A stretch of 64,000 bases of DNA from Elusimicrobia bacterium RIFOXYA2_FULL_47_53 (lineage in GTDB: Bacteria > Elusimicrobiota > Endomicrobiia > Endomicrobiales > XYA2-FULL-47-53). The stretch lies in contig MGVE01000020.1 of assembly GCA_001800315.1 (NCBI GenBank), positions 156,641 through 220,640 on the forward strand. The letters run 5' to 3'. Below the pieces are notes generated by a model that saw nothing but the letters and a program-made list of their open reading frames with translations, had not been told where the DNA came from and did no database searches. The translations under genes were made by a program, and so were the position numbers. Every line of letters starts with the position of its first letter. Position 1 is the first letter of the stretch. Shown piece by piece: positions 1 through 64,000 of the stretch.

Positions 1-13
1 TTTGAACCTCAAA

Positions 14-32
14 TGGACACTTTTTGGACACT
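14..32 (+). repeat. 19-bp direct repeat, copy 1 (integrase-tail sequence)
   Basis: TGGACACTTTTTGGACACT occurs exactly here and again at 21921-21939 and 23396-23414. In the other two copies it is read in frame as part of an integrase C-terminus (CNKVDTFWT). Here it lies about 80 bp before a truncated tRNA-Ser, so it is probably the 3' end of another integrase whose gene lies left of the window. The CNKVD part is not preserved in this copy. Confidence 0.6.
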
Positions 33-113
33 AATAATCAGGCATTAATCTTTCAGTGTTGTGCTAAATTTAGGAAGCTACCTGATTAGGCTATATCTAT
101 ATAGTTGATGATG

Positions 114-174
114 CTGGTCTCGAAAACCGGGGTACCCCTTTCGGGTACCGTGGGTTCAAATCCCACCCTCTCCG
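114..174 (+). pseudogene. 3' half of tRNA-Ser (CGA anticodon), integration scar
   Basis: The sequence holds an anticodon stem-loop with loop CTCGAAA (anticodon CGA, Ser), a long class II variable arm (GGTACCC/GGGTACC stem), a perfect T arm (GTGGG/CCCAC) and an acceptor 3' strand CCTCTCC plus discriminator G. The 5' acceptor strand (GGAGAGG would be needed) and the D arm are absent upstream. This is what remains when a tyrosine recombinase inserts an element on the 5' side of a tRNA. The element should lie left of the window. No CCA is encoded. Confidence 0.8.
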
Positions 175-271
175 TTGATTTTTCATATTTTACCCGACAT
201 TCCAGCATTTGTGGCAGATTTGTGATACATACAATTCATTTAATTTGAAAATATTTGTGTAAGGAAAAATT

Positions 272-1462
272 ATGCTATTGTCAAAAAGAGCTCTAGGTAT
301 CTTACCTTCCGCGACTCTCGCTATCGATGCGAAAGCAAAAGCGTTAAAAGCTCAAGGAATTGATGTGATAAGTTTCGGTACTGGAGAACCTGATTTTGAC
401 ACGCCTGAAAATATAAAAGAAGCTGCAAAAAAGGCGATTGATGAAGGCTTTACAAAGTATTGCCCAGTAGGTGGAACTCCTGACCTAAAAGACGCGATTA
501 TCGCTAAATTTAAAAATGATAATAACCTTGAATACACAGCTGACCAGATAATAGTTTCGTGCGGTGCCAAGCATTCACTATATAACCTCTTTCAGGCAGT
601 CCTTAATCCTGGTGACCAGATAATCATCCCTGCGCCTTATTGGGTATCATATCCCGATATGGCAAAGCTTGCCGGCGCGAAAGCCAAGATCGTGAAAACG
701 AATGAATATTCAGGTTTTAAAATGACGGTCGAACAGCTCAAGAAAGCCGTTGGCAAGAAAACAAAAGCAGTGATAATCAATTCTCCATCAAACCCAACTG
801 GTGCGGCTTATACGCCTGAAGAGCTTAAAAAACTTGCTCAAGTGTGTCTTGAAAACAATCTTCTTATAATTGCGGACGATATTTATGAAAAGCTTGTCTA
901 TGGAGGTTTTAAGTTTTCGTCTATCGCAACCGTTTCACCCGAAGTCAAAGCCATAACTGCAGTCGTTAATGGTGTTTCTAAATCATACTCGATGACAGGA
1001 TGGCGAATAGGTTACACTGCTGGCCCGAAAGAAATAATAACAGCTATGACTAATATTCAGAGTCAGTCCACTTCTAACCCTACATCAATAGCTCTTAGGG
1101 CTTCGGCTGAAGCCCTTAAGGGACCGCAGGAAAGCGTTGAGATGATGAGAAAGGAATTTGAGGCTCGCAGAAATTACATTTACAGCAGACTTAATTCGAT
1201 ACGAGGGGTCAAGTGCTTCAATCCGGAAGGTGCTTTCTACGTTTTTCCTAACATAAAAAAACTCCTCGGTAAATCCTACTCTGGCAAAACTATTATGACC
1301 GCTACCGAATTTGCCGAATATCTGCTTGAGAAAGCCCGTATAGCAGTTGTTCCTGGAGACCCTTTCGGTGCACCTGGTTACATAAGGCTTTCTTACGCGA
1401 CTTCCATGAGCAATATTAAAAACGGATTGGATAGATTTGAATTAGCTATAAGCGATAAATAG
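272..1462 (+). CDS. aspC: class I aspartate/aromatic-type aminotransferase (PLP-dependent)
   Basis: The 396-aa product has the normal length of the subgroup I-gamma aminotransferases, which exchange amino groups between aspartate (or a related amino acid) and 2-oxoglutarate in the cytosol. The substrate pocket motif NSPSNPTG lies near residue 170, and the PLP lysine is K237 in SVSKSYSMTGWRIGY. GTGEPDFDTP near the N-terminus is the family signature. The ATG is preceded by AAGGA at a good distance. The gene stands alone between the tRNA-Ser scar and the restriction operon and looks like a resident chromosomal gene. Aspartate versus prephenate or aromatic preference cannot be told from sequence alone. 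Confidence 0.85.
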   Translation: MLLSKRALGILPSATLAIDAKAKALKAQGIDVISFGTGEPDFDTPENIKEAAKKAIDEGFTKYCPVGGTPDLKDAIIAKFKNDNNLEYTADQIIVSCGAKHSLYNLFQAVLNPGDQIIIPAPYWVSYPDMAKLAGAKAKIVKTNEYSGFKMTVEQLKKAVGKKTKAVIINSPSNPTGAAYTPEELKKLAQVCLENNLLIIADDIYEKLVYGGFKFSSIATVSPEVKAITAVVNGVSKSYSMTGWRIGYTAGPKEIITAMTNIQSQSTSNPTSIALRASAEALKGPQESVEMMRKEFEARRNYIYSRLNSIRGVKCFNPEGAFYVFPNIKKLLGKSYSGKTIMTATEFAEYLLEKARIAVVPGDPFGAPGYIRLSYATSMSNIKNGLDRFELAISDK

Positions 1463-1591
1463 GAGTTGATTAACGACTGAAAGTCCTATTATCTATCCTT
1501 GTCTTTTGCTTGAAATATCTACGAAAAAGAGTTACAATCAGCATGTTATGGCACTAGATACAATTTGGGGGATAAATCCTATTTAAATTAT

Positions 1592-1636
1592 AAACCACAT
1601 TGTTCTAAATAAACGATGTGGTTTTGTTATTTATTG
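1592..1636 (+). terminator. possible intrinsic terminator between aminotransferase and hsdR
   Basis: AAACCACAT and ATGTGGTTT form a 9-bp stem (1592-1600 / 1616-1624) around a 15-nt loop, followed by TTGTTATTTATT. The loop is long and the stem A+T-rich, so termination may be weak. It is placed correctly to separate the aminotransferase from the restriction operon. Confidence 0.45.
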
Positions 1637-1657
1637 ATAGTAGGACTGGAATAATCT

Positions 1658-4057
1658 ATGACAAATAAAAAAGAACTATCAGAAAGAGACATCTGCACTA
1701 AGTTCATTCTGCCCGCTCTTGTAAAAGCCGGATGGGATGTTGAAAAACAAATCAGAGAGGAAGTTTCCTTCACTGCCGGCCGAATATTCGTTAAAGGCAA
1801 TAAGACAGTAAGGGGAGAAGGCAAACGGGCTGATTTTATCCTTTATCTTAAGCCGAATATTCCAATAGCAATAATTGAGGCAAAAGATAACAATTATCCG
1901 ATAGGCGCTGGTTTACAGCAGGCGCTTAACTACGCAAAGATTTTGGATATACCAATAGCATTCAGTTCAAATGGCGATGGTTTTGTGCAGCACGATTGCT
2001 CGGGATATTTCTCTGCGCCGGAAAAGCAGTTATCTATCAATGAATTTCCTTCCCCTGATGAACTCTGGAAAGTATATAAAAAGTACAAGGGCATAGAAAC
2101 CCCTAAACAAGAAAATATAGCTTTATATGATTACCATTTTGACGGTTCCGGCAGAGCCCCTAGATATTATCAGCAAATAGCGATAAATCGCACTGTCGAA
2201 GCTATTGCAAAAGGTCAAAATAGAATCCTTCTTGTTATGGCAACAGGAACGGGTAAAACCTATACCGCATTTCAGATTATATACCGGCTTTGGAAAAGCG
2301 GAACAAAGAAAAGAATCCTATTTTTAGCCGACCGCAATGTCCTTATTGATCAGACCAAACGAAACGATTTTAAGCATTTTAAAGATAAAATGACAGTCAT
2401 TAGAAAGAAAATAATAGATAAAGCTTTTGAAATCTATTTAGCTCTGTATCAAGGGTTAACCAATTATGATGAAGATAAAGATGCCTATAGACAGTTTAAA
2501 CCGGACTTTTTTGATTTGGTAATAGTAGATGAGTGTCACCGCGGAAGCGCGGCAGAGGACAGCGCATGGCGCGAAATACTTCAATATTTCCATTCCGCAA
2601 CACAAATCGGCCTTACAGCAACCCCTCGCGAAACCAAAGAAATCTCAAACATCGAATATTTTAAGGAACCAATCTATACCTATACGCTTAAGCAGGGCAT
2701 TGAAGACGGGTTCCTGGCCCCCTATAAGGTAATCCGCGTAGGCTTCAATGTGGATTTGGAAGGGTACAGGCCCGAGGCAGGCAAAAGGGATGCAGAAGGC
2801 AATGAGGTTCCGGATAGAGTATACAACACAAAAGATTTTGACAAAAACCTTGTCATAGATGAACGTACAAAAATGGTAGCCAAAAAAGTTACTGAATATT
2901 TAAAGAAAACAAACCGGTTCGATAAAACCATAATATTTTGTATAGATGTAGAACATGCCAGCAGAATGCGGCAGGCAATTATTAACGAAAACGCAGATTT
3001 GGTAAGAGAAAATAGTAAATATGTTATGCGAATAACCGGTGACGATATAGAAGGTAAAAGAGAATTGGATAATTTTATTAATCCTGAAGAAAAGTACCCT
3101 GTCATTGCCACTACTTCCAAACTAATGTCCACCGGGGTTGACGCTCAAACCTGTAAACTTATTGTGCTTGATTCAAACATAAACTCTATGACAGAGTTTA
3201 AGCAGATTATCGGTCGCGGCACGCGCATAAGAGAAGATTTCAATAAAACGTTTTTTACTATAATGGATTTTCGCAATGTAACCGACCAGTTTGCCAACCC
3301 TTCTTTTGACGGATACCCCGTAATGATTAAAAGAATTATGGCAGAACAACCTATTACGGATGAGATCATTAACAATGAAGATGTTTCAATAGATCCTGAA
3401 ACAGGTAAAGCAATAAATTTTGACCAAAAAGAAAGCGTCAACTATCCAATCAAACCTGAAATTATCCAGGGCGGGCTTGTTATGGCTGAGCCGCAGAGCA
3501 AAGTATATATAGCCGGTGTTGATGTTTCCGTGCTTAACGAGCGAGTGCAGCACTTAGACTCTCACGGAAAGCTTATTATTGAAAGCTTAAAAGATTTCAC
3601 CAAAGCAGGTATCATTAAAGAGTTCCGTTCCCTTAATGATTTCCTGACACGCTGGAACAGTACAACCAAAAAGAAAGCCATTATTGACGAATTGGAAGCG
3701 CATGGAGTTATTCTAGAGAACCTCAAAGAAGAAGTAGAAAAAGATTTGGATGTATTTGACCTTGTTTGCCATGTTGCCTGGGATATGCCCGCGCTTACGC
3801 GGCATGAAAGGGCTGAAAATGTTAAAAAGCGCAACTATTTCACAAAGTACGGCGAAAAGGCGCGCATAGTAATAGATGCCCTGTTAGATAAATATGCAGA
3901 TGAGGGAATAGAAAATATAGAGGATTTGTCAGTATTAAAGATAGACCCCTTTAACAATATCGGCACCCCTACGGAAATAGTCAATATCTTTGGCGGCAGA
4001 GATGCTTATATGAATGTTATCAAGGAACTTGAAAATCAACTTTACAGGACGGCATAA
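1658..4057 (+). CDS. hsdR: type I restriction endonuclease subunit R (HsdR)
   Basis: This 799-aa subunit is the motor and nuclease of a type I restriction system. The N-terminal third carries the HSDR_N nuclease fold (ADFILY near 60, then IAIIEAKDNNYPIGAGLQQA, the PD-(D/E)xK-type ExK at about 73-77). The superfamily 2 helicase core follows, with Walker A ATGTGKTYT near residue 197, DECHR near 291 and the helicase C-terminal motif QIIGRGTRIRED near 520. A C-terminal EcoEI-type R_C region binds the methylase. The stop TAA at 4055-4057 is directly followed by the hsdM ATG at 4058. All key motifs are present, so it looks functional. Confidence 0.93.
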   Translation: MTNKKELSERDICTKFILPALVKAGWDVEKQIREEVSFTAGRIFVKGNKTVRGEGKRADFILYLKPNIPIAIIEAKDNNYPIGAGLQQALNYAKILDIPIAFSSNGDGFVQHDCSGYFSAPEKQLSINEFPSPDELWKVYKKYKGIETPKQENIALYDYHFDGSGRAPRYYQQIAINRTVEAIAKGQNRILLVMATGTGKTYTAFQIIYRLWKSGTKKRILFLADRNVLIDQTKRNDFKHFKDKMTVIRKKIIDKAFEIYLALYQGLTNYDEDKDAYRQFKPDFFDLVIVDECHRGSAAEDSAWREILQYFHSATQIGLTATPRETKEISNIEYFKEPIYTYTLKQGIEDGFLAPYKVIRVGFNVDLEGYRPEAGKRDAEGNEVPDRVYNTKDFDKNLVIDERTKMVAKKVTEYLKKTNRFDKTIIFCIDVEHASRMRQAIINENADLVRENSKYVMRITGDDIEGKRELDNFINPEEKYPVIATTSKLMSTGVDAQTCKLIVLDSNINSMTEFKQIIGRGTRIREDFNKTFFTIMDFRNVTDQFANPSFDGYPVMIKRIMAEQPITDEIINNEDVSIDPETGKAINFDQKESVNYPIKPEIIQGGLVMAEPQSKVYIAGVDVSVLNERVQHLDSHGKLIIESLKDFTKAGIIKEFRSLNDFLTRWNSTTKKKAIIDELEAHGVILENLKEEVEKDLDVFDLVCHVAWDMPALTRHERAENVKKRNYFTKYGEKARIVIDALLDKYADEGIENIEDLSVLKIDPFNNIGTPTEIVNIFGGRDAYMNVIKELENQLYRTA

Positions 4058-5491
4058 ATGAAGAACATCGGGAATATTATTAAGAAGCTGCAAAACATCA
4101 TGTGGAAAGATCAAGGCGTATCCGGAGACGCTCAGCGCATTGAACAACTTGGCTGGATGATAAGTCTTAAAATACTTGATGACAAAGATAAAGAGCTTGA
4201 GCTTCTGAATGACAAATATGTTTCACCCATGCCCAAAAAACTACAATGGCGAAACTGGGCAGCTGATGATGAGGGCATGACAGGTGAAGAACTTAAAGAG
4301 TTTGTTGACACTAAGCTTATTCCACAACTTAAGAACCTTGATATAAGCTCAGGAAATAAGAGGGCTCTTATTATTCGTGAAATATTTGACGGTACAAATA
4401 ACTACATGAAGAACGGCACAATTATCAGGCAAGTTATTAACGAGCTAAATCAAATAGATTTCAATAATTCGGAAGACCGCCATATTTTTGGCGATATATA
4501 CGAAACAATCCTTCTCGACCTTCAAAACGCGGGGAAATATGGTGAATTTTATACGCCCCGCGCCATTACGGAGTTAATTACTGAAATGGTCAATCCCCGT
4601 TTGGGCGAAAAGGTTCTGGATCCTGCTTGTGGGACAGGAGGCTTTTTAACCAGTGCTATTGAGAATATTCGCAAACAGGATATAAAGGGTGTTAATGACC
4701 TCAAAATTCTTGAAAAGACCATTCACGGCATGGAATTTAAGCCTTTGCCGTTTATGCTCTGTGTTACAAACCTAATTTTGCACGATATTGAAGTCCCGAA
4801 TATAGATTATACAGACAGCTTAAACAGGGAATATACTTCAATAGGACAAAAAGATAAAGTAGATGTAATCCTTGCTAATCCTCCTTTCGGCGCGTCTGTT
4901 GCAGATGGTGTCGAAACGAACTTCCCGCAGAACTACCGCACTACTGAAAGCGCTGATTTGTTCTTACTGCTTATGGTTCGGTATTTAACTGATAGAGGCC
5001 GGGCAGGTATAGTATTGCCGGATGGTTCATTGACAGGGGATGGAGTCAAGCAGCGTATCCGTCAACATTTATTGGAGAATTGCAACCTGCATACAATAGT
5101 AAGACTGCCGAGCTCAGTTTTTCAACCTTACGCAAGTGTGGCCACAAACCTGCTTTTCTTTGATAAAGGAAAGTCTACTAAAGAAACCTGGTACTGGGAA
5201 CACAAACTGCCCGAAGGCGTAAAAGCCTACAACAAAACCAGGCCAATCCAGAAAAACGAATTTGAAGGTCTCGAAAAATGGTGGAAAAAACGCAAAGAAA
5301 ACGAGCAGGCATGGAAAGTGTCAATAGAAACCATTGTTTCCAACGGCTATAACCTCGATATAAAAAACCCTCATATTGCAGAAGCAGAACATTCCTATTC
5401 AAGTAAAGAGCTTGTAGATATGTTGCACGACTCTTTTCGTAAGAGTGATATACTTCTTGAAAAACTAAAGAAGGAACTAGGTAATGGCTAA
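4058..5491 (+). CDS. hsdM: type I DNA methyltransferase subunit M (HsdM)
   Basis: This is a 477-aa N6-adenine methyltransferase. The N-terminal HsdM helical bundle (residues 1-140) precedes the N6_Mtase domain. DPACGTGGFL near residue 188 is the SAM-binding motif I, and NPPFG near 274 is the catalytic NPPF motif IV. It starts immediately after hsdR with no intergenic space and overlaps hsdS by 8 bp, implying translational coupling of all three subunits. M2S1 forms the modification enzyme and adding R gives the restriction complex. Length and motifs are those of an intact enzyme. Confidence 0.95.
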   Translation: MKNIGNIIKKLQNIMWKDQGVSGDAQRIEQLGWMISLKILDDKDKELELLNDKYVSPMPKKLQWRNWAADDEGMTGEELKEFVDTKLIPQLKNLDISSGNKRALIIREIFDGTNNYMKNGTIIRQVINELNQIDFNNSEDRHIFGDIYETILLDLQNAGKYGEFYTPRAITELITEMVNPRLGEKVLDPACGTGGFLTSAIENIRKQDIKGVNDLKILEKTIHGMEFKPLPFMLCVTNLILHDIEVPNIDYTDSLNREYTSIGQKDKVDVILANPPFGASVADGVETNFPQNYRTTESADLFLLLMVRYLTDRGRAGIVLPDGSLTGDGVKQRIRQHLLENCNLHTIVRLPSSVFQPYASVATNLLFFDKGKSTKETWYWEHKLPEGVKAYNKTRPIQKNEFEGLEKWWKKRKENEQAWKVSIETIVSNGYNLDIKNPHIAEAEHSYSSKELVDMLHDSFRKSDILLEKLKKELGNG

Positions 5492-6830
5492 GCGGCAAAA
5501 AACAAATATCGGGCAGTTTCTAAAAGAACGGGAAGGAAGGTACGATCCCGCGGATTCTGCCGTGCTAAACCTGCAAAGGCTGAATAAAATTGACTTTTCC
5601 GGTGAGATACATCTTTCCGATAAAGGCTCAAAAACAGACATGATTATTGTTGAGCCCGGGGACTTTGTTATTTCAGGAATCAATGTTTCAAAAGGCGCCC
5701 TGTCTGTTTATCATGGTAAGGAGCCGATTACTGCCACAATTCATTACTCGTCCTACATTTTAGATAAGAAAAAGATTGACATTGAATATTTCAAACGCTT
5801 CGTCACAAGCCAGTCTTTCGTCCAGGCATTAAAAGACCAGGTAAAAGGCGGTATAAAAACAGAAATCAAACCGAAACATTTTCTTGCACTCGAGATTGAC
5901 CTGCCGGATATTGATGTTCAAAAAGATGTCGTTTCATTTTTCGGCAAAATAGAAAATGAAATGAGCGAATTAACTGGTGAAATCTCTAATCAACAATCTT
6001 ATTTGAAACAATTGCGCCAGCAGGTTTTGCAGGAAGCCATTGAAGGGAAACTGACAGCCATGTGGCGTAAGGAACATCCAGAACTTATCAGCGGTGAAAA
6101 TCACGCTTCAAAACTACTTGAAAATATCAAAGCTGAAAAAGAAGTACTTATTAAAGAAAGTAAAATTAGCAAAGAAAAACATACTTCAATAATCAATGAC
6201 ACTAAAAAACCATTTGATTTGCCTAATGGCTGGGAATGGTGTAGGTTGGGCGAGATAATATATGATTTACCTAGGAATGGATATTCACCTAAAGCAGTAA
6301 CATATGAAACAAAAACAAAAAGCTTAAAGCTGGGAGCTACAACATATGGTTTTTTTGATCCAACAAAGTATAAATATGTAGCTGATATTATTCCAAATGA
6401 TTCAGTGTTTTGGTTAGAGCCAGAGGATATATTAATCCAAAGAAGCAATTCACTGGATTATGTCGGTGTAAGTGCGATTTATACCGGAAAAACAAAAGAG
6501 TATATTTATCCTGATTTAATGATGAAAATAAGGGTTGTGCGATGTGTATCAGTGAAATTAGTATCTCTATTTCTTTCTTCACCACAGATACGGAACTATT
6601 TTAAATCTAAAGCAAAGGGGTCTCAACAAACGATGCCCAAAATAAATCAGGGTGTTGTTATTAATGCCTTGATTCCTTTGCCTTCTAAAACTGAACAACA
6701 AGCTATTGTTGAGCGAGTTGATAAACTTATGGCCATGATAGACGAGCTAGAAAAGCAAGTCGCCGAACGCAAATCTCAATCCGAAATGCTTATGCAATCG
6801 GTTTTAAGAGAAGCATTTGTGGCTACATGA
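5484..6830 (+). CDS. hsdS: type I specificity subunit S (HsdS)
   Basis: This 448-aa subunit chooses the bipartite target sequence of the system. Two target-recognition domains are visible: residues about 1-160, ending at the helix KDVVSFFGKIENEMSEL, and about 245-410, ending at TEQQAIVERVDKLMAMIDELEKQ. Each is followed by a long coiled-coil conserved region. The repeated pattern LRQQVLQEAIEGKL and LMQSVLREAF marks the two ends of the half-repeats. The second recognition domain (about 6180-6620) is visibly A+T-richer than the first, which fits domain exchange by recombination. The target sequence cannot be predicted here. Confidence 0.9.
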   Translation: MAKRQKTNIGQFLKEREGRYDPADSAVLNLQRLNKIDFSGEIHLSDKGSKTDMIIVEPGDFVISGINVSKGALSVYHGKEPITATIHYSSYILDKKKIDIEYFKRFVTSQSFVQALKDQVKGGIKTEIKPKHFLALEIDLPDIDVQKDVVSFFGKIENEMSELTGEISNQQSYLKQLRQQVLQEAIEGKLTAMWRKEHPELISGENHASKLLENIKAEKEVLIKESKISKEKHTSIINDTKKPFDLPNGWEWCRLGEIIYDLPRNGYSPKAVTYETKTKSLKLGATTYGFFDPTKYKYVADIIPNDSVFWLEPEDILIQRSNSLDYVGVSAIYTGKTKEYIYPDLMMKIRVVRCVSVKLVSLFLSSPQIRNYFKSKAKGSQQTMPKINQGVVINALIPLPSKTEQQAIVERVDKLMAMIDELEKQVAERKSQSEMLMQSVLREAFVAT

Positions 6831-6914
6831 GGCAGCATAAATAGTAAAGATGAATATTTGCTTTGCAATGTGGAAAATCATGAAAAGATAATAAATATAA
6901 CTATACAAAATTCA

Positions 6915-7022
6915 GGGGGCACACACTTTAATTATTGAGAAACGAAAAACGGTGTGACCTGAACTTTTTCTTTCATAGGTGATACCGTAACCGCTGAAAC
7001 TATAATTAAAGTGTGTGCCTCC
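6915..7022. repeat. 108-bp palindromic element (MITE/REP-like)
   Basis: An exact 18-bp inverted repeat (GGCACACACTTTAATTAT, 6918-6935, against 7002-7019) extends outward to 21 bp with one mismatch. Inside it a second imperfect palindrome (ACGGTGTGACCT / AGGTGATACCGT) surrounds a T-rich centre. The whole segment could fold into one long hairpin. No coding capacity is seen. It lies directly upstream of a RadC gene that lacks its normal N-terminus, so the element may mark the breakpoint. Confidence 0.65.
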
Positions 7023-7041
7023 AGATTTCTCCGAAAGATTA

Positions 7042-7425
7042 ATGATTAAATTCCCATTAGATGTATTACCCTTAATCCAACACTGCGGCGACCGTAAGCA
7101 GGAACATTTCTTAAGCATCTCCATTAATGGCGCCAATGAAGTCATGAATATCCGAGTAGTAATCATCGGCTTAATCAATAAGAGTCAGGTTCACCCCAGA
7201 GAAGTATTCGCCGATATAATAGCAGGACGAGCCTCCGCAATAATAATTGCCCACAATCATCCCAACGGCGACCTAAAGCCAAGCACCGAATATATAACTG
7301 TAACCCAAAGAATAAAAGAATTCGCCGCCATATTGGGCATAACCCTTTTAGACCACATAATATTCAACAACAAAGGCTACTATTCCTTCGTTGAGAACAA
7401 TAATTGGAGCAGTGATTTGAGATGA
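7042..7425 (+). CDS. RadC-type JAB/MPN domain protein, N-terminally truncated
   Basis: The product is 127 aa from the ATG at 7042; a GTG at 7015 lies inside the palindromic element and is less likely. It is only the C-terminal MPN/JAB domain of RadC: the metal motif HNHPNGDLKPS near residue 73, then a short tail GITLLDHIIFNN. Chromosomal RadC is about 220 aa with a helix-hairpin-helix region first, which is missing here. Stand-alone RadC domains are common on mobile islands next to restriction genes. Their role is uncertain. The stop overlaps the next start by 4 bp (ATGA), so it is coupled to the DUF3800 gene. Confidence 0.75.
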   Translation: MIKFPLDVLPLIQHCGDRKQEHFLSISINGANEVMNIRVVIIGLINKSQVHPREVFADIIAGRASAIIIAHNHPNGDLKPSTEYITVTQRIKEFAAILGITLLDHIIFNNKGYYSFVENNNWSSDLR

Positions 7426-8630
7426 GCAGAGAGTTTGCATTCATTGATGAATACGGAGACCCCAACACTAACACTCAGGTGCAGGGTACAAGCACGCACT
7501 TTATAATTGCTGCTGTTTTAATAAATGAAAATGAGCGCCCAGAGCTTGAGGCACAGCTGGAAGCATTACGGATAAAGCATTTTCAAACAGGAGAGATAAA
7601 ATCGAGTGCAGTTGGATCAAATGATAATCGCCGTCTACGCATACTAACTGACCTAGCTCAACTTAAATATAAATACTATGCCTTTGTTATAGATAAACGA
7701 GCGATATTAAAGGATAGCGGCCTTATTTTTAAACAGCCATTCTTAAAGTTCTTGCATGGTATGGTCTACGGTAAGCTTTATCGTGCTTTCCCAAAACTTA
7801 AAGTTGTAGCAGACGAACATGGCACAAGAAATTTTATGGATGGATTTCATAATTATATAGAAAAAAATCATATTCCGGATTTATTTACCAGTGCTGAATT
7901 TGTATTCTCTACACAAAAGTCCGATCCTGTGCTAGGAATATCCGATTTTTTGGCCGGATCACTTGCTCGTATTTTCGATCCCAAAAAAGCATCTACCATG
8001 GGTGAAAAGTTTCTCAGCGTTTTAGGGAATGGGCGAATGCTAATTGATGAATGGCCTCCTGCATTAAAAACATATTGCTCACACGGACATGAGAAGCAGG
8101 ATAATCCTTACGATCAACTCGTTGATGAACAGTCTATGTATCGAGCGCTCGAATTTTTGGATCGTAATATTAGCTCTAATGAAGAAGATGTATTATTGCA
8201 GATAGAAACACTGAAATATTTAATCTACTATAAAAACTTCGTTAAGCCTAAAGCCTATATTTCTAATGACAGTATCAGGGCTGTTCTTAAAGAAATGACA
8301 AATATAGATGTTAATCCGCAATATTTTAGATCAAGCATAATTGCAAAGCTGCGAGATCAAAATGTGTTGATAGCTAGTAGCAGTAAGGGGTATAAACTAC
8401 CGGTTAATGTATCGGATTTGCGAGATTTTGTAGAGCATACGCACATGGTAATTGGTCCTATGGTATCAAGATTGAAAAGAGCCAGGGAACAAGTTCTTTT
8501 ATCTACTAAAAATAAGTTGGACCTACTCAATGACCAAAGTTATGCCTATCTCAAAGTATTACTTGAGTTACGTAAAGATGAGTTGATAGCCGAAGAAGAT
8601 AGGCCGGCAGACAATCAACTTATGTCATGA
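7422..8630 (+). CDS. DUF3800 domain protein (RNase H-like fold)
   Basis: The 402-aa protein has an N-terminal DUF3800 domain (residues 1-190). The acidic positions expected of its RNase H-like fold are visible: FIDEYGD at 7-13, GEIKSS near 57, VVADEHG near 127 and LGISDFLAG near 171. The C-terminal half (about 240-400) is helical with a winged-helix-like stretch and is unassigned. DUF3800 proteins occur widely in defence islands and on phages; their biochemical activity is not established. It overlaps RadC by 4 bp and follows hsdRMS, so it belongs to the same accessory cluster. Confidence 0.75.
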   Translation: MSREFAFIDEYGDPNTNTQVQGTSTHFIIAAVLINENERPELEAQLEALRIKHFQTGEIKSSAVGSNDNRRLRILTDLAQLKYKYYAFVIDKRAILKDSGLIFKQPFLKFLHGMVYGKLYRAFPKLKVVADEHGTRNFMDGFHNYIEKNHIPDLFTSAEFVFSTQKSDPVLGISDFLAGSLARIFDPKKASTMGEKFLSVLGNGRMLIDEWPPALKTYCSHGHEKQDNPYDQLVDEQSMYRALEFLDRNISSNEEDVLLQIETLKYLIYYKNFVKPKAYISNDSIRAVLKEMTNIDVNPQYFRSSIIAKLRDQNVLIASSSKGYKLPVNVSDLRDFVEHTHMVIGPMVSRLKRAREQVLLSTKNKLDLLNDQSYAYLKVLLELRKDELIAEEDRPADNQLMS

Positions 8631-8652
8631 TGTTTTTTAGGGGCATTAAATA

Positions 8653-9537
8653 ATGAAAAACAAAATTATCTCCACCGCAGACACTTTGGGGGCTATTCAA
8701 GTAGAGGACATCATTAAATCAGCGGTGGACTTATGTGCAAAATGTAGTAATACTAAGAAAAGCTCTGTGAAAATAGATTTAAGCAGCGTTAAGTTCATAG
8801 ATCCGTACGGGCTAGTTTCATTATGCTTGCTTGGGAAATACTTGAAACGTAGTTACAAGAAGGTTAATCTTGTGCTTAGCGATGATAATACTTTGCAAAC
8901 TTATATGAATGTTATGAATTTTCCTATATTGGCTGGCAAATATATGTCCTTCGCCGGTGCTAAATTTATTGAAAGCAATGTTATCCATAAATCAAATTCA
9001 AATGTTCTGCTTGAAATAACAAAAGTTCATTCAAAGGCAAAAGATGTAGATGAATGTATAAGGTCTTGTATTAGTAAAATATCTGATATACTCGCTACAG
9101 AATTAAAATTAAAGAAACAGGAAAACTCTGATATATGTTCCATCATCTCTGAGCTATGTAATAATATTAGAGATCATTCCGAAAACGAAGGGTTTATCGC
9201 AGTTCAGAAATATCATAAATCTAATGGAATAAACTTTGTTGTTATCGGTGTTGTGGATCTTGGGATCGGGATAAAGAATAGTCTTGGCAAGAGATACGAT
9301 GTTTCGAATTGGTCACATTTTGATGCAATCCTTAAATCATTAAAAAAGGGTTTTTCCAGTTTAGGAGATAGAGGGATGGGATTACATATTGTTAAAACCC
9401 TAATCGAAAAATATTCTGGGCAATTGAACATTAGATCTGGGGATACTAGAATTTATCTAAGTGGCGAATATAAAACGAGTTTTCTTGGTAGCTTTTTTCC
9501 AGGCACTCAAATTTCTATAAGACTATATGAAAAATAA
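8653..9537 (+). CDS. STAS domain plus GHKL ATPase (anti-sigma-type regulator)
   Basis: This 294-aa fusion has two domains. Residues 1-100 form a STAS-like fold (SVKIDLSSVKFIDPYGLVSL). Residues 120-294 form a GHKL ATPase with N box SELCNNIRDHSENEG near 171, G1 box VDLGIGI near 201 and G2 box GDRGMGLHIVK near 238. STAS and GHKL domains are normally separate partners (antagonist and anti-sigma kinase), so their fusion suggests a self-contained switch that binds or phosphorylates a partner. No membrane segment or receiver is seen. The next gene, carrying a STAS-like and winged-helix protein, is the obvious partner, but it has its own promoter. SD-like TAGGGG precedes the ATG. Confidence 0.7.
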   Translation: MKNKIISTADTLGAIQVEDIIKSAVDLCAKCSNTKKSSVKIDLSSVKFIDPYGLVSLCLLGKYLKRSYKKVNLVLSDDNTLQTYMNVMNFPILAGKYMSFAGAKFIESNVIHKSNSNVLLEITKVHSKAKDVDECIRSCISKISDILATELKLKKQENSDICSIISELCNNIRDHSENEGFIAVQKYHKSNGINFVVIGVVDLGIGIKNSLGKRYDVSNWSHFDAILKSLKKGFSSLGDRGMGLHIVKTLIEKYSGQLNIRSGDTRIYLSGEYKTSFLGSFFPGTQISIRLYEK

Positions 9538-9550
9538 TTATAAGCGAGCA

Positions 9551-9579
9551 TTGACAAATAAAAATATATATACTACAAT
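9551..9579 (+). promoter_or_regulatory. near-consensus sigma-70 promoter with palindrome over the -10
   Basis: TTGACA (9551-9556), a 17-bp spacer and TACAAT (9574-9579). The -10 box is flanked by TATAC and GTATA, an inverted repeat centred on TACAAT. This is a natural place for an autoregulatory repressor such as the winged-helix protein encoded just downstream. Confidence 0.8.
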
Positions 9580-9602
9580 GTATACAGTGAAATGAGTATA
9601 AT

Positions 9603-10163
9603 ATGCTAACTAGAATAAATAAATACATTATTGAAGAAAAAATACTTAACGGTAGAGATCAAGGTAAAACCGTTCGGGAAAAAATATTAACTTTTCTTGA
9701 AAAAGAGCCTATTGATATAATATTGCCTATCAGCTATGAGAAGGTCGATTTTATGGATTACTCTTTTACAGATGAAATGTTATGCAAGCTCATTCGAAGA
9801 ATAATGAGTGGTGAATTAGGGGAACGATATGTTGTGGTAGAATCTTTGAATGAATCCTTAAAAGAGAACATTGATGTTGCCTTAAGAGAAAGAGAGCTAT
9901 GTTGTGTATATGCTACAGGCGAAAGTAAAAACGAGATTCTCGGAAAATTAAGTACTCCTTTAAGAGAGACTTATGAATACGCTATAGAACAAAAGAAAAT
10001 TACTACTAGAGACATATTCGGGGTTAAGAAGTTTAAGCTAGAAAATATAAGTGCTGCCAGTAATCGCCTTACGCGATTAGAAAAATTAGGGTTACTACAT
10101 AACAACAAGGATGAAGTTGTTGGAGGAGGTGGCAGGCAGTTCGTATTTGAAGCAATAAGGTAG
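9603..10163 (+). CDS. STAS-like (DUF4325-type) protein with C-terminal winged helix
   Basis: The product is 186 aa. Residues about 25-90 (ILPISYEKVDFMDYSF) resemble the STAS-like DUF4325 fold. Residues 120-186 (AASNRLTRLEKLGLL followed by a glycine-rich wing GGGGRQFVF) look like a MarR-type winged helix. I infer a DNA-binding regulator whose activity is set by interaction with the STAS/GHKL protein upstream. The near-consensus promoter with a palindrome over its -10 suggests autoregulation. The pair sits inside the accessory region and no standard pathway name fits it. Confidence 0.6.
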   Translation: MLTRINKYIIEEKILNGRDQGKTVREKILTFLEKEPIDIILPISYEKVDFMDYSFTDEMLCKLIRRIMSGELGERYVVVESLNESLKENIDVALRERELCCVYATGESKNEILGKLSTPLRETYEYAIEQKKITTRDIFGVKKFKLENISAASNRLTRLEKLGLLHNNKDEVVGGGGRQFVFEAIR

Positions 10164-10218
10164 GTTTTTTTGAGTTCTATTACACCGTGTTCAGTGTAGT
10201 GCTCAATAGGAGGCATAT

Positions 10219-10452
10219 ATGGTAAGGAAAACACATCATGTTGTTCCAAATCCGGAAGGCGGCTGGGATGTAAAGAAAGGAGGGTCAGGCAGGGCTTCTG
10301 GGCACTATGAGCATAAGACAGAAGCCTTGAAAGAAGGCAGAGTTATCAGCCAGAACCAGCACACAGAATTCGTAATTCATGACAAGCATGGCAGGATAAC
10401 GGATTCAGACAGCCATGGTAATGACCCTTGTCCCCCCAAGGACAAAAATTAA
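10219..10452 (+). CDS. DUF2188-family small basic protein
   Basis: This is a 77-aa soluble protein. The pattern HHVVPNPEGGWDVKKGGS...ALKEGRVISQNQHTEFVIHDKHGRI is the DUF2188 signature (a small beta-alpha-beta unit, function unknown, often beside mobile or stress genes). AGGAGG precedes the ATG at optimal distance. A small palindrome, TACAC-N8-GTGTA (10180-10197), lies just upstream and may be regulatory. The next three genes each have a strong Shine-Dalgarno sequence and follow closely, so this appears to open a four-gene cassette. Confidence 0.7.
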   Translation: MVRKTHHVVPNPEGGWDVKKGGSGRASGHYEHKTEALKEGRVISQNQHTEFVIHDKHGRITDSDSHGNDPCPPKDKN

Positions 10453-10468
10453 TAAAGGAGGAAAAGCA

Positions 10469-10795
10469 ATGCTCGGATTCAAAATTGAAGGTTTTGACAA
10501 GCTGCAAAAACAGCTCAGGAACCTGCAGAAGAATGCAGGCGAGCTAAACGGAACACATGAGATAACGCTCTCTGAATTATTCCCCAACCACTTCATAAGC
10601 AAATTCACGAAGTTCAGTTCTCTCGATGATATGTTCAATGCGAGCGGTTTTAAGGTAGAATCTGCAGAGGATTTTAAGAAAATCCCAGATGATGAATGGG
10701 ATAAATTCATACAGGCAAACACAAGTTTCGCAAACTGGAAAGAGATGCAGCATAAAGCTGCCGGTGAGTGGTCCGCTAAAAGGCTGGGCTTATAA
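10469..10795 (+). CDS. conserved small protein of unknown function
   Basis: The product is 108 aa from the ATG at 10469, chosen because AAAGGAGG lies 8 bp upstream; an in-frame ATG at 10415 has no such site and overlaps the previous gene. It begins with a short basic helix (FDKLQKQLRNLQKNAGEL) followed by HEITLSELFPNHFI and FSSLDDMFNASGF. I recognise this layout from conserved hypothetical proteins of accessory regions but know no function. It is soluble with no cysteines or catalytic motif. It lies between the DUF2188 and MBL-fold genes. Confidence 0.7.
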   Translation: MLGFKIEGFDKLQKQLRNLQKNAGELNGTHEITLSELFPNHFISKFTKFSSLDDMFNASGFKVESAEDFKKIPDDEWDKFIQANTSFANWKEMQHKAAGEWSAKRLGL

Positions 10796-10837
10796 AAATG
10801 CATAGCAATATGCAATAACTATTAAGGAGACAGAATC

Positions 10838-11695
10838 ATGGTTTGTACATTCATCTTTTGGGATGTTAAGCACGGTAGTGCGGCGTACATACAAACGCCG
10901 ACAGGAAAGAAAATAGCATTAGATCTTGGAACGGGTTCTTATGGCGGCTCGAATGATGAATTCAGCCCGTTGCTTTATCTTAAAAATGAGTACAAAATTA
11001 CATTAGATGCCGTAATAATCACACACCCTCACAGTGACCATCTTTACGACATCAAGAACTTCGATGCATTATCTCCTAAGGTGCTATCAAGGCCGAAGCA
11101 TCTTACCGAGCAAGAGATAAGAGATGGAAATAGAAGCGATGACAAGGAAATAATAGACAAGTATTGGGATATACATATGCGCTATAATGACCCGGTAAGC
11201 GACCTTGTAAATCCCCTGCTACCCACTAACAACGGAGGAGTAGAGATTAAGCATTTCGTGCCGTCGTCTTGCGCTACATCCAACCTTAATAACCATAGCA
11301 TGGTTACTATAATATCTTGTGCCAGTTCAAAAATTCTCATACCTGGAGACAATGAGCCTGCTTCTTGGGATGAATTGCTTAAACAGGACAGTTTTAAATC
11401 AGCAATAAAAGATACAGATATATTAGTGGCTCCTCATCACGGTAGGGATTCCGGATTCTCAGCAAGTTTATTCGAACATATAAACCCCTATCTCACTATA
11501 ATATCTGATGGTCGGTTTTGTGATACAAGTGCCACTGGCAGATATAGTAATAAAACAAGGGGATGGAAGGTAAATAAACGAAACGGAGAAAAAGAAGAAA
11601 GAAAATGTGTTACTACCCGCAATGATGGAGCTATTCTGGTTAAGTTCGGCAGGAACCAGGATAATACTCCGTTCATGTCAGTGAACATCGATTAA
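10838..11695 (+). CDS. metallo-beta-lactamase-fold hydrolase (ComEC-like MBL domain, stand-alone)
   Basis: This 285-aa cytosolic protein has all MBL-fold metal motifs: DVKHGSA at 9-15, THPHSDH near 65, IPGDNE near 168, and APHHGRDSG near 199, with a terminal NDGAILVKFG strand. The set resembles the hydrolase domain of ComEC/Rec2, but the membrane channel is absent. The substrate could be a nucleic acid or cyclic nucleotide; this is inference. GGAG precedes the ATG. The following gene for a membrane protein starts 16 bp after the stop, suggesting a functional pair. Confidence 0.8.
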   Translation: MVCTFIFWDVKHGSAAYIQTPTGKKIALDLGTGSYGGSNDEFSPLLYLKNEYKITLDAVIITHPHSDHLYDIKNFDALSPKVLSRPKHLTEQEIRDGNRSDDKEIIDKYWDIHMRYNDPVSDLVNPLLPTNNGGVEIKHFVPSSCATSNLNNHSMVTIISCASSKILIPGDNEPASWDELLKQDSFKSAIKDTDILVAPHHGRDSGFSASLFEHINPYLTIISDGRFCDTSATGRYSNKTRGWKVNKRNGEKEERKCVTTRNDGAILVKFGRNQDNTPFMSVNID

Positions 11696-11711
11696 AGAAA
11701 GGAGGGGCTAG

Positions 11712-12314
11712 ATGGCTAACGAGTTCTTGTACAGAGAGTATGAAGAATGCTTCAAGCAGATGCGGTATTACGATGATAGGCAGCTCTCTCTGCTGAAATT
11801 CTCGATAATCTTGTCGTCATCAATTATCACTGCCATACTGGCAATCGACAAGATATTCCCATGGAATTCTTCACATTTTTCGCTGATACTGGTTTTTCTG
11901 GCTTTAGTTGTGACCTTGGGAAACATGCTCATACTGTTTTCAATGGCCGTGAACAGGATGTATTTCGTCTATCCTGTGCGTCAGATAAACGCCATAAGAA
12001 AGTATTTGATGACTGAAGAAAATCCAAATTTTCTTCCTCAAAACCAGATGTACCTCGCAACGGATGTTTCTGCCCTTAAGCTATTCAGCATACATTCGTT
12101 GATAATGCTTACAGTGGCAATGCTGTCCGCTATATTTTTCTCTTTATTTATGTTTTCATTGCTAAGGTTATATGAAGTGAAGCCCCTGAATCTAACATTA
12201 AATATTGCCGGAATTACAGGGATAATATTCCTCGCCATAGAGATAGTTGCACTGTCAGTTTATTTCGTCTCAAAAGCCCATAAGAATTGCGATCAGGCTA
12301 TACACAACAAATGA
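11712..12314 (+). CDS. four-helix membrane protein of unknown function
   Basis: This is a 200-aa protein with two pairs of transmembrane helices: about 29-48 and 55-77, then about 126-149 and 162-185. They are separated by a cytosolic region of about 50 residues. The N-terminus (FLYREYEECFKQMRYYDDRQ) is an amphipathic helix rich in charge. The layout of a helical headpiece and four helices resembles membrane effectors of abortive-infection systems, but I see no named domain (SLATT or 2TM) that I can assert. AAAGGAGGGG precedes the ATG. Its close pairing with the MBL-fold gene is the main clue. Confidence 0.7.
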   Translation: MANEFLYREYEECFKQMRYYDDRQLSLLKFSIILSSSIITAILAIDKIFPWNSSHFSLILVFLALVVTLGNMLILFSMAVNRMYFVYPVRQINAIRKYLMTEENPNFLPQNQMYLATDVSALKLFSIHSLIMLTVAMLSAIFFSLFMFSLLRLYEVKPLNLTLNIAGITGIIFLAIEIVALSVYFVSKAHKNCDQAIHNK

Positions 12315-12546
12315 AAATAATGAACAAGTATTTCTACTAAAACAATCTGTGTTTGAGTTAGCCAGAAAAATCAGCGATGGGACCAGGTATTGCGCTAAGT
12401 GTAATATGCCGGCAGAAACTGAACATAATACCCTGAATGTCATCGTTGCAACGATCGGAGTGGTTGTGGAAGAAATTGCACACTCAGTCGTATATTTTGT
12501 GCTAAATGTGGTAGATCTCAGAAAATATGAAATATTATGTTAAAAT
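12315..12546 (+). pseudogene. possible decayed zinc-ribbon coding segment
   Basis: No intact gene is convincing here. One frame reads RYCAKCNMPAE near 12387-12419. Another frame further on reads PECHRCN then IFCAKCGRSQKI and a stop at about 12530. Two CxxC pairs in different frames suggest a small zinc-ribbon gene broken by a frameshift. Coincidence is possible because the segment is short. Confidence 0.25.
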
Positions 12547-12762
12547 TTATCTCAACAGAATGCCAATGCCAAGATATATCAGTACCAATGGCAAACCTAT
12601 CCCGCCAAAGTAGGCAATTGCAAAATAGGCCGCGACCCGCATTAAGCCCTGCCATTCTCCGGATGGAATAAGCGTGCATACATATGGCGCCAGTTTGAAA
12701 AACATCCCGTAAAACACCCCAACAGCGGACAACCAGCAAAGGATCGATAATAACCATTTCAT
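12547..12762 (-). CDS. small membrane protein of unknown function
   Basis: The product is 71 aa starting at the ATG at 12762, chosen because GGAGGT lies 7 bp upstream. Two hydrophobic helices are visible, about 3-26 (LLSILCWLSAVGVFYGMFF) and 42-68. The protein has few charges and no motif I recognise. It is the last gene of the minus-strand group, separated by about 130 bp from the previous one, so it could be transcribed alone. Confidence 0.6.
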   Translation of the reverse strand: MKWLLSILCWLSAVGVFYGMFFKLAPYVCTLIPSGEWQGLMRVAAYFAIAYFGGIGLPLVLIYLGIGILLR

Positions 12763-12888
12763 AGGAATAACCTCCATTTGTATTCTGTAATGCCAGGGGT
12801 AGAAATACACAATAATCTATTTTAGGGGCCTAAAAAGCCAAATATGAGCATAATATTTTCTTTATAACCCCCAAAACGCGCTTCCTGC

Positions 12889-13095
12889 TCAATTTATCCT
12901 ATATTTTCTCAGCGGTTTCAATATCTCTTTCTGTAAAATGTTCACAACTCCGCTGTTTAAAACCTTGGAAAGCATAAGTTTCGCGGTATCCTCGCTTGCA
13001 TCCCCATCATTCATGCTTCCGGTTACACTAATGGCTATACTTTGCCCATTTGCAAGATTGACTCGCTTTGTCACAGCAATTTCCTTGATTTGCAT
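12889..13095 (-). CDS. small soluble protein of unknown function
   Basis: The product is 68 aa. The pattern KRVNLANGQSIAISVTGSMNDGD followed by a helix resembles small phage- and island-borne proteins that begin with a modified NLGNYE-type strand, but I cannot assign a function. AGGAGG precedes the ATG. It starts 9 bp after the stop of the 245-aa gene, so the two are almost certainly co-transcribed and probably interact. Confidence 0.6.
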   Translation of the reverse strand: MQIKEIAVTKRVNLANGQSIAISVTGSMNDGDASEDTAKLMLSKVLNSGVVNILQKEILKPLRKYRIN

Positions 13096-13104
13096 TGTAG
13101 CCTC

Positions 13105-13842
13105 CTATTGGTTTGCCTCGATCCAGCTGAGGTATTTTGAAAGATTCTTATAGCCTATGCGCCAGACAACTTTGTAAGTCTGTCCCAGTAATGGTTTGTG
13201 AATCACTGTTGAATACATTCGGAAATAGGTTTTGTGCTCGAAATTGAAATCAAATTTCATTTTGCTGATTTCGGTTCTTTTAAGAATCTTAAGCTGGTGT
13301 TCTTTTCCATCCTTATCAACTCTTATAAGGGTTGGATTAATTTGGAGAGGATACATAAAAGGGAATAAAACCTTAAAGATAAGCTTCTCTGTTGGGTATG
13401 CAATTTGTATCTGGCTATGGAAGCCATCTTTTTCGCTCATAGTGGTAAACATAACCGGATTTACCCATCCCCAGAGATATTTTGCGGTCTTGGCCTGCCC
13501 AAACGAAGATTTCCATAATATCCTAAACCTTTTCTCGTGATCATTAGTTTTGACCTCCTTAAATATGACCTTTTTGTGTAATGCCTTTTTGGATGAAATG
13601 ACGAAGGTATAGTCCAAGTTTGATTTTGGTTGCTTCTTTGCAAGCATCATTCTGTTTGCAGTATCAATACTGCCGAGTTTAATGAACTGATTCATACTCT
13701 CGTCAATTCCAAAAGAATGTTCGATAAAGCTGGGTTCTGGAGAGTTCTTTTCGCAGGTTACTTCATGCAATGCGGCGCCATACCCGCTAAAAAATGGCAT
13801 AACAATCTTGCAGTACTCTTTAATAACAATCGGTTCTTTCAT
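13105..13842 (-). CDS. unassigned 245-aa protein, partner of the 68-aa gene
   Basis: I do not recognise a family. The sequence has no signal peptide or membrane segment. Alternating hydrophobic residues dominate the C-terminal two thirds (for example FRILWKSSFG and YKVVWRIGY), suggesting a beta-rich fold, and the protein is basic. AAGGAGG lies upstream of the ATG. It sits between the sigma-like gene and the 68-aa gene on the same strand. It may be a sensor or effector controlled by the sigma factor; this is inference from position only. Confidence 0.6.
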   Translation of the reverse strand: MKEPIVIKEYCKIVMPFFSGYGAALHEVTCEKNSPEPSFIEHSFGIDESMNQFIKLGSIDTANRMMLAKKQPKSNLDYTFVISSKKALHKKVIFKEVKTNDHEKRFRILWKSSFGQAKTAKYLWGWVNPVMFTTMSEKDGFHSQIQIAYPTEKLIFKVLFPFMYPLQINPTLIRVDKDGKEHQLKILKRTEISKMKFDFNFEHKTYFRMYSTVIHKPLLGQTYKVVWRIGYKNLSKYLSWIEANQ

Positions 13843-13909
13843 TTGAGTGCCTCCTTTTTGACTTGTAAGAGGTAACTAAACCAGGATTAGCTACCCCTTA
13901 CTTAATATA

Positions 13910-14641
13910 TTAACCGGAGGCACCTGTACGACAACTTTTAGTCTTTAAATATGAGATGGCTTTTTTTTCTATCTTCCGTATCCCTTCTTTACTCATATTA
14001 AGCCTGGCAGCGACCTCTGAAAGAGAGAGTGTCTTATGTCCCTTCCTTTTTGAGATGCTATACCGGAGTTCAATGACCTCTGCTGCGAGTGGATGCAAGC
14101 CAGTATTCTTAGCCCGTAGTGTATCAAGCAGGTTATTTACATCGAGAGTAATATGATAATTACTATCTTCGCGGGAAGGGATTACATCTTGAAGCAGCAA
14201 CTGGCCATTATCGTCTTCAGAAAGTACTTTTGTAAGGGAATCGGTAGGATCCAAATCAAGGCCTTTGCTCAGCCGAATCTTTAGTTCCGCACTAGAGAAG
14301 TTTAAATGCCTTTCTATCTCCCGCCTTATATACGACCTGGCAAGAAATATAACGAATTGTTTAAACTTACCCTTTTTGGGAGAATAACGGTGAAGCCCAA
14401 GCATAATGCCGAGCGCCGCCGCACTTACGAGGTCAGGTAGCTCAATTCCGTGGTTAGCAAGGTAGCGCATACGGTAAACCTGGTTGCAAATTGTGTTAAT
14501 GCAAGCTAAAATAACTTCCAATGGTACTTCTTCTGCTTTACTATTTTGAAGAATACTGCCAATTTCCTCATCCTTCGGTAAGGGGTAATCCCTTACTTTC
14601 TGCCAAAACGAAAAAAAATCACTACTTTGCTGGTAATTCAT
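13910..14641 (-). CDS. sigma-70-family factor (regions 2 and 4), island-encoded
   Basis: This 243-aa protein has a region 2-like segment at about 65-115 (LPDLVSAAALGIMLGLHRYSP, then FLARSYIRREIERHL) and a region 4 helix-turn-helix near 205-233 (LSLSEVAARLNMSKEGIRKIEKKA). These parts resemble group 3/4 sigma factors or phage-type sigma-like regulators. The ending KKAISYLK is typical of region 4. The linker between is longer than in ECF factors. The ATG follows AAGGAG. It is divergent from the 421-aa gene across 131 bp and leads the minus-strand group, so it may drive its own cassette. No anti-sigma gene is adjacent. Confidence 0.7.
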   Translation of the reverse strand: MNYQQSSDFFSFWQKVRDYPLPKDEEIGSILQNSKAEEVPLEVILACINTICNQVYRMRYLANHGIELPDLVSAAALGIMLGLHRYSPKKGKFKQFVIFLARSYIRREIERHLNFSSAELKIRLSKGLDLDPTDSLTKVLSEDDNGQLLLQDVIPSREDSNYHITLDVNNLLDTLRAKNTGLHPLAAEVIELRYSISKRKGHKTLSLSEVAARLNMSKEGIRKIEKKAISYLKTKSCRTGASG

Positions 14642-14772
14642 ATGTTATTTCTCCTTTTGCGGGATTTGGGTAACCATTTTGGGCAAAATAAAAACTCCAC
14701 TGGTCTTGAACTCTAGAAATTCAAAAGCAGCAGAGCTTTATTGATTATGAAGACAAATATAGGAGGAAAAAA

Positions 14773-16038
14773 ATGCCAAAATCAATTGCAAAAGCAAGCA
14801 GAACATCATTTGGTGGATTTATTGAATTACTTGAATTGAACAGAATACGCAGTAAATACTCAGTAGCACCTGTAGATCTATTTATAAGAAGTATACTGTC
14901 AAGAAATGGAGATGAATTTCCAAAACATCTTGATGAGTTAAAACTATTTGATAATACAATGAAGGAAACACGAGTTGAATATATTCCCCATAACAGCTAT
15001 TTCGCTAGTGCGGTAGAAGCATATATTGAAGGCGATAATGTTTTTGCATCAAAATTCATTAGGCTGTGTTTTATACACTCACCTCACTACAGTAAAGTAG
15101 AAGAAATATTGATTCGTACCTACATGGTTAAGCTAATGATGATGACTTTGTTTAAAGAAAATAAACCTTTGCGTTCTTCATTAGACTATGAGCCATCCCC
15201 ATATAGAACAGCTGAGATTGATGAAAAACAATTTCCGAGAGAATACAAAGGGGGGAACGATTTAGTTGATGAACTTCTTGAGGGAAATGACATTGATATG
15301 AGTAATCCTCAAACGATAACAAGGCAGAAGTTGACTGATGTATTTAACCTAATGATAAATATCCCAAATATGATATCTGTGATAGAAAAAAATAGCCCTC
15401 CTAAGGATATCTCGGCAGATTTAAAGACTCTTATGAATAATAAAATGAAACTTGCCGATGTCTTTCCTCGTTCATTAAAAAATAGTCGTAAATATGATGA
15501 AAAATATAAAGATGAAAAGATAAACAATCTTTACAATTCAAAGCAATTTATAAAAACCAATAATGCGTTAATAATGTTTAAAAAAATGAAAGAAAATAAA
15601 GATTGTTCAAGGCCCAATTTGTTAAAAGAGCTGCAGATTTTGGCATATCATATAGACATCATTATTTCTGCAAGTGACTATAATTATCAGATATCACTAA
15701 CAAAAGATTGCCCGATCTTACGCATTGAAGGGGAGTGTATAGGGTTGTCAGCTAGAGAGCATGATATAGTGTATGGATTAGTCAGAAAAACAGAAGATGA
15801 TCTTATGGAAGGTAATTTTGTGAATGCAGGATATGCTGATTCTTCAGATTTCCTTTCAACATGTTTTAAATTGCGTGGCCGAGATAGAAATGCATATTCG
15901 AAAAATGAAATACATGAGCTAATTAGCTCAGCAAAGACTAAAATAGACCGATCTGGGTATGAATCTGATTTAATAATAAATATCTATGGCTCGGGCTATA
16001 AAATTAACAATAATCCTTTGTTTGTAACTTCGCTATAG
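14773..16038 (+). CDS. unassigned protein with C-terminal OmpR-like winged helix
   Basis: The product is 421 aa. Residues 1-310 are helical, charged and unassigned. The last 100 residues read like an OmpR/PhoB DNA-binding domain: PILRIEGECIGLSAREHDIVYGL near 325, then a recognition-helix region SAKTKIDRS and the hallmark terminal hairpin IYGSGYKIN near 408, corresponding to VRGVGYRL of the family. There is no receiver domain. TAGGAGG precedes the ATG. The gene is divergent from the sigma-like gene, and the 131-bp gap probably holds both promoters. I infer a transcription regulator of the island. Confidence 0.5.
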   Translation: MPKSIAKASRTSFGGFIELLELNRIRSKYSVAPVDLFIRSILSRNGDEFPKHLDELKLFDNTMKETRVEYIPHNSYFASAVEAYIEGDNVFASKFIRLCFIHSPHYSKVEEILIRTYMVKLMMMTLFKENKPLRSSLDYEPSPYRTAEIDEKQFPREYKGGNDLVDELLEGNDIDMSNPQTITRQKLTDVFNLMINIPNMISVIEKNSPPKDISADLKTLMNNKMKLADVFPRSLKNSRKYDEKYKDEKINNLYNSKQFIKTNNALIMFKKMKENKDCSRPNLLKELQILAYHIDIIISASDYNYQISLTKDCPILRIEGECIGLSAREHDIVYGLVRKTEDDLMEGNFVNAGYADSSDFLSTCFKLRGRDRNAYSKNEIHELISSAKTKIDRSGYESDLIINIYGSGYKINNNPLFVTSL

Positions 16039-16072
16039 TTCATAGTATTTTCCCACTATTTATCAAGTTATC

Positions 16073-16094
16073 CTGGATATTATTCTCTATCCAG
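16073..16094 (+). other. small perfect hairpin after the 421-aa gene
   Basis: CTGGATA (16073-16079) and TATCCAG (16088-16094) form a 7-bp stem with an 8-nt loop, 35 bp after the stop at 16038. The T-tract is delayed, so this could be a weak terminator or an operator. Confidence 0.35.
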
Positions 16095-16190
16095 AGTGTA
16101 AATCCTCCTTTTTGCCCCCATTAGATTCCCATTTTCTTAATCATGTTTTTAGGGTAAAATTATTTATCCATTATTAAAAGGAGTCTTGTC

Positions 16191-16385
16191 ATGGAAGATC
16201 TAATAACTACCAAATTTCTGATTTCGAAACTTAGCCGATCGGCTAAATCTATTCAGAGGGATGTAAAAAAGGGCATGCCGCGGGTCATACTGCCATCCGG
16301 GTCGGTCAGGTATAGATTAAGTGAGATTGAAGCCTGGATAGCAAAACACAATACGAAACTTAAAAAGAAGGGTAAAAATGCCTAA
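16191..16385 (+). CDS. AlpA-like helix-turn-helix (excisionase-type) protein
   Basis: The product is 64 aa and basic. TTKFLISKLSRSAKSIQRDVKKGMP is a MerR-like helix-turn-helix, followed by the wing VRYRLSEIEAWIAKH, the standard AlpA layout. Such proteins act as recombination directionality factors or activators of integrase genes on islands. AAGGAG lies upstream of the ATG. It immediately precedes the divergent recombinase gene, and a second AlpA-like gene precedes the canonical integrase. This suggests two excisionase/recombinase pairs in a row. Confidence 0.75.
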   Translation: MEDLITTKFLISKLSRSAKSIQRDVKKGMPRVILPSGSVRYRLSEIEAWIAKHNTKLKKKGKNA

Positions 16386-16701
16386 ATTTCATCTTTTGAG
16401 TAGTTGTCCCTTCCCATTTAAGATAGTTCCTACTATTTACTGCGGAGCAGTTCGTAACTATCGTCGGGAAAAGCTTGTGAGTATCCCTAATCCCCCGGGC
16501 GGGGGTTATGGCTTGATAGTGTATTTATGTCTTCGATTGATGTTTTTTGCCCCTGTTTGTCCTCCTTTGTCTCCGACGGTAAACTTCGCGTTTAAATGGG
16601 TATCTGCTTCGCAATCCAATCAGTTGTATGGTGTTGTCGTGTTCAATAATCCGGTTAATATATATAGAGAGAGACCAAAATATGTTATAGCGGAGGACGC
16701 G
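16386..16701 (+). other. 316-bp leader before the divergent recombinase, hairpin-rich
   Basis: The frame is open from 16378 and continuous with the recombinase, but the 108 residues it would encode are cysteine-, proline- and aromatic-rich and not protein-like. I start the gene at 16702 instead. The segment contains a strong hairpin (TAATCCCCC / GGGGGTTA, 16488-16509), CTGCGGAGCAG near 16440, and an ATAGTT...AACTAT pairing. It may be a structured leader or recombination site. No tRNA cloverleaf was seen. Confidence 0.4.
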
Positions 16702-18861
16702 ATGATACCAAACAACGCAATAGATATTTATAAGCATTATAATGTGCCGATTCCAACAATAGATGTCCCTGATGAAGAAGTTGATAAGGCTTTAACGGAC
16801 ATTGCCAAGATTGGTGGTAAATATAAATTCTATGCCAATAAACTAAAAGAATATCTCAAAATTAAGAAGACCACTTTACGAAAATACATAATCAAAAATA
16901 TGTACAAAGATATGCTAAAGACTATGCAAATATCTGACGGACACTGGGCGGATGGTTTCTATAGGAATATCCATCTAATGCTGTGCAATAAGTATAGGCT
17001 TTCGCCGCTGGCCCTTGAATTAAGCATTATATCGGATATCCAGTACAGGGATGACAAATATGATACCAATGCCCTGCACAGAGGCATCCCTGAACCTTAT
17101 GTCGGGATCGTGCCTTATGACCTTTTATGGGGAGGCTCAAAAGAGTCTATCGAGCTTAATTACCAGGTGAAAAAAGATATGGTTTTTGAAATAAAGAAAT
17201 TCTTAAACCATTACAGATCATGCAATAAGGAAAAGTGTAAGTCTGAACTTAGTACAACAACCCTAATAAGCATATGGAAAACATTGAGGAAGCTTATTCT
17301 TGAGATGAACATAAATTCTTTTTCAGAATATAACGGCGAAAGATGGGCAAATATAATCAGGGAATATTTCGAGAAAGAACGGCAGAGAGTCACAAAAAAC
17401 GGGACAATAACATACCATTATAAATCCAAGAACCGGGAATTAGGATATATATGCACATTTTTCGATACGATGTGGCAGGAACTAGGGATGTCCGTTAACC
17501 CTATTAAAGTTGAGAATCCTGCTGATTTGAGCCTGCGTGGACAAAAAAGAACAATTATTCAATCAATACGTCTTGTAAAAGACAAAAGTGAATACTTCAA
17601 CCGCACAACTGTTAATAACCAGGTTATGGTAGGGATAGGTCCAAATAAACAAGTCCCGGCAGTATTGGAAGAAGAAGAATTATTAAATATCTCGCAGTAC
17701 ATAAGAAACCGCTGTTTTTCCATTGAGAACGGGCTGGAACCGAAATGGGAAAAGATGGATATACGACATATGATGCAATATCATAATCTTATCCAGAGTG
17801 ACCATATTTTGACATTTTCAGTTGTTTCTGGAGCAAGGCCTCTAGACCTGACATGTGCGTGTGAAACCGATGTTGGCGAATACAGTACTAACATATTTGA
17901 CCCAATCAATGATAGATTCCGCAATGAAATGACTACTATTGAGCCACCTATAGAGGAATCGCAATTTAAAAAACGACTACCAAAACCCTTTTATGGTCCA
18001 GTATTTACAATATTTGCGCATTTGATGAAGATTAGAAAACATATATGCAAAATTCAAAATAGGGAGTTACTGCCGTGCAAAAACGCAAATATGAGGGAGA
18101 AAGGTATCCCAATGTATATGAGCAGGTTGTATAGAAGAGCATCATATTGCACTATATTGGATCAGTTTCGGGCAGCACTTATGAGGGTAGGAATTGATAG
18201 TGCAAAAGCTGCACGAAGCACGATATATTTTTCTAGAAAAGCGATGTTCAATTTTAGCCATAAATGGGGGATGTCAGAGCAGTCGATCAGTGATTATACC
18301 GGCACAGATGTAAGAACTGCTCGAAAGTACTATTTGTATAAGGAATTCCGGAATAATGCTAATCGAACACATGCTATCTATTATGTTGATCGCATAGGGT
18401 TAAAACCTGAGGAATTAAAACTAGATGGGCCGATAGTTGATAAACAGCCTATAGCTGAGGAGGGCCCATTTAATGAGTTTAAATCATTAAGTATGAGGCC
18501 GACTGGTTCAATTAATGAAAAAGACTTATGTTCAATAAGTGGAGCCGAACAGATACTTGAGGGTTCAAAACTAAGCTTTACAAAGAAGATGCTATTGAAT
18601 ACTTTGAGCATGAAACTGATTCGTGGTCAGAAAAAAAGCAATAGATGGTGTTTTTCAAAAAGCAGCATAGAATCTTTTGGCGACAGATATATTGATACCC
18701 ATGGTTTCATAAGAATGTACAAAAAAGCCAGAGGGAAGCGTATAACAAAACGACGCGCATTGCAGATAATGAATGGTTATCTTAAGAAATACGCTGTAAC
18801 GATAGGTAATAAATGTTTTACTGTGAAGTCCGGCCTTGTTGAATATCTTACTAGACCGTAA
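16702..18861 (+). CDS. divergent tyrosine-recombinase-like protein with C-terminal HTH repeats
   Basis: The product is 719 aa from the ATG at 16702, which follows AGCGGAGGA. The middle region keeps a faint tyrosine recombinase pattern: SGARPLDLTC (possible Arg I), ARSTIYFSRKAMFNFSH (possible box II) and YTGTDVRTARKYYLY (possible His/Tyr end). Residues about 610-719 contain two segments resembling MerR/AlpA helix-turn-helix units (LSFTKKMLLNTLSMK and ITKRRALQIMNGYLKK), which would be an unusual fusion. Its position between two AlpA-like genes supports a role in mobility. The catalytic assignment is tentative; it might only be DNA-binding. Confidence 0.5.
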   Translation: MIPNNAIDIYKHYNVPIPTIDVPDEEVDKALTDIAKIGGKYKFYANKLKEYLKIKKTTLRKYIIKNMYKDMLKTMQISDGHWADGFYRNIHLMLCNKYRLSPLALELSIISDIQYRDDKYDTNALHRGIPEPYVGIVPYDLLWGGSKESIELNYQVKKDMVFEIKKFLNHYRSCNKEKCKSELSTTTLISIWKTLRKLILEMNINSFSEYNGERWANIIREYFEKERQRVTKNGTITYHYKSKNRELGYICTFFDTMWQELGMSVNPIKVENPADLSLRGQKRTIIQSIRLVKDKSEYFNRTTVNNQVMVGIGPNKQVPAVLEEEELLNISQYIRNRCFSIENGLEPKWEKMDIRHMMQYHNLIQSDHILTFSVVSGARPLDLTCACETDVGEYSTNIFDPINDRFRNEMTTIEPPIEESQFKKRLPKPFYGPVFTIFAHLMKIRKHICKIQNRELLPCKNANMREKGIPMYMSRLYRRASYCTILDQFRAALMRVGIDSAKAARSTIYFSRKAMFNFSHKWGMSEQSISDYTGTDVRTARKYYLYKEFRNNANRTHAIYYVDRIGLKPEELKLDGPIVDKQPIAEEGPFNEFKSLSMRPTGSINEKDLCSISGAEQILEGSKLSFTKKMLLNTLSMKLIRGQKKSNRWCFSKSSIESFGDRYIDTHGFIRMYKKARGKRITKRRALQIMNGYLKKYAVTIGNKCFTVKSGLVEYLTRP

Positions 18862-18887
18862 ACGCATTAATAGGCATTATTAAAACT

Positions 18888-19091
18888 ATGGAAAAAAGAT
18901 TACTAAATATTACTGAATTATCAGAGTATATTGGGTTAACCAAGGGAACCATTTATGTATGGGTTTGCCACCGTAAGATACCGGTTGTAAAAATGGGAAG
19001 GCTTCTTAAATTCGATAAAATTGCTATAGACAAGTGGATTGAAACGAAAAAAAGGGATGAAGATGATTTTAGTGATTTCGAAATGCCGTGA
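18888..19091 (+). CDS. AlpA-like helix-turn-helix excisionase
   Basis: The product is 67 aa. LLNITELSEYIGLTKGTIYVWVCHRKIPVVKMGRLLKF is a textbook excisionase/AlpA winged helix (HTH_17 family), ending in an acidic tail DEDDFSDFEMP. It lies 35 bp upstream of the tyrosine integrase on the same strand, the usual excisionase-integrase order. There is no clear Shine-Dalgarno, so expression may be low or coupled. Confidence 0.85.
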   Translation: MEKRLLNITELSEYIGLTKGTIYVWVCHRKIPVVKMGRLLKFDKIAIDKWIETKKRDEDDFSDFEMP

Positions 19092-19126
19092 ACAAACAAG
19101 TAAGTATTTGATTGAAAAGGTAAACA

Positions 19127-20215
19127 ATGGGAATACGGAAAGTAAACGGTAACTATATCATTGATTTTCGGTGCCACGGTAAACGGTATCGGGAGAAGAT
19201 CGGGCCAAGCAAAAGGCAGGCCGAGCTTGTATTGCAAAAACGTAAGGTATCAATTGCTGAAAACAGGTTCCTTGAAGTTAAGAAGAGATCCAGGGTACTA
19301 TTCGACATTATGTCAAATGACTATATTGAGCGATATTCAAAGCTTAACAAAGAATCTTTCAAAAAAGATATATCGACTCGGAACATTATGATGAAGTATT
19401 TTGCAGGTAAATATCTCTCTGAGATAACTCCACTTGCTATTGAAGACTATAGAGCATGGCGTATTCGGGGAGGAGTCAAAAAAACTACCGTAAACCGTGA
19501 TATGGCGTTATTAAAGCATATATATACTAAAGCCATAGAGTGGGGAAAAGCGGAAGAGAACCCAGTGAAGAGAGTGAAGAACTTCCCTGAGAATAACGAC
19601 AGAGTAAGATTTCTTGAAAAGGGCGAAATAAAAGCCCTGATGGATTGTTGTCCGTATTTGTTGAAACAGATAGTGTTTGTGGCCATACATACAGGAATGA
19701 GGCAGGGAAATATTCTTAGTTTAACATGGGATGCCATTGATTTTGATAGGGGCATTATTACGCTTCCTACAACAAAGAATAAAAAAGGGCATCATGTATC
19801 TATGAATTCAATGCTCATCGCGATGCTTGAAAATATGAAAAGTAAGTGCAACCCGGATAGTCCATATGTGTTTGAAAACAAAGGGAAAAGACTGAGCAGG
19901 TATGGTATTGTCAGGGGTACATTTAACCGTGTAGTACGGAAGGCAGGAATCGTAGACTTTCACTTTCATGATCTAAAACATACATTTGCCAGCCTCTTGG
20001 CTATGGCCGGTGTCCCAATATCCACTATAAAGGAATTGTTAGGGCACAAAACCGAAGCCATGACCAGGCGCTATACTCATCTGTCCCCCGAGTATAAAAA
20101 GTCTACGGTGGAGCTACTCTGCAACAAAGTGGATAATTTCTGGAAACCTGAAGAAAAAGCAGAAACAACGCCAACAATGATGGACCACAAAATTAGCCAG
20201 GCAACAGTCCGTTGA
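19127..20215 (+). CDS. int: tyrosine site-specific integrase
   Basis: This 362-aa protein has an N-terminal arm-binding domain (1-65), a SAM-like core-binding domain (about 66-155) and a catalytic domain (160-340). Catalytic residues: R191 (HTGMRQGN), lysine region TKNKKGHHV near 222, H281 with K284 (HDLKHTFAS), H307 (LLGHKT) and Y316 (RRYTHLS). The usual second arginine is lysine (K284), a conservative and known but minority variant. The C-terminal tail CNKVDNFWKPEE recurs in the two remnants at 21.9 and 23.4 kb. AAAGGT precedes the ATG. Confidence 0.93.
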   Translation: MGIRKVNGNYIIDFRCHGKRYREKIGPSKRQAELVLQKRKVSIAENRFLEVKKRSRVLFDIMSNDYIERYSKLNKESFKKDISTRNIMMKYFAGKYLSEITPLAIEDYRAWRIRGGVKKTTVNRDMALLKHIYTKAIEWGKAEENPVKRVKNFPENNDRVRFLEKGEIKALMDCCPYLLKQIVFVAIHTGMRQGNILSLTWDAIDFDRGIITLPTTKNKKGHHVSMNSMLIAMLENMKSKCNPDSPYVFENKGKRLSRYGIVRGTFNRVVRKAGIVDFHFHDLKHTFASLLAMAGVPISTIKELLGHKTEAMTRRYTHLSPEYKKSTVELLCNKVDNFWKPEEKAETTPTMMDHKISQATVR

Positions 20216-20246
20216 TCCCCAGCTTTTGGTGCTAAAAGTTTGTTTT

Positions 20247-20299
20247 TGTTCAGTATTGACAAATGTTCACGTATATTGAACACTCATATTTATTGAACA
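20247..20299. promoter_or_regulatory. symmetrical array of four TGTTCA half-sites upstream of abiEi
   Basis: TGTTCA at 20247-20252 and 20264-20269 is followed by TGAACA at 20277-20282 and 20294-20299. The spacing is 11, 7 and 11 bp, so the whole array is a perfect dyad of half-sites. AbiEi antitoxins bind inverted repeats in their own promoter, so this is a candidate operator. It could instead be an arm-site cluster for the integrase encoded just upstream. Confidence 0.6.
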
Positions 20300-20327
20300 T
20301 GTGTATGCCAGATTGAAATAATATTAC

Positions 20328-20356
20328 TTGAAAATCTCCAGATAGTATGATATATT
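20328..20356 (+). promoter_or_regulatory. promoter of the abiE operon
   Basis: TTGAAA (20328-20333), a 17-bp spacer and TATATT (20351-20356). The predicted start lies about 13 bp before the ATG at 20376, leaving only AGGAG as leader. It lies 28 bp downstream of the TGTTCA dyad array. Confidence 0.65.
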
Positions 20357-20375
20357 AACACCAACAGGAGAAAAC

Positions 20376-20996
20376 ATGGAACAGACATATATTGATTATA
20401 TTGGTTTGAGTGAGACACTTAATGACTACGCTTCTCCCAGGTCGCATGTTGCCTATTTGAGCCGTAAGGGGAAACTGATCAGAGTGCGCCGGGGACTCTA
20501 TGTGCCTGGTGATACTACTGGTGTTTCATTAATGACCCTTGCTAATAAGATTTATGGCCCATCATATGTTTCTTTTGAGAGTGCGCTATCTCACCATGGA
20601 CTAATTCCCGAGCGAACCGAAACGGTAACATCAGCCAGCATGGGAAAGAACAAGAGCAAGCTTTTTAAAACTCCGCTAGGGGCGTTCTCATACCGAAGCG
20701 TGCCTTCGGAAGTATTCCCTTACGGGGTGGAACGTTCCGGAGATGAAAAGGCACCTTTCCTGATCGCATCGCCAGAAAAGGCATTGTGCGACCTAATTGC
20801 TAAGTCGGCCAGTGCCGTTCCATCAGGAGCACAGTTGGAACGATTCTTGTTAGAGGACCTGAGGATAGACTCGTCAAGCATTGCCCGATTAGATATACGC
20901 GAAGTAGCAGTTATAGCGCAGTTGTATGAAAAGCGTACAGTTACCCTGTTGGCAGAATATCTAAAGCATAGACGGAGGCTTCATGGTGGTTCATAG
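20376..20996 (+). CDS. abiEi: AbiEi-type antitoxin / transcriptional regulator
   Basis: The product is 206 aa. The N-terminal winged helix (residues 1-50: DYIGLSETLNDYASPRSHVAYL, then RKGKLIRVRRGLYVPGD) is the AbiEi_4-type DNA-binding domain. The rest (SFESALSHHGLIPE near 67, SPEKALCDLIA near 133) is the AbiEi C-terminal antitoxin domain. AbiEi represses the operon and counteracts the AbiEii nucleotidyltransferase in a type IV manner. The stop overlaps the toxin start by 14 bp, ensuring coupled translation. Confidence 0.9.
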   Translation: MEQTYIDYIGLSETLNDYASPRSHVAYLSRKGKLIRVRRGLYVPGDTTGVSLMTLANKIYGPSYVSFESALSHHGLIPERTETVTSASMGKNKSKLFKTPLGAFSYRSVPSEVFPYGVERSGDEKAPFLIASPEKALCDLIAKSASAVPSGAQLERFLLEDLRIDSSSIARLDIREVAVIAQLYEKRTVTLLAEYLKHRRRLHGGS

Positions 20997-21858
20997 TGCA
21001 GCAGGATCTATGTTGAGTAAGTATCCGCATAAGACAAAGGAAGATCAAACAAACGCTTTAAAAGAAATTATCCAGCAAGTGGCATTGCTTGGACTGTTCC
21101 GTGCCGGATTTTTTGATAAAGCCGCTTTTTATGGTGGTACGGCATTGCGCCTATTTCATGGCCTGCCCCGATTTTCAGAAGACCTTGATTTCTCTTTGAT
21201 GAAGAAAGAAACAAATTTTTCACTAGAGCCTTATTGTGAAGCAGTTCAAACTGAACTGTTGGCCTATGGTTTTGAAACTGAGGTCACGCATAAGAAAAAG
21301 TCATCTGATACAGCGATAGAATCAGCATTTATCAAGGCAGGCACACTAACACATTTGCTTAAGATTGGAGCAACACATCCGGCCGCAATTGGTGTTCATT
21401 CCGGGGAATTGCTAAAAATAAAACTTGAAGTTGACACCGATCCACCTTCCAGCGCCACATATGAGGTCAAATATTTGCTTGAACCAATCCCATTTTCAGT
21501 CCGCGTATTCTCTTTGCCTTCTCTGTTTGCCGGCAAGGTACACGCACTCTTGTGCAGGAATTGGAAGGGCGGCCGTGTAAAGGGGCGGGATCTCTATGAC
21601 TTTGTGTGGTATGTTTCAAAAAATATTCCTCTGGACGCCGCACATCTTACTAAGCGCATACAACAGACCGGGCAGATTGGCCCTAAAGAGTCTCTGAACC
21701 GAACAGATATCCAGCAGATGCTTATTAAAAAGTTCAAAGACATCGATTATAAACAAGCCCGCCACGATATTGTCCCATTTATTAAGAATCCAGATGAGGT
21801 AAATATTTGGTCAGCAGAATTCTTCAGCAGCATAGCCAACAATATTCTCATAAAATAA
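20983..21858 (+). CDS. abiEii: AbiEii-type nucleotidyltransferase toxin
   Basis: This 291-aa DUF1814-family protein has the nucleotidyltransferase core AAFYGGTALRLFHGLPRFSEDLDFSL near residues 46-71, where GGT and the DxD-type pair EDLDF are the catalytic and metal-binding motifs. KLLxKIKLEVD near 146 and KVHALLCRNWKGGRVKGRDLYDFVW near 186 match later family blocks. Homologues modify RNA (tRNA 3' ends in MenT) and stop growth. An alternative start at 21010 would remove nine residues. Toxin and antitoxin appear intact. Confidence 0.9.
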   Translation: MVVHSAAGSMLSKYPHKTKEDQTNALKEIIQQVALLGLFRAGFFDKAAFYGGTALRLFHGLPRFSEDLDFSLMKKETNFSLEPYCEAVQTELLAYGFETEVTHKKKSSDTAIESAFIKAGTLTHLLKIGATHPAAIGVHSGELLKIKLEVDTDPPSSATYEVKYLLEPIPFSVRVFSLPSLFAGKVHALLCRNWKGGRVKGRDLYDFVWYVSKNIPLDAAHLTKRIQQTGQIGPKESLNRTDIQQMLIKKFKDIDYKQARHDIVPFIKNPDEVNIWSAEFFSSIANNILIK

Positions 21859-21889
21859 TTACTTCCTGTCATTAAGTAGTGACACTTAT

Positions 21890-22048
21890 GGAGCTATTAT
21901 CTGTCAGGGCTGTAATAAAGTGGACACTTTTTGGACACTTTTGACAGGAGCACCCGATAAAGTAGATAATTTCTGGAAACCTGAAGAAGAAGCAGAAACA
22001 ACGCCAAAATTGACGGATCAAAAAAGTGACCAGACAATGCTTCGATGA
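21890..22048 (+). pseudogene. integrase 3'-end remnant with two tandem tails in frame
   Basis: From 21911 an open frame reads CNKVDTFWTLLTGAPDKV, then DNFWKPEEEAETTPKLTD and on to a stop at 22046-22048. The second half closely copies the real integrase C-terminus (CNKVDNFWKPEEKAETTP, from 20128). The first half copies the other tail type found at 23.4 kb. The block is therefore a splice of two integrase ends with no catalytic domain, a scar of successive insertions and losses. Confidence 0.75.
21921..21939 (+). repeat. 19-bp direct repeat, copy 2
   Basis: Exact copy of TGGACACTTTTTGGACACT, inside the first integrase tail of the remnant. Confidence 0.75.
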
Positions 22049-22093
22049 TGTTGGAAGTACGAAGCATGTTATGTCTAAATTAGAGGCTACTTG

Positions 22094-22133
22094 AAAATAG
22101 ACTTGACTATTTTAAGGTATAGAAGTAAAATAG
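22094..22133. promoter_or_regulatory. AAAATAG / CTATTTT operator-like repeats
   Basis: AAAATAG (22094-22100), CTATTTT (22107-22113) and AAAATAG (22127-22133). The first two form a perfect inverted repeat spanning the -35 box, and the third covers the -10. A repressor bound here would block the promoter of the ATPase gene. Confidence 0.5.
22103..22131 (+). promoter_or_regulatory. promoter of the DUF4143 ATPase, probably leaderless
   Basis: TTGACT (22103-22108), a 17-bp spacer and TAAAAT (22126-22131). The ATG is at 22138, where transcription would be expected to begin, so the mRNA may lack a leader and ribosome-binding site. Confidence 0.6.
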
Positions 22134-22137
22134 ACAT

Positions 22138-23367
22138 ATGAAAAATATAGCCCGCACTATTTATGCGTCGTTGTTGAACACTCTTACCGCTGAAGGCAAG
22201 ATGGTCCTTGTTTCCGGGCCGCGGCAATCGGGTAAAACCACATTTTCCAGGCAAACAGCCGAAAACTTTAAGAACTCAGTCTATTTCAACTGGGATACAT
22301 TTTCGGACAGGAAGCTTTTTGCCGCGGATCCCCTCTTTTTCACCAAGCTCAACCGCGCGAACGAATCTAAACCGCTCATTATCCTAGATGAGATTCACAA
22401 ATATCGCAAATGGAAAAACTACCTCAAAGGTATATACGACGAATACGGCAAGGATTATCAATTCATGGTGACCGGAAGTGGCCGGATGGATATAGGCAGC
22501 AAGGGTGGTGAGGCGCTTACCGGACGCTACTTCCATATGAACGTGTTTCCTTTGACTATCGCAGAACTTGCGGGGCATAACAGGAAATTTGAGCAGTTCA
22601 GTGTCTCACCGATAAAGCATTTTGATTCGGCTAACGGCCATAATACCCACAAAATATGGAGTAACCTGATGAAGTACAGCGGGTTCCCTGAACCGTTTTT
22701 GAAGGCTGATGACGCATTTTACCGCCGCTGGTCAAACGACTATGCGCGGAATATTATCCGCGAAGATATACGCACTACATTTGAATTGAAAAATGTCGAT
22801 TCGCTGGAGCTGTTGTTCTCTCTTATGCCATCCAAAGTCGGCAGCCCGTTTTCTATAAGCAGTACGGCGGAGAATCTTCAGGTTTCGTATGATACAGTCA
22901 AAAACTGGACCCGCCTGCTGGACGCTTTCTATGTCACGTTTACTATTCCCACCTGGACAAAAAAAGTCGCACGCTCAATTATGAAGGAAAAAAAGACCTA
23001 TCTTTTCAACTATGCAGAAATTGACGACATGGGAGCCAGGTTTGAAAACGCGGTAGCGCTTGAACTGTGGCGCGCGGTTAATAGCTGGACTCAGGCGGGG
23101 CTTGGCAGGTTCGGGTTGTCTTTCCTCAAGACTAAGGATGGGGCAGAGGTTGATTTCCTTATAACACAGGCTGACAAGCCTTTCCTTCTTGTGGAAACAA
23201 AGCTTAGCGATGATAATATATCCAAAGCAATGATGATGTTTCAAAACAGATTAATGGTGCCGGCGGTTCAACTGGTAAACCATGATAACGTATTCAGGCA
23301 GTTCAAAAACGGTCAGCATGAGGTATTGATCATCAGCGCGCATCGCTGGCTTTCAACACTTCCATAA
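22138..23367 (+). CDS. AAA ATPase with DUF4143 domain
   Basis: This 409-aa protein has an AAA_14 domain with Walker A SGPRQSGKTTF near residues 26-36, Walker B PLIILDEIHKYRKW near 80 and sensor-like MVTGSGR near 112. The C-terminal DUF4143 domain (about 215-375) includes SSTAENLQVSYDTVKNWTRLLDAFYV and GAEVDFLI...LLVETKLS, a PD-(D/E)xK-like pattern. The family is very common on islands and in host-associated bacteria, and its role is unknown. The gene lies between two integrase-end remnants, so it was probably carried in as cargo. Confidence 0.85.
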   Translation: MKNIARTIYASLLNTLTAEGKMVLVSGPRQSGKTTFSRQTAENFKNSVYFNWDTFSDRKLFAADPLFFTKLNRANESKPLIILDEIHKYRKWKNYLKGIYDEYGKDYQFMVTGSGRMDIGSKGGEALTGRYFHMNVFPLTIAELAGHNRKFEQFSVSPIKHFDSANGHNTHKIWSNLMKYSGFPEPFLKADDAFYRRWSNDYARNIIREDIRTTFELKNVDSLELLFSLMPSKVGSPFSISSTAENLQVSYDTVKNWTRLLDAFYVTFTIPTWTKKVARSIMKEKKTYLFNYAEIDDMGARFENAVALELWRAVNSWTQAGLGRFGLSFLKTKDGAEVDFLITQADKPFLLVETKLSDDNISKAMMMFQNRLMVPAVQLVNHDNVFRQFKNGQHEVLIISAHRWLSTLP

Positions 23368-23395
23368 TAGAGCAATGCGGAAAGCTGCAACAAAG

Positions 23396-23414
23396 TGGAC
23401 ACTTTTTGGACACT
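23396..23414 (+). repeat. 19-bp direct repeat, copy 3
   Basis: Exact copy of TGGACACTTTTTGGACACT, within the integrase tail next to tRNA-Leu. Confidence 0.75.
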
Positions 23415-23442
23415 TTGGACAGGGGTGGCAAAAATGGTAGGT

Positions 23443-23472
23443 TTGACGGAGAACGAAAACATGTTGTATAAT
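23443..23472 (+). promoter_or_regulatory. promoter for tRNA-Leu supplied by the integrated element
   Basis: TTGACG (23443-23448), an 18-bp spacer and TATAAT (23467-23472), 20 bp before the tRNA. It lies inside the integrase-tail coding frame, so the element brings its own promoter to keep the interrupted tRNA transcribed. Confidence 0.7.
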
Positions 23473-23492
23473 AAGGCAAATTTAAAATATGT

Positions 23493-23576
23493 GCCGGCGG
23501 GAAAACAGGTAGAACCGCAGGACTTAAAATCCTGAGCTCCTCCGGGGGCGTGTGGGTTCAATTCCCACCCTCGGCA
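23493..23576 (+). tRNA. tRNA-Leu(TAA), 5' half probably replaced by the mobile element
   Basis: The 84-nt class II tRNA has an anticodon stem-loop CAGGA-CTTAAAA-TCCTG (anticodon TAA), a variable arm, and a perfect T arm GTGGG/CCCAC. The 3' acceptor strand CCTCGGC would pair perfectly with GCCGAGG. The 5' strand here is GCCGGCG, giving one mismatch and one G-U pair, and the D arm is poorly formed. The 5' half therefore looks like an element-supplied imitation joined to the native 3' half. CCA is not encoded. It may or may not still be charged. Confidence 0.8.
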
Positions 23577-23673
23577 ATTAGTTAAACACACCTTGTTCGC
23601 CTAAAATATCATTTTCTCTCCGCTAAAACAGGGTGCCTGGCAAATAGAACAAAAAATACTTTTGGAGTTATTA

Positions 23674-24525
23674 ATGTCAAAAGATAAACTAATAGATTTT
23701 TCATCCATAGAGAAAAACCTGGAACATGTGCACCAGGTGAACAAGGGGATACACGCCATACCGATAGAAAAAATTGTAGGAAGCCTCGGGCGCTACAATG
23801 ATTTTACGGAAGGGTTTCTTCCTCACAGGCAGATGATAAGCGCCAAGTATGAGAGCGTCAAGCAGGCGATGCTCAAAGACAAGCCCCTGCCCCCCATAAA
23901 GGTTTATAAAATTCTTGATAACTATTTCGTTATTGACGGGCATCACCGCATTACGGTATCAAAAAATGATCTGCAGGCGGTCTCTATAGACGCTGAGGTA
24001 ATAGAAATTAAGTTTGACCTGGACTTAAGTTCCAAAAAGAAGTACCAGTATAATACCGAACAGGCCAAGGAATTCTTGATTCTTCTGGAGGAAAATGAGT
24101 TTCAGGACGAAACTTTCCTCAGGAATTCAATACTTAAGTATCCGCTTAAAGTCACAGACCTGACCAGTTACGGTAAATTGTTTGAAGAAATAAACGACTT
24201 TAAGAAAAATTACAATAACGGAGAGCTGGCGAAAAGGGGGATTATTTACGCGAGTTATCTCTGGTATGAAAAAAGATTTCTCCCGGCGGCCGAAATAATA
24301 ATATCCGAGGATCTTTTAAAAAGTTTTCCAAACCGCACATATACTGATCTATATATTTGGATACAGCAGCACAAGTACTACCTGAGCCAGCGTTCCGGCC
24401 ATGATGTAGGGTTTGATTTTACAAAGGATGACTTTGTTCAAAAATTCAGAAAGGCAAAATTTCTGGACTTACTCCCTCCTATAGTGCATGACATCGTGGG
24501 AGTGATAAAAAAAGTCGCCCCATAG
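23674..24525 (+). CDS. ParB/sulfiredoxin-like N-terminal domain protein
   Basis: The product is 283 aa from the ATG at 23674, chosen because TTGGAG lies 8 bp upstream; a TTG at 23662 overlaps that site. Residues about 25-110 contain IPIEKIVGSLGRYNDF, KPLPPIKVYKIL and VIDGHHRITVSK, the ParB-N/SrxA nuclease-like fold with DGHHR as nucleotide-binding motif. The remaining 170 residues are helical and unassigned. No HTH domain of true ParB is visible, so partitioning is unlikely. The following phosphoesterase starts 8 bp after the stop, suggesting an operon. Confidence 0.75.
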   Translation: MSKDKLIDFSSIEKNLEHVHQVNKGIHAIPIEKIVGSLGRYNDFTEGFLPHRQMISAKYESVKQAMLKDKPLPPIKVYKILDNYFVIDGHHRITVSKNDLQAVSIDAEVIEIKFDLDLSSKKKYQYNTEQAKEFLILLEENEFQDETFLRNSILKYPLKVTDLTSYGKLFEEINDFKKNYNNGELAKRGIIYASYLWYEKRFLPAAEIIISEDLLKSFPNRTYTDLYIWIQQHKYYLSQRSGHDVGFDFTKDDFVQKFRKAKFLDLLPPIVHDIVGVIKKVAP

Positions 24526-24533
24526 GGCAAACT

Positions 24534-25274
24534 ATGAATATTCTGGCTGTCACTGATACCGAGAGCCCGGCCTTAGAGAACATTGTTTCGCGGTCGCCGG
24601 AAAAGCTCAAAAATGTCTCCATGATTATTTCATGCGGAGACTTAGACAGCAGTTATTTGGAATTCCTTGTTGACGGATTAAACAGGGAATTCTTTTTTGT
24701 CTGCGGAAACCACTCGGCCAAGCCTTCAGGGGAGCCCGATCCCGACAGTCCGGTGGAGCGGATGCTGGAGCACATGAGGAAGTTTCATAAGAAAGATTCG
24801 TGCTATGTCGCGGGCCAGTACGACTTGCATGGAAGGCTTGTGGTTTTGGGGCAATATATTCTGGTGGGTTTTGGCGGTTCCGGCTGGTACAGCGGCAGGG
24901 GGAACGAATATTCCGAGGCAGAGATGTCCAGGGTAGTAAGAAAAACGGCAAGAAAAATTAAAATGCTCAAGTTTCGTGATAAAATAATGGGGCGCAGGCA
25001 GAAAGAGATTATTGTAGTTTCGCATGCTCCGATCTTTCAGATACACGACAGGCCGGATCCCTGTCATCGGGGTTTCAAATGTTTTCTGGATTTCCTGAAT
25101 AAATTGACTCCTCTGCTCTGGCTGCACGGGCATATTCATTTAAGGGATATCAACAAGAACGAGATAAGCGTGATAGGCGGTACAACTATCGTAAATGTTT
25201 TCGGCCATAAATTTATCACAGTGAATACAAATAAGATTGATGTATCGTCAAGAGCCGACATCCTTGACAAGTAA
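24534..25274 (+). CDS. calcineurin-like metallophosphoesterase
   Basis: The 246-aa product has the family motifs in order: VTDTE near 6 (DxE where DxH is usual), SCGDLD near 34, FVCGNHS near 58, VVSHAP near 163 and WLHGHIHL near 199. These ligate a dinuclear metal centre. The Asp-x-His to Asp-x-Glu change at the first motif is a known variation. The substrate is unknown. It lies 8 bp behind the ParB-like gene and 51 bp before tRNA-fMet. Confidence 0.85.
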   Translation: MNILAVTDTESPALENIVSRSPEKLKNVSMIISCGDLDSSYLEFLVDGLNREFFFVCGNHSAKPSGEPDPDSPVERMLEHMRKFHKKDSCYVAGQYDLHGRLVVLGQYILVGFGGSGWYSGRGNEYSEAEMSRVVRKTARKIKMLKFRDKIMGRRQKEIIVVSHAPIFQIHDRPDPCHRGFKCFLDFLNKLTPLLWLHGHIHLRDINKNEISVIGGTTIVNVFGHKFITVNTNKIDVSSRADILDK

Positions 25275-25325
25275 CGGGATATTAAGTATAATCCTGCTTC
25301 GTACTTGAAGTTGATTTACATAGAT

Positions 25326-25399
<74 letters not shown>

Positions 25400-25407
25400 T
25401 ATTTTTT

Positions 25408-25895
25408 GAAGATGTGATATCCGCGCAGCGGAATCACATTTTTCTTTTTTGCGGGGGGTAGCTGCAGCCAGGCGAGGGCAGGAGAATCCTGCACCCACTG
25501 AGTGTCCGCCACGGGCGGACGAGCCACGAAGGGCGCCGAGCTTGCGAGGCGGCAAACCGATTTTGTTTTGAAGATGTGATATCCGCGCAGCGGAATCACA
25601 TTTTTCTTTTTTCTGGTGGTTAGCGGCAGCCAGGCGAGGGCAGGAGAATCCTGCACCCACTTAAGTGTCCGCCACGGGCGGACGAGCCACAAAGGGCGCC
25701 GAGCTTGCGAGGCGGCAAACCGATTTTGTTTTGAAGATGTGATATCCGCGCAGCGGAATCACATTTTTCTTTTTTGAGGTGGTTATCGGCAGCCAGGCGA
25801 GGGCAGGAGAATCCTGCGCCCACTTAAGTGTCCGCCACGGGCGGACGAGCCACGAAGGGCGCCGAGCTTGCGAGGCGGAAAACCGATTTTGTTTT
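25408..25895. repeat. three tandem 162-163-bp hairpin-rich units after tRNA-fMet
   Basis: Units at 25408-25569, 25570-25732 and 25733-25895 are nearly identical, and a 10-bp start of a fourth follows. Each holds three hairpins: GTGATATCCGC-GCA-GCGGAATCAC followed by a run rich in T (terminator-like), GCAGGA-GAA-TCCTGC, and GTCCGCC-ACG-GGCGGAC. Long antisense frames across them are a by-product of the repetition. The first unit begins 8 bp after the tRNA and could terminate it. Confidence 0.8.
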
Positions 25896-26252
25896 GAAGA
25901 TGTGGCCGCATATTTATTGACTATTAAGTGAAAATTCAAGAAAATACTCACTAAATATCTGAAAAGGTTGCCGTTTTTCGCTTCATTCCGGCGTTCCGTA
26001 TGTTTTGATAAATCGTATTAAATAATAAAGTATTTTTTAATAAGAATAGGTTGACAAGTATGGGCTTTTGTGCTATATTTTATATCGCATTGCCGGACAG
26101 TTTTTATGTTTTTTCGCTTGAATTTTATTATGGAAATATATTTGTTTAAGCAAGAGGATATTTATTGTTGCCGGACCAGCCATATCGCAACCGCGCGGGA
26201 AATTTTTTTATTTCGTTTCAAAAAATCAAGAACTTCCGAGGAGAAAAGCTAA
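25896..26252 (+). promoter_or_regulatory. leader region of the kinase operon, promoter at 26051-26079
   Basis: TTGACA (26051-26056), a 17-bp spacer and TATATT (26074-26079) form a strong sigma-70 promoter about 167 bp upstream of the kinase ATG. The transcribed leader has no recognised riboswitch. A 60-codon frame at 26070-26252 overlaps the promoter and is not convincing. The kinase ribosome-binding site GAGGAG lies near 26238. Confidence 0.75.
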
Positions 26253-29200
26253 ATGTCAGACAATCAGCTTCCAAAAGAGCAGATGCTTTTTAACGGCCAG
26301 TATCTTGTCATCAAGAAGCTCGGCCAGGGCGGGTTCGGAATCGTATGGGAGGCTTTTGATTTCAGCCTCAAGAATTTTGTGGCCATAAAGGAACTTCTCA
26401 AAGAATACGCCGAGGTAAGGTTCGTTGAGATGTTTTATAAAGAAGCCCTTATGGCAAAAAACCTGATACACGACAATATTGTCAGAGTCCAGCATTTCTG
26501 GAAAGGCGATAACGGTTCGTATTATATCGTGATGGATTATGTGCTCGGAAGAGACTTGGGGCTGGTGCTGAAAAAATGTTCGGAGAAGGGCGTAAAACTG
26601 CCGTGGGAGTTAAGCATATTTATATGCGGCGGCGTGCTGAAGGCTCTTGATTACTCAAACCGGCTGGCGAAAGATACTACCACGGGCAAACCTTACGGAA
26701 TTGTGTACCGCGATGTTTCGCCCGGGAATGTGATGGTGTTTTTTGACGGCAATATAAAAATAAGCGATTTCGGTATAGCAAAAACCGCCGAAGAACTCAG
26801 CAGAAAATCAAAGCAAAAGATAGTTACCGGCAAATACGCTTATATGTCGCCCGAGCAGATCTCGGGAGATTCAAATATTGACCACAGGTCGGATATTTTC
26901 TCGGTCGGAATACTTCTCTACGAAATGCTCACCGGAGAACAACTCTTTACGGGAGATGTAGATGCCATAAGGAAGCAGGTCACGGACGCCGCCATTAACC
27001 TGGAGCCGTTAAAAAAGCTGGGCCTGCCCGATGAGCTCGGAGAGATTATAGCCAAAGCGCTCAAGAGAGACAAAACAAAGAGGTATCAGGCGGCGCTTGA
27101 GATGTTCCGGGACTTAAGAAGGCTTCTTAAATTCAAAGAGACAGAGGAACTGCAGTCCGAACTTTCAACTTTTATATGCAATATACTTGTTGACGAGATA
27201 TTGGTTGACAATAAACTGCTTGACTGGGTGCGCCAGCTGAACCTGCAGGATATCAAGATGCTGCCCGAAGTAAATAAAATATCGTGTAAAGATTTTATTA
27301 TGGGTGAAGCGGATGTTGAGGAGGAATATGCTCCGCCCCCTCCCGCCCCTCAGCCGGAACCGGTTGAAGAAAGCGAACCTGAGACTGAACCCGCCCCTGA
27401 AATCGTCCCCGAAACCGCTTCGGAACCAGTTGAGCCGCTCCCCAAGATTGAATCTGAGCCCGTTCTGAGCCATTCTGAAGAGAAGGCTTCTCCCGAGGCT
27501 GTGACTCCTCCGGCGGCTGAAAAGGCTCCGGAACAAAAGGGCGCTGCTGAGGACGCGAAAGAAATAATCGCGCCTTCTAAGGCTGCCGCTGAAGTTCCCG
27601 CGGAAAAGGCTAAGCCGGAAGCCGTTAAAGAAAAAACAATTCCGCCGAAAGTTGTTGAGAAGGCGCCGGCGCAGAAGCCAAAACCCGAGCCCGTAAAGGC
27701 TAAAACAGTCCCTCCTAAAACCAAAGAGCAGCGTCCCGCCGAACCGCGCGCCGCCGCGGTGGAAGCGCAGGGCGAAGAGCGCGGCAAAACGGTGTTTGAA
27801 GAGGTGGGAGACTGGTTTTCCAAAAAATTTAAAGTATACAAGAAAAGGCTTATCACGGTAATGGCCGCTCTGGTGGTCACCGCGGTTCTGCTTGTCGTTG
27901 TTGACACATTCGCGCGCGTAACCCCGTTCGGAAAAAACATTTATTCCAGGATATATCCTCCCGACACCGTGATAACCACGGTTCCCAGCGGAGCGCGAGT
28001 TTCATTGAAAACCCGCGACAACACATTTATTATCTCGGAAGCCGATTCAACATATCCCATTGAGTTAAGGAAGGTAGTGCCGCAAAGCTATATACTCACG
28101 GCCTACAAGGAAGGGTTTAAGCCGATTGAAAAAATCGTTACTGTGGAAGAAAAGGGGAGCATAAAAGGTTCCCAGAGAATAGATGTTGTGTTTGAATTTA
28201 CGCTAAATGTCTTTTCGGAACCCGCGGGCGCCGATGTTGTCATAGACGGAAACAAGTACGGAGTTACGCCCTGGAAGGGCGACCTTGTGGCCGGCGAGCA
28301 CACAGTCAAGCTGACGCTGAAAGGATTTGATAACCTCGGCTCCGACGCTAAAGAGGCCAGAGAGGGGCAGTGCAGCCTGGATTTCACGCAGTCTGACGAT
28401 GCCGGAATTTTCGGCGGGATAGACACGAAATACTGGAAGTACGATATTACGAGCCAGGACGGCGCCAAGATGTTTAATGTTTACGGCACGATGTTCCGCC
28501 GGGTAAAAATAGATTCCAGCCCCCAGAGCATGGCGGTTTATGTAGGCGATGAAAAGCAGTCAAAGGGAAACACTCCGCTCGCGCTTCCCATGAAGCCGGG
28601 AGAGTACAGAGTTACCTTCGCCGACCCCAACGGCTTATACGAAAATACCGCCAGGACATTGAAAGTGGATGCGATTTTTGACGGCACAATTTCCGCCACT
28701 CTTAAAAAATATGTAAGGTTTAAAGTCGCGGTTAAGGGCGAACCCGCCAAAGCTGTTTCCGCGGATTTAAAAATTACCGGCAACGGCATTAATCTGACGA
28801 AGAATATTTCCAGCAACAGTCCGGAAAGGATAGCTCTGCCTCTCGGCGTCTATAAGGCTGTGTTTGACGGCGGAAAGGAATTCAGGCCGGTAACCGTAAA
28901 AGATATAAATATTTCACAGCAGTCAACGATAGCCGCCGAATTGGAGTATGTGGATTCCGAGCTCCAGGTAAATGTAAAAGAGGAAGGAACCGGGAAGATT
29001 GTTGCCGGCGCGTATGTATGGATGGACGGAAGAATAATGGGCAAGACAGATGACAAAGGTACTTGGAAGAATACCGTTAAATTCGGCTCAAGCACTATCA
29101 GAATAGTCGCGAACGGCTACGACGAAAAGTTCGTAGAGGCCGGAATATTGCCCGGGAAATTAAACACTGTTAGTATAGAACTTCATATCAGTCAGCCGCC

Positions 29201-29462
29201 TCCGGCTGCTTCCGACCAGCCTGTAAGCCCGGCCGCGCTGACCGGCGATGTGATTCAGACGAACAAGTCCATATTTACGGGTTCTGCCATAAAGGACCGT
29301 GTTGTAAAACCAGCTGCCAGGCCGGTGCCGTCCAGAAGCAGTGACACATCTATGTTCAGCAAGGAAGCCATAAAGTGCTCCAACTGCGGAAAAGAATATC
29401 CGGCCGGCTCAAGGAAACTGAGGTTCTGTATCAACTGCGGCAAGACGCTCAAGTGGGAATAA
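26253..29462 (+). CDS. trans-membrane Ser/Thr protein kinase with periplasmic PEGA domains and zinc ribbon
   Basis: The product is 1069 aa. The cytosolic PknB-like kinase (residues 12-290) has P-loop GQGGFG near 24-29, catalytic lysine in VAIKEL near 46, YRDVSPGN with D154, ISDFG near 172 and MSPEQ in the activation segment. A Pro/Glu/Ala-rich linker (about 350-515) leads to one membrane helix near 532-552. Outside are PEGA-type repeats (TTVPSGARVSLKT, FSEPAGADVVIDG, IDSSPQSMAVYVG) and a carboxypeptidase-like beta domain near 915. The C-terminus is a CxxC-CxxC zinc ribbon (SNCGKEYP, FCINCGK), unusual on the periplasmic side. It is the first gene of the operon. Confidence 0.9.
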   Translation: MSDNQLPKEQMLFNGQYLVIKKLGQGGFGIVWEAFDFSLKNFVAIKELLKEYAEVRFVEMFYKEALMAKNLIHDNIVRVQHFWKGDNGSYYIVMDYVLGRDLGLVLKKCSEKGVKLPWELSIFICGGVLKALDYSNRLAKDTTTGKPYGIVYRDVSPGNVMVFFDGNIKISDFGIAKTAEELSRKSKQKIVTGKYAYMSPEQISGDSNIDHRSDIFSVGILLYEMLTGEQLFTGDVDAIRKQVTDAAINLEPLKKLGLPDELGEIIAKALKRDKTKRYQAALEMFRDLRRLLKFKETEELQSELSTFICNILVDEILVDNKLLDWVRQLNLQDIKMLPEVNKISCKDFIMGEADVEEEYAPPPPAPQPEPVEESEPETEPAPEIVPETASEPVEPLPKIESEPVLSHSEEKASPEAVTPPAAEKAPEQKGAAEDAKEIIAPSKAAAEVPAEKAKPEAVKEKTIPPKVVEKAPAQKPKPEPVKAKTVPPKTKEQRPAEPRAAAVEAQGEERGKTVFEEVGDWFSKKFKVYKKRLITVMAALVVTAVLLVVVDTFARVTPFGKNIYSRIYPPDTVITTVPSGARVSLKTRDNTFIISEADSTYPIELRKVVPQSYILTAYKEGFKPIEKIVTVEEKGSIKGSQRIDVVFEFTLNVFSEPAGADVVIDGNKYGVTPWKGDLVAGEHTVKLTLKGFDNLGSDAKEAREGQCSLDFTQSDDAGIFGGIDTKYWKYDITSQDGAKMFNVYGTMFRRVKIDSSPQSMAVYVGDEKQSKGNTPLALPMKPGEYRVTFADPNGLYENTARTLKVDAIFDGTISATLKKYVRFKVAVKGEPAKAVSADLKITGNGINLTKNISSNSPERIALPLGVYKAVFDGGKEFRPVTVKDINISQQSTIAAELEYVDSELQVNVKEEGTGKIVAGAYVWMDGRIMGKTDDKGTWKNTVKFGSSTIRIVANGYDEKFVEAGILPGKLNTVSIELHISQPPPAASDQPVSPAALTGDVIQTNKSIFTGSAIKDRVVKPAARPVPSRSSDTSMFSKEAIKCSNCGKEYPAGSRKLRFCINCGKTLKWE

Positions 29463-29466
29463 AATA

Positions 29467-30678
29467 ATGAAATATATATTAAAGCCTATATTGTATTTAC
29501 TCTGCCTTATGTTTCTTGTGTCCGCGGCTGTATTTGCCGAGATACCAAAAAATATGAGCTTTCAAGGCAAGCTGACTGACTCGGCGGGCAATGAACTCTC
29601 GGGCGATTATGATTTCCGTTTCAGCATATACACGCTCTCTTCCGGCGGCGCTTCGCTTTGGAGCGAGGATCAGGTTAATGTGTCGGTTGTCGGAGGACTG
29701 TACAATGTTACGCTTGGCGTGAACACCGCCCTGAATCTTCCTTTTGATTCCGCGTATTACCTTGAAGTGGCGGTCAAAAAATCAGGAACGGCCTCCTTTG
29801 ACAATCCCATGACTCCGCGGCACCTGCTAACCGCAAGCCCGTATGCTTTAGGTGTCACGGGAATTGACAAAGGCGACTGGAAACAGCTTGTGTCAAGCGG
29901 TACAACCACATTACACTCGCACGCGGGGGCAGGATTGGGAGATATGACAATGGCGGTCTACGATTCGGACAGTGACAATATTGTTAACGATGCGGAAAGT
30001 GTGCGCTTGTTAAGAGTATCCGCATCCACCGGTATAATTACTGGAATAATTCCGAACTCAGTTAAGGTTACTACCGGGAGCATTATTACATCTGCCGGGG
30101 CCGCGAATACTACGACATTCCTTCGCGGAGATGCGCGCTGGGAAGTCCCAGCGTTTACTGGTAATATTAATACAACTCAAATTAATGCTGGTATAATACC
30201 CGATTCCGTCAAGATAACAACAGGAAATGTGGCGGCGTCTGGCACCCCAAGCGGGACAACATTCCTTAGAGGCGATGGCCAATGGGGTTCGCCCGCGGGT
30301 TCGTCTTTTCCTTCGGTGGTTTTTGCATATGAAACGGCATCTGATGCTTTGACTGGAACTCCAACAAATATTTTCTCAGCTCAGATAACGCCGACCTCGG
30401 CGTCAAACAGGGTTAAAGCCACAGTTTGTGTTCAGATAAATAATGTAGGCGATACCGGTGTTTGCACGCATACAGTTATATTAAGGAGAGGAATAACAGA
30501 TTTGATTTCTTTTTACGCCGGGACTTCAGACAATGCAGAGAAACCCACCATATCGTTTACTTTTGTTGATTCGCCCGGCACAACAAGCGCTACCGTATAT
30601 TACATACGGGCGCTTACGGATAGCGCCTCTGCCGAGGCAGTTAATAAAACGATAACTCTTGAGGAAGTTGGGCCATGA
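29467..30678 (+). CDS. secreted collar/tail-fibre-like protein
   Basis: The product is 403 aa. A signal peptide (MKYILKPILYLLCLMFLVSAAVFA) precedes a beta-rich N-terminal domain starting NMSFQGKLTDSAGNELSGDY, also found in the next gene. Two spaced copies of TTFLRGD(A/G)xW (near 218 and 266) match the tail-fibre-like LRGDGTW motif, and the C-terminal 100 residues form a separate beta-sandwich-like domain. It probably acts at the cell surface as a fibre or adhesin. The stop of the kinase is 4 bp upstream, so translation is coupled. No enzymatic motif is seen. Confidence 0.75.
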   Translation: MKYILKPILYLLCLMFLVSAAVFAEIPKNMSFQGKLTDSAGNELSGDYDFRFSIYTLSSGGASLWSEDQVNVSVVGGLYNVTLGVNTALNLPFDSAYYLEVAVKKSGTASFDNPMTPRHLLTASPYALGVTGIDKGDWKQLVSSGTTTLHSHAGAGLGDMTMAVYDSDSDNIVNDAESVRLLRVSASTGIITGIIPNSVKVTTGSIITSAGAANTTTFLRGDARWEVPAFTGNINTTQINAGIIPDSVKITTGNVAASGTPSGTTFLRGDGQWGSPAGSSFPSVVFAYETASDALTGTPTNIFSAQITPTSASNRVKATVCVQINNVGDTGVCTHTVILRRGITDLISFYAGTSDNAEKPTISFTFVDSPGTTSATVYYIRALTDSASAEAVNKTITLEEVGP

Positions 30679-30739
30679 TATTTTGTATTGAGCGTTGGGG
30701 TGCGAATAGTCAAATACATTAAGCTTTTGGGAGACAAAA

Positions 30740-32992
30740 ATGGGTAAAACCAAATTTATTGCGGCATTGTTTGTTCTGCTTATTCCTGTAATCGCAGGGG
30801 CGGCGACGCCAAAAATGATAAGTTTTCAGGGCAAACTTACCGATTCCAGCAATAACGCGTTAAACGGTTCGTACGATTTTATTTTTACAATTTATGACAA
30901 TGCAACTGCCGGCACCGCTCAGTGGACTGAAACTCAGACAGGCATTACCGTAACTAACGGTTTGTACAGCGTTGACCTTGGCGCTGTTAATGCCATCACC
31001 AGCTCCTTTGATGCCCCTTACTGGCTGGATGTCCAGGTGAGGCCTACCGGCGGAGGAACCTATGAGCCGTTGTCTCCACGCCACCGCTTAACAAGCAGCC
31101 CCTACGCTTTTATGAGCGATTACGCGTTAAATGTCAGCTCCGCGAATAATTACTGGCTGCAGCTTACATCCGGAGGCGCCACAAACCTGCATACTCATGC
31201 TTCCGGTACTCCGACCGCTCACGCGGCAACTCACGCGGCCGGCGCCGGTGACGCGGTGACAATAAGTACCAGTCAGATTGTGAACGGTTCAATCACTTCA
31301 ACAAAAATAGCAAATGTCAACGCAAGTGTTTTTAATCTCAATCTAAGTACTTTTACTTTGGGTTATTTGTCGGCTACGAGAGTACATGGCGGCCAATATT
31401 TTGGAGACGGATCGCAGTTGAGCGGAATTGTGGCGACGGTTGCCGATGGTTCAATAACAACAGCCAAGCTGGCGGCAAATGCCGTGAATGGCGAGAAGAT
31501 ATCGCCTACGGTGATAGCATCCACGCATATGGCCGGCCATGATAACCATAGCGTCAACTACGATATTGAAGTTTCAAGCTCCGGATATGCGGCGGTATCT
31601 GGTTCCGCGAGGAATCTGGCAAGCGGCACATATTTCAACGATGTAAAAGTTTCAACAGCGATATATGCTGACAGCGCGGGCAGCGCGACGGTTGCCGATG
31701 GTTCAATAACAACAGCCAAGCTGGCGGCAAATGCCGTGAATGGCGAGAAGATATCGCCTACGGTGATAGCATCCACGCATATGGCCGGCCATGATAACCA
31801 TAGCGTCAACTACGATATTGAAGTTTCAAGCTCCGGATATGCGGCGGTATCTGGTTCCGCGAGGAATCTGGCAAGCGGCACATATTTCAACGATGTAAAA
31901 GTTTCAACAGCGATATATGCTGACAGCGCGGGCAGCGCGACGGTTGCCGATGGTTCAATAACAACAGCCAAGCTGGCGGCAAACGCCGTGAATGGCGAGA
32001 AGATATCGCCTACGGTGATAGCATCCACGCATATGGCGGGCAATAACAACGATAGTATCGTTTATGATATTAAAGTTACAACTGCGATGTCTGTTCGCGA
32101 TGAGGGGATAGTTCCGGCTAAAATGGCGAATTCGGACAGTCATTTTAACTTAAACCTGACGACATTTACCTTTAAACATGCGAATGTATTGGGGATATTA
32201 AATTCGGCAAATGCCAATATTGGTCTTTTAGAGGGTAGCTCCGGACACGCAAAATTAGAAGTGGTGGGAACTGGCGATCATATGATAATAAATAACCCGG
32301 CCGCCGGAGCCAATAAGACATTGTGGCTTATTAAATCCACAGGTGATTATCTGGAGTTTGTGGCCCCTAATGATGGATGGACAACATGGCCGGCGGCAAT
32401 GAAGATCAGCAGGGACGGAATACTCACACCAACTTACGGCCTGATAGCATCTACCATAACTGCCTACAACGGCATAATAGCTTCTACTGTTGTGGTAACA
32501 GGTGCCAATGAAAACGGATACAGTCTTACGCTTTCTTCGGGAATAAGCGCTCCAAATGGAAGGATAACAGCTGAATATTTCACTGGCGATGGTTCAAGGC
32601 TCTCCGGAACAAAAAATATCGCAGTTTGGTATAAGGTATATGCGGATACTTCTACCGATCAGTTGGTTGGCGAGCAGGTAATATTTACCGCACCGCGGGC
32701 AATCACAATAACAGCCATTAAAATTGAACCTGCCGGTGATTTGTCTGGCCACCCCGTAAATTATGCGACCGTTGCTGTTAACAGGTATAATTCTGATGGG
32801 ACGGGTGGTGTGTCGGTAGCAACTGTTGCCACTTCCGGTACAAGCTGGACTAAATTTGATGTAATAACTCCAGGGAGTTTGAGCAATACAAGTTTGGCGG
32901 CAGGGCAGAAAATTACGGTCGCTATTACAAAAGATGGTGGCGGTGTCGTAGTTCCGATAATGGCCTTGCAAGTAGAATATACAGCTGATTGA
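30740..32992 (+). CDS. secreted fibre-like protein with identical internal 84-residue repeats
   Basis: The product is 750 aa with a signal peptide (LFVLLIPVIAGAATP) and the same FQGKLTDSSNNALNGSYDF domain as the preceding gene. Residues about 233-435 carry 84-residue repeats beginning VADGSITTAKLAANAVNG. Two full copies and a partial third are encoded by DNA that is identical over 252 bp (from 31441 and 31693; third from 31945). A C-terminal beta domain follows (from about 620). Surface fibre or adhesin is inferred. GGGAGA precedes the ATG. Confidence 0.8.
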   Translation: MGKTKFIAALFVLLIPVIAGAATPKMISFQGKLTDSSNNALNGSYDFIFTIYDNATAGTAQWTETQTGITVTNGLYSVDLGAVNAITSSFDAPYWLDVQVRPTGGGTYEPLSPRHRLTSSPYAFMSDYALNVSSANNYWLQLTSGGATNLHTHASGTPTAHAATHAAGAGDAVTISTSQIVNGSITSTKIANVNASVFNLNLSTFTLGYLSATRVHGGQYFGDGSQLSGIVATVADGSITTAKLAANAVNGEKISPTVIASTHMAGHDNHSVNYDIEVSSSGYAAVSGSARNLASGTYFNDVKVSTAIYADSAGSATVADGSITTAKLAANAVNGEKISPTVIASTHMAGHDNHSVNYDIEVSSSGYAAVSGSARNLASGTYFNDVKVSTAIYADSAGSATVADGSITTAKLAANAVNGEKISPTVIASTHMAGNNNDSIVYDIKVTTAMSVRDEGIVPAKMANSDSHFNLNLTTFTFKHANVLGILNSANANIGLLEGSSGHAKLEVVGTGDHMIINNPAAGANKTLWLIKSTGDYLEFVAPNDGWTTWPAAMKISRDGILTPTYGLIASTITAYNGIIASTVVVTGANENGYSLTLSSGISAPNGRITAEYFTGDGSRLSGTKNIAVWYKVYADTSTDQLVGEQVIFTAPRAITITAIKIEPAGDLSGHPVNYATVAVNRYNSDGTGGVSVATVATSGTSWTKFDVITPGSLSNTSLAAGQKITVAITKDGGGVVVPIMALQVEYTAD
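31441..32038 (+). repeat. 252-bp direct repeats inside the fibre gene
   Basis: Copies begin at 31441, 31693 and 31945. The first two appear identical at every base I compared over 252 bp. The third shares about 90 bp with a single T-to-C change before diverging (GGCCGGCCATGA becomes GGCGGGCAATAA). Exact identity including third codon positions indicates a recent duplication or gene conversion and allows length variation by slippage or recombination. Confidence 0.9.
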
Positions 32993-33012
32993 TTAAACTA
33001 AAACAGGTTGAT

Positions 33013-34230
33013 ATGAAAAAAATACTATTAATTATTCCACTGTTTATCGCCTCTGCCGCCTGGGGAAATAATTCCTCGGGGAGCGCTTATTCGTCCAAAT
33101 TTGACCTGCACTCAAACGGCGGCGGTTCCGCCGCTTCTACTTCCTATAAAAATACCGCGTCTATCGGTCAGAGCGCCATAGGCAGTTCCTGGAGTTCAAA
33201 CTACAAGAATTCGGCGGGTTTTCTAACGGCTTTTACCATAGTTATTGATGTGGTTATCAATTTCCTGGATGAGTCTCCGTCTTCTTCCGAGTATCAGGAT
33301 ACCACGGATGTCACCTGCAAGGTCACCGTTGAGACGAGCGCCGGGAATAACCTTTCAAGCGTAAAATACAGACTTTCAAATTCGGGATCTGACGAGACCA
33401 GCTTCCTGGCATGGCAGTCGGACGCGAGCGTTGATTCCACCCCCAGCGCGACAAAAGTAAGGTATAAGATAGCTATTCCCAACGCCGGCGCGCAAACTTT
33501 TACGGACTCGGAAAATAATTTTATTCAGTGGCGGGCGAAAAATACGGGAGGCATTGAGGCTTTCTCCGCCAAATACAGGGTAAAGATAAGCACAAACGAC
33601 GCTCCTGAAATAACAATAATTCAGCCCGACGAAAAGGGCGGTTTCGCCTCCGCGTCTCCGCAGATTGAGGCCGAAATAAAAGACAAATACTGGGGCGTGG
33701 ACCCTGATACAATTGAGATAAAGCTTGATAACGGCAACGATGTAAATGTTTCGCTGACAAAGGTTTCGGAAGCTCCGACATTATTTTCGCTTTCAAAGGA
33801 CCTGCTTTCATTTAAATACAACAAGACGCCACTTACGCCCGAGGCAACCTACAAACTGACAATTTCAGCTTCGGACAAATCCGGCAAAGCCAGCTCCCAA
33901 ACCGTGACATTTGTCGTCAAGGCCGGCGCGATAGCGGACCTGGTGCCGTATCCGTCGCCGTTTGACCCGAAAAAACAGCCGATAAAAATAAGGTATGTCT
34001 TAAACAAGGAAGCCGAGGTTTCCGTGAATGTCTATGACATGAGCGGCAGGCTTGTGAAAACCGTGACTGACAATCAGCTTAAAAGCGCGGGAATAAACGA
34101 AGATGAATGGGCGGGCGCGAATTATGCCGGAGAAGGACTTGCCAACGGCGTGTATTTCTGCGAGATTACCGCGAAAGACGCGGACGGCGAGCACAGAAGA
34201 TACTCAACGCTTGCCATATTCGGTAAGTAA
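33013..34230 (+). CDS. secreted protein with FlgD-type Ig-like C-terminal domain
   Basis: The product is 405 aa from the ATG at 33013, with a signal peptide (KKILLIIPLFIASAAWG); an in-frame ATG at 32989 overlaps the previous gene and lacks a signal-like start. Residues 20-80 hold the pattern GGGSAASTSYKNTASIGQSAIG...NSAGF seen in exported proteins of candidate phyla. The last 95 residues (VPYPSPFDPKKQPIKIRYVL, VNVYDMSGRLVKTV, ANGVYFCEITA) are a FlgD-Ig/type IX-like C-terminal domain that may sort the protein to the surface. The middle contains Ig-like folds. Function unknown. Confidence 0.75.
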   Translation: MKKILLIIPLFIASAAWGNNSSGSAYSSKFDLHSNGGGSAASTSYKNTASIGQSAIGSSWSSNYKNSAGFLTAFTIVIDVVINFLDESPSSSEYQDTTDVTCKVTVETSAGNNLSSVKYRLSNSGSDETSFLAWQSDASVDSTPSATKVRYKIAIPNAGAQTFTDSENNFIQWRAKNTGGIEAFSAKYRVKISTNDAPEITIIQPDEKGGFASASPQIEAEIKDKYWGVDPDTIEIKLDNGNDVNVSLTKVSEAPTLFSLSKDLLSFKYNKTPLTPEATYKLTISASDKSGKASSQTVTFVVKAGAIADLVPYPSPFDPKKQPIKIRYVLNKEAEVSVNVYDMSGRLVKTVTDNQLKSAGINEDEWAGANYAGEGLANGVYFCEITAKDADGEHRRYSTLAIFGK

Positions 34231-34246
34231 GGGGCCTGTTACAGCA

Positions 34247-35290
34247 ATGATTAAAAAAGTACTTATCACACTATTTGCCGCGGGAGCATTCAGCGCGGCC
34301 GCATACGGCGGAACCGACCCGGCAGCGTTTTTAAATATCGGCGTGGGCGCCAGGGCCATGGGTATGGGCGGCGCCTATACTTCCGTCAGCGACGAGCCGT
34401 CGGCTATCTACTGGAACCCCGCGGGCCTCTCCAGGGTAAACCGTATCAGTCTTACGGCCATGGGACAGTCGCTGGGAGCCGTAAAGTGGGAAACTTTAAG
34501 GGACATAACGCCTTCTTATCAGTTCGTAGGGCTTACCTTCCCTTTTAAACAGTTCGGTTTTATAAACTGGATAGGCACCGACAATACTTTTGGCGCGGGT
34601 ATGATAAGCAACAGCCTTACGGATGTAACCTATACGACGCTTGACGCTTCCGGGAAGATCGTAAGAGATACTTTTGACGACCTTGAGAAAGCTTACTATC
34701 TCTCCTACGGATTTTCGCTGTTGGGCATGGAGAGTATATCCGTCGGAGGCACATTTAAATATATTTCGCAGGAGTTTACAAAAATAGAAGGCGCCAAAGC
34801 GACTGGTTACGATTTTGAAGCCGGCATGCTTTATGACTGGAACAACTATACCACGCTTGGTATTGTAATGCAGAGAGGCGTCATACTGAATTGGGAGAAC
34901 GGCGCAAAAGACACCGGAACTCTGACGACGAAATTCGGGCTTTCGCGAATTTTCCTGTTTACCGATTCGCTTTCGCTGCTGGGCAGCGCGGATCTGGTTC
35001 AGCGCCAGAACCAGCCCCTTTTCGGGCACTTCGGCACGGAGCTGGGTTATGATCGGAATGTTTCCGGGAGCATAGTCGGCATAGAGGGCATATACCTGAG
35101 GTTTGGAGTGGACGGCGCGGCTCTTGAAAACCGATACGATTATATGACAAAAATTAACAATAACTTAAATTATACGGCGGGACTCGGGCTTAGAATGTTC
35201 TATATGGGTTTTGCCATGCAGCTGGATTATGTGATGGGTTCTTACAGGCTCGGAGATAAAAACAGGTTCTCGGTCAGTATTTATTTTTAG
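34247..35290 (+). CDS. PorV/PorQ-family outer-membrane beta-barrel protein
   Basis: The product is 347 aa from the ATG at 34247. The signal peptide KKVLITLFAAGAFSAAAYG is followed by the family hallmark FLNIGVGARAMGMGGAYTSVSDEPSAIYWNPAGLS. Alternating hydrophobic strands run to the C-terminal ending FSVSIYF, typical of outer-membrane barrels (terminal aromatic residue). PorV-type proteins shuttle or anchor type IX-like substrates, which suits the neighbouring FlgD-type proteins. The open frame extends upstream to 34103 but overlaps the previous gene in another frame. Confidence 0.85.
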   Translation: MIKKVLITLFAAGAFSAAAYGGTDPAAFLNIGVGARAMGMGGAYTSVSDEPSAIYWNPAGLSRVNRISLTAMGQSLGAVKWETLRDITPSYQFVGLTFPFKQFGFINWIGTDNTFGAGMISNSLTDVTYTTLDASGKIVRDTFDDLEKAYYLSYGFSLLGMESISVGGTFKYISQEFTKIEGAKATGYDFEAGMLYDWNNYTTLGIVMQRGVILNWENGAKDTGTLTTKFGLSRIFLFTDSLSLLGSADLVQRQNQPLFGHFGTELGYDRNVSGSIVGIEGIYLRFGVDGAALENRYDYMTKINNNLNYTAGLGLRMFYMGFAMQLDYVMGSYRLGDKNRFSVSIYF

Positions 35291-35301
35291 AGGGTATTAT
35301 T

Positions 35302-36165
35302 ATGAAAACTGCAAGGAGAAAAGTAACGCGGTTCCTGCTGCCTTTGCTGGCCGCGGTTCTGCTGCCGCTTGTTCCTGCCGGCCTCTCGGCCGAGAAAAAA
35401 GATGTCACCGATCCCGTAATGAGGGAAATAATAAACACCTTCAGTGCGAGGATGCCGAAATTTATTGACAAGCACGGGCAGAATATTTTTGTTGCCGACG
35501 GCGCGGTTACGCGGGGCACGCTTATGCAGGCTCTCTATGAATACGACAAGACTTTAAAGATTGGTAAAAGGGATTTTGTTTCGCGCGCCGAATACGAAGA
35601 GCTGCAAAACAGGCTCACGCTGCTTGAAAAATCGGCCCGCGGCGGTTCCTCCGCTCAGAGCATAGATATGACACAGCTGATAAACGACCTTGTTCCGAAC
35701 ATGCCGTATATTCTGGACAATTCCCTGTCAAATTCAAAGGTGTTTCAGGGGCTCAAGCAGTCTGTGGCTGCCAACAGCGGCGCTTCCCGCTCCGTTCCGG
35801 AAGGGGATTTTGTTGCCAGGGATGAATTCAGTCAGCTGTCAAACAAGCTTTCGCTGGTTGAGAGAAATATTGCCTCGCTTTCAATGGGCGGCACCAGAGG
35901 CGGTTCGGAAGATCCCGCGCTCAGGGGAATTATTGTTAAAACCCAGCAGGAAGTCGCAGACCTGCGCAGAAAAGTTGAATCATCCGACGACAGGCAGGAT
36001 TCCTCAAGCCGTATAGCGAAATTGGAAAGAAGAATAAGCAGCCTGGAGAGCGGCAGGGGCGCGGGAGGCGCGGCGGAATACGCCGATGCCGGCGGTTCTT
36101 CGTCTTCGCTCACAAAGATCAGCCTGGGCCTAAGCATGGTAGCGGCATTTTTTATAGCAAGATAA
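35302..36165 (+). CDS. exported coiled-coil protein of unknown function
   Basis: This is a 287-aa protein with an N-terminal signal or anchor (RFLLPLLAAVLLPLVPAGLSA). Residues 25-95 hold a helical domain (DKHGQNIFVADGAVTRGTLMQALYEYDKTL). Three coiled coils near 100-118, 178-200 and 215-250 follow, and a C-terminal hydrophobic helix (ISLGLSMVAAFFIAR). With two membrane anchors and a coiled coil it might bridge or brace the envelope. It lies 11 bp after the PorV-like gene and 24 bp before the FHA gene, in one operon. No family is recognised. Confidence 0.65.
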   Translation: MKTARRKVTRFLLPLLAAVLLPLVPAGLSAEKKDVTDPVMREIINTFSARMPKFIDKHGQNIFVADGAVTRGTLMQALYEYDKTLKIGKRDFVSRAEYEELQNRLTLLEKSARGGSSAQSIDMTQLINDLVPNMPYILDNSLSNSKVFQGLKQSVAANSGASRSVPEGDFVARDEFSQLSNKLSLVERNIASLSMGGTRGGSEDPALRGIIVKTQQEVADLRRKVESSDDRQDSSSRIAKLERRISSLESGRGAGGAAEYADAGGSSSSLTKISLGLSMVAAFFIAR

Positions 36166-36189
36166 GTCCTTCAGTGAGGAGAGCAGATA

Positions 36190-38427
36190 ATGCCTAAAGT
36201 AATCTTAAAAAGAAAAGCAGAGGTTATCGCCGAGATCAGCCTGTTGCGCAAAAAAAAGATCAGTGTCGGTTCGTCCAGGGACAACGATATTGTGATAAGC
36301 GACAAGAATATTTCGGAACATCACTGCACCATAGAGATCAAAGACGGTACTTATGAGTTGAAGGACAATAACACGCTGACCGGAACAAAGGTCAACGGCA
36401 GGTCGGTAACAATTTTTGAACTTCGTCCGGGCAATATAATCAGCCTCGGGACGCATTCTCTTACCATAAGGCCCGAGTCCGGCAGGCAGGGACAGAAAAC
36501 AACCGACTCCGGGTTATCCGACGGCCCCAAGATGTACCTTCTCGGCATTTACGGTAAATATGAAGGCAAGAAGTACGAAATTATCCAGGGCGATACATAT
36601 ATAGGAAGGGAAGATTCAAACCCCAGGGGCATGGTAAACGATATAGCCCTGAAAGAAGATATGACGGTTTCAAAAGGCCATGCTAAAATAAACTGCGCGG
36701 CCGAAAAGTGCACGCTCACAGACATAGGAAGCACGGGCGGCGTCGCGGTTAACGGAATTAAGGTGGGCCAGCTCAATGATATCACGATTTCTTCCGGCGA
36801 TGAAATAGCGATAGGCAGAACTATTTTCAGGTTTGTCATCGGAGACACCGCCGATTATTCATCGTCAAAAAAGTATGGCGTTTTTATGATGAAGATGCAG
36901 CGCCTTATTTCGTTCGTGGCGCTTTTTGGAATCCTCGGGGTCTCGGTTTTCTATATTTATAAAGGTATCAGCGGGCTCTCAACGCTTTCCGCCAGTCCTG
37001 CCAAATTGAATATTGATTTTATGCAGGGATGGTCTGCCGACGGTAATATGCCGCATGAGGCGCTTGTGCCGTACGATGTGACCTCATCACCCGCGATGGC
37101 AGACATTAACAGGGACGGAACGGTTGATGTGGTCTCGGTGAACGCGACCGGCAAGCTGTACGCCTGGGACGGCAAAAACGGCAGAAGCCTCTGGGATTCG
37201 GTTGACATTCAGGCTCCAGGCAGCGCTTCGCCCGTGATAAGCGACATGAATAACGACGGTTTTCAGGACATTACCGTGGTCTCCGGAAACTCCATGATCT
37301 ATGTAATAGACGGCCAGTCAGGGGTGGTTGTTTATAAAGATATGCTCGGAGGCACGATAAAGGATCTCTCTCCCGCGGTGGCGGACCTTAATCTTGACGG
37401 AAGAAACGACATTGTGGTCTGCTCCGAAGAGGGTTCGGTGTATTTTATTTACTCGCCCGGGTTTGAAACTCAGACGGAAAAATATACCGATACCGTAGAG
37501 GCCCCTGTTTACGCTTCGCCGGTTATTGTCGCCACAAGAAAGATTTCTCCGCTTGCCGTGATAAGTTCTTACAATAGCAAGGTATACATTATTGACGGCA
37601 GGAACAGAGAGAAGAAAACCATAGACCTCTCGGAGCGTACCGGCAAGGCGCATCTTTTGGCCGCCGCGCCCGGAGTGGGCGATTTAAACGGTGACGGAAC
37701 CCCCGATATTGTCGTGCAGTCAACTCTTCCTCAGTATATTTCGGCGATAGATATTTCTCAGTTTGATGTTAAATGGACATATTTTGTTGATCCTGTCCCT
37801 CCCGGAGGACTTAAGCATAACGCTTCGCCCGTTGTCACCGATGTTACCGGAGACGGCCTGGGCGATGTTGTGGCTGTTTCCGCCAACGGAACGGTTTATG
37901 CTCTCAAGGGAAAAACGGGGTATCCTGCCGGCGAACTTTTGTGGAAGCTGGAAGTTCCCGAATCAGGAAGAATGCTGAGCTCGCCGGCCCTATACGACTT
38001 CAATAAAAACGGATCTCTTGACATTGCTTTCGCGGGAGAGAGCGGAACCATATATCTGGTTGAGACCGGAAACGATAAGCGCGGCAACAGATTGCTTGCC
38101 ATGACAAGAGCGAGCAATTCGTCTATTACCTCAAGCCTCTCCATCGGCGACGCCGACGGAGACGGCCTGTTGGAGTTTGCCATAAGCGATGTAACGGATT
38201 CGGTGCATCTGCTTAAGACAAATGCCAGGGTTTTTAAAAACCGGGTGCCGTGGCCGATGTTCCTGTCCGGCCCCGGAAGAACCGGTATGCCCGCGGATAC
38301 GGAAAGTAAGCAGCCTTTTGCTATTATGCTTATTTCCGGCATAGCGGCGGCCCTGACTGCCCTGGCTGTAAAATTTCTTGCAAAGAAAAAAGTTTTGATG
38401 AAACGCCCGAAAGTGGTTTATTTATGA
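36190..38427 (+). CDS. FHA-domain membrane protein with periplasmic FG-GAP/VCBS beta-propeller
   Basis: The product is 745 aa. Two cytosolic FHA domains are visible: residues about 15-95 (VGSSRDNDIVI, SEHHC) and 112-220 (YIGREDS, SKGHAKI, DIGSTGGVAVNG). A membrane helix near 238-257 leads to a periplasmic domain of about seven FG-GAP-like repeats with calcium-type DxNxDG loops (DINRDGTVDV, DMNNDGFQDI, DLNLDGRNDI, DLNGDGTPDI, DVTGDGLGDV, DADGDGLLEF). A second helix near 710-731 returns to the cytosol with a basic tail. FHA domains bind phosphothreonine, so it is a natural reader of the kinase. Its stop overlaps the phosphatase start by 4 bp. Confidence 0.88.
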   Translation: MPKVILKRKAEVIAEISLLRKKKISVGSSRDNDIVISDKNISEHHCTIEIKDGTYELKDNNTLTGTKVNGRSVTIFELRPGNIISLGTHSLTIRPESGRQGQKTTDSGLSDGPKMYLLGIYGKYEGKKYEIIQGDTYIGREDSNPRGMVNDIALKEDMTVSKGHAKINCAAEKCTLTDIGSTGGVAVNGIKVGQLNDITISSGDEIAIGRTIFRFVIGDTADYSSSKKYGVFMMKMQRLISFVALFGILGVSVFYIYKGISGLSTLSASPAKLNIDFMQGWSADGNMPHEALVPYDVTSSPAMADINRDGTVDVVSVNATGKLYAWDGKNGRSLWDSVDIQAPGSASPVISDMNNDGFQDITVVSGNSMIYVIDGQSGVVVYKDMLGGTIKDLSPAVADLNLDGRNDIVVCSEEGSVYFIYSPGFETQTEKYTDTVEAPVYASPVIVATRKISPLAVISSYNSKVYIIDGRNREKKTIDLSERTGKAHLLAAAPGVGDLNGDGTPDIVVQSTLPQYISAIDISQFDVKWTYFVDPVPPGGLKHNASPVVTDVTGDGLGDVVAVSANGTVYALKGKTGYPAGELLWKLEVPESGRMLSSPALYDFNKNGSLDIAFAGESGTIYLVETGNDKRGNRLLAMTRASNSSITSSLSIGDADGDGLLEFAISDVTDSVHLLKTNARVFKNRVPWPMFLSGPGRTGMPADTESKQPFAIMLISGIAAALTALAVKFLAKKKVLMKRPKVVYL

Positions 38428-39848
38428 GAATAGATTTTTTCGCTAAGACCGATGTAGGCAGGGTGAGGAAAGAGAACCAGGACTATTTCGGTTACCTGGA
38501 AGAGAGCGGTTTTTTTATTGTCTGCGACGGAATGGGCGGCGGAGCCGCCGGAGACTTCGCGAGCCGCGCCGCGGTTGAGGTGGCCCTCAAAGCCTTTGAA
38601 AAACTATCCATAGACGAGATATCCGAAGTCCTTGGAGATTCGGCCAAAGGGGTTCCCGGCGAAGCTCTCAGGCCCCTGGCGTGCATACGCCTTGCCAACA
38701 GGGCGCTTTTTAATTTCTCGGATAAATTTCACAGACTCAGCGGGATGGGAACTACGATCGTCGCGGTTCTCTATAATAAAGATACAAATATCCTGCATAT
38801 GTTCCATGTCGGAGACAGCCGGGTTTACCGCTTAAGGCGAGGCCTTTTGGACCAGCTCACAAAGGACCACTCCAAGGTCACTGAGCTTATTGAACAGGGC
38901 AAAATGCGCGAGGAGGATGTAAAGACGGCGGAAATCCAGAGCATGATAACCAGGGCGCTGGGAATACACGAAAAAGTCAAAATTGATTACAGGGCGGAGT
39001 TTGTTTTGCCCGACGACAATATAATGCTGTGCAGTGACGGCCTTGTCAGTGAGCTTGAAGACGGAGATATCAAAGACATAATGCTGGCCAACAAAGACAG
39101 CGTCAGGGAAAGCACCGAGAGGCTGATTTCTTCGGCAAACGAGGCCGGCGGCAAAGATAACGATACCGTTATTACGATGAGATTTCTCCCTGATGATAAA
39201 GCCCAGGCCGCCTCGCAGTATTCCGGCGATATGGTGGGGAATGTCGTAACCGTACCCGAGGAGACGCAAAAGCAGTCGGCGGTTGAGGACAAAATTCTTA
39301 AAAGTATTATATCGGCTGCCAGGGTAAAGGTTCCGAAATCAGCCAGAGAAAAGAGCATAATCTCTAATCCATTATATCTTGGTTCGGCGCTTGCGCTGAT
39401 AATTTTCGCAGTTGTTCTTTCCTTGTCCAAGCTCGGCACAAAACAGCCGGATACGGAACTGCTGGACCTGACCGGAAAGGTGGCGGGGATTGCGCTTGAG
39501 GTTCGCGCTCCAAAGAAGGAATATATTTCGGCTTTCAAAGCCGCCGAGGACAGAATTGATAGGCTGGAGATGATTCAGGACTGGTACTCAAAGAAAGACG
39601 AATTAACCGTGCCCATGAAAAATGTGACCGTGATCATTAAGCAGGGCGGGGTGGAAAAACTGCGGGTTAATACGAACGGGAAGGACTTTATTGAAATAAA
39701 ACTTAACAGCGGTTCGTACGAATTTGTTGTTGAATACGACGGATACAAGGTTGTAAAAGATTCCCTGGAGTTTAAGGAATCGGTGGGCATAAATGTAGAG
39801 ATGAGTGATGTTTTAAAGCCCATTCTGCTTGTGATGCTGCCGGAATAA
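38424..39848 (+). CDS. PP2C-type Ser/Thr phosphatase with periplasmic PEGA-like tail
   Basis: The product is 474 aa. The cytosolic PP2C domain (1-255) keeps the metal and phosphate motifs: VGRVRKENQD near 12, VCDGMGGGAAGD near 33, GMGTTIVAVLY near 109, HVGDSRVYRLRRG near 130, TRALG near 175 and LCSDGLVSEL near 203. A linker leads to one membrane helix near 314-335 and a periplasmic beta domain (KNVTVIIKQGG, GSYEFVVEYDGYKVVKD), similar to the PEGA-like units of the kinase. It most likely reverses the kinase. ATGA overlap with the FHA gene couples expression. Kinase and phosphatase share the same topology. Confidence 0.92.
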   Translation: MRIDFFAKTDVGRVRKENQDYFGYLEESGFFIVCDGMGGGAAGDFASRAAVEVALKAFEKLSIDEISEVLGDSAKGVPGEALRPLACIRLANRALFNFSDKFHRLSGMGTTIVAVLYNKDTNILHMFHVGDSRVYRLRRGLLDQLTKDHSKVTELIEQGKMREEDVKTAEIQSMITRALGIHEKVKIDYRAEFVLPDDNIMLCSDGLVSELEDGDIKDIMLANKDSVRESTERLISSANEAGGKDNDTVITMRFLPDDKAQAASQYSGDMVGNVVTVPEETQKQSAVEDKILKSIISAARVKVPKSAREKSIISNPLYLGSALALIIFAVVLSLSKLGTKQPDTELLDLTGKVAGIALEVRAPKKEYISAFKAAEDRIDRLEMIQDWYSKKDELTVPMKNVTVIIKQGGVEKLRVNTNGKDFIEIKLNSGSYEFVVEYDGYKVVKDSLEFKESVGINVEMSDVLKPILLVMLPE

Positions 39849-39875
39849 AAATATCAGCGCAATAGGGAGAGAAAA

Positions 39876-40628
39876 GTGACAGGCAAAGGTTTAAAAATAA
39901 TGATAATTGAAGATAATAAGTCTTTTCTTGAGACAATTCAGGATTTGCTTGAGACAAAAGATTTTCAGGTGGCCGCTTACACCGAGGGCAGGAACATCGC
40001 GCAAAATATTGCCAAAGAAAAGCCGGACCTGCTTATGTTAGACATAAACCTTCCCGGCGAGGACGGATTCAGCATATGCAGGCAGATAAAGTCAGCTCCT
40101 GAGACAAGGGCGCTGCCGATTATTCTGATGACCGGCGACGCGACGATAGATATAGACAAGGGGTTCGCGCTCGGAGCCGATGACTGTATATTCAAGCCTT
40201 TTGATATTGACGATGTTATCGCCAGAATAAAAAAACTCGCCCGCAGGGATCCCAGGGTACTCTTAGTTGAGGATGACAGAAAGATCTGCGAAATGGTAAC
40301 CGCCATGCTCGCGGAAAAACATTATGACGCCAAGGCTGTCAACGACGGCAGGGACATTATTAATGTCGTTAAGGGTTTCTCGCCGGACCTGATTTTGTTA
40401 GACATTTCGCTGCAGATCCCCCCGGACGGAATAGAAATATGCAGGCTGCTAAAATCGGACAGCGAGACGAGGAAAACGCCGGTTGTAATGCTGACGGCCA
40501 ATGAAGACGCAGACTCCATAGAGAAGTGTTTCGCTTTCGGCGCCGATGACTACCTGTTTAAGCCGTTTAAGACGCAGGATCTGTTGCTGAGGATAAAAAA
40601 ATACATTGAATACTCTAAGAATGTATAG
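39876..40628 (+). CDS. double-receiver response regulator
   Basis: This 250-aa protein starts at GTG 39876 (GGGAGA upstream) and contains two complete receiver domains. REC1 has MIIEDN near 9, phosphoacceptor D in LLMLDINLP near 55, and FKPF near 108. REC2 (from about 127) has LLVEDDR, LILLDISLQ near 174 and LFKPF near 230. No output domain follows. Such proteins pass phosphate or bind partners rather than DNA. No histidine kinase is in the window, so its input is unknown. The stop lies 11 bp before the next ATG, and the pair is probably co-translated. Confidence 0.9.
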   Translation: MTGKGLKIMIIEDNKSFLETIQDLLETKDFQVAAYTEGRNIAQNIAKEKPDLLMLDINLPGEDGFSICRQIKSAPETRALPIILMTGDATIDIDKGFALGADDCIFKPFDIDDVIARIKKLARRDPRVLLVEDDRKICEMVTAMLAEKHYDAKAVNDGRDIINVVKGFSPDLILLDISLQIPPDGIEICRLLKSDSETRKTPVVMLTANEDADSIEKCFAFGADDYLFKPFKTQDLLLRIKKYIEYSKNV

Positions 40629-40638
40629 CGGAGGCCAG

Positions 40639-42762
40639 ATGCGCGGTTTAAGCAAATCATCAATTTCAGCCGTTGCGGCTGTTTTATTTTTTTCGGTCTC
40701 GTGTTTGGCCGGAACTTTTAATAACACATCCGAATTTTTGAGAATCGTGCCCGATCCGCAGTCTGTCGCCATGGGCGAGACGATCATGGCTTTTCCCGAG
40801 TCGCCTATGGGCATGGTGTCAAACCCCGCGGGCATGTCTATTGTGCGCCGTCCGGAGTTTTCTTTCAGCGAAACGCTTATGTGGGAGGGAATGCGCCATT
40901 ATTTCCTCGGAGCCGTGATGCCCACGCAAATGGGAAATATTGGCGCCGGTGTAGCGCATATGGCGTACGGCGATATCCCAGGGTTTGATAATAATGGCGA
41001 TCCTTATGATATATCTTCTTCCTACGCCACCACATTTCTTCTGAATTATTCTATCCCCGTGAACAGGCATGTTCCGGTTCTCGTTGAATACGGAAGCGTG
41101 GGCTTTAATTTTAAATTTATTCAGGATAAACTTTCGGAATATCCGCTGGAGGGCATGGCTTTTGACCTGTCTGCCGTCGTTAAGATGCCTTTTGTGAAAA
41201 GTTTCAGCGCGAGTTTCCTCTATAAAAACATGGGCAGTTCCATGAAATTCGTCAATGACACTTACCAGCTGCCGGCTTCGCTCAATTACGGGGTAAGATA
41301 TGACCTGCCATGGATGACGCTGGTGGCGGACTCCTCAAACGACGCGGAGTCCAGCCTCTCCTCGTACTCCGCCGGATTTACTGTTTATCCCGCGCATTCC
41401 ATAAGGCTTATGAGCGGCTGGAGAGAGTCCGCCGATTCCCTTAATTCCGGGTTTCGCTTCGGGCTTGGTTTTGATTTTGAATCTTTTACGGTCAATTACG
41501 CCATGCTGCCTTCAAACGATGCCGCTATTTCTCATCAGGCCGCCATTGAAATACCGCTCGGTCCCATTCCTCAGCAGGAAGCGGCATACAAGCGCAGCCT
41601 CGGATACTATTTTGAGAAGGCGAAGGAAAAATACTACCGCAGGGATTATATAGCCGCCAGGCAGATAATAGAAGATATTCTGGCGGTTTATCCGGGGCAC
41701 AGGCCTTCAATAGAGTATCTGGAAAAAATAGGCGAAAAACTTGACGCTATTGACAGGTCAAAGACCCCTGAGGCCAATGCCCTGCTGGCCCGCGCCGATG
41801 CCGAGCTGGAGGCTGAGAATATTCCCGAGGCGAAAAAAAACTATGACAAAGTCCTTGAAATATTCCCGGGCCATCCCGCGGCGCTTGACGGCCTTGCCAG
41901 AATAGACCAGATAATGGGCGGCTACAACGACGAAAAGGGTTTTAAGGACAGAGCCGAGGCAAAACGGCTTTTTCAGAAGGCTCTGGTGCTCTATAGAAAG
42001 GACCGGCTTGTTGAGTCCTGGGATATTTTCCTGAATATCCTTGAGCTGGACCCTTTTAACGCCGAGGCAAGAGAATATGTAAAGGATATCAATAACCGCT
42101 TTACGACTTTGACAAAATGGGAAACAAAAAATATTTTTAAGTCCGGAGTCAGGTTGTACAAAAAAAACAGGTTCGCGGAAAGCATAAAGTATTTCAACGC
42201 TGTGCTGGCCGCCGACTCTAAGAACGCCCAGGCTCAGGAGTATATAGCCAGGGCCCAGGAAGGGGTCTCGCAGCTGCCTCCCATGGATCCGGCGGAGTCG
42301 GTGAAATATGAAAAAGAGCTTCTGGCAGTTAAAGAAAAAGCCAATAAAAAGTATTTGAAAGGCGACTACCAGGCCTCTTTGAACCTGTTCGCCGAAGCCA
42401 TGAAAATAGCCGAGGAAAGACAGCTTGAGGTTTATGTTCCGGGCCTGAATAATTCAATGGCAAAGGTAAGGTCGGTGCTGTCCGACCAGCTTTGCGTTGC
42501 CGCGGATACGAGTTTTCAGAAAGACAAACTGGAGGATGCCGCAAAATCCTACGAGAAAGCTCTGGAGCTTAATCCGGACAACTCCACGGCTAAAGCGGGC
42601 CTGGATAAGGTTTCCATAAAACTCTCAAAATATTATTATGACCGCGGCATGGAAGCGTATTCCAAGAGTGAAAGCGATAAGGCCAGGGAGTATTTTGAAA
42701 AATCCCTCAAACTTTATCCTGGCAACGAAGAGTCTAAGCGCATGTACGAAAAACTAAAATGA
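40639..42762 (+). CDS. outer-membrane PorV-like barrel fused to TPR repeats
   Basis: The product is 707 aa from the ATG at 40639, chosen because GCGGAGG precedes it; an earlier in-frame ATG at 40606 overlaps the receiver gene. The signal peptide ends near SCLAG. Residues 30-290 form a PorV/UPF0164-like barrel (SVAMGETIMAFPESPMGMVSNPAGM). Residues about 310-700 hold seven or more TPR units (LYPGNEESKRMYEKL, LNPDNSTAKAGLD, IFPGHPAALDGLA, LDPFNAEAREYVK). The TPR part should be periplasmic and could recruit the operon's envelope proteins. The stop overlaps a start (ATGA). Confidence 0.8.
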   Translation: MRGLSKSSISAVAAVLFFSVSCLAGTFNNTSEFLRIVPDPQSVAMGETIMAFPESPMGMVSNPAGMSIVRRPEFSFSETLMWEGMRHYFLGAVMPTQMGNIGAGVAHMAYGDIPGFDNNGDPYDISSSYATTFLLNYSIPVNRHVPVLVEYGSVGFNFKFIQDKLSEYPLEGMAFDLSAVVKMPFVKSFSASFLYKNMGSSMKFVNDTYQLPASLNYGVRYDLPWMTLVADSSNDAESSLSSYSAGFTVYPAHSIRLMSGWRESADSLNSGFRFGLGFDFESFTVNYAMLPSNDAAISHQAAIEIPLGPIPQQEAAYKRSLGYYFEKAKEKYYRRDYIAARQIIEDILAVYPGHRPSIEYLEKIGEKLDAIDRSKTPEANALLARADAELEAENIPEAKKNYDKVLEIFPGHPAALDGLARIDQIMGGYNDEKGFKDRAEAKRLFQKALVLYRKDRLVESWDIFLNILELDPFNAEAREYVKDINNRFTTLTKWETKNIFKSGVRLYKKNRFAESIKYFNAVLAADSKNAQAQEYIARAQEGVSQLPPMDPAESVKYEKELLAVKEKANKKYLKGDYQASLNLFAEAMKIAEERQLEVYVPGLNNSMAKVRSVLSDQLCVAADTSFQKDKLEDAAKSYEKALELNPDNSTAKAGLDKVSIKLSKYYYDRGMEAYSKSESDKAREYFEKSLKLYPGNEESKRMYEKLK

Positions 42763-42776
42763 GTAAAGGATTGTCT

Positions 42777-43148
42777 ATGAGAAAATTCATGAAAGATTTT
42801 TTTGGCAGGTCAGTGCTCGCGGCCTGGGTTTTGCTCGCGGCGGCCTCAGGCCTGTACGCCGAAATAAAGGCTTATCCCGTTCCCTGGATCCCCGAGGACG
42901 GCAAGGTCAGGACGGGGAATGTTGATGACGGAATTACATTTTCCGGCCTGCCGGCCAGCGGCGAAATACTAATTTACACTTCCGTGGGAAACCTTGTCAG
43001 AAAAGTTGAGCTTGCCTCGCCGGCGGGAGGGAAGCTGAGCCTGTTCGGCAAAGATGACGGCTTCGCGCCTGTTCCGAGCGGCGTATATGTCTGGAAAGTA
43101 AAAGCTCCGAACATTTTAAAGACGGGCAAGATAGTCGTAGTAAGATAA
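42777..43148 (+). CDS. small exported FlgD/type IX-like C-terminal-domain protein
   Basis: The product is 123 aa from the ATG at 42777, with AAAGGA upstream; an earlier ATG at 42759 overlaps the previous stop. The signal peptide (SVLAAWVLLAAASGLYA) is followed by a single beta domain with the pattern AYPVPWIPEDG, FSGLPASGEILIYTSVGNLVRKV and VPSGVYVWKVKA, the T9SS/FlgD-Ig-like fold seen at the end of the 405-aa protein. Nothing else is attached, so it may be a carrier or sorting module. It is the last gene before the terminator. Confidence 0.7.
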   Translation: MRKFMKDFFGRSVLAAWVLLAAASGLYAEIKAYPVPWIPEDGKVRTGNVDDGITFSGLPASGEILIYTSVGNLVRKVELASPAGGKLSLFGKDDGFAPVPSGVYVWKVKAPNILKTGKIVVVR

Positions 43149-43219
43149 CACAGAAATATTTTCGCTAAGTTTGAGGCCGCGGCGGATTGTCCACGGCCGG
43201 GTTTGCCGAAACTGTACGG

Positions 43220-43250
43220 AAAACCACGGGTTCGTGGTTTTTTAATTTTT
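43220..43250 (+). terminator. intrinsic terminator closing the kinase operon
   Basis: AAAACCACG (43220-43228), loop GGTT and CGTGGTTTT (43233-43241) form a perfect 9-bp stem, followed by TTAATTTTT. It lies 72 bp after the stop and just before the MgtE-like gene. Confidence 0.85.
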
Positions 43251-43261
43251 AGGATACGGTC

Positions 43262-44548
43262 ATGAACTATCTCCAGCAAAATTTTATTTATCTTTCGCAG
43301 ATCATAGGCCTGCCGGTCGTCGTCTCCGGCGACGGCGCCAGAGTCGGCTATGTCTCAGACCTGGTGGCCGGCCTGAGGGAGATGTATCCGAAGATAACCG
43401 CGGTCAAAATAAGAAAAAAAATGAGCGCGGAACATTTTTATGTGCTCTGGAAAGATGTCGTCAAAGTTGCCGAAAACAAAGCTTTGGTTATAACTTCCAT
43501 GCCCGAAGCAAATGTCGCGCTTGGCGAGAACGAGATTTGCCTGAGAGAAACATTCTGGGATAAGCAGATAGTTGATATTTCCGGATCAAAGGTGGTGCGC
43601 GTAAACGACCTGCATCTTTTGCGCGAGGATCCAAACTTCTGGGTTGTCCACATGGATATAGGTTTTAAGGGGTTGGTGCGCCGGCTGGGCTGGGCGCCCT
43701 TCGTTGAATATATTTCAAAATGGCTTTTCGCCTATGAGCTCAAAGAAAGATTTATTTCCTGGAAATATGTCCAGCCCGTAACCATGGCGCGCGCCGGCGA
43801 GTCCTTGTCGCTGAAAGTCCCGCACTCTAAAATGGCCGAGCTTCATCCGGCAGAACTCGCGGATATTCTTATTGATATCGGTACCGACGAAAGAATCGCG
43901 ATATTAAAGGCGCTCGGCAATACTATGGCGGCCAGCGCTCTCAAGGAACTGCCCTTGAAACTCAGGATCCAGACAGCGGAACTGCTCAAACATGACCAGC
44001 TGGCAAGCATAATAAATGAAATGCCCCCCGATGAAGCCGTGGACATACTTAATAAACTGCCGAGAAAAAAAGTCAGCTATATTCTAAACGCTCTTCAGCC
44101 CGACAAAGTTGCCCAGCTCAAAAATCTTCTAAGTTACTCTGAAAAGGTCGCCGGAAGCCTTATGAACACGGAATATGTTTCCGTGAGGTCATCGGTGACC
44201 GTAAACCAGGTCTGGGAAAAGATCAGGGCCGAACTCAAGAAGAAAGAATCTATTTATTATGTGTATGTTTTAGACGATAATGACACGCTTATCGGAGTAT
44301 TGACTTTAAGGCAGCTTCTGACAGCCCAGCACGACAAAATGGTTTCCGAGGTGATGCGCAAGAGGGTCGCCAAGGTCAGGGTTGACGATGATGTTAAGGA
44401 TGTGGCGCAGCATTTTCTTAAATATGATTTTACCGTGCTGCCGGTTGTGGACAAACACAACAAAATTCAGGGCACAATTACCATTAAGGACGCGTTTGAG
44501 TCGGTTTATCCGAGAATAAGAGAAGAAGCCGAGCAGGAACTGGCGTAA
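43262..44548 (+). CDS. soluble MgtE-N / CBS protein with PRC-barrel-like start
   Basis: The product is 428 aa. Residues 1-180 resemble two PRC-barrel units (GYVSDLVA, VDISGSKVVRVNDL). Residues about 195-295 are the MgtE intracellular N domain (LHPAELADILIDI, MPPDEAVDIL, LLSYSEKVAGSLMN) and 300-420 a CBS pair (VTVNQVWEKIRAELKKKESIYYVYVLDD and TVLPVVDKHNKIQGTITIKDA). The MgtE membrane domain is absent, so it cannot transport alone. It starts 12 bp after a terminator and its stop is 3 bp before the transporter ATG. I infer a magnesium-sensing regulatory subunit of that transporter. Confidence 0.88.
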   Translation: MNYLQQNFIYLSQIIGLPVVVSGDGARVGYVSDLVAGLREMYPKITAVKIRKKMSAEHFYVLWKDVVKVAENKALVITSMPEANVALGENEICLRETFWDKQIVDISGSKVVRVNDLHLLREDPNFWVVHMDIGFKGLVRRLGWAPFVEYISKWLFAYELKERFISWKYVQPVTMARAGESLSLKVPHSKMAELHPAELADILIDIGTDERIAILKALGNTMAASALKELPLKLRIQTAELLKHDQLASIINEMPPDEAVDILNKLPRKKVSYILNALQPDKVAQLKNLLSYSEKVAGSLMNTEYVSVRSSVTVNQVWEKIRAELKKKESIYYVYVLDDNDTLIGVLTLRQLLTAQHDKMVSEVMRKRVAKVRVDDDVKDVAQHFLKYDFTVLPVVDKHNKIQGTITIKDAFESVYPRIREEAEQELA

Positions 44549-44551
44549 ATC

Positions 44552-45802
44552 ATGAATATAATAAAAAAAATAAAAGAAAATTCTTTCGTAAGGAATATTA
44601 TAATTTTCCTTTCAGTGATGGGGCCCGGCGTTATAACCGCGAATGTGGACAACGACGCCGGCGGCATAACGACCTATTCTCTGGCGGGGGCGAATTACGG
44701 TTATACGCTCCTGTGGAGCCTTGTTCCCATAACTTTCGCCCTGATAATTATTCAGGAGATGTGCAACAGGATGGGCGTTGTAACCGGCAAAGGGCTTTCG
44801 GACCTGATAAGGGAAAAATTCGGCGTTAAGATGACATTCTATATCATGCTGCTGATATTGGTTACGAATTTCGGCAACATAATGTCGGAATTTGCCGGTG
44901 TTGCCGCCAGCGCGGAATTGTTCGGTATAAGCAAGTTTATCGCTATACCGATGAGCGCTTTTATAGTTTGGTACATGGTCGTAAAAGGCACCTACAGAAG
45001 CGTTGAAAAAATATTTCTCGTGGCCTGCGTGTTTTATGTCAGCTATCTTATCACCGGCTTTCTGGTTAATCCGCCCTGGCACCAGATCTACCGCGAATTC
45101 GTCAGGCCCAGTATAAGCTTTGAAACCGGTTATCTTATGATGCTGGTGGCGGTAATCGGCACCACCATAGCTCCGTGGATGCAGTTTTACCAGCAGTCGT
45201 CGGTGGCGGAAAAGGGAATAAAAATAGAGGATTATAAATACTCCCGCATGGATGTTATCGTGGGCAGTATAGGCGTTAATGTCGTGGCCTTTTTCATTAT
45301 AGTGGTTTGCGGCACGGTGCTTTTTCAGGGCAGCGGATTTACTCCGATACAGACGGCCGGAGACGCCGCCCGGGTTCTAAAGCCGCTTGCCGGAGACTAC
45401 AGTTCCTATCTTTTCGCGTTCGGCCTTCTCAATGCCTCGCTTTTCGCGGCCTCAATACTCCCTCTTTCCACGGCTTACAGTGTTTCTGAAAGCTTCGGGT
45501 GGGAGACGGGCGTCAACAAAAATTTCGCCGAGGCGCCTCAGTTTTACATACTTTACTCTCTTCTGATTGTGCTGGGCGCGAGCGTGGTGCTTTTTCCGAT
45601 TCCGCTTATAAAGATCATGTGGCTTACGCAGTTCATTAACGGCCTTGTTCTGCCGTTCGTGCTGGCCGCGATGTTAATTATTATCAATGATAAAAAGATT
45701 ATGGGCGAATACTCCAACACAAGGCTTTTCAACTACCTGACCATCGCCTGCATAGGCGGCATTTCTCTCCTTTCGTTCCTGCTCGTCATTGGCTCTATAT
45801 AA
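44552..45802 (+). CDS. NRAMP-superfamily transporter, probably magnesium-type (NRMT-like)
   Basis: This 416-aa membrane protein has about 11 helices. Helix 1 carries VDNDAGGITTYSLAGANYGY where manganese/iron NRAMPs have the DPGN motif. Helix 6 has IGTTIAPWMQFYQQ where they have MPHN. Loss of the DPGN and MPH signatures, notably the metal-selective methionine, is characteristic of the NRAMP-related magnesium transporters. Co-transcription with the MgtE-N/CBS protein 3 bp upstream supports Mg2+ as substrate. Family membership is clear, while the metal is inferred. Confidence 0.85.
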   Translation: MNIIKKIKENSFVRNIIIFLSVMGPGVITANVDNDAGGITTYSLAGANYGYTLLWSLVPITFALIIIQEMCNRMGVVTGKGLSDLIREKFGVKMTFYIMLLILVTNFGNIMSEFAGVAASAELFGISKFIAIPMSAFIVWYMVVKGTYRSVEKIFLVACVFYVSYLITGFLVNPPWHQIYREFVRPSISFETGYLMMLVAVIGTTIAPWMQFYQQSSVAEKGIKIEDYKYSRMDVIVGSIGVNVVAFFIIVVCGTVLFQGSGFTPIQTAGDAARVLKPLAGDYSSYLFAFGLLNASLFAASILPLSTAYSVSESFGWETGVNKNFAEAPQFYILYSLLIVLGASVVLFPIPLIKIMWLTQFINGLVLPFVLAAMLIIINDKKIMGEYSNTRLFNYLTIACIGGISLLSFLLVIGSI

Positions 45803-45811
45803 ACAGGTTTG

Positions 45812-45833
45812 CGCGGCCCCCTTTAGAGCCGCG
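45812..45833 (+). terminator. hairpin after the transporter gene
   Basis: CGCGGC (45812-45817) and GCCGCG (45828-45833) form a short G+C-rich stem, but no T-tract follows. Termination is possible but unproven. Confidence 0.3.
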
Positions 45834-45872
45834 GTTTATATTTGAGCCCATATTTGCTAAAATACCTGCATT

Positions 45873-46847
45873 ATGAATCCCTGGGATAGTTTTATTCAAA
45901 GCGTCAACAAATACGGCTCCGTCTCCGCTTTTGACAGGGTTTTGGCCTGTGTTTCCGGAGGCCCTGATTCGGTTGCCATGCTCCACCTGCTCTGGAGGCT
46001 TAAAAAAACCCTGAGGTTTGAACTCGGTGTCGTGTACATTGACCACGGCTTGAGAAAAGAATCAATAAAAGAAGAAAAATTTGTCTCGGAGCTTTCAGAG
46101 CTGCTGAACCTTCCTTATTTTACGGCACGGATACCTGTCAGAAAGCATTCCGGAGCCAAAAAAATATCTATTGAGGCCGCGGCCCGCGAATTAAGATACG
46201 GGGAGTTTGAGAAAATATGCCGGGCCCACGGCTACGACAAAATAGCCACAGGGCACAACGCCAATGATAACGCGGAGACGCTTATCATGTGGCTGCTGCG
46301 CGGAACCGGCCCGGACGGGCTTTCAGGCATTCCTCAAAGGCGCGGCTGCGGGCCGAAGCTGGAGATAATAAGGCCGATACTCGCGCTTTCGCGCCGGGAA
46401 ATAATCGCCTATCTTAAAAGCCAGAAGCTGAAATTTGTGACGGACAAATCCAACTTCAGCATGGATTACACCCGAAACAAAATAAGGCACAATATCCTGC
46501 CCGCGCTTGAGAAGATAAACAAAAAGGTTGTGGAGCATATTCTTAACCTGACAAGAATGGAAGCCGAAAGGAATGAGTTTTTTAACGAGTTCGTGAGGGG
46601 CGCGAAAGAGCGTTCTGTTGTTGTAAAATCAAGCAGAATTGAGCTTGATTTGAAGCGTTTTATTGGATATAATAAAGCCGTTCAATCTCATATAGTTAAG
46701 GATTTCTTGCCCGAAAAAAAATCCGTTTCTGCTGTTGAACGCGTTCTCAACTGGGCGATATTCTCGCCGGAAAAAGAACTCGGTTTTTCCCGCTCCTGGC
46801 GTCTGCGAAAGGCCAAAAACAAGATTATCTTAGAGCGCGGCAAATAA
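45873..46847 (+). CDS. tilS: tRNA(Ile)-lysidine synthase
   Basis: This 324-aa N-type PP-loop ATPase converts cytidine 34 of tRNA-Ile(CAU) to lysidine, needed to decode AUA. The PP-loop motif CVSGGPDSVAML is at 26-37. YIDHGLRKES near 58 and ATGHNANDNAETLIMWLLRGTG near 125 are family signatures, and NFSMDYTRNKIRHNILPALE near 200 is another. The C-terminal tRNA-binding region is short compared with E. coli TilS (432 aa), as in many bacteria. It follows a TAAAAT box about 15 bp before the ATG and precedes hpt and ftsH, a widely conserved order. Confidence 0.93.
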   Translation: MNPWDSFIQSVNKYGSVSAFDRVLACVSGGPDSVAMLHLLWRLKKTLRFELGVVYIDHGLRKESIKEEKFVSELSELLNLPYFTARIPVRKHSGAKKISIEAAARELRYGEFEKICRAHGYDKIATGHNANDNAETLIMWLLRGTGPDGLSGIPQRRGCGPKLEIIRPILALSRREIIAYLKSQKLKFVTDKSNFSMDYTRNKIRHNILPALEKINKKVVEHILNLTRMEAERNEFFNEFVRGAKERSVVVKSSRIELDLKRFIGYNKAVQSHIVKDFLPEKKSVSAVERVLNWAIFSPEKELGFSRSWRLRKAKNKIILERGK

Positions 46848-46866
46848 ATATAAGGGATTTAAGCCT

Positions 46867-47421
46867 TTGGATAAATCAGCGATTGACCCTCATATTGAGA
46901 GGATACTTTTATCAAATTCCGAGATAATTTCCAGGGTGAAGGAGATAGCCGCCCAGGTTTCCGGCGATTATCGCGGCAAACAGCTGACTATAGTAACCGT
47001 TCTTAAGGGAAGTGTTTTTTTCGCGGCGGACCTGCTGAGATTTCTGACCATAGACAGGGATATTGATTTCGTGTGCACTTCATCCTATATAGGCGCCAAT
47101 TCAGTCAGCAAAGTGCAGCTTGTGGCGGACCTTTCGTCCAATCCGAAGGGCAAGAACATTCTTCTTGTTGAGGATATCGCCGATACCGGGTTAACACTGA
47201 ATTACCTGCGCGACAATCTTAAGGAAAGGGGCGCCGCGAGCGTCGCGGTCTGCGTTTTGTTGGATAAACCGGCGGCGCGCAAGGTTGCCGTTGAAATAGC
47301 GTACCGCGGTTTTACGATAGAAGATTTTTTCGTGGTGGGTTACGGCCTGGACTACGAGGAAAAGTTTCGTGAGTTGCCTTATATAGGCGTTTTAAAACAG
47401 TCGGTCTACAATAATAAATAA
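46867..47421 (+). CDS. hpt: hypoxanthine-guanine phosphoribosyltransferase
   Basis: This 184-aa enzyme salvages hypoxanthine or guanine with PRPP to make IMP or GMP. The PRPP motif LLVEDIADTGLTL lies near residues 99-111, the IVTVLKGSVFFAADL loop near 42 and VCTSSYIG near 72, all typical. DFFVVGYGLDYEEKFRELPYIG closes the active site. It appears to start with TTG at 46867; no nearby ATG keeps the N-terminal helix. It lies 19 bp after tilS. The tilS-hpt-ftsH order is standard in bacteria. Confidence 0.93.
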   Translation: MDKSAIDPHIERILLSNSEIISRVKEIAAQVSGDYRGKQLTIVTVLKGSVFFAADLLRFLTIDRDIDFVCTSSYIGANSVSKVQLVADLSSNPKGKNILLVEDIADTGLTLNYLRDNLKERGAASVAVCVLLDKPAARKVAVEIAYRGFTIEDFFVVGYGLDYEEKFRELPYIGVLKQSVYNNK

Positions 47422-47442
47422 AAGGTTCGCAGTTCAGGCGAG

Positions 47443-47458
47443 TCCGCCGCGAGGCGGA
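47443..47458 (+). other. hairpin in the hpt-ftsH gap
   Basis: TCCGCC (47443-47448), loop GCGA, GGCGGA (47453-47458). It sits 14 bp before the ftsH start and lacks a T-tract, so it is more likely a stabilising or translational element than a terminator. Confidence 0.4.
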
Positions 47459-47472
47459 AAGGACAGTGTTAA

Positions 47473-49311
47473 ATGAAAGATAAAAATAAGTGGGGCCTTT
47501 TGGCCTGGGTTTTCATATTCCTGCTTTTGCTGTATTTCATACAATCCGTCAGGCAGATTAATGTGGAGCAGGAGCTTCCGTATTCCACATTCAAAAAGTA
47601 TATTAAAGCCGGAGAAATAATCAAGGTTACGGTGGCCCCGGAACTTATTAAGGGCCAGTACAAGGCCGCCGACGGCAAAGTGGTAAATTTTAAAACTGTG
47701 CCGATGCCGGACCCCAAACTTGTTGAGGATATGGAGCAGTACAATGTTTCCCAGTTCTCGGGTAATCTTGAGCGCGGCTGGCTTATGCCGTTTCTTATGA
47801 ACTGGGGCCCGATGGTGCTTCTCATACTCTTCTGGCTCTGGATGATAAAGGGCATGCAGGGCGGCGGCAAGCAGGTAATGGCATTCGGGAGAAGCAAGGC
47901 GAAACTGCAGACAGCCAAAAAGACTAAAATAACCTTTGCCGATGTCGCGGGTTGTGATGAAGCCAAGGAAGAGCTCAAAGAGATAGTTGAATTTTTAAAA
48001 GACCCGGCCAAGTTCCAGAAGCTGGGCGGCAAAATTCCCAAGGGAGTGCTTGTTTACGGATCTCCCGGAACCGGGAAAACTCTTCTTGCCAAAGCCGTAG
48101 CGGGCGAGGCGGGAGTGCCGTTTTTCTCATCAAGCGGCTCGGAGTTTGTGGAGATGTTCGTAGGCGTGGGCGCTTCAAGAGTAAGAGACCTTTTTGAACA
48201 GGGCCGGCGCAGCGCGCCGTGCCTTCTGTTTATTGACGAAATAGACGCTGTCGGCAGGCACCGCTTCGCCGGCATAGGCGGCGGCCACGACGAAAGAGAA
48301 CAGACCTTAAACCAGCTCCTTGTGGAGATGGACGGTTTTGACACCAAAGAAGGAGTCATTCTCATCGCCGCGACGAACAGGCCGGATGTGCTGGACCCCG
48401 CGCTTCTCCGCCCCGGGCGTTTTGACAGACAGATAGCCGTTCCAATGCCTGACTTGAAAGGCCGCGACGAAATATTGAAAGTTCACGCGAAAAGCATAAA
48501 GCTCGCCGATGAGGTAAACTTAAATGTAATCGCGAGAAGGACTCCGGGTTTTGTCGGAGCCGATATAGCCAACCTCGTCAATGAGGCCGCGCTTCTTGCC
48601 GCGAGAAAAGAGAGGCAGTCCGTCGGCATGGACGATCTGGAAGAGGCCATTGACCGCGTTATCGCCGGCCCGCAGAGAAAATCCAGGATGATATCCGACC
48701 GCGAGAAAAAAATAATTGCCTACCACGAGTCGGGGCACGCGCTGGTGGCAAAAATTACCCCGGGGAGCGACCCGGTACACAAGGTTTCCATTATACCGCG
48801 CGGCCCGGCCCTTGGGTACACGCTGCAGCTTCCTTTGGAGGACAAATACCTTACGACCCGCCAGGAGATACAGGGTAAGCTCGCGGTCCTTCTGGGCGGA
48901 CGCGTCGCCGAGGAAATGATTTTTAACGAGATAACGACCGGAGCCCAGAACGACCTCTCCAAGGCCACGAGCATCGCGCATAAGATGGTCGTGGAATTTG
49001 GGATGAGCGAGAAAATAGGCGCTCTCTCGCTGAGCCAGCCCTCCGAGGAGGTTTTCCTGGGGCGGGACTTTAACAGGGAACCCAAATATTCAAATAAAAC
49101 CGCTGAAATAATAGACGAAGAAGTCAAAAGGATCGTGACTGAGGCCAAGACGAGCGCCGAAAAGATTCTGCGCGACAACGCCGCGAAGCTCAAAGCGCTT
49201 GCCGAAAAACTCATAGAAAAGGAAATTCTGGACGCCGACGAGGTGGACCGCCTGTTAAACCCGGAGGCCGCCAATGAAACAAAGCCCGAGGAGCAGGAGA
49301 AAAAAGCCTAA
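47473..49311 (+). CDS. ftsH: ATP-dependent zinc metalloprotease FtsH
   Basis: The 612-aa product has the usual architecture: N-terminal helix 8-26, a periplasmic domain, a second helix near 106-124, an AAA domain and an M41 peptidase. Walker A GSPGTGKT is at 196-203, Walker [13 protein letters not shown] near 252, [24 protein letters not shown] near 300, and the zinc motif HESGH near 418. It degrades misfolded membrane proteins and short-lived regulators. All motifs are intact. It ends with a charged tail, as usual. Confidence 0.97.
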
Positions 49312-49340
49312 GCGGAATAATCTCATAAACGGGATATAAA

Positions 49341-49901
49341 ATGGATACTAAGAAAATTGAAAAAGCCGTAAGGATGATTCTGGAAGCCGCGGGAGAAGAC
49401 CCCTCAAGGGAAGGGTTGAAAAATACGCCTAAAAGAGTGGCGGAGTTTTATCAGGAAGCGCTCTCGGGGCTTAAGATTAAACCCCGGGATATCCTGACGG
49501 TATATTACGAGCAGGAAAATCACGAAGAGATAGTACTGGTAAAGGACATCCCGATCTATTCGCTGTGCGAGCACCATCTTCTGCCTTTCTTCGGCAAGGT
49601 GCATGTGGCTTATATCCCCAAGAAAAGCAGGATACTGGGTATATCAAAACTTGTCAGGGTGGTGGAGATGTTTTCTCACAGGCTCCAACTGCAGGAGCGC
49701 CTGACAAAACAGATAGCCGACACTATTATGGAAGCGGCAAGGCCGTACGGGGCCATGGTAGTTATAGAGTGCGAACACCTTTGCATGACCATGCGGGGAG
49801 TAAAAAAGCCCGGAGCGAAAATGATAACCTCGGCAATGCGGGGAATATTTTTAAAAGACGCGAGGAGCCGCGCCGAGGCGCTTTCTTTAGTAAAATCCTG
49901 A
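49341..49901 (+). CDS. folE: GTP cyclohydrolase I
   Basis: This 186-aa enzyme opens GTP to dihydroneopterin triphosphate, the first step of folate synthesis. Zinc ligands are visible in [20 protein letters not shown] near residues 73-92 and in [13 protein letters not shown] near 142. [16 protein letters not shown] near 18 is the N-terminal signature. The stop TGA overlaps the folP start ATG by one base (TGATG), coupling the two genes. Length is normal. Confidence 0.96.
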
Positions 49902-51103
49902 TGAAAGTAATAGAGCTGTCCGTAAGTAATTTCAGCGAAGCGGCAAAGGCCATAGCCTTGACGGGCGCCGAGCCCTATTCGGTAAACATAATGGCGGCCA
50001 AGGCCGTTCATAAGGTTTTTCTGGCCCGCGGCATTGATAACAGGGCCGCGAATATTTTAAAGCAGGATATGCTTTCGCTGGGCGGCGAGGTGGCCGTGAG
50101 CAGGCAGGTCGGAGCCATGAAAACCGGAACTTCCGACGCGGTTGTCATGGGAACTCTCAAACAGATAGCTCTGCTCTGCGGCAAATTGCGTTCACAGCCT
50201 TTTGGGTTGGCGGAACTTTCCCTGGAACTTTTAAGGCTGACAGAGATAAAAAGCGGAAATAAGTATTTTTTATGCCGAAACCATAAGATAAAGATTTCGG
50301 CGGATGCCCGGCTTATGGGCGTGCTTAATGTTACGCCGGATTCGTTCTCGGACGGCGGCAAGTATTTTGATTTAGAAACGGCCTGCGCCCGCGGCGCCGA
50401 GCTTGTTAAATACGGCGCGCTTATAGTTGATATAGGCGGAGAATCTTCCAGGCCGGGTGCCAGACCGGTTTCGGCAAAAGACGAGGCGGCCCGGATACTG
50501 CCCGTAATCAAAACGCTTGCCGGAAAAATAAAAGCCCCGCTGTCGGTTGACACATACAAACCGGAAACGGCCAGAGCCGCGCTTAAGGCCGGAGCCTCAA
50601 TAATTAACGATATATCCGGCCTCGGGTACGGCGGCAGAAAAATGGCAAGGCTCATTGCTTCTGAAAAGGCGGGGCTTGTAATAATGCACATGAAGGGAAA
50701 GCCTTCCGATATGCAGAAAGCGCCGAAATACGACGATCTTGTATCGGAGATATATGATTTTTTTGAAGAGAGGTCCTCTCTCGCCCTTGAATGCGGCGTG
50801 AGAAAAGAAAGTATAATGCTTGATCCCGGAATAGGTTTTGGAAAGACCGCCGAGCATAATCTGGAGCTATTAAAGCGTCTTAAAGAGTTTAAGTCGCTCG
50901 GATTTCCGCTGGTTGTGGGAACATCGCGTAAATCTTTTCTTGGTAAGGTTTTAGGCCTGGAAAACCCGCTTGAACGGTTACAGGGGAGCGTCGCGAGCGC
51001 CCTTTGGGCTTCGGATCACGGGGCGGATTTCCTGAGAGTTCACGATGTCATGGAAACCGCGCAGGCGCTTAAAATATACGGGGCGATAAAGGCCTCGGCG
51101 TGA
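49901..51103 (+). CDS. folP: dihydropteroate synthase with N-terminal extension
   Basis: The product is 400 aa from the ATG at 49901. The longer open frame to 49565 runs through folE in another frame and is not used. Residues about 133-400 are the TIM-barrel synthase, with MGVLNVTPDSFSDGG near 139, VDIGGESSRPGARPV near 168 and VGTSRKSFLG near 345. The first 130 residues (MAAKAVHKVF, AANILKQDMLSLGGEVAVSR, MGTLKQIALLCGKLRSQPFG) form an extra domain known from some Firmicutes and Thermotogae-type enzymes. It joins p-aminobenzoate to the pterin. Confidence 0.93.
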   Translation: MKVIELSVSNFSEAAKAIALTGAEPYSVNIMAAKAVHKVFLARGIDNRAANILKQDMLSLGGEVAVSRQVGAMKTGTSDAVVMGTLKQIALLCGKLRSQPFGLAELSLELLRLTEIKSGNKYFLCRNHKIKISADARLMGVLNVTPDSFSDGGKYFDLETACARGAELVKYGALIVDIGGESSRPGARPVSAKDEAARILPVIKTLAGKIKAPLSVDTYKPETARAALKAGASIINDISGLGYGGRKMARLIASEKAGLVIMHMKGKPSDMQKAPKYDDLVSEIYDFFEERSSLALECGVRKESIMLDPGIGFGKTAEHNLELLKRLKEFKSLGFPLVVGTSRKSFLGKVLGLENPLERLQGSVASALWASDHGADFLRVHDVMETAQALKIYGAIKASA

Positions 51104-51113
51104 GAGGGTAAAG

Positions 51114-51908
51114 TTGGAATTTATTAAATATGTATGGTTCGCCTATCTTGTCAATATCATTGATATACTGGTGGTCGCCTACATTCTCTTCAGGCTGCTT
51201 CAGCTTATCAAGGGTACCCGCGCGGTTCAGATAATTCTCGGCATTTTAACGCTCGTGGCGCTGACTTTTATAGCGCGCGAAGTTTTATTTTTAAGAACGC
51301 TTTCATGGATGTTAGACAAGTTCTGGCTCGCCGCCGTGGTAATTCTTGCCGTGGCCTTTCAGCCTGAGATCCGCTCGGCCCTGGCTCAGCTCGGCAGCCA
51401 CCGCTGGGGCAGAATACTCGTTTCGTCGGAACTGGGTTTTATAGACGAAATAGTTGAGGCCGCCGTAAAATGCAGGAAGCTGAACATAGGCGCGCTTATA
51501 GTTTTAGAACAGGAAACAGGATTAAGAAGCTATGTGGAAAGCGGCACAATACTAAACGCGCAAGTGTCCTGGGAGCTTCTGGTGTCCATATTTAATAACA
51601 AATCTCCGATGCACGACGGCGCGGTCATAATTAAAAATGCCAGGATTACGGCTGCCGGCTGCGTGCTGCCTATAAGCCACGAACAGGGGATATCAAAGAT
51701 TCTCGGAACCAGGCACCGCGCGGCGCTGGGCCTTAGCGAAATATCAGACGCTATGATAATAGTCGTTTCGGAAGAGAGCGGCGACATATCGCTTGCTTCC
51801 GACGGCAGGCTGGAAACGGGGGTTGAGCCCGAGGACCTTAAAAAGAGGTTATGGCTCTCCCAGAAAAGGCATGCCGAGAGCATTCTTAAGAAAAAGAGCG
51901 CCGGCTGA
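51114..51908 (+). CDS. cdaA: diadenylate cyclase CdaA
   Basis: This 264-aa membrane enzyme makes cyclic di-AMP from two ATP. Three N-terminal helices (residues 5-85) precede the DisA_N/DAC domain, with SPMHDGAVII near 164 and GTRHRAALGLSE near 198, the two ATP-binding motifs. The TTG start at 51114 follows GAGGG. A CdaR-like micro-gene starts 5 bp after its stop, and glmM follows, the conserved cdaA-cdaR-glmM order in which GlmM inhibits CdaA. Confidence 0.95.
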   Translation: MEFIKYVWFAYLVNIIDILVVAYILFRLLQLIKGTRAVQIILGILTLVALTFIAREVLFLRTLSWMLDKFWLAAVVILAVAFQPEIRSALAQLGSHRWGRILVSSELGFIDEIVEAAVKCRKLNIGALIVLEQETGLRSYVESGTILNAQVSWELLVSIFNNKSPMHDGAVIIKNARITAAGCVLPISHEQGISKILGTRHRAALGLSEISDAMIIVVSEESGDISLASDGRLETGVEPEDLKKRLWLSQKRHAESILKKKSAG

Positions 51909-51913
51909 AAATT

Positions 51914-52021
51914 ATGAAGAAATTACGCGAATTGCTCAGGGAACTGAAAAACGACTGGCCGATACGGCTTTTAGCGCTGCTGCTCGCGTTTTTTCTCTGG
52001 TTTTACCTCTATAACCGCTAA
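51914..52021 (+). CDS. 35-residue CdaR-like membrane micro-protein
   Basis: The product begins MKKLRELLRELKNDWPIRLL and ends WFYLYNR. A basic amphipathic helix and one membrane helix (LLALLLAFFLWFYLY) correspond to the start of CdaR (YbbR-type proteins), but the YbbR repeats are absent and the stop TAA is immediate. The normal family member is 300-400 aa. Position between cdaA and glmM is exactly that of cdaR. The coding frame is intact, so this is a short regulator or a remnant rather than a random frame. The start ATG lies 5 bp after the cdaA stop. Confidence 0.7.
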   Translation: MKKLRELLRELKNDWPIRLLALLLAFFLWFYLYNR

Positions 52022-52036
52022 AGGAAAATTCAATAA

Positions 52037-53383
52037 ATGCATAAGAAACTGTTTGGCACAGACGGTATCCGCGGCGTGGCCGGCAGGTATCCGTTAGACT
52101 CAAAAACAATAATACGAACGGCTCAGGCGGCGGCGCTGGAGCTTAAAAATACCACGCCGAGCCGGCTGGTCCTGTTAGGGCGCGATACGCGCCGTTCCGG
52201 GAAAAATATCTCGCAGGCCCTGATAAAGGGATTTTTGTCCTGCGGCATTGACGCCTGGGATCTGGGAGTAATACCAACGCCCGGCGTCGCCTGGCTGGCG
52301 CGAAAATATCCCGTGATGGCCGGCGTCGTGATATCTGCTTCGCACAATCCGTACCGGGACAATGGAATAAAATTCTTTTCGCATAACGGCACAAAGCTTT
52401 CCGACTCGGTTGAAAGCCTTATAGAGCAGAGAATAGTATCGGATAAGCCGCTTGCCGCGGGCCTGTCCGGCGGAAAAACAAAAACGCTTTTCACTCCCGC
52501 GGAGTATTATGAAAATATGCTCCGCCTGTCGGCGGCGCGTTCCGGCCTCGCGGGCCTTAAAATTGTTTTAGATTGCGCTAACGGCGCCTGCTCTAATATC
52601 GCCCCTTCGCTTTTTTCCGGGCTTGGCGCCCGGGTCTGGGTTATCAATGCCTCTCCCAGCGGGGTCAACATAAATCTCAACAGCGGATCCCTTCACCCCG
52701 AAAAGCTTTCGGCGGAAGTCAGGCGCAGAAAGGCCGATATCGGCATTGCGTTTGACGGAGACGGCGACAGGGCCATGTTTGTGGATGAAACCGGTGTTGT
52801 CCGCGACGGCGATTATATTCTGGCTCTGCTGGCCCTGCATTTCAAGCGCCTGGGTAAACTCAGAAAAAACACTTTGGTTACGACCGTTATGGCGAACCTG
52901 GGCCTGGTCAGGTGCATGGCCGCGAGCGGCATTAAACTTGTGACGACTTCGGTCGGCGACCGCTATGTGTTTGAAGGCATGCTCAGCTCCGGAGCCGTTT
53001 TAGGCGGAGAGCAGTCCGGTCATCTGATATTTTCCGAGCTGCTGCCTACGGGCGACGGAATGCAGAGCGCCCTGCAGGTCCTGTCGGTTATGAAAGAGAC
53101 AGGCCAAAAGCTCTCAAAACTCACATCCGTAATGAAAAAATATCCGCAGATATTAATAAACACTTTCGTGGACGCTAAAATTCCTCTTGAGAAACTTCCC
53201 GAAACCTCACGCTCCATTAAAGCGTTTGAAAAAAAACTCGGCGGCGAGGGAAGAGTTCTTGTGCGCTATTCCGGCACCGAGAACCTTATAAGGGTTATGA
53301 TTGAAGGCAGGGACAAAAAAGAAATTAAGTCCATGGCGCGGGCTATATCAGATACCGCGAAAAAGGAAATAGCAGGCAGATGA
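52037..53383 (+). CDS. glmM: phosphoglucosamine mutase
   Basis: The 448-aa enzyme converts glucosamine-6-phosphate to glucosamine-1-phosphate for UDP-GlcNAc synthesis. The phosphoserine motif [16 protein letters not shown] puts the active serine near residue 103. The metal loop [12 protein letters not shown] lies near 238, [11 protein letters not shown] near 326 and [15 protein letters not shown] near 412. [16 protein letters not shown] opens the protein. The stop overlaps pdxJ by 4 bp (ATGA). Confidence 0.97.
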
Positions 53384-54096
53384 TTAAACTCGGAGTCAAC
53401 ATTGATCATATAGCGACTCTGCGCCAGGCAAGGCGCGAGGCCGAGCCCGACCCGGTGGCCGCGGCCGCGATTTGCGAGCTCGCCGGAGCCGACAGTATTA
53501 CCGCGCACCTGCGCGAAGACAGGCGCCACATTCAGGACAGGGATATGTTTCTGCTGCGCCAGACGGTAAAAACCAAGCTTAACATGGAGATGGCCGCCGA
53601 GAAGGAAATAATAAAGATAGCGCTGAAAATCCGGCCCGACGATGTCTGCCTTGTGCCGGAAAAAAGAGCCGAGCTTACGACCGAGGGCGGCCTTGATGTC
53701 GTTTCTCAGAAAAATAAATTAAAAGAAGCGGTTAAACGGCTTCATGGCGCCGGAATAAGGGTAAGCCTTTTCATTGACCCGCGGGAGGAGCAGGTAATAG
53801 CCTCAGCTTTCGCGGGAGCCGATTGCGTTGAACTTCATACCGGCAAATACGCTTTGGAGCGCGCCAAGCCGCATGGGAAACCGGCCGCTGAATTAAAGCG
53901 GCTTGAGCTTGCCTCGCGAACCGCTTTGGAAAACGGGCTTATCTTAAACGCGGGCCACGGCCTGGATTACAGAAATGTGCTTCCGGTAGCCAATATTAAC
54001 GGCATGAACGAACTCAATATCGGATTTTCAATAATCGCCAGAGCTGTTATAGTCGGGCTTGACCGGGCCGTGCGGGAAATGAAAGATTTGTTGTAA
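53380..54096 (+). CDS. pdxJ: pyridoxine 5'-phosphate synthase
   Basis: This 238-aa TIM-barrel enzyme condenses deoxyxylulose-5-phosphate with aminoacetone-phosphate in the DXP-dependent vitamin B6 pathway. The signature [17 protein letters not shown] opens the protein, followed by [16 protein letters not shown] near 44. RVSLFIDP near 127 and [15 protein letters not shown] near 188 are later blocks. It overlaps glmM by 4 bp. Its place between glmM and glmS suggests one transcript for amino-sugar and B6 synthesis. Confidence 0.95.
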
Positions 54097-54158
54097 GCCG
54101 GATATTATACCGCGCCGCGGCGCGCTGAAAGCGAAAAGAACACAGTTAAGGAGACGAT

Positions 54159-55988
54159 ATGTGCGGAATAGTCGGATATATAGGCAGTAAAAACGCCGGT
54201 GATGTAATAATTGACGGGTTAAGCCGCCTGGAGTACCGCGGTTATGATTCCGCCGGCATTGCCGTTATTTCTGAAGGGAAAATAGACATAAGGCGCAGCG
54301 TAGGCAAGCTAAAACAGCTTGTGTACCAGCTTTCAAAAAATGAGCTGAAAGGCGCTACCGGCATAGGCCACACCCGCTGGGCGACCCACGGCAAACCCAG
54401 CGAAGAAAACGCGCACCCGCATACCGACTGCAGCGGAAAAATTGTCGTGGTGCATAACGGGATTATAGAAAATTATCTTGAACTTAAAAAAAGGCTTGTT
54501 TCAGAAGGCCATAAATTTAAATCCGAGACCGATACCGAGGTGCTCGCTCATCTGGTGGAAGAAAGCTACAAGGGGGATATTTTTAAAGCCGTAGTGGCGG
54601 CGCTTTCCCAGGTCAGAGGCACCTACGCCCTTGGCGTGATATGTTCGGACAACCCGGGCGAGATTATAGCGGCGCGCCAGGACGCCCCGCTTATAGCCGG
54701 AATCGGCGATAACGAAAACTTTATTGCTTCCGACATACCGGCGCTTTTGCCGTACACGAGAAAGATGATTTTCCTTGAAGAGGGTGACATAATCAGGCTC
54801 TCGGCCTCAAAGATTGAGGTTCTCAACAGGAAGGGCGAAGAGCAGAAAAGAAAAATCCAGAATATTGCCTGGGACGCGGTTCAGGCGGAGAAGGGCGGTT
54901 TCAAGCACTTTATGCTCAAGGAAATATTTGAGCAGCCCCAGACTATTCAGGACACTTTCCGCGGCCGCATGAATCCCGAGACAGGAAAAATAGAGCTCGG
55001 GGAACTTAATATTCCAGTTGAGGCCGTAAACAACCTTTCTAAAATAAACATTGTGGCCTGCGGCACCTCTTATCACGCGGGCCTCGTCGGCAAATTTCTT
55101 TTTGAGAACCTCGCCAAAATTCCGGTGGAGGTGGATATCGCCTCGGAATTCCGTTACCGCGAACCGATAATAGACAAGAACGCCATAACCATAATTATCT
55201 CGCAGTCCGGAGAGACAGCCGACACGCTGGCGGCGCTTAAACTGGTTAAATCCGGAAATTGCAGGACCCTGGCGATATGCAATGTCATGGGCTCCACCGC
55301 GAGCCGCGAAGCCGACGACACGCTCTACACCAGATGCGGCCCTGAAATCGGCGTGGCTTCAACCAAGGCCTTTACCGGCCAGCTGACCGCCCTCTACCTG
55401 CTGGCTATAGACTGGGCAAGCAAAAGAAAAGCTATTTCAAAAGAAAAAGCCGAGGCTGTTATTAAAGAACTCTGGGAGATACCGGGCCGGCTTAATGAAG
55501 TTTTGAAGGCCAGCGAAGATATTCACGCGCTGGCGAAAGAGTTTTCGGGAAAAAGAGACTTTCTTTTCCTCGGAAGAAATGTGAATTACCCGATAGCGCT
55601 GGAGGGAGCGCTAAAGCTTAAGGAAATTTCCTATATACACGCCGAGGGTTACCCTGCCGGTGAAATGAAGCACGGCCCCATCGCTCTAATTGACGAGAAT
55701 ATGCCGGTAATGGTTATAGCCACGGAAAGCAAGGTCTACGAAAAGATTTTAGGCAATATTGAGGAAGCCAAGGCGCGCGGCGGAACGGTTTTGGCCATAG
55801 CCTCGGAAGGCGACACCCAGATAAAAGCCAAGACAACAAGGCAGATCTTCGTGCCCCGGGTGGACGAGATTTTCTCTCCTATATTAAATGTGGTGCCCAC
55901 CCAGCTGTTTTCGTATTATGTAGCGGTTGTCCTCGGATGCGATGTTGACCAGCCGAGAAACCTCGCAAAGTCAGTGACGGTAGAGTAG
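54159..55988 (+). CDS. glmS: glutamine-fructose-6-phosphate aminotransferase
   Basis: This 609-aa protein makes glucosamine-6-phosphate. The processed N-terminus MCGIVGYIG places the catalytic cysteine at position 2. The glutaminase domain has GHTRWATHG near 74 and HPHTDCSGKIVVVHNG. Two SIS domains follow (ACGTSYHAG near 305, ISQSGETADTL near 349, SVTVE at the C-terminus). The 62-bp gap after pdxJ contains AAGGAG and TATTATAC but no glmS ribozyme; it is too short for one. Confidence 0.97.
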   Translation: MCGIVGYIGSKNAGDVIIDGLSRLEYRGYDSAGIAVISEGKIDIRRSVGKLKQLVYQLSKNELKGATGIGHTRWATHGKPSEENAHPHTDCSGKIVVVHNGIIENYLELKKRLVSEGHKFKSETDTEVLAHLVEESYKGDIFKAVVAALSQVRGTYALGVICSDNPGEIIAARQDAPLIAGIGDNENFIASDIPALLPYTRKMIFLEEGDIIRLSASKIEVLNRKGEEQKRKIQNIAWDAVQAEKGGFKHFMLKEIFEQPQTIQDTFRGRMNPETGKIELGELNIPVEAVNNLSKINIVACGTSYHAGLVGKFLFENLAKIPVEVDIASEFRYREPIIDKNAITIIISQSGETADTLAALKLVKSGNCRTLAICNVMGSTASREADDTLYTRCGPEIGVASTKAFTGQLTALYLLAIDWASKRKAISKEKAEAVIKELWEIPGRLNEVLKASEDIHALAKEFSGKRDFLFLGRNVNYPIALEGALKLKEISYIHAEGYPAGEMKHGPIALIDENMPVMVIATESKVYEKILGNIEEAKARGGTVLAIASEGDTQIKAKTTRQIFVPRVDEIFSPILNVVPTQLFSYYVAVVLGCDVDQPRNLAKSVTVE

Positions 55989-56081
55989 CTCGGAGCGGTT
56001 CTTCACGCGGGACGCAGACGCTAACATTTCACCGGCTTTGCGGCGCCTTTCGTGGTAGAGCGAGTCTTAACGGGATTAAAT

Positions 56082-56423
56082 ATGCAGATAGGCATAGACA
56101 TAGTTGAAATCAGAAGAATAGGGAAACTTATCAAGAATAAAAGATTTCTTGACAGAGTTTATACCCGCGAGGAAATAAAATACTGCATGGCGCGCGTGAA
56201 CCGCGCCCAGCATTTCGCGGTTCGCTTCGCGACAAAAGAAGCGGTATGGAAAGCTCTGGGCCAGCGCGGCATAGCCCATAAAGATATAGGCGTTAAGAAC
56301 AACCCCGACGGCAAGCCCGTTGTGATGATAAAAGGCAGGAGAAACAAGGCTGTTGATATTTCGCTTTCGCATTCTGACGCCTACGCGGTTGCGGTGGCCA
56401 TAGTTAACAAACGCGGGAAGTAA
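56082..56423 (+). CDS. acpS: holo-[acyl-carrier-protein] synthase
   Basis: The product is 113 aa from the ATG at 56082; a GTG at 56052 is in frame but the family begins with MQIGIDIVEI. The enzyme transfers phosphopantetheine to acyl carrier protein. IDIVEIRRI at 4-12 and RFATKEAVWKALGQRG near 44 are the metal- and CoA-binding motifs, and ISLSHSDAYAVAVAI near 94 the third. A 93-bp gap follows glmS. Confidence 0.94.
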   Translation: MQIGIDIVEIRRIGKLIKNKRFLDRVYTREEIKYCMARVNRAQHFAVRFATKEAVWKALGQRGIAHKDIGVKNNPDGKPVVMIKGRRNKAVDISLSHSDAYAVAVAIVNKRGK

Positions 56424-56442
56424 TACATACCGAGAGCCGTAA

Positions 56443-57321
56443 ATGAAAATAAATAAAATTACAGCACGGTTGGTCAGCTCTTTAATAAAACCCAGGAATA
56501 AGAACGCTCATAAAAATGACTTCGGCCATGTGCTGGTTATAGCCGGTTCTAAGACAATGAGCGGCGCCGCTGTGCTCGCGGCCGGCGGGGCCTTAAGAGC
56601 CGGAGCCGGCCTTGTGACCGCCGCGGTCCCCGCTGAGATCTTTGATGCTACCGCCAGAAGAATAATGCCTGAAGCGATGATTGCGCAAAGAAGCGGTTTT
56701 GAAAGCCTTAGAAAATATATATCCAAAAGAAAAATATCGTCTATCGCGCTCGGCCCGGGCCTGGGCCTGAACGAATCAGCAAAATCCCTGGTGTTAAAAA
56801 TATTAAAATACATAGATTTGCCTGTCGTGCTGGACGCGGATGCCATCAGTTGCGTGGCAAAAACCGCAAGAACGGGAATCGTATTTCCTGTTCTTAAAAA
56901 AGCCAGGGCAAAGCTTGTGCTGACGCCTCACGCTGGAGAGTTTTCAAGGCTGACAGGTTTTTCAACCGCGGAGATAGCTAAAAACCGAGCCGCGCTGGCC
57001 AAAGACTTCGCTGAAAAGAATAATGTGACGCTTGTGCTTAAGGGAAACGCTTCGCTTGTCACCGACGGCAAAATTGTCCGCGTCAACACAACCGGTAATC
57101 CCGGCATGGCAACGGCGGGAGCGGGTGATGTCCTTACCGGTATTATAGCGGCGCTGATAAAACAGGTGAAAGAGCCCTTGCTGCCGAATGCCGCCGCCGC
57201 GGGGGTTTTTCTCCACGGGCTGGCCGGAGATATCGCGGCGCGCGAAAAAACCGAGCTGGCTTTAACGGCAGGAGATATCGCGGAGGCTTTTCCCCGGGCT
57301 GCGCGGAAGGTTACGAGGTAA
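56443..57321 (+). CDS. nnrD: ADP/ATP-dependent NAD(P)H-hydrate dehydratase
   Basis: This 292-aa ribokinase-like enzyme repairs hydrated NAD(P)H. GHVLVIAGSKTMSGAAVLAA near 27, LGPGLGL near 105, VLTPHAGEFSRLTG near 160 and the catalytic/anion-hole NTTGNPGMATAGAGDVLTG near 207 are present. The N-terminal NnrE epimerase domain of the usual fusion is absent, so this is the single-domain form, and no nnrE is in the window. The frame begins 20 bp after acpS, the usual partner in this gene order. Confidence 0.93.
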   Translation: MKINKITARLVSSLIKPRNKNAHKNDFGHVLVIAGSKTMSGAAVLAAGGALRAGAGLVTAAVPAEIFDATARRIMPEAMIAQRSGFESLRKYISKRKISSIALGPGLGLNESAKSLVLKILKYIDLPVVLDADAISCVAKTARTGIVFPVLKKARAKLVLTPHAGEFSRLTGFSTAEIAKNRAALAKDFAEKNNVTLVLKGNASLVTDGKIVRVNTTGNPGMATAGAGDVLTGIIAALIKQVKEPLLPNAAAAGVFLHGLAGDIAAREKTELALTAGDIAEAFPRAARKVTR

Positions 57322-57323
57322 TT

Positions 57324-58487
57324 ATGATAAGCAAAACACAACTGCAGAATACTCTGGTTAAGGTCAGGCGGCACATACACTCAAATCCCGAGCTCGGCAA
57401 TCAGGAGTTTTCCACGACAGCTTACCTGGCTAAAATATTTAAGGATTTCGGCATTAAAACATACAGGCCGTCAAAGACCGGCCTTGTCGCGCAAATCAAC
57501 GGAACCGCGAAATCTTCCGGGAAAAATAAATGTCTCGGCATAAGAGCCGATATTGACGCTTTGCCTATTCAGGAGAATACTAAAAAGCCGTACTCATCAA
57601 AAAAACCCGGGGTTATGCATGCCTGCGGCCATGATGCCAATTCCGCGATAGCGCTCGGCGCGGCGCTTTTGCTCAACGGCAGGAAAAGCGAATTTTCCGG
57701 GCAGGCAAAATTTATTTTTCAGCCCAACGAAGAAACCGCGGGCGGCGCTACGGGAATGATAGATTCCGGCGTTTTGAAAAATCCGTCCGTTGACGCTATT
57801 ATAGGAATACATGTAAACCCGTGGCTGGCTGCCGGCACGGTGGGCCTTAAGCCCGGAGAGATGATGGCCTCGGTAGATAAATTTACGGTTGAGATCTTAG
57901 GCCGCGGCACTCACGGCGCCTATCCCCACAAGGGGCAGGACACTATTTTAATAGCGGCTCAATTCATAAACCTGCTTCAATCTGTAGTTTCGCGCGAAAT
58001 TGACCCGGTAGAGCCTGTTGTTATATCCGTCGGCTCCATATCCGGGGGAAATATGTTTAATGTTCTTGCCGACCGCGTGGAGTTATGCGGCACCGTAAGA
58101 ACCCTTAACGAGGCCGTTCATAAAAATGTCAGAAAACTTATTGAGAGAAAATTGTCGCATGTGACAAAGGCCTACGGCGCGAAATATACTTTTAAATACG
58201 ATGTGCTGGGTCACCCGCTTAAGAATGACCCTGTGATTCTGGAGCTTTGCAGAAAGTCCGCGGTGAAAGTTTTGGGCGCCGGGAAAGTTAAGGTGCTGAA
58301 TAAGCCGTCCATGGGCGGCGAGGATTTTTCGGAATATTTAAGGCTTGTGCCCGGGTGTTTTATTTTCTTCGGCAGCGCCTGCGCCGAACCCTATCCGTGG
58401 CACAGCGAATTTTTTGACATTGACGAGAGAATGCTTTCCTCAGCCTCAGCCGTTGTTTCTGGCATAGCTCTGGATTACCTCGGTTAA
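57324..58487 (+). CDS. M20-family amidohydrolase (hippurate/N-acyl-amino-acid type)
   Basis: The product is 387 aa. Metal ligands appear in GVMHACGHDAN near 92, PNEETAGGA near 133, GIHVNPWLAAG near 157 and the C-terminal MGGEDFSEY near 328. RRHIHSNPELG near 15 and IRADIDALPIQE near 73 are family signatures. It would cleave N-acyl groups from amino acids or peptides. It starts 3 bp after nnrD in the same operon. Exact substrate cannot be told. Confidence 0.88.
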   Translation: MISKTQLQNTLVKVRRHIHSNPELGNQEFSTTAYLAKIFKDFGIKTYRPSKTGLVAQINGTAKSSGKNKCLGIRADIDALPIQENTKKPYSSKKPGVMHACGHDANSAIALGAALLLNGRKSEFSGQAKFIFQPNEETAGGATGMIDSGVLKNPSVDAIIGIHVNPWLAAGTVGLKPGEMMASVDKFTVEILGRGTHGAYPHKGQDTILIAAQFINLLQSVVSREIDPVEPVVISVGSISGGNMFNVLADRVELCGTVRTLNEAVHKNVRKLIERKLSHVTKAYGAKYTFKYDVLGHPLKNDPVILELCRKSAVKVLGAGKVKVLNKPSMGGEDFSEYLRLVPGCFIFFGSACAEPYPWHSEFFDIDERMLSSASAVVSGIALDYLG

Positions 58488-58512
58488 AGGTTTTGGTATT
58501 AAAGGTACGGCA

Positions 58513-59502
58513 TTGAAAATAAAAGAAATCGGAGAATTCGGTTTAATAGACAGGCTCTTAAAGGGCATTTCCCGCGGCAAAGAATCAAGGGGCCTTTTTA
58601 TCGGTCCGGGGGATGATGCCTTCGCGGCTGTTTTACCGCCGAGGAGCCTTCTGGTGGGTACCAAGGATCTGCTCGTAGAGGGCGTGCATTTTAAACGCTC
58701 CTGGGCCTCTCCCGAAAAAATAGGCTACAAGTCTATGGCGGTAAACTTAAGCGACCTTGCGGCCATGGGAGCCGTTAAACCGCTCTTTGCTCTTGTCGGC
58801 ATAGCATTGCCGTCATCAGCCGAAGTTAAGTTTGTGGAAGGCCTTTACTCTGGCATGAGGAGGGCCGCCTCAAAGTACGGTTTTGCCATAGCGGGCGGCG
58901 ACACGGTTTCGTCAAAAGAAGGCGTGGTTATTTCCATAACAATGCTCGGTTCCGCTAAAGCCTCGGGCCTGGTGCGGCGCGGCGGAGCGAGGCCCGGAGA
59001 CCTTATAATCGCGACCGGTACTTTCGGCGACTCGGGAGCCGGGTTGTGGCTTCTTTCAAAAGGCATAAAGCCTCTTAAGCCCGAAGAAAAATATCTGATA
59101 GAGAAGCATCTGGCCCCGCATCCGCTCTTTAGCGAGGCCGCGGCGCTTTCAAAATACGCGACAAGCCTGATTGACTCGTCCGACGGACTGGACAAGTCCG
59201 TTAATTTTATCGCGAAGGGTTCCGGTGCCGGCGCGAGAATTGACATTGAAAAAATACCGCTCTCCCGCCAGCTTTTAAAAGTTTCGGCGGCAAGAAAAAA
59301 CCTCTCGCCGGTAAATCAGGCGCTTACGGGAGCCGAGGAATACGAGCTTGTCGCGACGGTTCCGCCGGATAAGCTTAAGGCCCTTAAAAGCCTTGTCAGG
59401 GTAACGGTGATCGGCAGAATAACAAAAGGCGAGAAGGTGGAGTATTATTATAATGGCAGGCAATACGGTTTTTCACAAAAAGGTTTTGAGCATTTTAAAT
59501 AA
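58513..59502 (+). CDS. thiL: thiamine-monophosphate kinase
   Basis: This 329-aa PurM-like enzyme phosphorylates thiamine phosphate to the active diphosphate. GPGDDAFAAVLP near 32, TKDLLVEGVHFKRSW near 51, MAVNLSDLAAMGAVKP near 76 and SLIDSSDGLDKS near 218 match ThiL blocks (DTLVEGVHF is the usual version of the second). It begins at TTG 58513. Its end overlaps the tsaE start by about 50 bp, so tsaE is read through the thiL 3' end. Confidence 0.9.
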   Translation: MKIKEIGEFGLIDRLLKGISRGKESRGLFIGPGDDAFAAVLPPRSLLVGTKDLLVEGVHFKRSWASPEKIGYKSMAVNLSDLAAMGAVKPLFALVGIALPSSAEVKFVEGLYSGMRRAASKYGFAIAGGDTVSSKEGVVISITMLGSAKASGLVRRGGARPGDLIIATGTFGDSGAGLWLLSKGIKPLKPEEKYLIEKHLAPHPLFSEAAALSKYATSLIDSSDGLDKSVNFIAKGSGAGARIDIEKIPLSRQLLKVSAARKNLSPVNQALTGAEEYELVATVPPDKLKALKSLVRVTVIGRITKGEKVEYYYNGRQYGFSQKGFEHFK

Positions 59503-59932
59503 GCCGCTCATAAGCCGCAGCGAAGCTGAAACAAAAAAAGCCGCGAAAAAGTTCAGCGGCATTATCAAGCCCGGAGACCTGGTTCTTTTAAAAGGCGGCC
59601 TTGGAAGCGGTAAAACTGTTTTCGCCCGCGGTTTGGCGCGGGCTATGGGTTTTAAGGGGGCGGTCAGGAGCCCGAGCTTTACCATAGCTAACCGTTATAA
59701 ATGCGCGAAGGGTGTAAACCTCTACCACCTTGACCTCTACAGGCTTGAAGGCTCTGATTTTGACAGTTTCGGCCTTGAAGAATATATCTGCTCCGAAGGA
59801 ATATGTGCCGTTGAATGGGGGCAGAAAATAATGATCCCGCCGCGAATGCCGTATTGGGATGTGCGGATTACTCCGCGCGGTGAGAAGGAAAGATGCATAA
59901 TAATAAAGAGAAAAAATCAAAAGAAGAAATAA
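59453..59932 (+). CDS. tsaE: tRNA threonylcarbamoyladenosine ATPase TsaE
   Basis: This 159-aa P-loop protein is part of the TsaB-TsaD-TsaE complex that makes t6A37 in tRNAs. Walker A LKGGLGSGKTVFARGLA lies near 46-62; SPSFTIANRY near 75, YHLDLYRL near 92 and AVEWGQK near 118 are TsaE signatures. The ATG at 59453 lies inside thiL and follows GGTGGAG; a later TTG at 59486 would shorten it by 11 residues. It overlaps tsaB by 40 bp. Confidence 0.92.
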   Translation: MAGNTVFHKKVLSILNKPLISRSEAETKKAAKKFSGIIKPGDLVLLKGGLGSGKTVFARGLARAMGFKGAVRSPSFTIANRYKCAKGVNLYHLDLYRLEGSDFDSFGLEEYICSEGICAVEWGQKIMIPPRMPYWDVRITPRGEKERCIIIKRKNQKKK

Positions 59933-60588
59933 TTCTCGCCGTTGAAACCTCCGGCAGGGCCCTGAGCGCCGCGGTAAGTGTTAACGGTTGCCTTGTCTCG
60001 GAAATAACGCTTAACTGCGGGCTGGTGCATTCCGAGAAGTTGATTGAAATAGCTGATCTGGTTTTGTCTAAGGCAGGTTATAAGATATCCGATGTCACCA
60101 AAATTGCCGCCTGCGTGGGCCCCGGGAGTTTTACCGGCATCCGCGTCGGCCTGACCTTTGCCAGGACGGCCGCGCAGTCGCTTAAAGTGCCTTTAGTGGG
60201 TATTGACGCGATAAAAATTCTTGCCGCGGCGGCTCCTGAAACCGGCTGTCTGGTTTATCCGGTGATAGACGCGCTGAGAAACGAGGTTTATGTTCCGGCC
60301 TTAAAGTCCGGGAAGCCGTGTCTGTCCTCAATTGAAGATTCCGCCTCAGCGCTTAAGGCTTTAAATAAAAATATTCTGCTGTTAGGGGGCGGCGCCGGGG
60401 TTTACCGGGATTTTTTAAAGAAAAGACTCGGCAAAAAAGTGTTTTTTGCTCCGGAAAATATGAGCAGGCCTTTGGCCGGAACCCTTGCTGTTATCGCTCA
60501 CGGCTTGCGCGGCGAATACTTTGAGAAGGTTCTGCCCCTCTACATCAGAAGGTCCTGGGCCGAGGAAAGGCAGAAAAGCGGAAAATAA
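59893..60588 (+). CDS. tsaB: tRNA threonylcarbamoyladenosine synthesis protein TsaB
   Basis: This 231-aa ASKHA-fold pseudo-protease activates TsaD in t6A synthesis. LAVETSGRALSAAV near 17, GLVHSEKLIEIADLVL near 42 and VGPGSFTGIRVGLTFARTAAQSL near 75 are the family blocks. The C-terminus ends PLYIRRSWAEERQK, as in the family. GAAGGAAAG precedes the ATG, which lies 40 bp inside tsaE. tsaE and tsaB are both here but tsaD is not. Confidence 0.93.
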   Translation: MHNNKEKKSKEEIILAVETSGRALSAAVSVNGCLVSEITLNCGLVHSEKLIEIADLVLSKAGYKISDVTKIAACVGPGSFTGIRVGLTFARTAAQSLKVPLVGIDAIKILAAAAPETGCLVYPVIDALRNEVYVPALKSGKPCLSSIEDSASALKALNKNILLLGGGAGVYRDFLKKRLGKKVFFAPENMSRPLAGTLAVIAHGLRGEYFEKVLPLYIRRSWAEERQKSGK

Positions 60589-60643
60589 GTTATTATGCTC
60601 CAGGGCATCCGGCCCGGAAGCAATTTATAGCGGAGGATTAAGT

Positions 60644-61450
60644 ATGGATTTTGGAATGAAAAACAGGATGTCAAGGCTGTTCAAAAAAGACGGGCACTGC
60701 TTCTTTATGCCCATTGATCACGGTTATTTCCAGGGGCCGACCACCTGTCTTGAAAAACCCGCGGAGACTATAAAGCCCATACTGAAATACTCGGACGCGC
60801 TTTTTGTAACCAGGGGTGTTTTGCGCGCCAGCATAGATACTTCAATAGATATACCCATAATACTCAGGGTTTCAGGCGGCACCAGCATGGCCGGCAAGGA
60901 CCTGGCCCACGAGGGCCTTACGACATCTATTGAGGAAATAATAAGGCTTAACGCCTCGGCGGTTGGAGTTTCAATTTTTGTCGGAAGCGATTACGAGCAC
61001 GAGACGCTTATGAACCTTTCAAAAATTATTAATGACTGCGAGGATTACGGCATACCCGTTATGGCTGTTACGGCGGTCGGCAGGGAAGTCGGGAAAATGG
61101 AGCCGCGTTACCTGGCTCTCAGCTGCCGCATAGCCGCCGAGCTTGGCGCCCGGGTCGTGAAAACCTACTGGTGCGAAAAAGACTTTGACAAAGTCGTAAG
61201 CGGCTGTCCGGTTCCGGTTGTTATGGCGGGCGGGCCTAAGTGCGAAACCGAAAAGGAAGTGTTTGATTTTGTTTACGACGGCATGACAAAAGGCTCGGTG
61301 GGAATAAATCTGGGGCGCAATATCTGGCAGAATCCGAACCCTGCCGCCGTGGCAAAGGCTCTTTACGCCATTGTGCACGAGAAAGCCACCTCAAAAGAGG
61401 CTTTTGAAATATTTAATGAAGAGAAAAGCAGGCAAGCTAAAAAGAAGTGA
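60644..61450 (+). CDS. LsrF/DeoC-like class I aldolase
   Basis: The product is 268 aa from the ATG at 60644, chosen because AGCGGAGGA lies just upstream; the longer frame to 60485 overlaps tsaB. The fold has FFMPIDHGYFQGP near 19, GARVVKTYWCEKDF near 170 with the Schiff-base lysine, VPVVMAGGPK near 192 and GINLGRNIWQ near 219. It most resembles LsrF, the autoinducer-2 thiolase, and DhnA-type aldolases. There are no other lsr genes, so quorum signalling is doubtful. The alcohol dehydrogenase 52 bp downstream hints at a sugar or polyol route. Confidence 0.8.
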   Translation: MDFGMKNRMSRLFKKDGHCFFMPIDHGYFQGPTTCLEKPAETIKPILKYSDALFVTRGVLRASIDTSIDIPIILRVSGGTSMAGKDLAHEGLTTSIEEIIRLNASAVGVSIFVGSDYEHETLMNLSKIINDCEDYGIPVMAVTAVGREVGKMEPRYLALSCRIAAELGARVVKTYWCEKDFDKVVSGCPVPVVMAGGPKCETEKEVFDFVYDGMTKGSVGINLGRNIWQNPNPAAVAKALYAIVHEKATSKEAFEIFNEEKSRQAKKK

Positions 61451-61502
61451 GCAGCCCCCGAACTGAAAGTGTAAGGGTTATATTTATTTCCCGAGGTATA
61501 CC

Positions 61503-62528
61503 ATGCGCGTAGCGATGTACTATAACAACAGCGATATCAGAGTTGAGGAGATGCCCAGGCCTTCCGCCGGACCCGGCGAGATTGTGGTAAAAGTCGCCGC
61601 CAGCGGAGTCTGCGGCAGCGATGTTATGGAGTGGTACAGAATTAAGAAGGCGCCCCTGGTACTCGGCCACGAGATAACGGGCGACATAGTTGAGACAGGT
61701 GAGGGCGTCGTTGAGCATAAGACAGGCGACAGAGTTTTTGTGTCTCATCACATACCCTGCAATACCTGTTCTTACTGCCTTGCGGGCCATCATACGACCT
61801 GCGAGACCCTACATTCAACAAATTATTTTCCGGGCGGCTTTTCCGAGTATATACGGGTGCCGAAACTAAACACCCAGCTGGGAGTTTTTAAGCTTCCGGA
61901 TGAACTGACATATAACGACGGAGTTTTTATTGAGCCGCTGGCCTGCGTCCTGCGCGGGCAGAGAGTCGCGGGTGTAAAGCCGGGCGCGAGCGTGCTGATT
62001 CTGGGAGGCGGCATTTCGGGCCTTCTGCATCTTCTGCTGGCGAAGGCTACCGGAGCCGGAAGGATAATTGTCACGGATGTGGATCCGGACAGGCTTGAGT
62101 ACGCCAGAGAGCTTGGCGCTGAAACAGTTATTATCGCGAGGGAAAATGTCCCCGAAAAAGTTAAACAGGCTAACGGAGGAAGGGGCGCGGAATTCGTGTT
62201 TGTATGCACCGGGGCAGAGAGCGCTTTTACGCAGGCGCTGAATTCCGTGGACAAAGGCGGCACGGTTCAGTTTTTCGCGCCGACGAACCCGGGGGTGAAT
62301 CTTTCCGTTCCGGTAAATGATTTCTGGAGGAATGAAATAACACTCTGCACTTCTTACGCCAACAGCCCGTACGACGCGGAAGTCGCCATTGAACTTATAA
62401 GGTCAAAGAGAATACCGGTTTCCAGGCTTGTCACTCATGTGCTGCCTCTGAAGGATACGGCGCGGGGTTTTAGGCTGGTCAGTGAGGCGAAGAAATCAAT
62501 AAAAGTTATCGTGGAGCCGCAGAAGTAG
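61503..62528 (+). CDS. zinc-dependent medium-chain alcohol dehydrogenase
   Basis: The 341-aa product carries catalytic-zinc ligands in GVCGSD near 37 and GHEITGDIVE near 57. The structural zinc cluster has three cysteines in CNTCSYC near 90, followed by HHTTC. The NAD-binding loop VLILGGGISGLLHLLLAKATGA lies near 161 and VTDVDP near 188. It resembles sorbitol/threonine dehydrogenases. The ATG at 61503 has GAGGT upstream. It likely works with the aldolase just upstream. The natural substrate is unknown. Confidence 0.9.
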   Translation: MRVAMYYNNSDIRVEEMPRPSAGPGEIVVKVAASGVCGSDVMEWYRIKKAPLVLGHEITGDIVETGEGVVEHKTGDRVFVSHHIPCNTCSYCLAGHHTTCETLHSTNYFPGGFSEYIRVPKLNTQLGVFKLPDELTYNDGVFIEPLACVLRGQRVAGVKPGASVLILGGGISGLLHLLLAKATGAGRIIVTDVDPDRLEYARELGAETVIIARENVPEKVKQANGGRGAEFVFVCTGAESAFTQALNSVDKGGTVQFFAPTNPGVNLSVPVNDFWRNEITLCTSYANSPYDAEVAIELIRSKRIPVSRLVTHVLPLKDTARGFRLVSEAKKSIKVIVEPQK

Positions 62529-62545
62529 AGGCGGCGGCTCTTTGT
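62514..62545 (+). terminator. possible terminator overlapping the dehydrogenase stop
   Basis: GAGCCGC (62514-62520) and GCGGCTC (62534-62540) form a 7-bp stem around the TAG stop, followed by TTTGTTGTGTT. The T-tract is interrupted. It lies between convergent genes and could serve both strands. Confidence 0.4.
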
Positions 62546-62550
62546 TGTGT

Positions 62551-63393
62551 TCAGTAATTTTCCGCGGCTTCCAGTATATAGACTACCACTCGTTTATGCA
62601 TAAATTCTTTTTCTTCCTCGGCGTTGTTCACGCCTAAGTCAACCCGCTTGCCTTTTATGGCGGAGCCGGTGTCTCCGGCGAAGCCGTAGCCAAACCCCGG
62701 GACATACACCCTTGTTTTAAGCGGTATAACCGCCGGATCAACCGCCACTACACCTCGCTGCATTTTTCGCCCGAGAAAAGTTATTGTGCCGTCGCGCCAG
62801 GCAAGCGGATCCCCCGGATAGTAGGCCGTGGCTACCATTTTCATTTTCCTGCACCGCGAAAGATCGTAAACCTTTTCTTCTGGACCGTCCTGATTCAAAA
62901 GCGCGAGGAGATAAACAGTTTCCTTTAGAGTCCTCTCTTTCACGACAGTCCTTTCTTTTTCAAGGGAATCGTGATAAATAACTTTTTCATCGCGGATTAT
63001 GCGTTTGGCTTTAACTTTCCTGAGCTCAACCGGCCTTAGGTTGTTTGTAAACTTTTTCTTCCAGATTATATGATATTCCGGCTTGTCCTCAACTTTTTCT
63101 ATTTTCTCGCTCACGCGGATTATCCTCACCGAAAGTTTCGTTGAAAAAAAACCCGTCACCGGAGGCAGTATTATGTCGTTTGGGCCAAGCGCGACTTTTT
63201 CTTTTTCAAGGGCCGCGATAATATCTTCGCGGGAGTTGGCGCCGGCCTGAAGCATTATTTCCTTTCCGTCAATAAGCGCGCAGGTATGTTTAGCCATGTT
63301 GACATAAAGCTTAAGCCCCGCGGCCGCTATTAAAACCGCGGCAGCCGTTAAGAGCAGTATATTCCAATGAGAGTGTTTTTCAGCTGTTTTCAT
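62551..63393 (-). CDS. membrane-anchored 3D-domain protein (lytic-transglycosylase-like fold)
   Basis: The product is 280 aa. An N-terminal membrane anchor (ILLLTAAAVLIAAAGLKLYV) is followed by a DUF348/G5-like region (30-170, with LKETVYLLALL) and a C-terminal 3D domain (185-280). The 3D aspartates are in MVATAYYPGDPLAW near 186, VVAVDPAVIPL near 219, YGFAGDTGSAIKG near 239 and KRVDLGV near 252. Such proteins remodel peptidoglycan at the periplasmic face. Its start overlaps the end of the upstream radical SAM gene by 14 bp, so the two are coupled. Confidence 0.85.
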   Translation of the reverse strand: MKTAEKHSHWNILLLTAAAVLIAAAGLKLYVNMAKHTCALIDGKEIMLQAGANSREDIIAALEKEKVALGPNDIILPPVTGFFSTKLSVRIIRVSEKIEKVEDKPEYHIIWKKKFTNNLRPVELRKVKAKRIIRDEKVIYHDSLEKERTVVKERTLKETVYLLALLNQDGPEEKVYDLSRCRKMKMVATAYYPGDPLAWRDGTITFLGRKMQRGVVAVDPAVIPLKTRVYVPGFGYGFAGDTGSAIKGKRVDLGVNNAEEEKEFMHKRVVVYILEAAENY

Positions 63394-63985
63394 AGCTGTC
63401 CAGGTAGGGCCTTAAACGGAAATTTACTCCGAGTTTTTCGGCTATCTTGGCGCAGCCGGCAGTATCTGTGCCGGGCAGGGTAATGCAGGTAAGAGTCACC
63501 TCTTTTATGTGTTTTTTGCATTTCCCGGCAAAATTTAGGACAGCCTTGTAGGATTTCAGCCCGAAAGCCGGCCTGTGAAGTTTCCTGTAATCGGAGGGGT
63601 TTGCGGCGTTTAAGCTGATGGAGACGGCATCCACCAGTCCCTCAAGCTCTGGGGTGATATCTCTCTTATAAACAAGGTTTGCGTGGCCGGAGGTGTTGAC
63701 GCGGACTTTGCCGCCTTTTGATTTTATCCAGGCCGCTATGATTTTAAGTTCTTCAAGCCTCAGCAGAGGCTCTCCGTAACCGCAGAAAACTATTTCAGAG
63801 TATTTTTTAGGGTTCTTGATTTCCCTGATAACCTGCTCGGTTGTCGGCTCTTTCTTCAGCCTCAGGTTGTTGCCGCGAAACTTGCCCGCCCATTTGTTCT
63901 TGATGCAAAAGGTGCAGGACGCGGTGCAGCGGTTTGTCATATTAATGTAGAGGCTCTTGCCGTATTTATAAGCTATTGATGACAT
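63380..63985 (-). CDS. radical SAM protein, TatD-linked type
   Basis: The product is 201 aa. The [4Fe-4S] cluster cysteines are in NRCTASCTFCIKN near 18-30 (CxxxCxxC). The partial TIM-barrel continues with FCGYGEPLLRLEEL near 68 (GxGEP SAM motif), RVNTSGHAN near 94 and VSISLNA near 115. Similar small radical SAM proteins are encoded next to TatD nucleases, but no tatD is in the window; it may lie right of the edge. Substrate unknown. Confidence 0.85.
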   Translation of the reverse strand: MSSIAYKYGKSLYINMTNRCTASCTFCIKNKWAGKFRGNNLRLKKEPTTEQVIREIKNPKKYSEIVFCGYGEPLLRLEELKIIAAWIKSKGGKVRVNTSGHANLVYKRDITPELEGLVDAVSISLNAANPSDYRKLHRPAFGLKSYKAVLNFAGKCKKHIKEVTLTCITLPGTDTAGCAKIAEKLGVNFRLRPYLDSYENS

Positions 63986-64000
63986 GTTATATCCCGAATA

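Follow-up and report, generated by a model that had tools for sequence, protein, structure and literature searches.

A detached MgtE-type sensor gene beside an NRMT-type carrier gene: a candidate two-gene Mg2+ uptake system in an Elusimicrobia bacterium

Introduction

The closest described relatives of the locus analysed here are the NrmT carriers, named by Shin et al. in 2014, most of which are neighboured by a gene for an MgtE cytoplasmic domain that was proposed to act in feedback regulation (PMC4072509). For the C. acetobutylicum NrmTs, Mg2+ transport was seen in the absence of the partner. With the A. capsulatum NrmT, Mn2+ uptake was restored and Mg2+ uptake only weakly so; co-expression of its MgtE-like partner gave no better rescue, and a chaperone role for the partner was also raised (PMC4072509). 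Carriers of this type, also written NRMT, bear the signature DxxG in TM1 and TxxA/T in TM6 instead of DxxN and A/CxxM (PMC8806188). In Thermus MgtE, the Mg2+ sites comprise D91/D247 (Mg4), D226/D250 (Mg5), D95 (Mg6), and E59 (Mg7) (PMC5882242).

Both the pairing and the idea of feedback date from that 2014 paper and are not discoveries of the present work. Within the literature covered, searches returned no later study testing them, none treating MgtE together with a PRC-barrel, and none since 2015 addressing NrmT, MgtE, and riboswitches jointly. What is new here is the near-obligatory co-occurrence even of unlinked genes, the PRC part of the partner, the residue-level analysis of its Mg2+ sites, and the apparent replacement of CorA and MgtE in this lineage.

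Results

Organization of the gene pair

The window, the whole 64,000-nucleotide stretch analysed, carries the two genes in tandem:

43262..44548, + strand: gene A, soluble accessory protein of 428 aa (PRC + PRC-like + MgtE_N + CBS pair)
44549..44551, + strand: intergenic gap of 3 nt (ATC)
44552..45802, + strand: gene B, NRMT-type NRAMP carrier of 416 aa
43218..43243, + strand: intrinsic-terminator-like hairpin plus T-run, ending 18 nt before the gene A start

The TAA stop of gene A (44546-44548) is followed by ATC and then by the gene B ATG at 44552, the two genes sharing one reading frame. This layout agrees with the original prediction, which had placed a CBS-domain gene 3 bp from an NRAMP-type gene. 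At four related loci (L106, L118, L122, and L128), long open reading frames resemble natural fusions of the two genes; at L106 and L128 their frame differs from that of the partner, and no case was accepted as a fusion.

The hairpin lies so close to gene A that little promoter room is left, and it could act as the terminator of the TPR gene group upstream or as an attenuator in the leader. An attenuator was considered and set aside, the leader fold being no stabler than shuffled sequences (z -0.48) and no similar hairpin being evident in the leaders of relatives. Upstream of the window pair, no riboswitch reached gathering score, and relaxing the threshold to E 5 added nothing but a chance match to isrK. 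An M-box Mg2+ riboswitch lies directly upstream of the gene A homologue in two Firmicutes pairs (carriers 53-54% identical); of the 26 related loci that were scanned, 24 had none.

The carrier belongs to the NRMT branch

Gene B matches the Pfam Nramp family (E 1.4e-101), and its closest solved relative is the Mg2+ carrier EleNRMT (E 1e-106, 43% identity), as against E 1e-19 for MntH structures. Its model adopts the NRAMP/SLC11 fold with a TM-score over the target of 0.88. Two motifs (definitions from PMC8806188) delineate the substrate site:

44648..44665, + strand: TM1 motif DNDAGG, aa 33-38 (DxxG)
45158..45178, + strand: TM6 motif GTTIAPW, aa 203-209 (TxxA; W replaces the MPH histidine)

Specifically, D35-A-G-G38 and T204-T-I-A207 reproduce the NRMT signature, and the DPGN and MPH motifs of MntH-type carriers are missing, as had been noted at the outset. 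Moreover, gene B groups with EleNRMT apart from the MntH types in a FastTree phylogeny rooted on DraNramp, read for its topology alone.

Two further positions of the carrier, D33 (44648-44650) and E69 (44756-44758), are 99-100% conserved in the paired clade, against G and M in EleNRMT; D33 precedes the substrate-site Asp by two residues. Separately, locus L044 (positions 1384-2598) encodes an NRAMP protein with DVDAAS in TM1 and GAVIMPF in TM6, of neither MntH nor NRMT type and about 27% identical to gene B.

Domain architecture of the accessory protein

Gene A is organized into four successive segments:

43280..43498, + strand: PRC-barrel domain 1, aa 7-79 (Pfam PF05239, E 1.5e-6)
43541..43777, + strand: second PRC-like beta domain, aa 94-172 (assigned by its location, the beta-rich model, and the residue pattern; no separate Pfam match)
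43841..44143, + strand: MgtE_N domain, aa 194-294 (Pfam PF03448, E 3.8e-24)
44168..44500, + strand: CBS domain pair, about aa 303-413 (Pfam PF00571, two stretches, E 8e-21; MgtE cytosolic structures)

Residues 188-416 align with the cytosolic part of Thermus MgtE (E 4e-34), and the AF2 model of the protein (pLDDT 88.7, pTM 0.59) matches MgtE cytosolic structures with a TM-score over the target of 0.80-0.88. Pfam searches detected no membrane domain in gene A and, in particular, no MgtE transmembrane domain (PF01769), so that the protein is not an MgtE channel; the suggested regulatory half of MgtE without its pore is thereby upheld. The PRC-barrel-like domains expected at the front are likewise present, one by Pfam and the second, a conserved stretch, by fold pattern only.

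PRC domain 1 is present in 41 of 44 relatives. Mean information content peaks in the second PRC-like domain (2.53 bits), compared with 1.79 in PRC domain 1, 2.38 in MgtE_N, and 2.2-2.4 in the CBS stretches, and D100, D116, D132, R140, and R141 of this domain are invariant across 44 accessory proteins. The conservation of this D/R set exceeds that of most Mg2+-site residues.

Metal- and nucleotide-site residues

Alignment to Thermus MgtE, with a reference built from the aligned segment and extended at its ends, places three Asp codons at described Mg2+ sites (PMC5882242):

44030..44032, + strand: D257 codon, equivalent to MgtE D91 (Mg4 site)
44042..44044, + strand: D261 codon, equivalent to MgtE D95 (Mg6 site)
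44489..44491, + strand: D410 codon, equivalent to MgtE D247 (Mg4 site)

Gene A therefore carries the MgtE_N and CBS module together with Mg2+-site acids. The Mg6 position is Asp in 74 of 75 homologues, and D261 stands in the top group for conservation among the 428 positions of gene A, followed by D257 at rank 40 and D410 at rank 50. Both members of the Mg4 pair are Asp in 53/75 homologues and elsewhere mostly change jointly, notably to Ser/Asn in a Syntrophaceae branch; because this joint change is largely confined to one clade, it is consistent with a contact between the two positions and is not strong proof of one. The Mg5 positions are occupied by D389 and E413 (MgtE D226/D250) and are weakly conserved across the family, and the Mg7 residue is lost, S225 standing at the E59 position. 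As for the nucleotide site, three of the six ATP contacts of MgtE are kept (Y333, R350, and F390), with D188 altered to Q and N203 to R.

Co-occurrence across genomes

An NRMT alignment was scanned against 84,980 species genomes, and the best 80 of 562 confirmed loci were examined; the scan patterns were built from the carrier and so favour this NRMT branch, saying little about distant NRMTs. Among the 75 of these best 80 loci with an assessable neighbourhood, the accessory gene adjoins the carrier in 70, a count that includes some partners cut by contig ends and, at L084, a fragment of 119 aa with the CBS match, at a distance of 2.8 kb. The partner mostly lies directly upstream, many pairs overlapping by 4 nt or sitting a few nt apart, and at a few loci it is downstream or on the other strand. 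In the remaining five, a full-length accessory gene lies elsewhere in the same genome, in one case beside a second NRMT. By record title, the paired loci come from Elusimicrobia, Omnitrophota, Deltaproteobacteria/Syntrophaceae, Acidobacteria, Nitrospirae, Zixibacteria, Firmicutes, Armatimonadetes, Anaerolineales, and methanogenic archaea. Across 150 Elusimicrobiota genomes, the partner accompanies all eight Mg-type NRAMPs and none of the five motif-checked MntH-type proteins (8/8 versus 0/5); among 30 fetched loci, each of the eight PRC-bearing MgtE_N proteins sits beside an NRMT. The partner is thus near-obligatory for the surveyed carriers across many phyla, even where the genes have separated.

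Two loci merit separate mention. At L110, the NRMT (positions 4974-6236) and the accessory gene (6297-7613) form a convergent pair, one on each strand, and an MntH-type NRAMP lies about 4 kb off in the same locus. The record of L114 (positions 1-11152) is titled, probably wrongly, as a Bifidobacterium breve MAG; its NRMT pair clusters with sequences from Acidobacteria.

Other metal transporters of the host

The source genome (stated completeness 100, 20 contigs) yielded no CorA, no MgtA, and no MgtE pore: the sole sub-threshold match to PF01769 is a CDF-type efflux reading frame by inspection, two P-type ATPases score best as Ca2+ type, and a third looks copper-type by inspection. With these three importer families missing, the gene A/B pair is the best candidate for the primary Mg2+ importer. 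Two CNNM proteins are also encoded and might be alternative Mg2+ movers. No ZnuA/MntC-type binding protein was found in this genome, for which reason the carrier could serve Mn2+, and no NRAMP other than gene B was found there. Within the Elusimicrobiota, six of the eight NRMT-bearing genomes lack both CorA and MgtE, compared with 12/142 of the others (Fisher p 3e-5, shared ancestry ignored), a distribution that points to the pair as a substitute for both in several members of the phylum.

Discussion

Proposed mechanism and alternatives

Co-occurrence, the conservation of residues at the Mg2+ sites, and genome context lend good support both to the assignment of the pair as an NRMT carrier with a detached MgtE sensor and to the functional coupling of the two genes. 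The pair probably, if by no means surely, forms a two-gene Mg2+ uptake system consisting of the carrier and a cytosolic regulatory subunit. Gene B would then be an NRMT carrier, related to SLC11/NRAMP, importing hydrated Mg2+ and probably Mn2+ too. In the replete cell, the MgtE_N-CBS module of gene A would bind Mg2+ at the N/CBS interface through Mg4- and Mg6-type sites, and the Mg2+-bound protein would change shape, act on the cytosolic face of the carrier, and slow uptake, by analogy with MgtE, in which the same module closes the channel. The PRC domains would probably dock gene A on the carrier or the membrane. We infer regulation in trans because gene A keeps the Mg2+ switch, has no pore, and adjoins the carrier, so that it most simply acts on that carrier. 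An AF2 model of both genes as a single read-through chain, with the stop read as Gly as a modelling device, reached pTM 0.74 and pLDDT 90.7, values biased by the artificial link; on a rough estimate this pTM may exceed that expected for two unrelated halves, and given the link and the lack of interface scores the model counts as weak evidence.

A broader formulation is advanced more tentatively: an MgtE sensor may act in trans on an unrelated LeuT-fold carrier via conserved PRC-type docking, as a detachable feedback subunit that would provide the main control of Mg2+ entry in lineages without CorA or MgtE. If so, a channel-gating module has been reused as the detachable feedback subunit of a secondary carrier.

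Gene B could instead be mainly a Mn2+ (or Fe2+) importer, its MgtE-like partner sensing Mn2+ or a nucleotide rather than Mg2+, which is considered rather unlikely. The A. capsulatum NrmT, the one assayed accessory-linked relative outside the M-box group, has an adjacent MgtE-like gene and behaved as a Mn2+ transporter (PMC4072509), and the source genome has neither a ZnuA/MntC protein nor another NRAMP. Acidobacteria relatives also carry the same substrate-site motif, which consequently cannot separate Mg2+ from Mn2+ carriers. Such a carrier would nonetheless leave the host with no recognisable Mg2+ importer, and it fits poorly with the M-box control of two related pairs, the tracking of NRMT presence with CorA/MgtE absence, and the retained Mg4 and Mg6 Asp residues of gene A. 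The balance on the metal favours Mg2+ for gene B, drawn from its kinship with the Mg2+ carrier EleNRMT, the missing importers, the anticorrelation with CorA/MgtE, and the M-box on relatives; against a Mg2+ system stand the A. capsulatum result (PMC4072509), the lack of an M-box upstream of the window pair, the lost Mg7 residue, and the weakly conserved Mg5.

The role of the partner is a separate matter. Against a regulatory subunit count the Mg2+ transport by the C. acetobutylicum NrmTs alone and the unimproved rescue when the A. capsulatum partner was co-expressed (PMC4072509), although a rescue assay of that kind would miss a negative regulator. The partner could be a metal chaperone, a factor for assembly or stability, or a sensor of nucleotides (energy) working through its CBS pair, rather than a feedback regulator of transport. 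This is judged improbable to much the same degree as a Mn2+ or Fe2+ carrier: the chaperone option was raised by Shin et al. (PMC4072509), conservation peaks in the second PRC-like domain and not in the CBS pair, and half of the ATP contacts survive beside the altered D188 and N203, while the Mg4 and Mg6 residues rank fairly high in conservation, which is what a metal-gated switch would lead one to expect. Mere chance adjacency, with no functional link between genes A and B, is scarcely credible, having in its favour only that the single co-expression experiment showed no phenotype (PMC4072509). The pairing in 70 of 75 assessable loci (best 80 of 562) over many phyla and archaea, with order reversed or strand flipped in a few, and the genome-level co-occurrence in all five unlinked cases do not bear out the chance pairing that had been named as a possible refutation. 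A feedback subunit for a Mg2+ carrier thus remains the preferred reading; it bears on how NRMT carriers avoid Mg2+ overload and on what their MgtE-like neighbour does, for which the survey singles out D257, D261, D410, and the PRC-like domain of gene A.

Comparison with known systems

Gene B shares with the NrmT/NRMT clade of SLC11 (C. acetobutylicum Ca_c0685 and Ca_c3329; E. lenta EleNRMT) the NRAMP fold, the DxxG-TxxA site, and the absence of the MPH histidine (PMC4072509, PMC8806188), and it has a neighbouring gene for an MgtE cytoplasmic domain, as do most members. It differs in that the window pair lacks an M-box and Mg2+ is a predicted substrate, and at 43% identity to EleNRMT its clade has D33 and E69 in place of G and M. 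MntH-type NRAMPs (DraNramp and EcoDMT) have the fold in common (TM-score over the target about 0.84), whereas gene B lacks their DPGN/MPH motifs and is about 24% identical to DraNramp. The A. capsulatum pair Acp2976/Acp2977 has the same gene order, the MgtE-like gene coming immediately before that for NrmT, and was assayed as a Mn2+ transporter (PMC4072509); Acidobacteriaceae homologues, standing in for its sequence, fall on another branch with a changed ATP-contact pattern. Finally, gene A shares with the Thermus thermophilus MgtE channel the MgtE_N and CBS module and the Asp residues of the Mg4 and Mg6 sites, but lacks the plug helix running into the pore, PF01769, and the Mg7 residue, and carries two extra PRC-type domains at its front.
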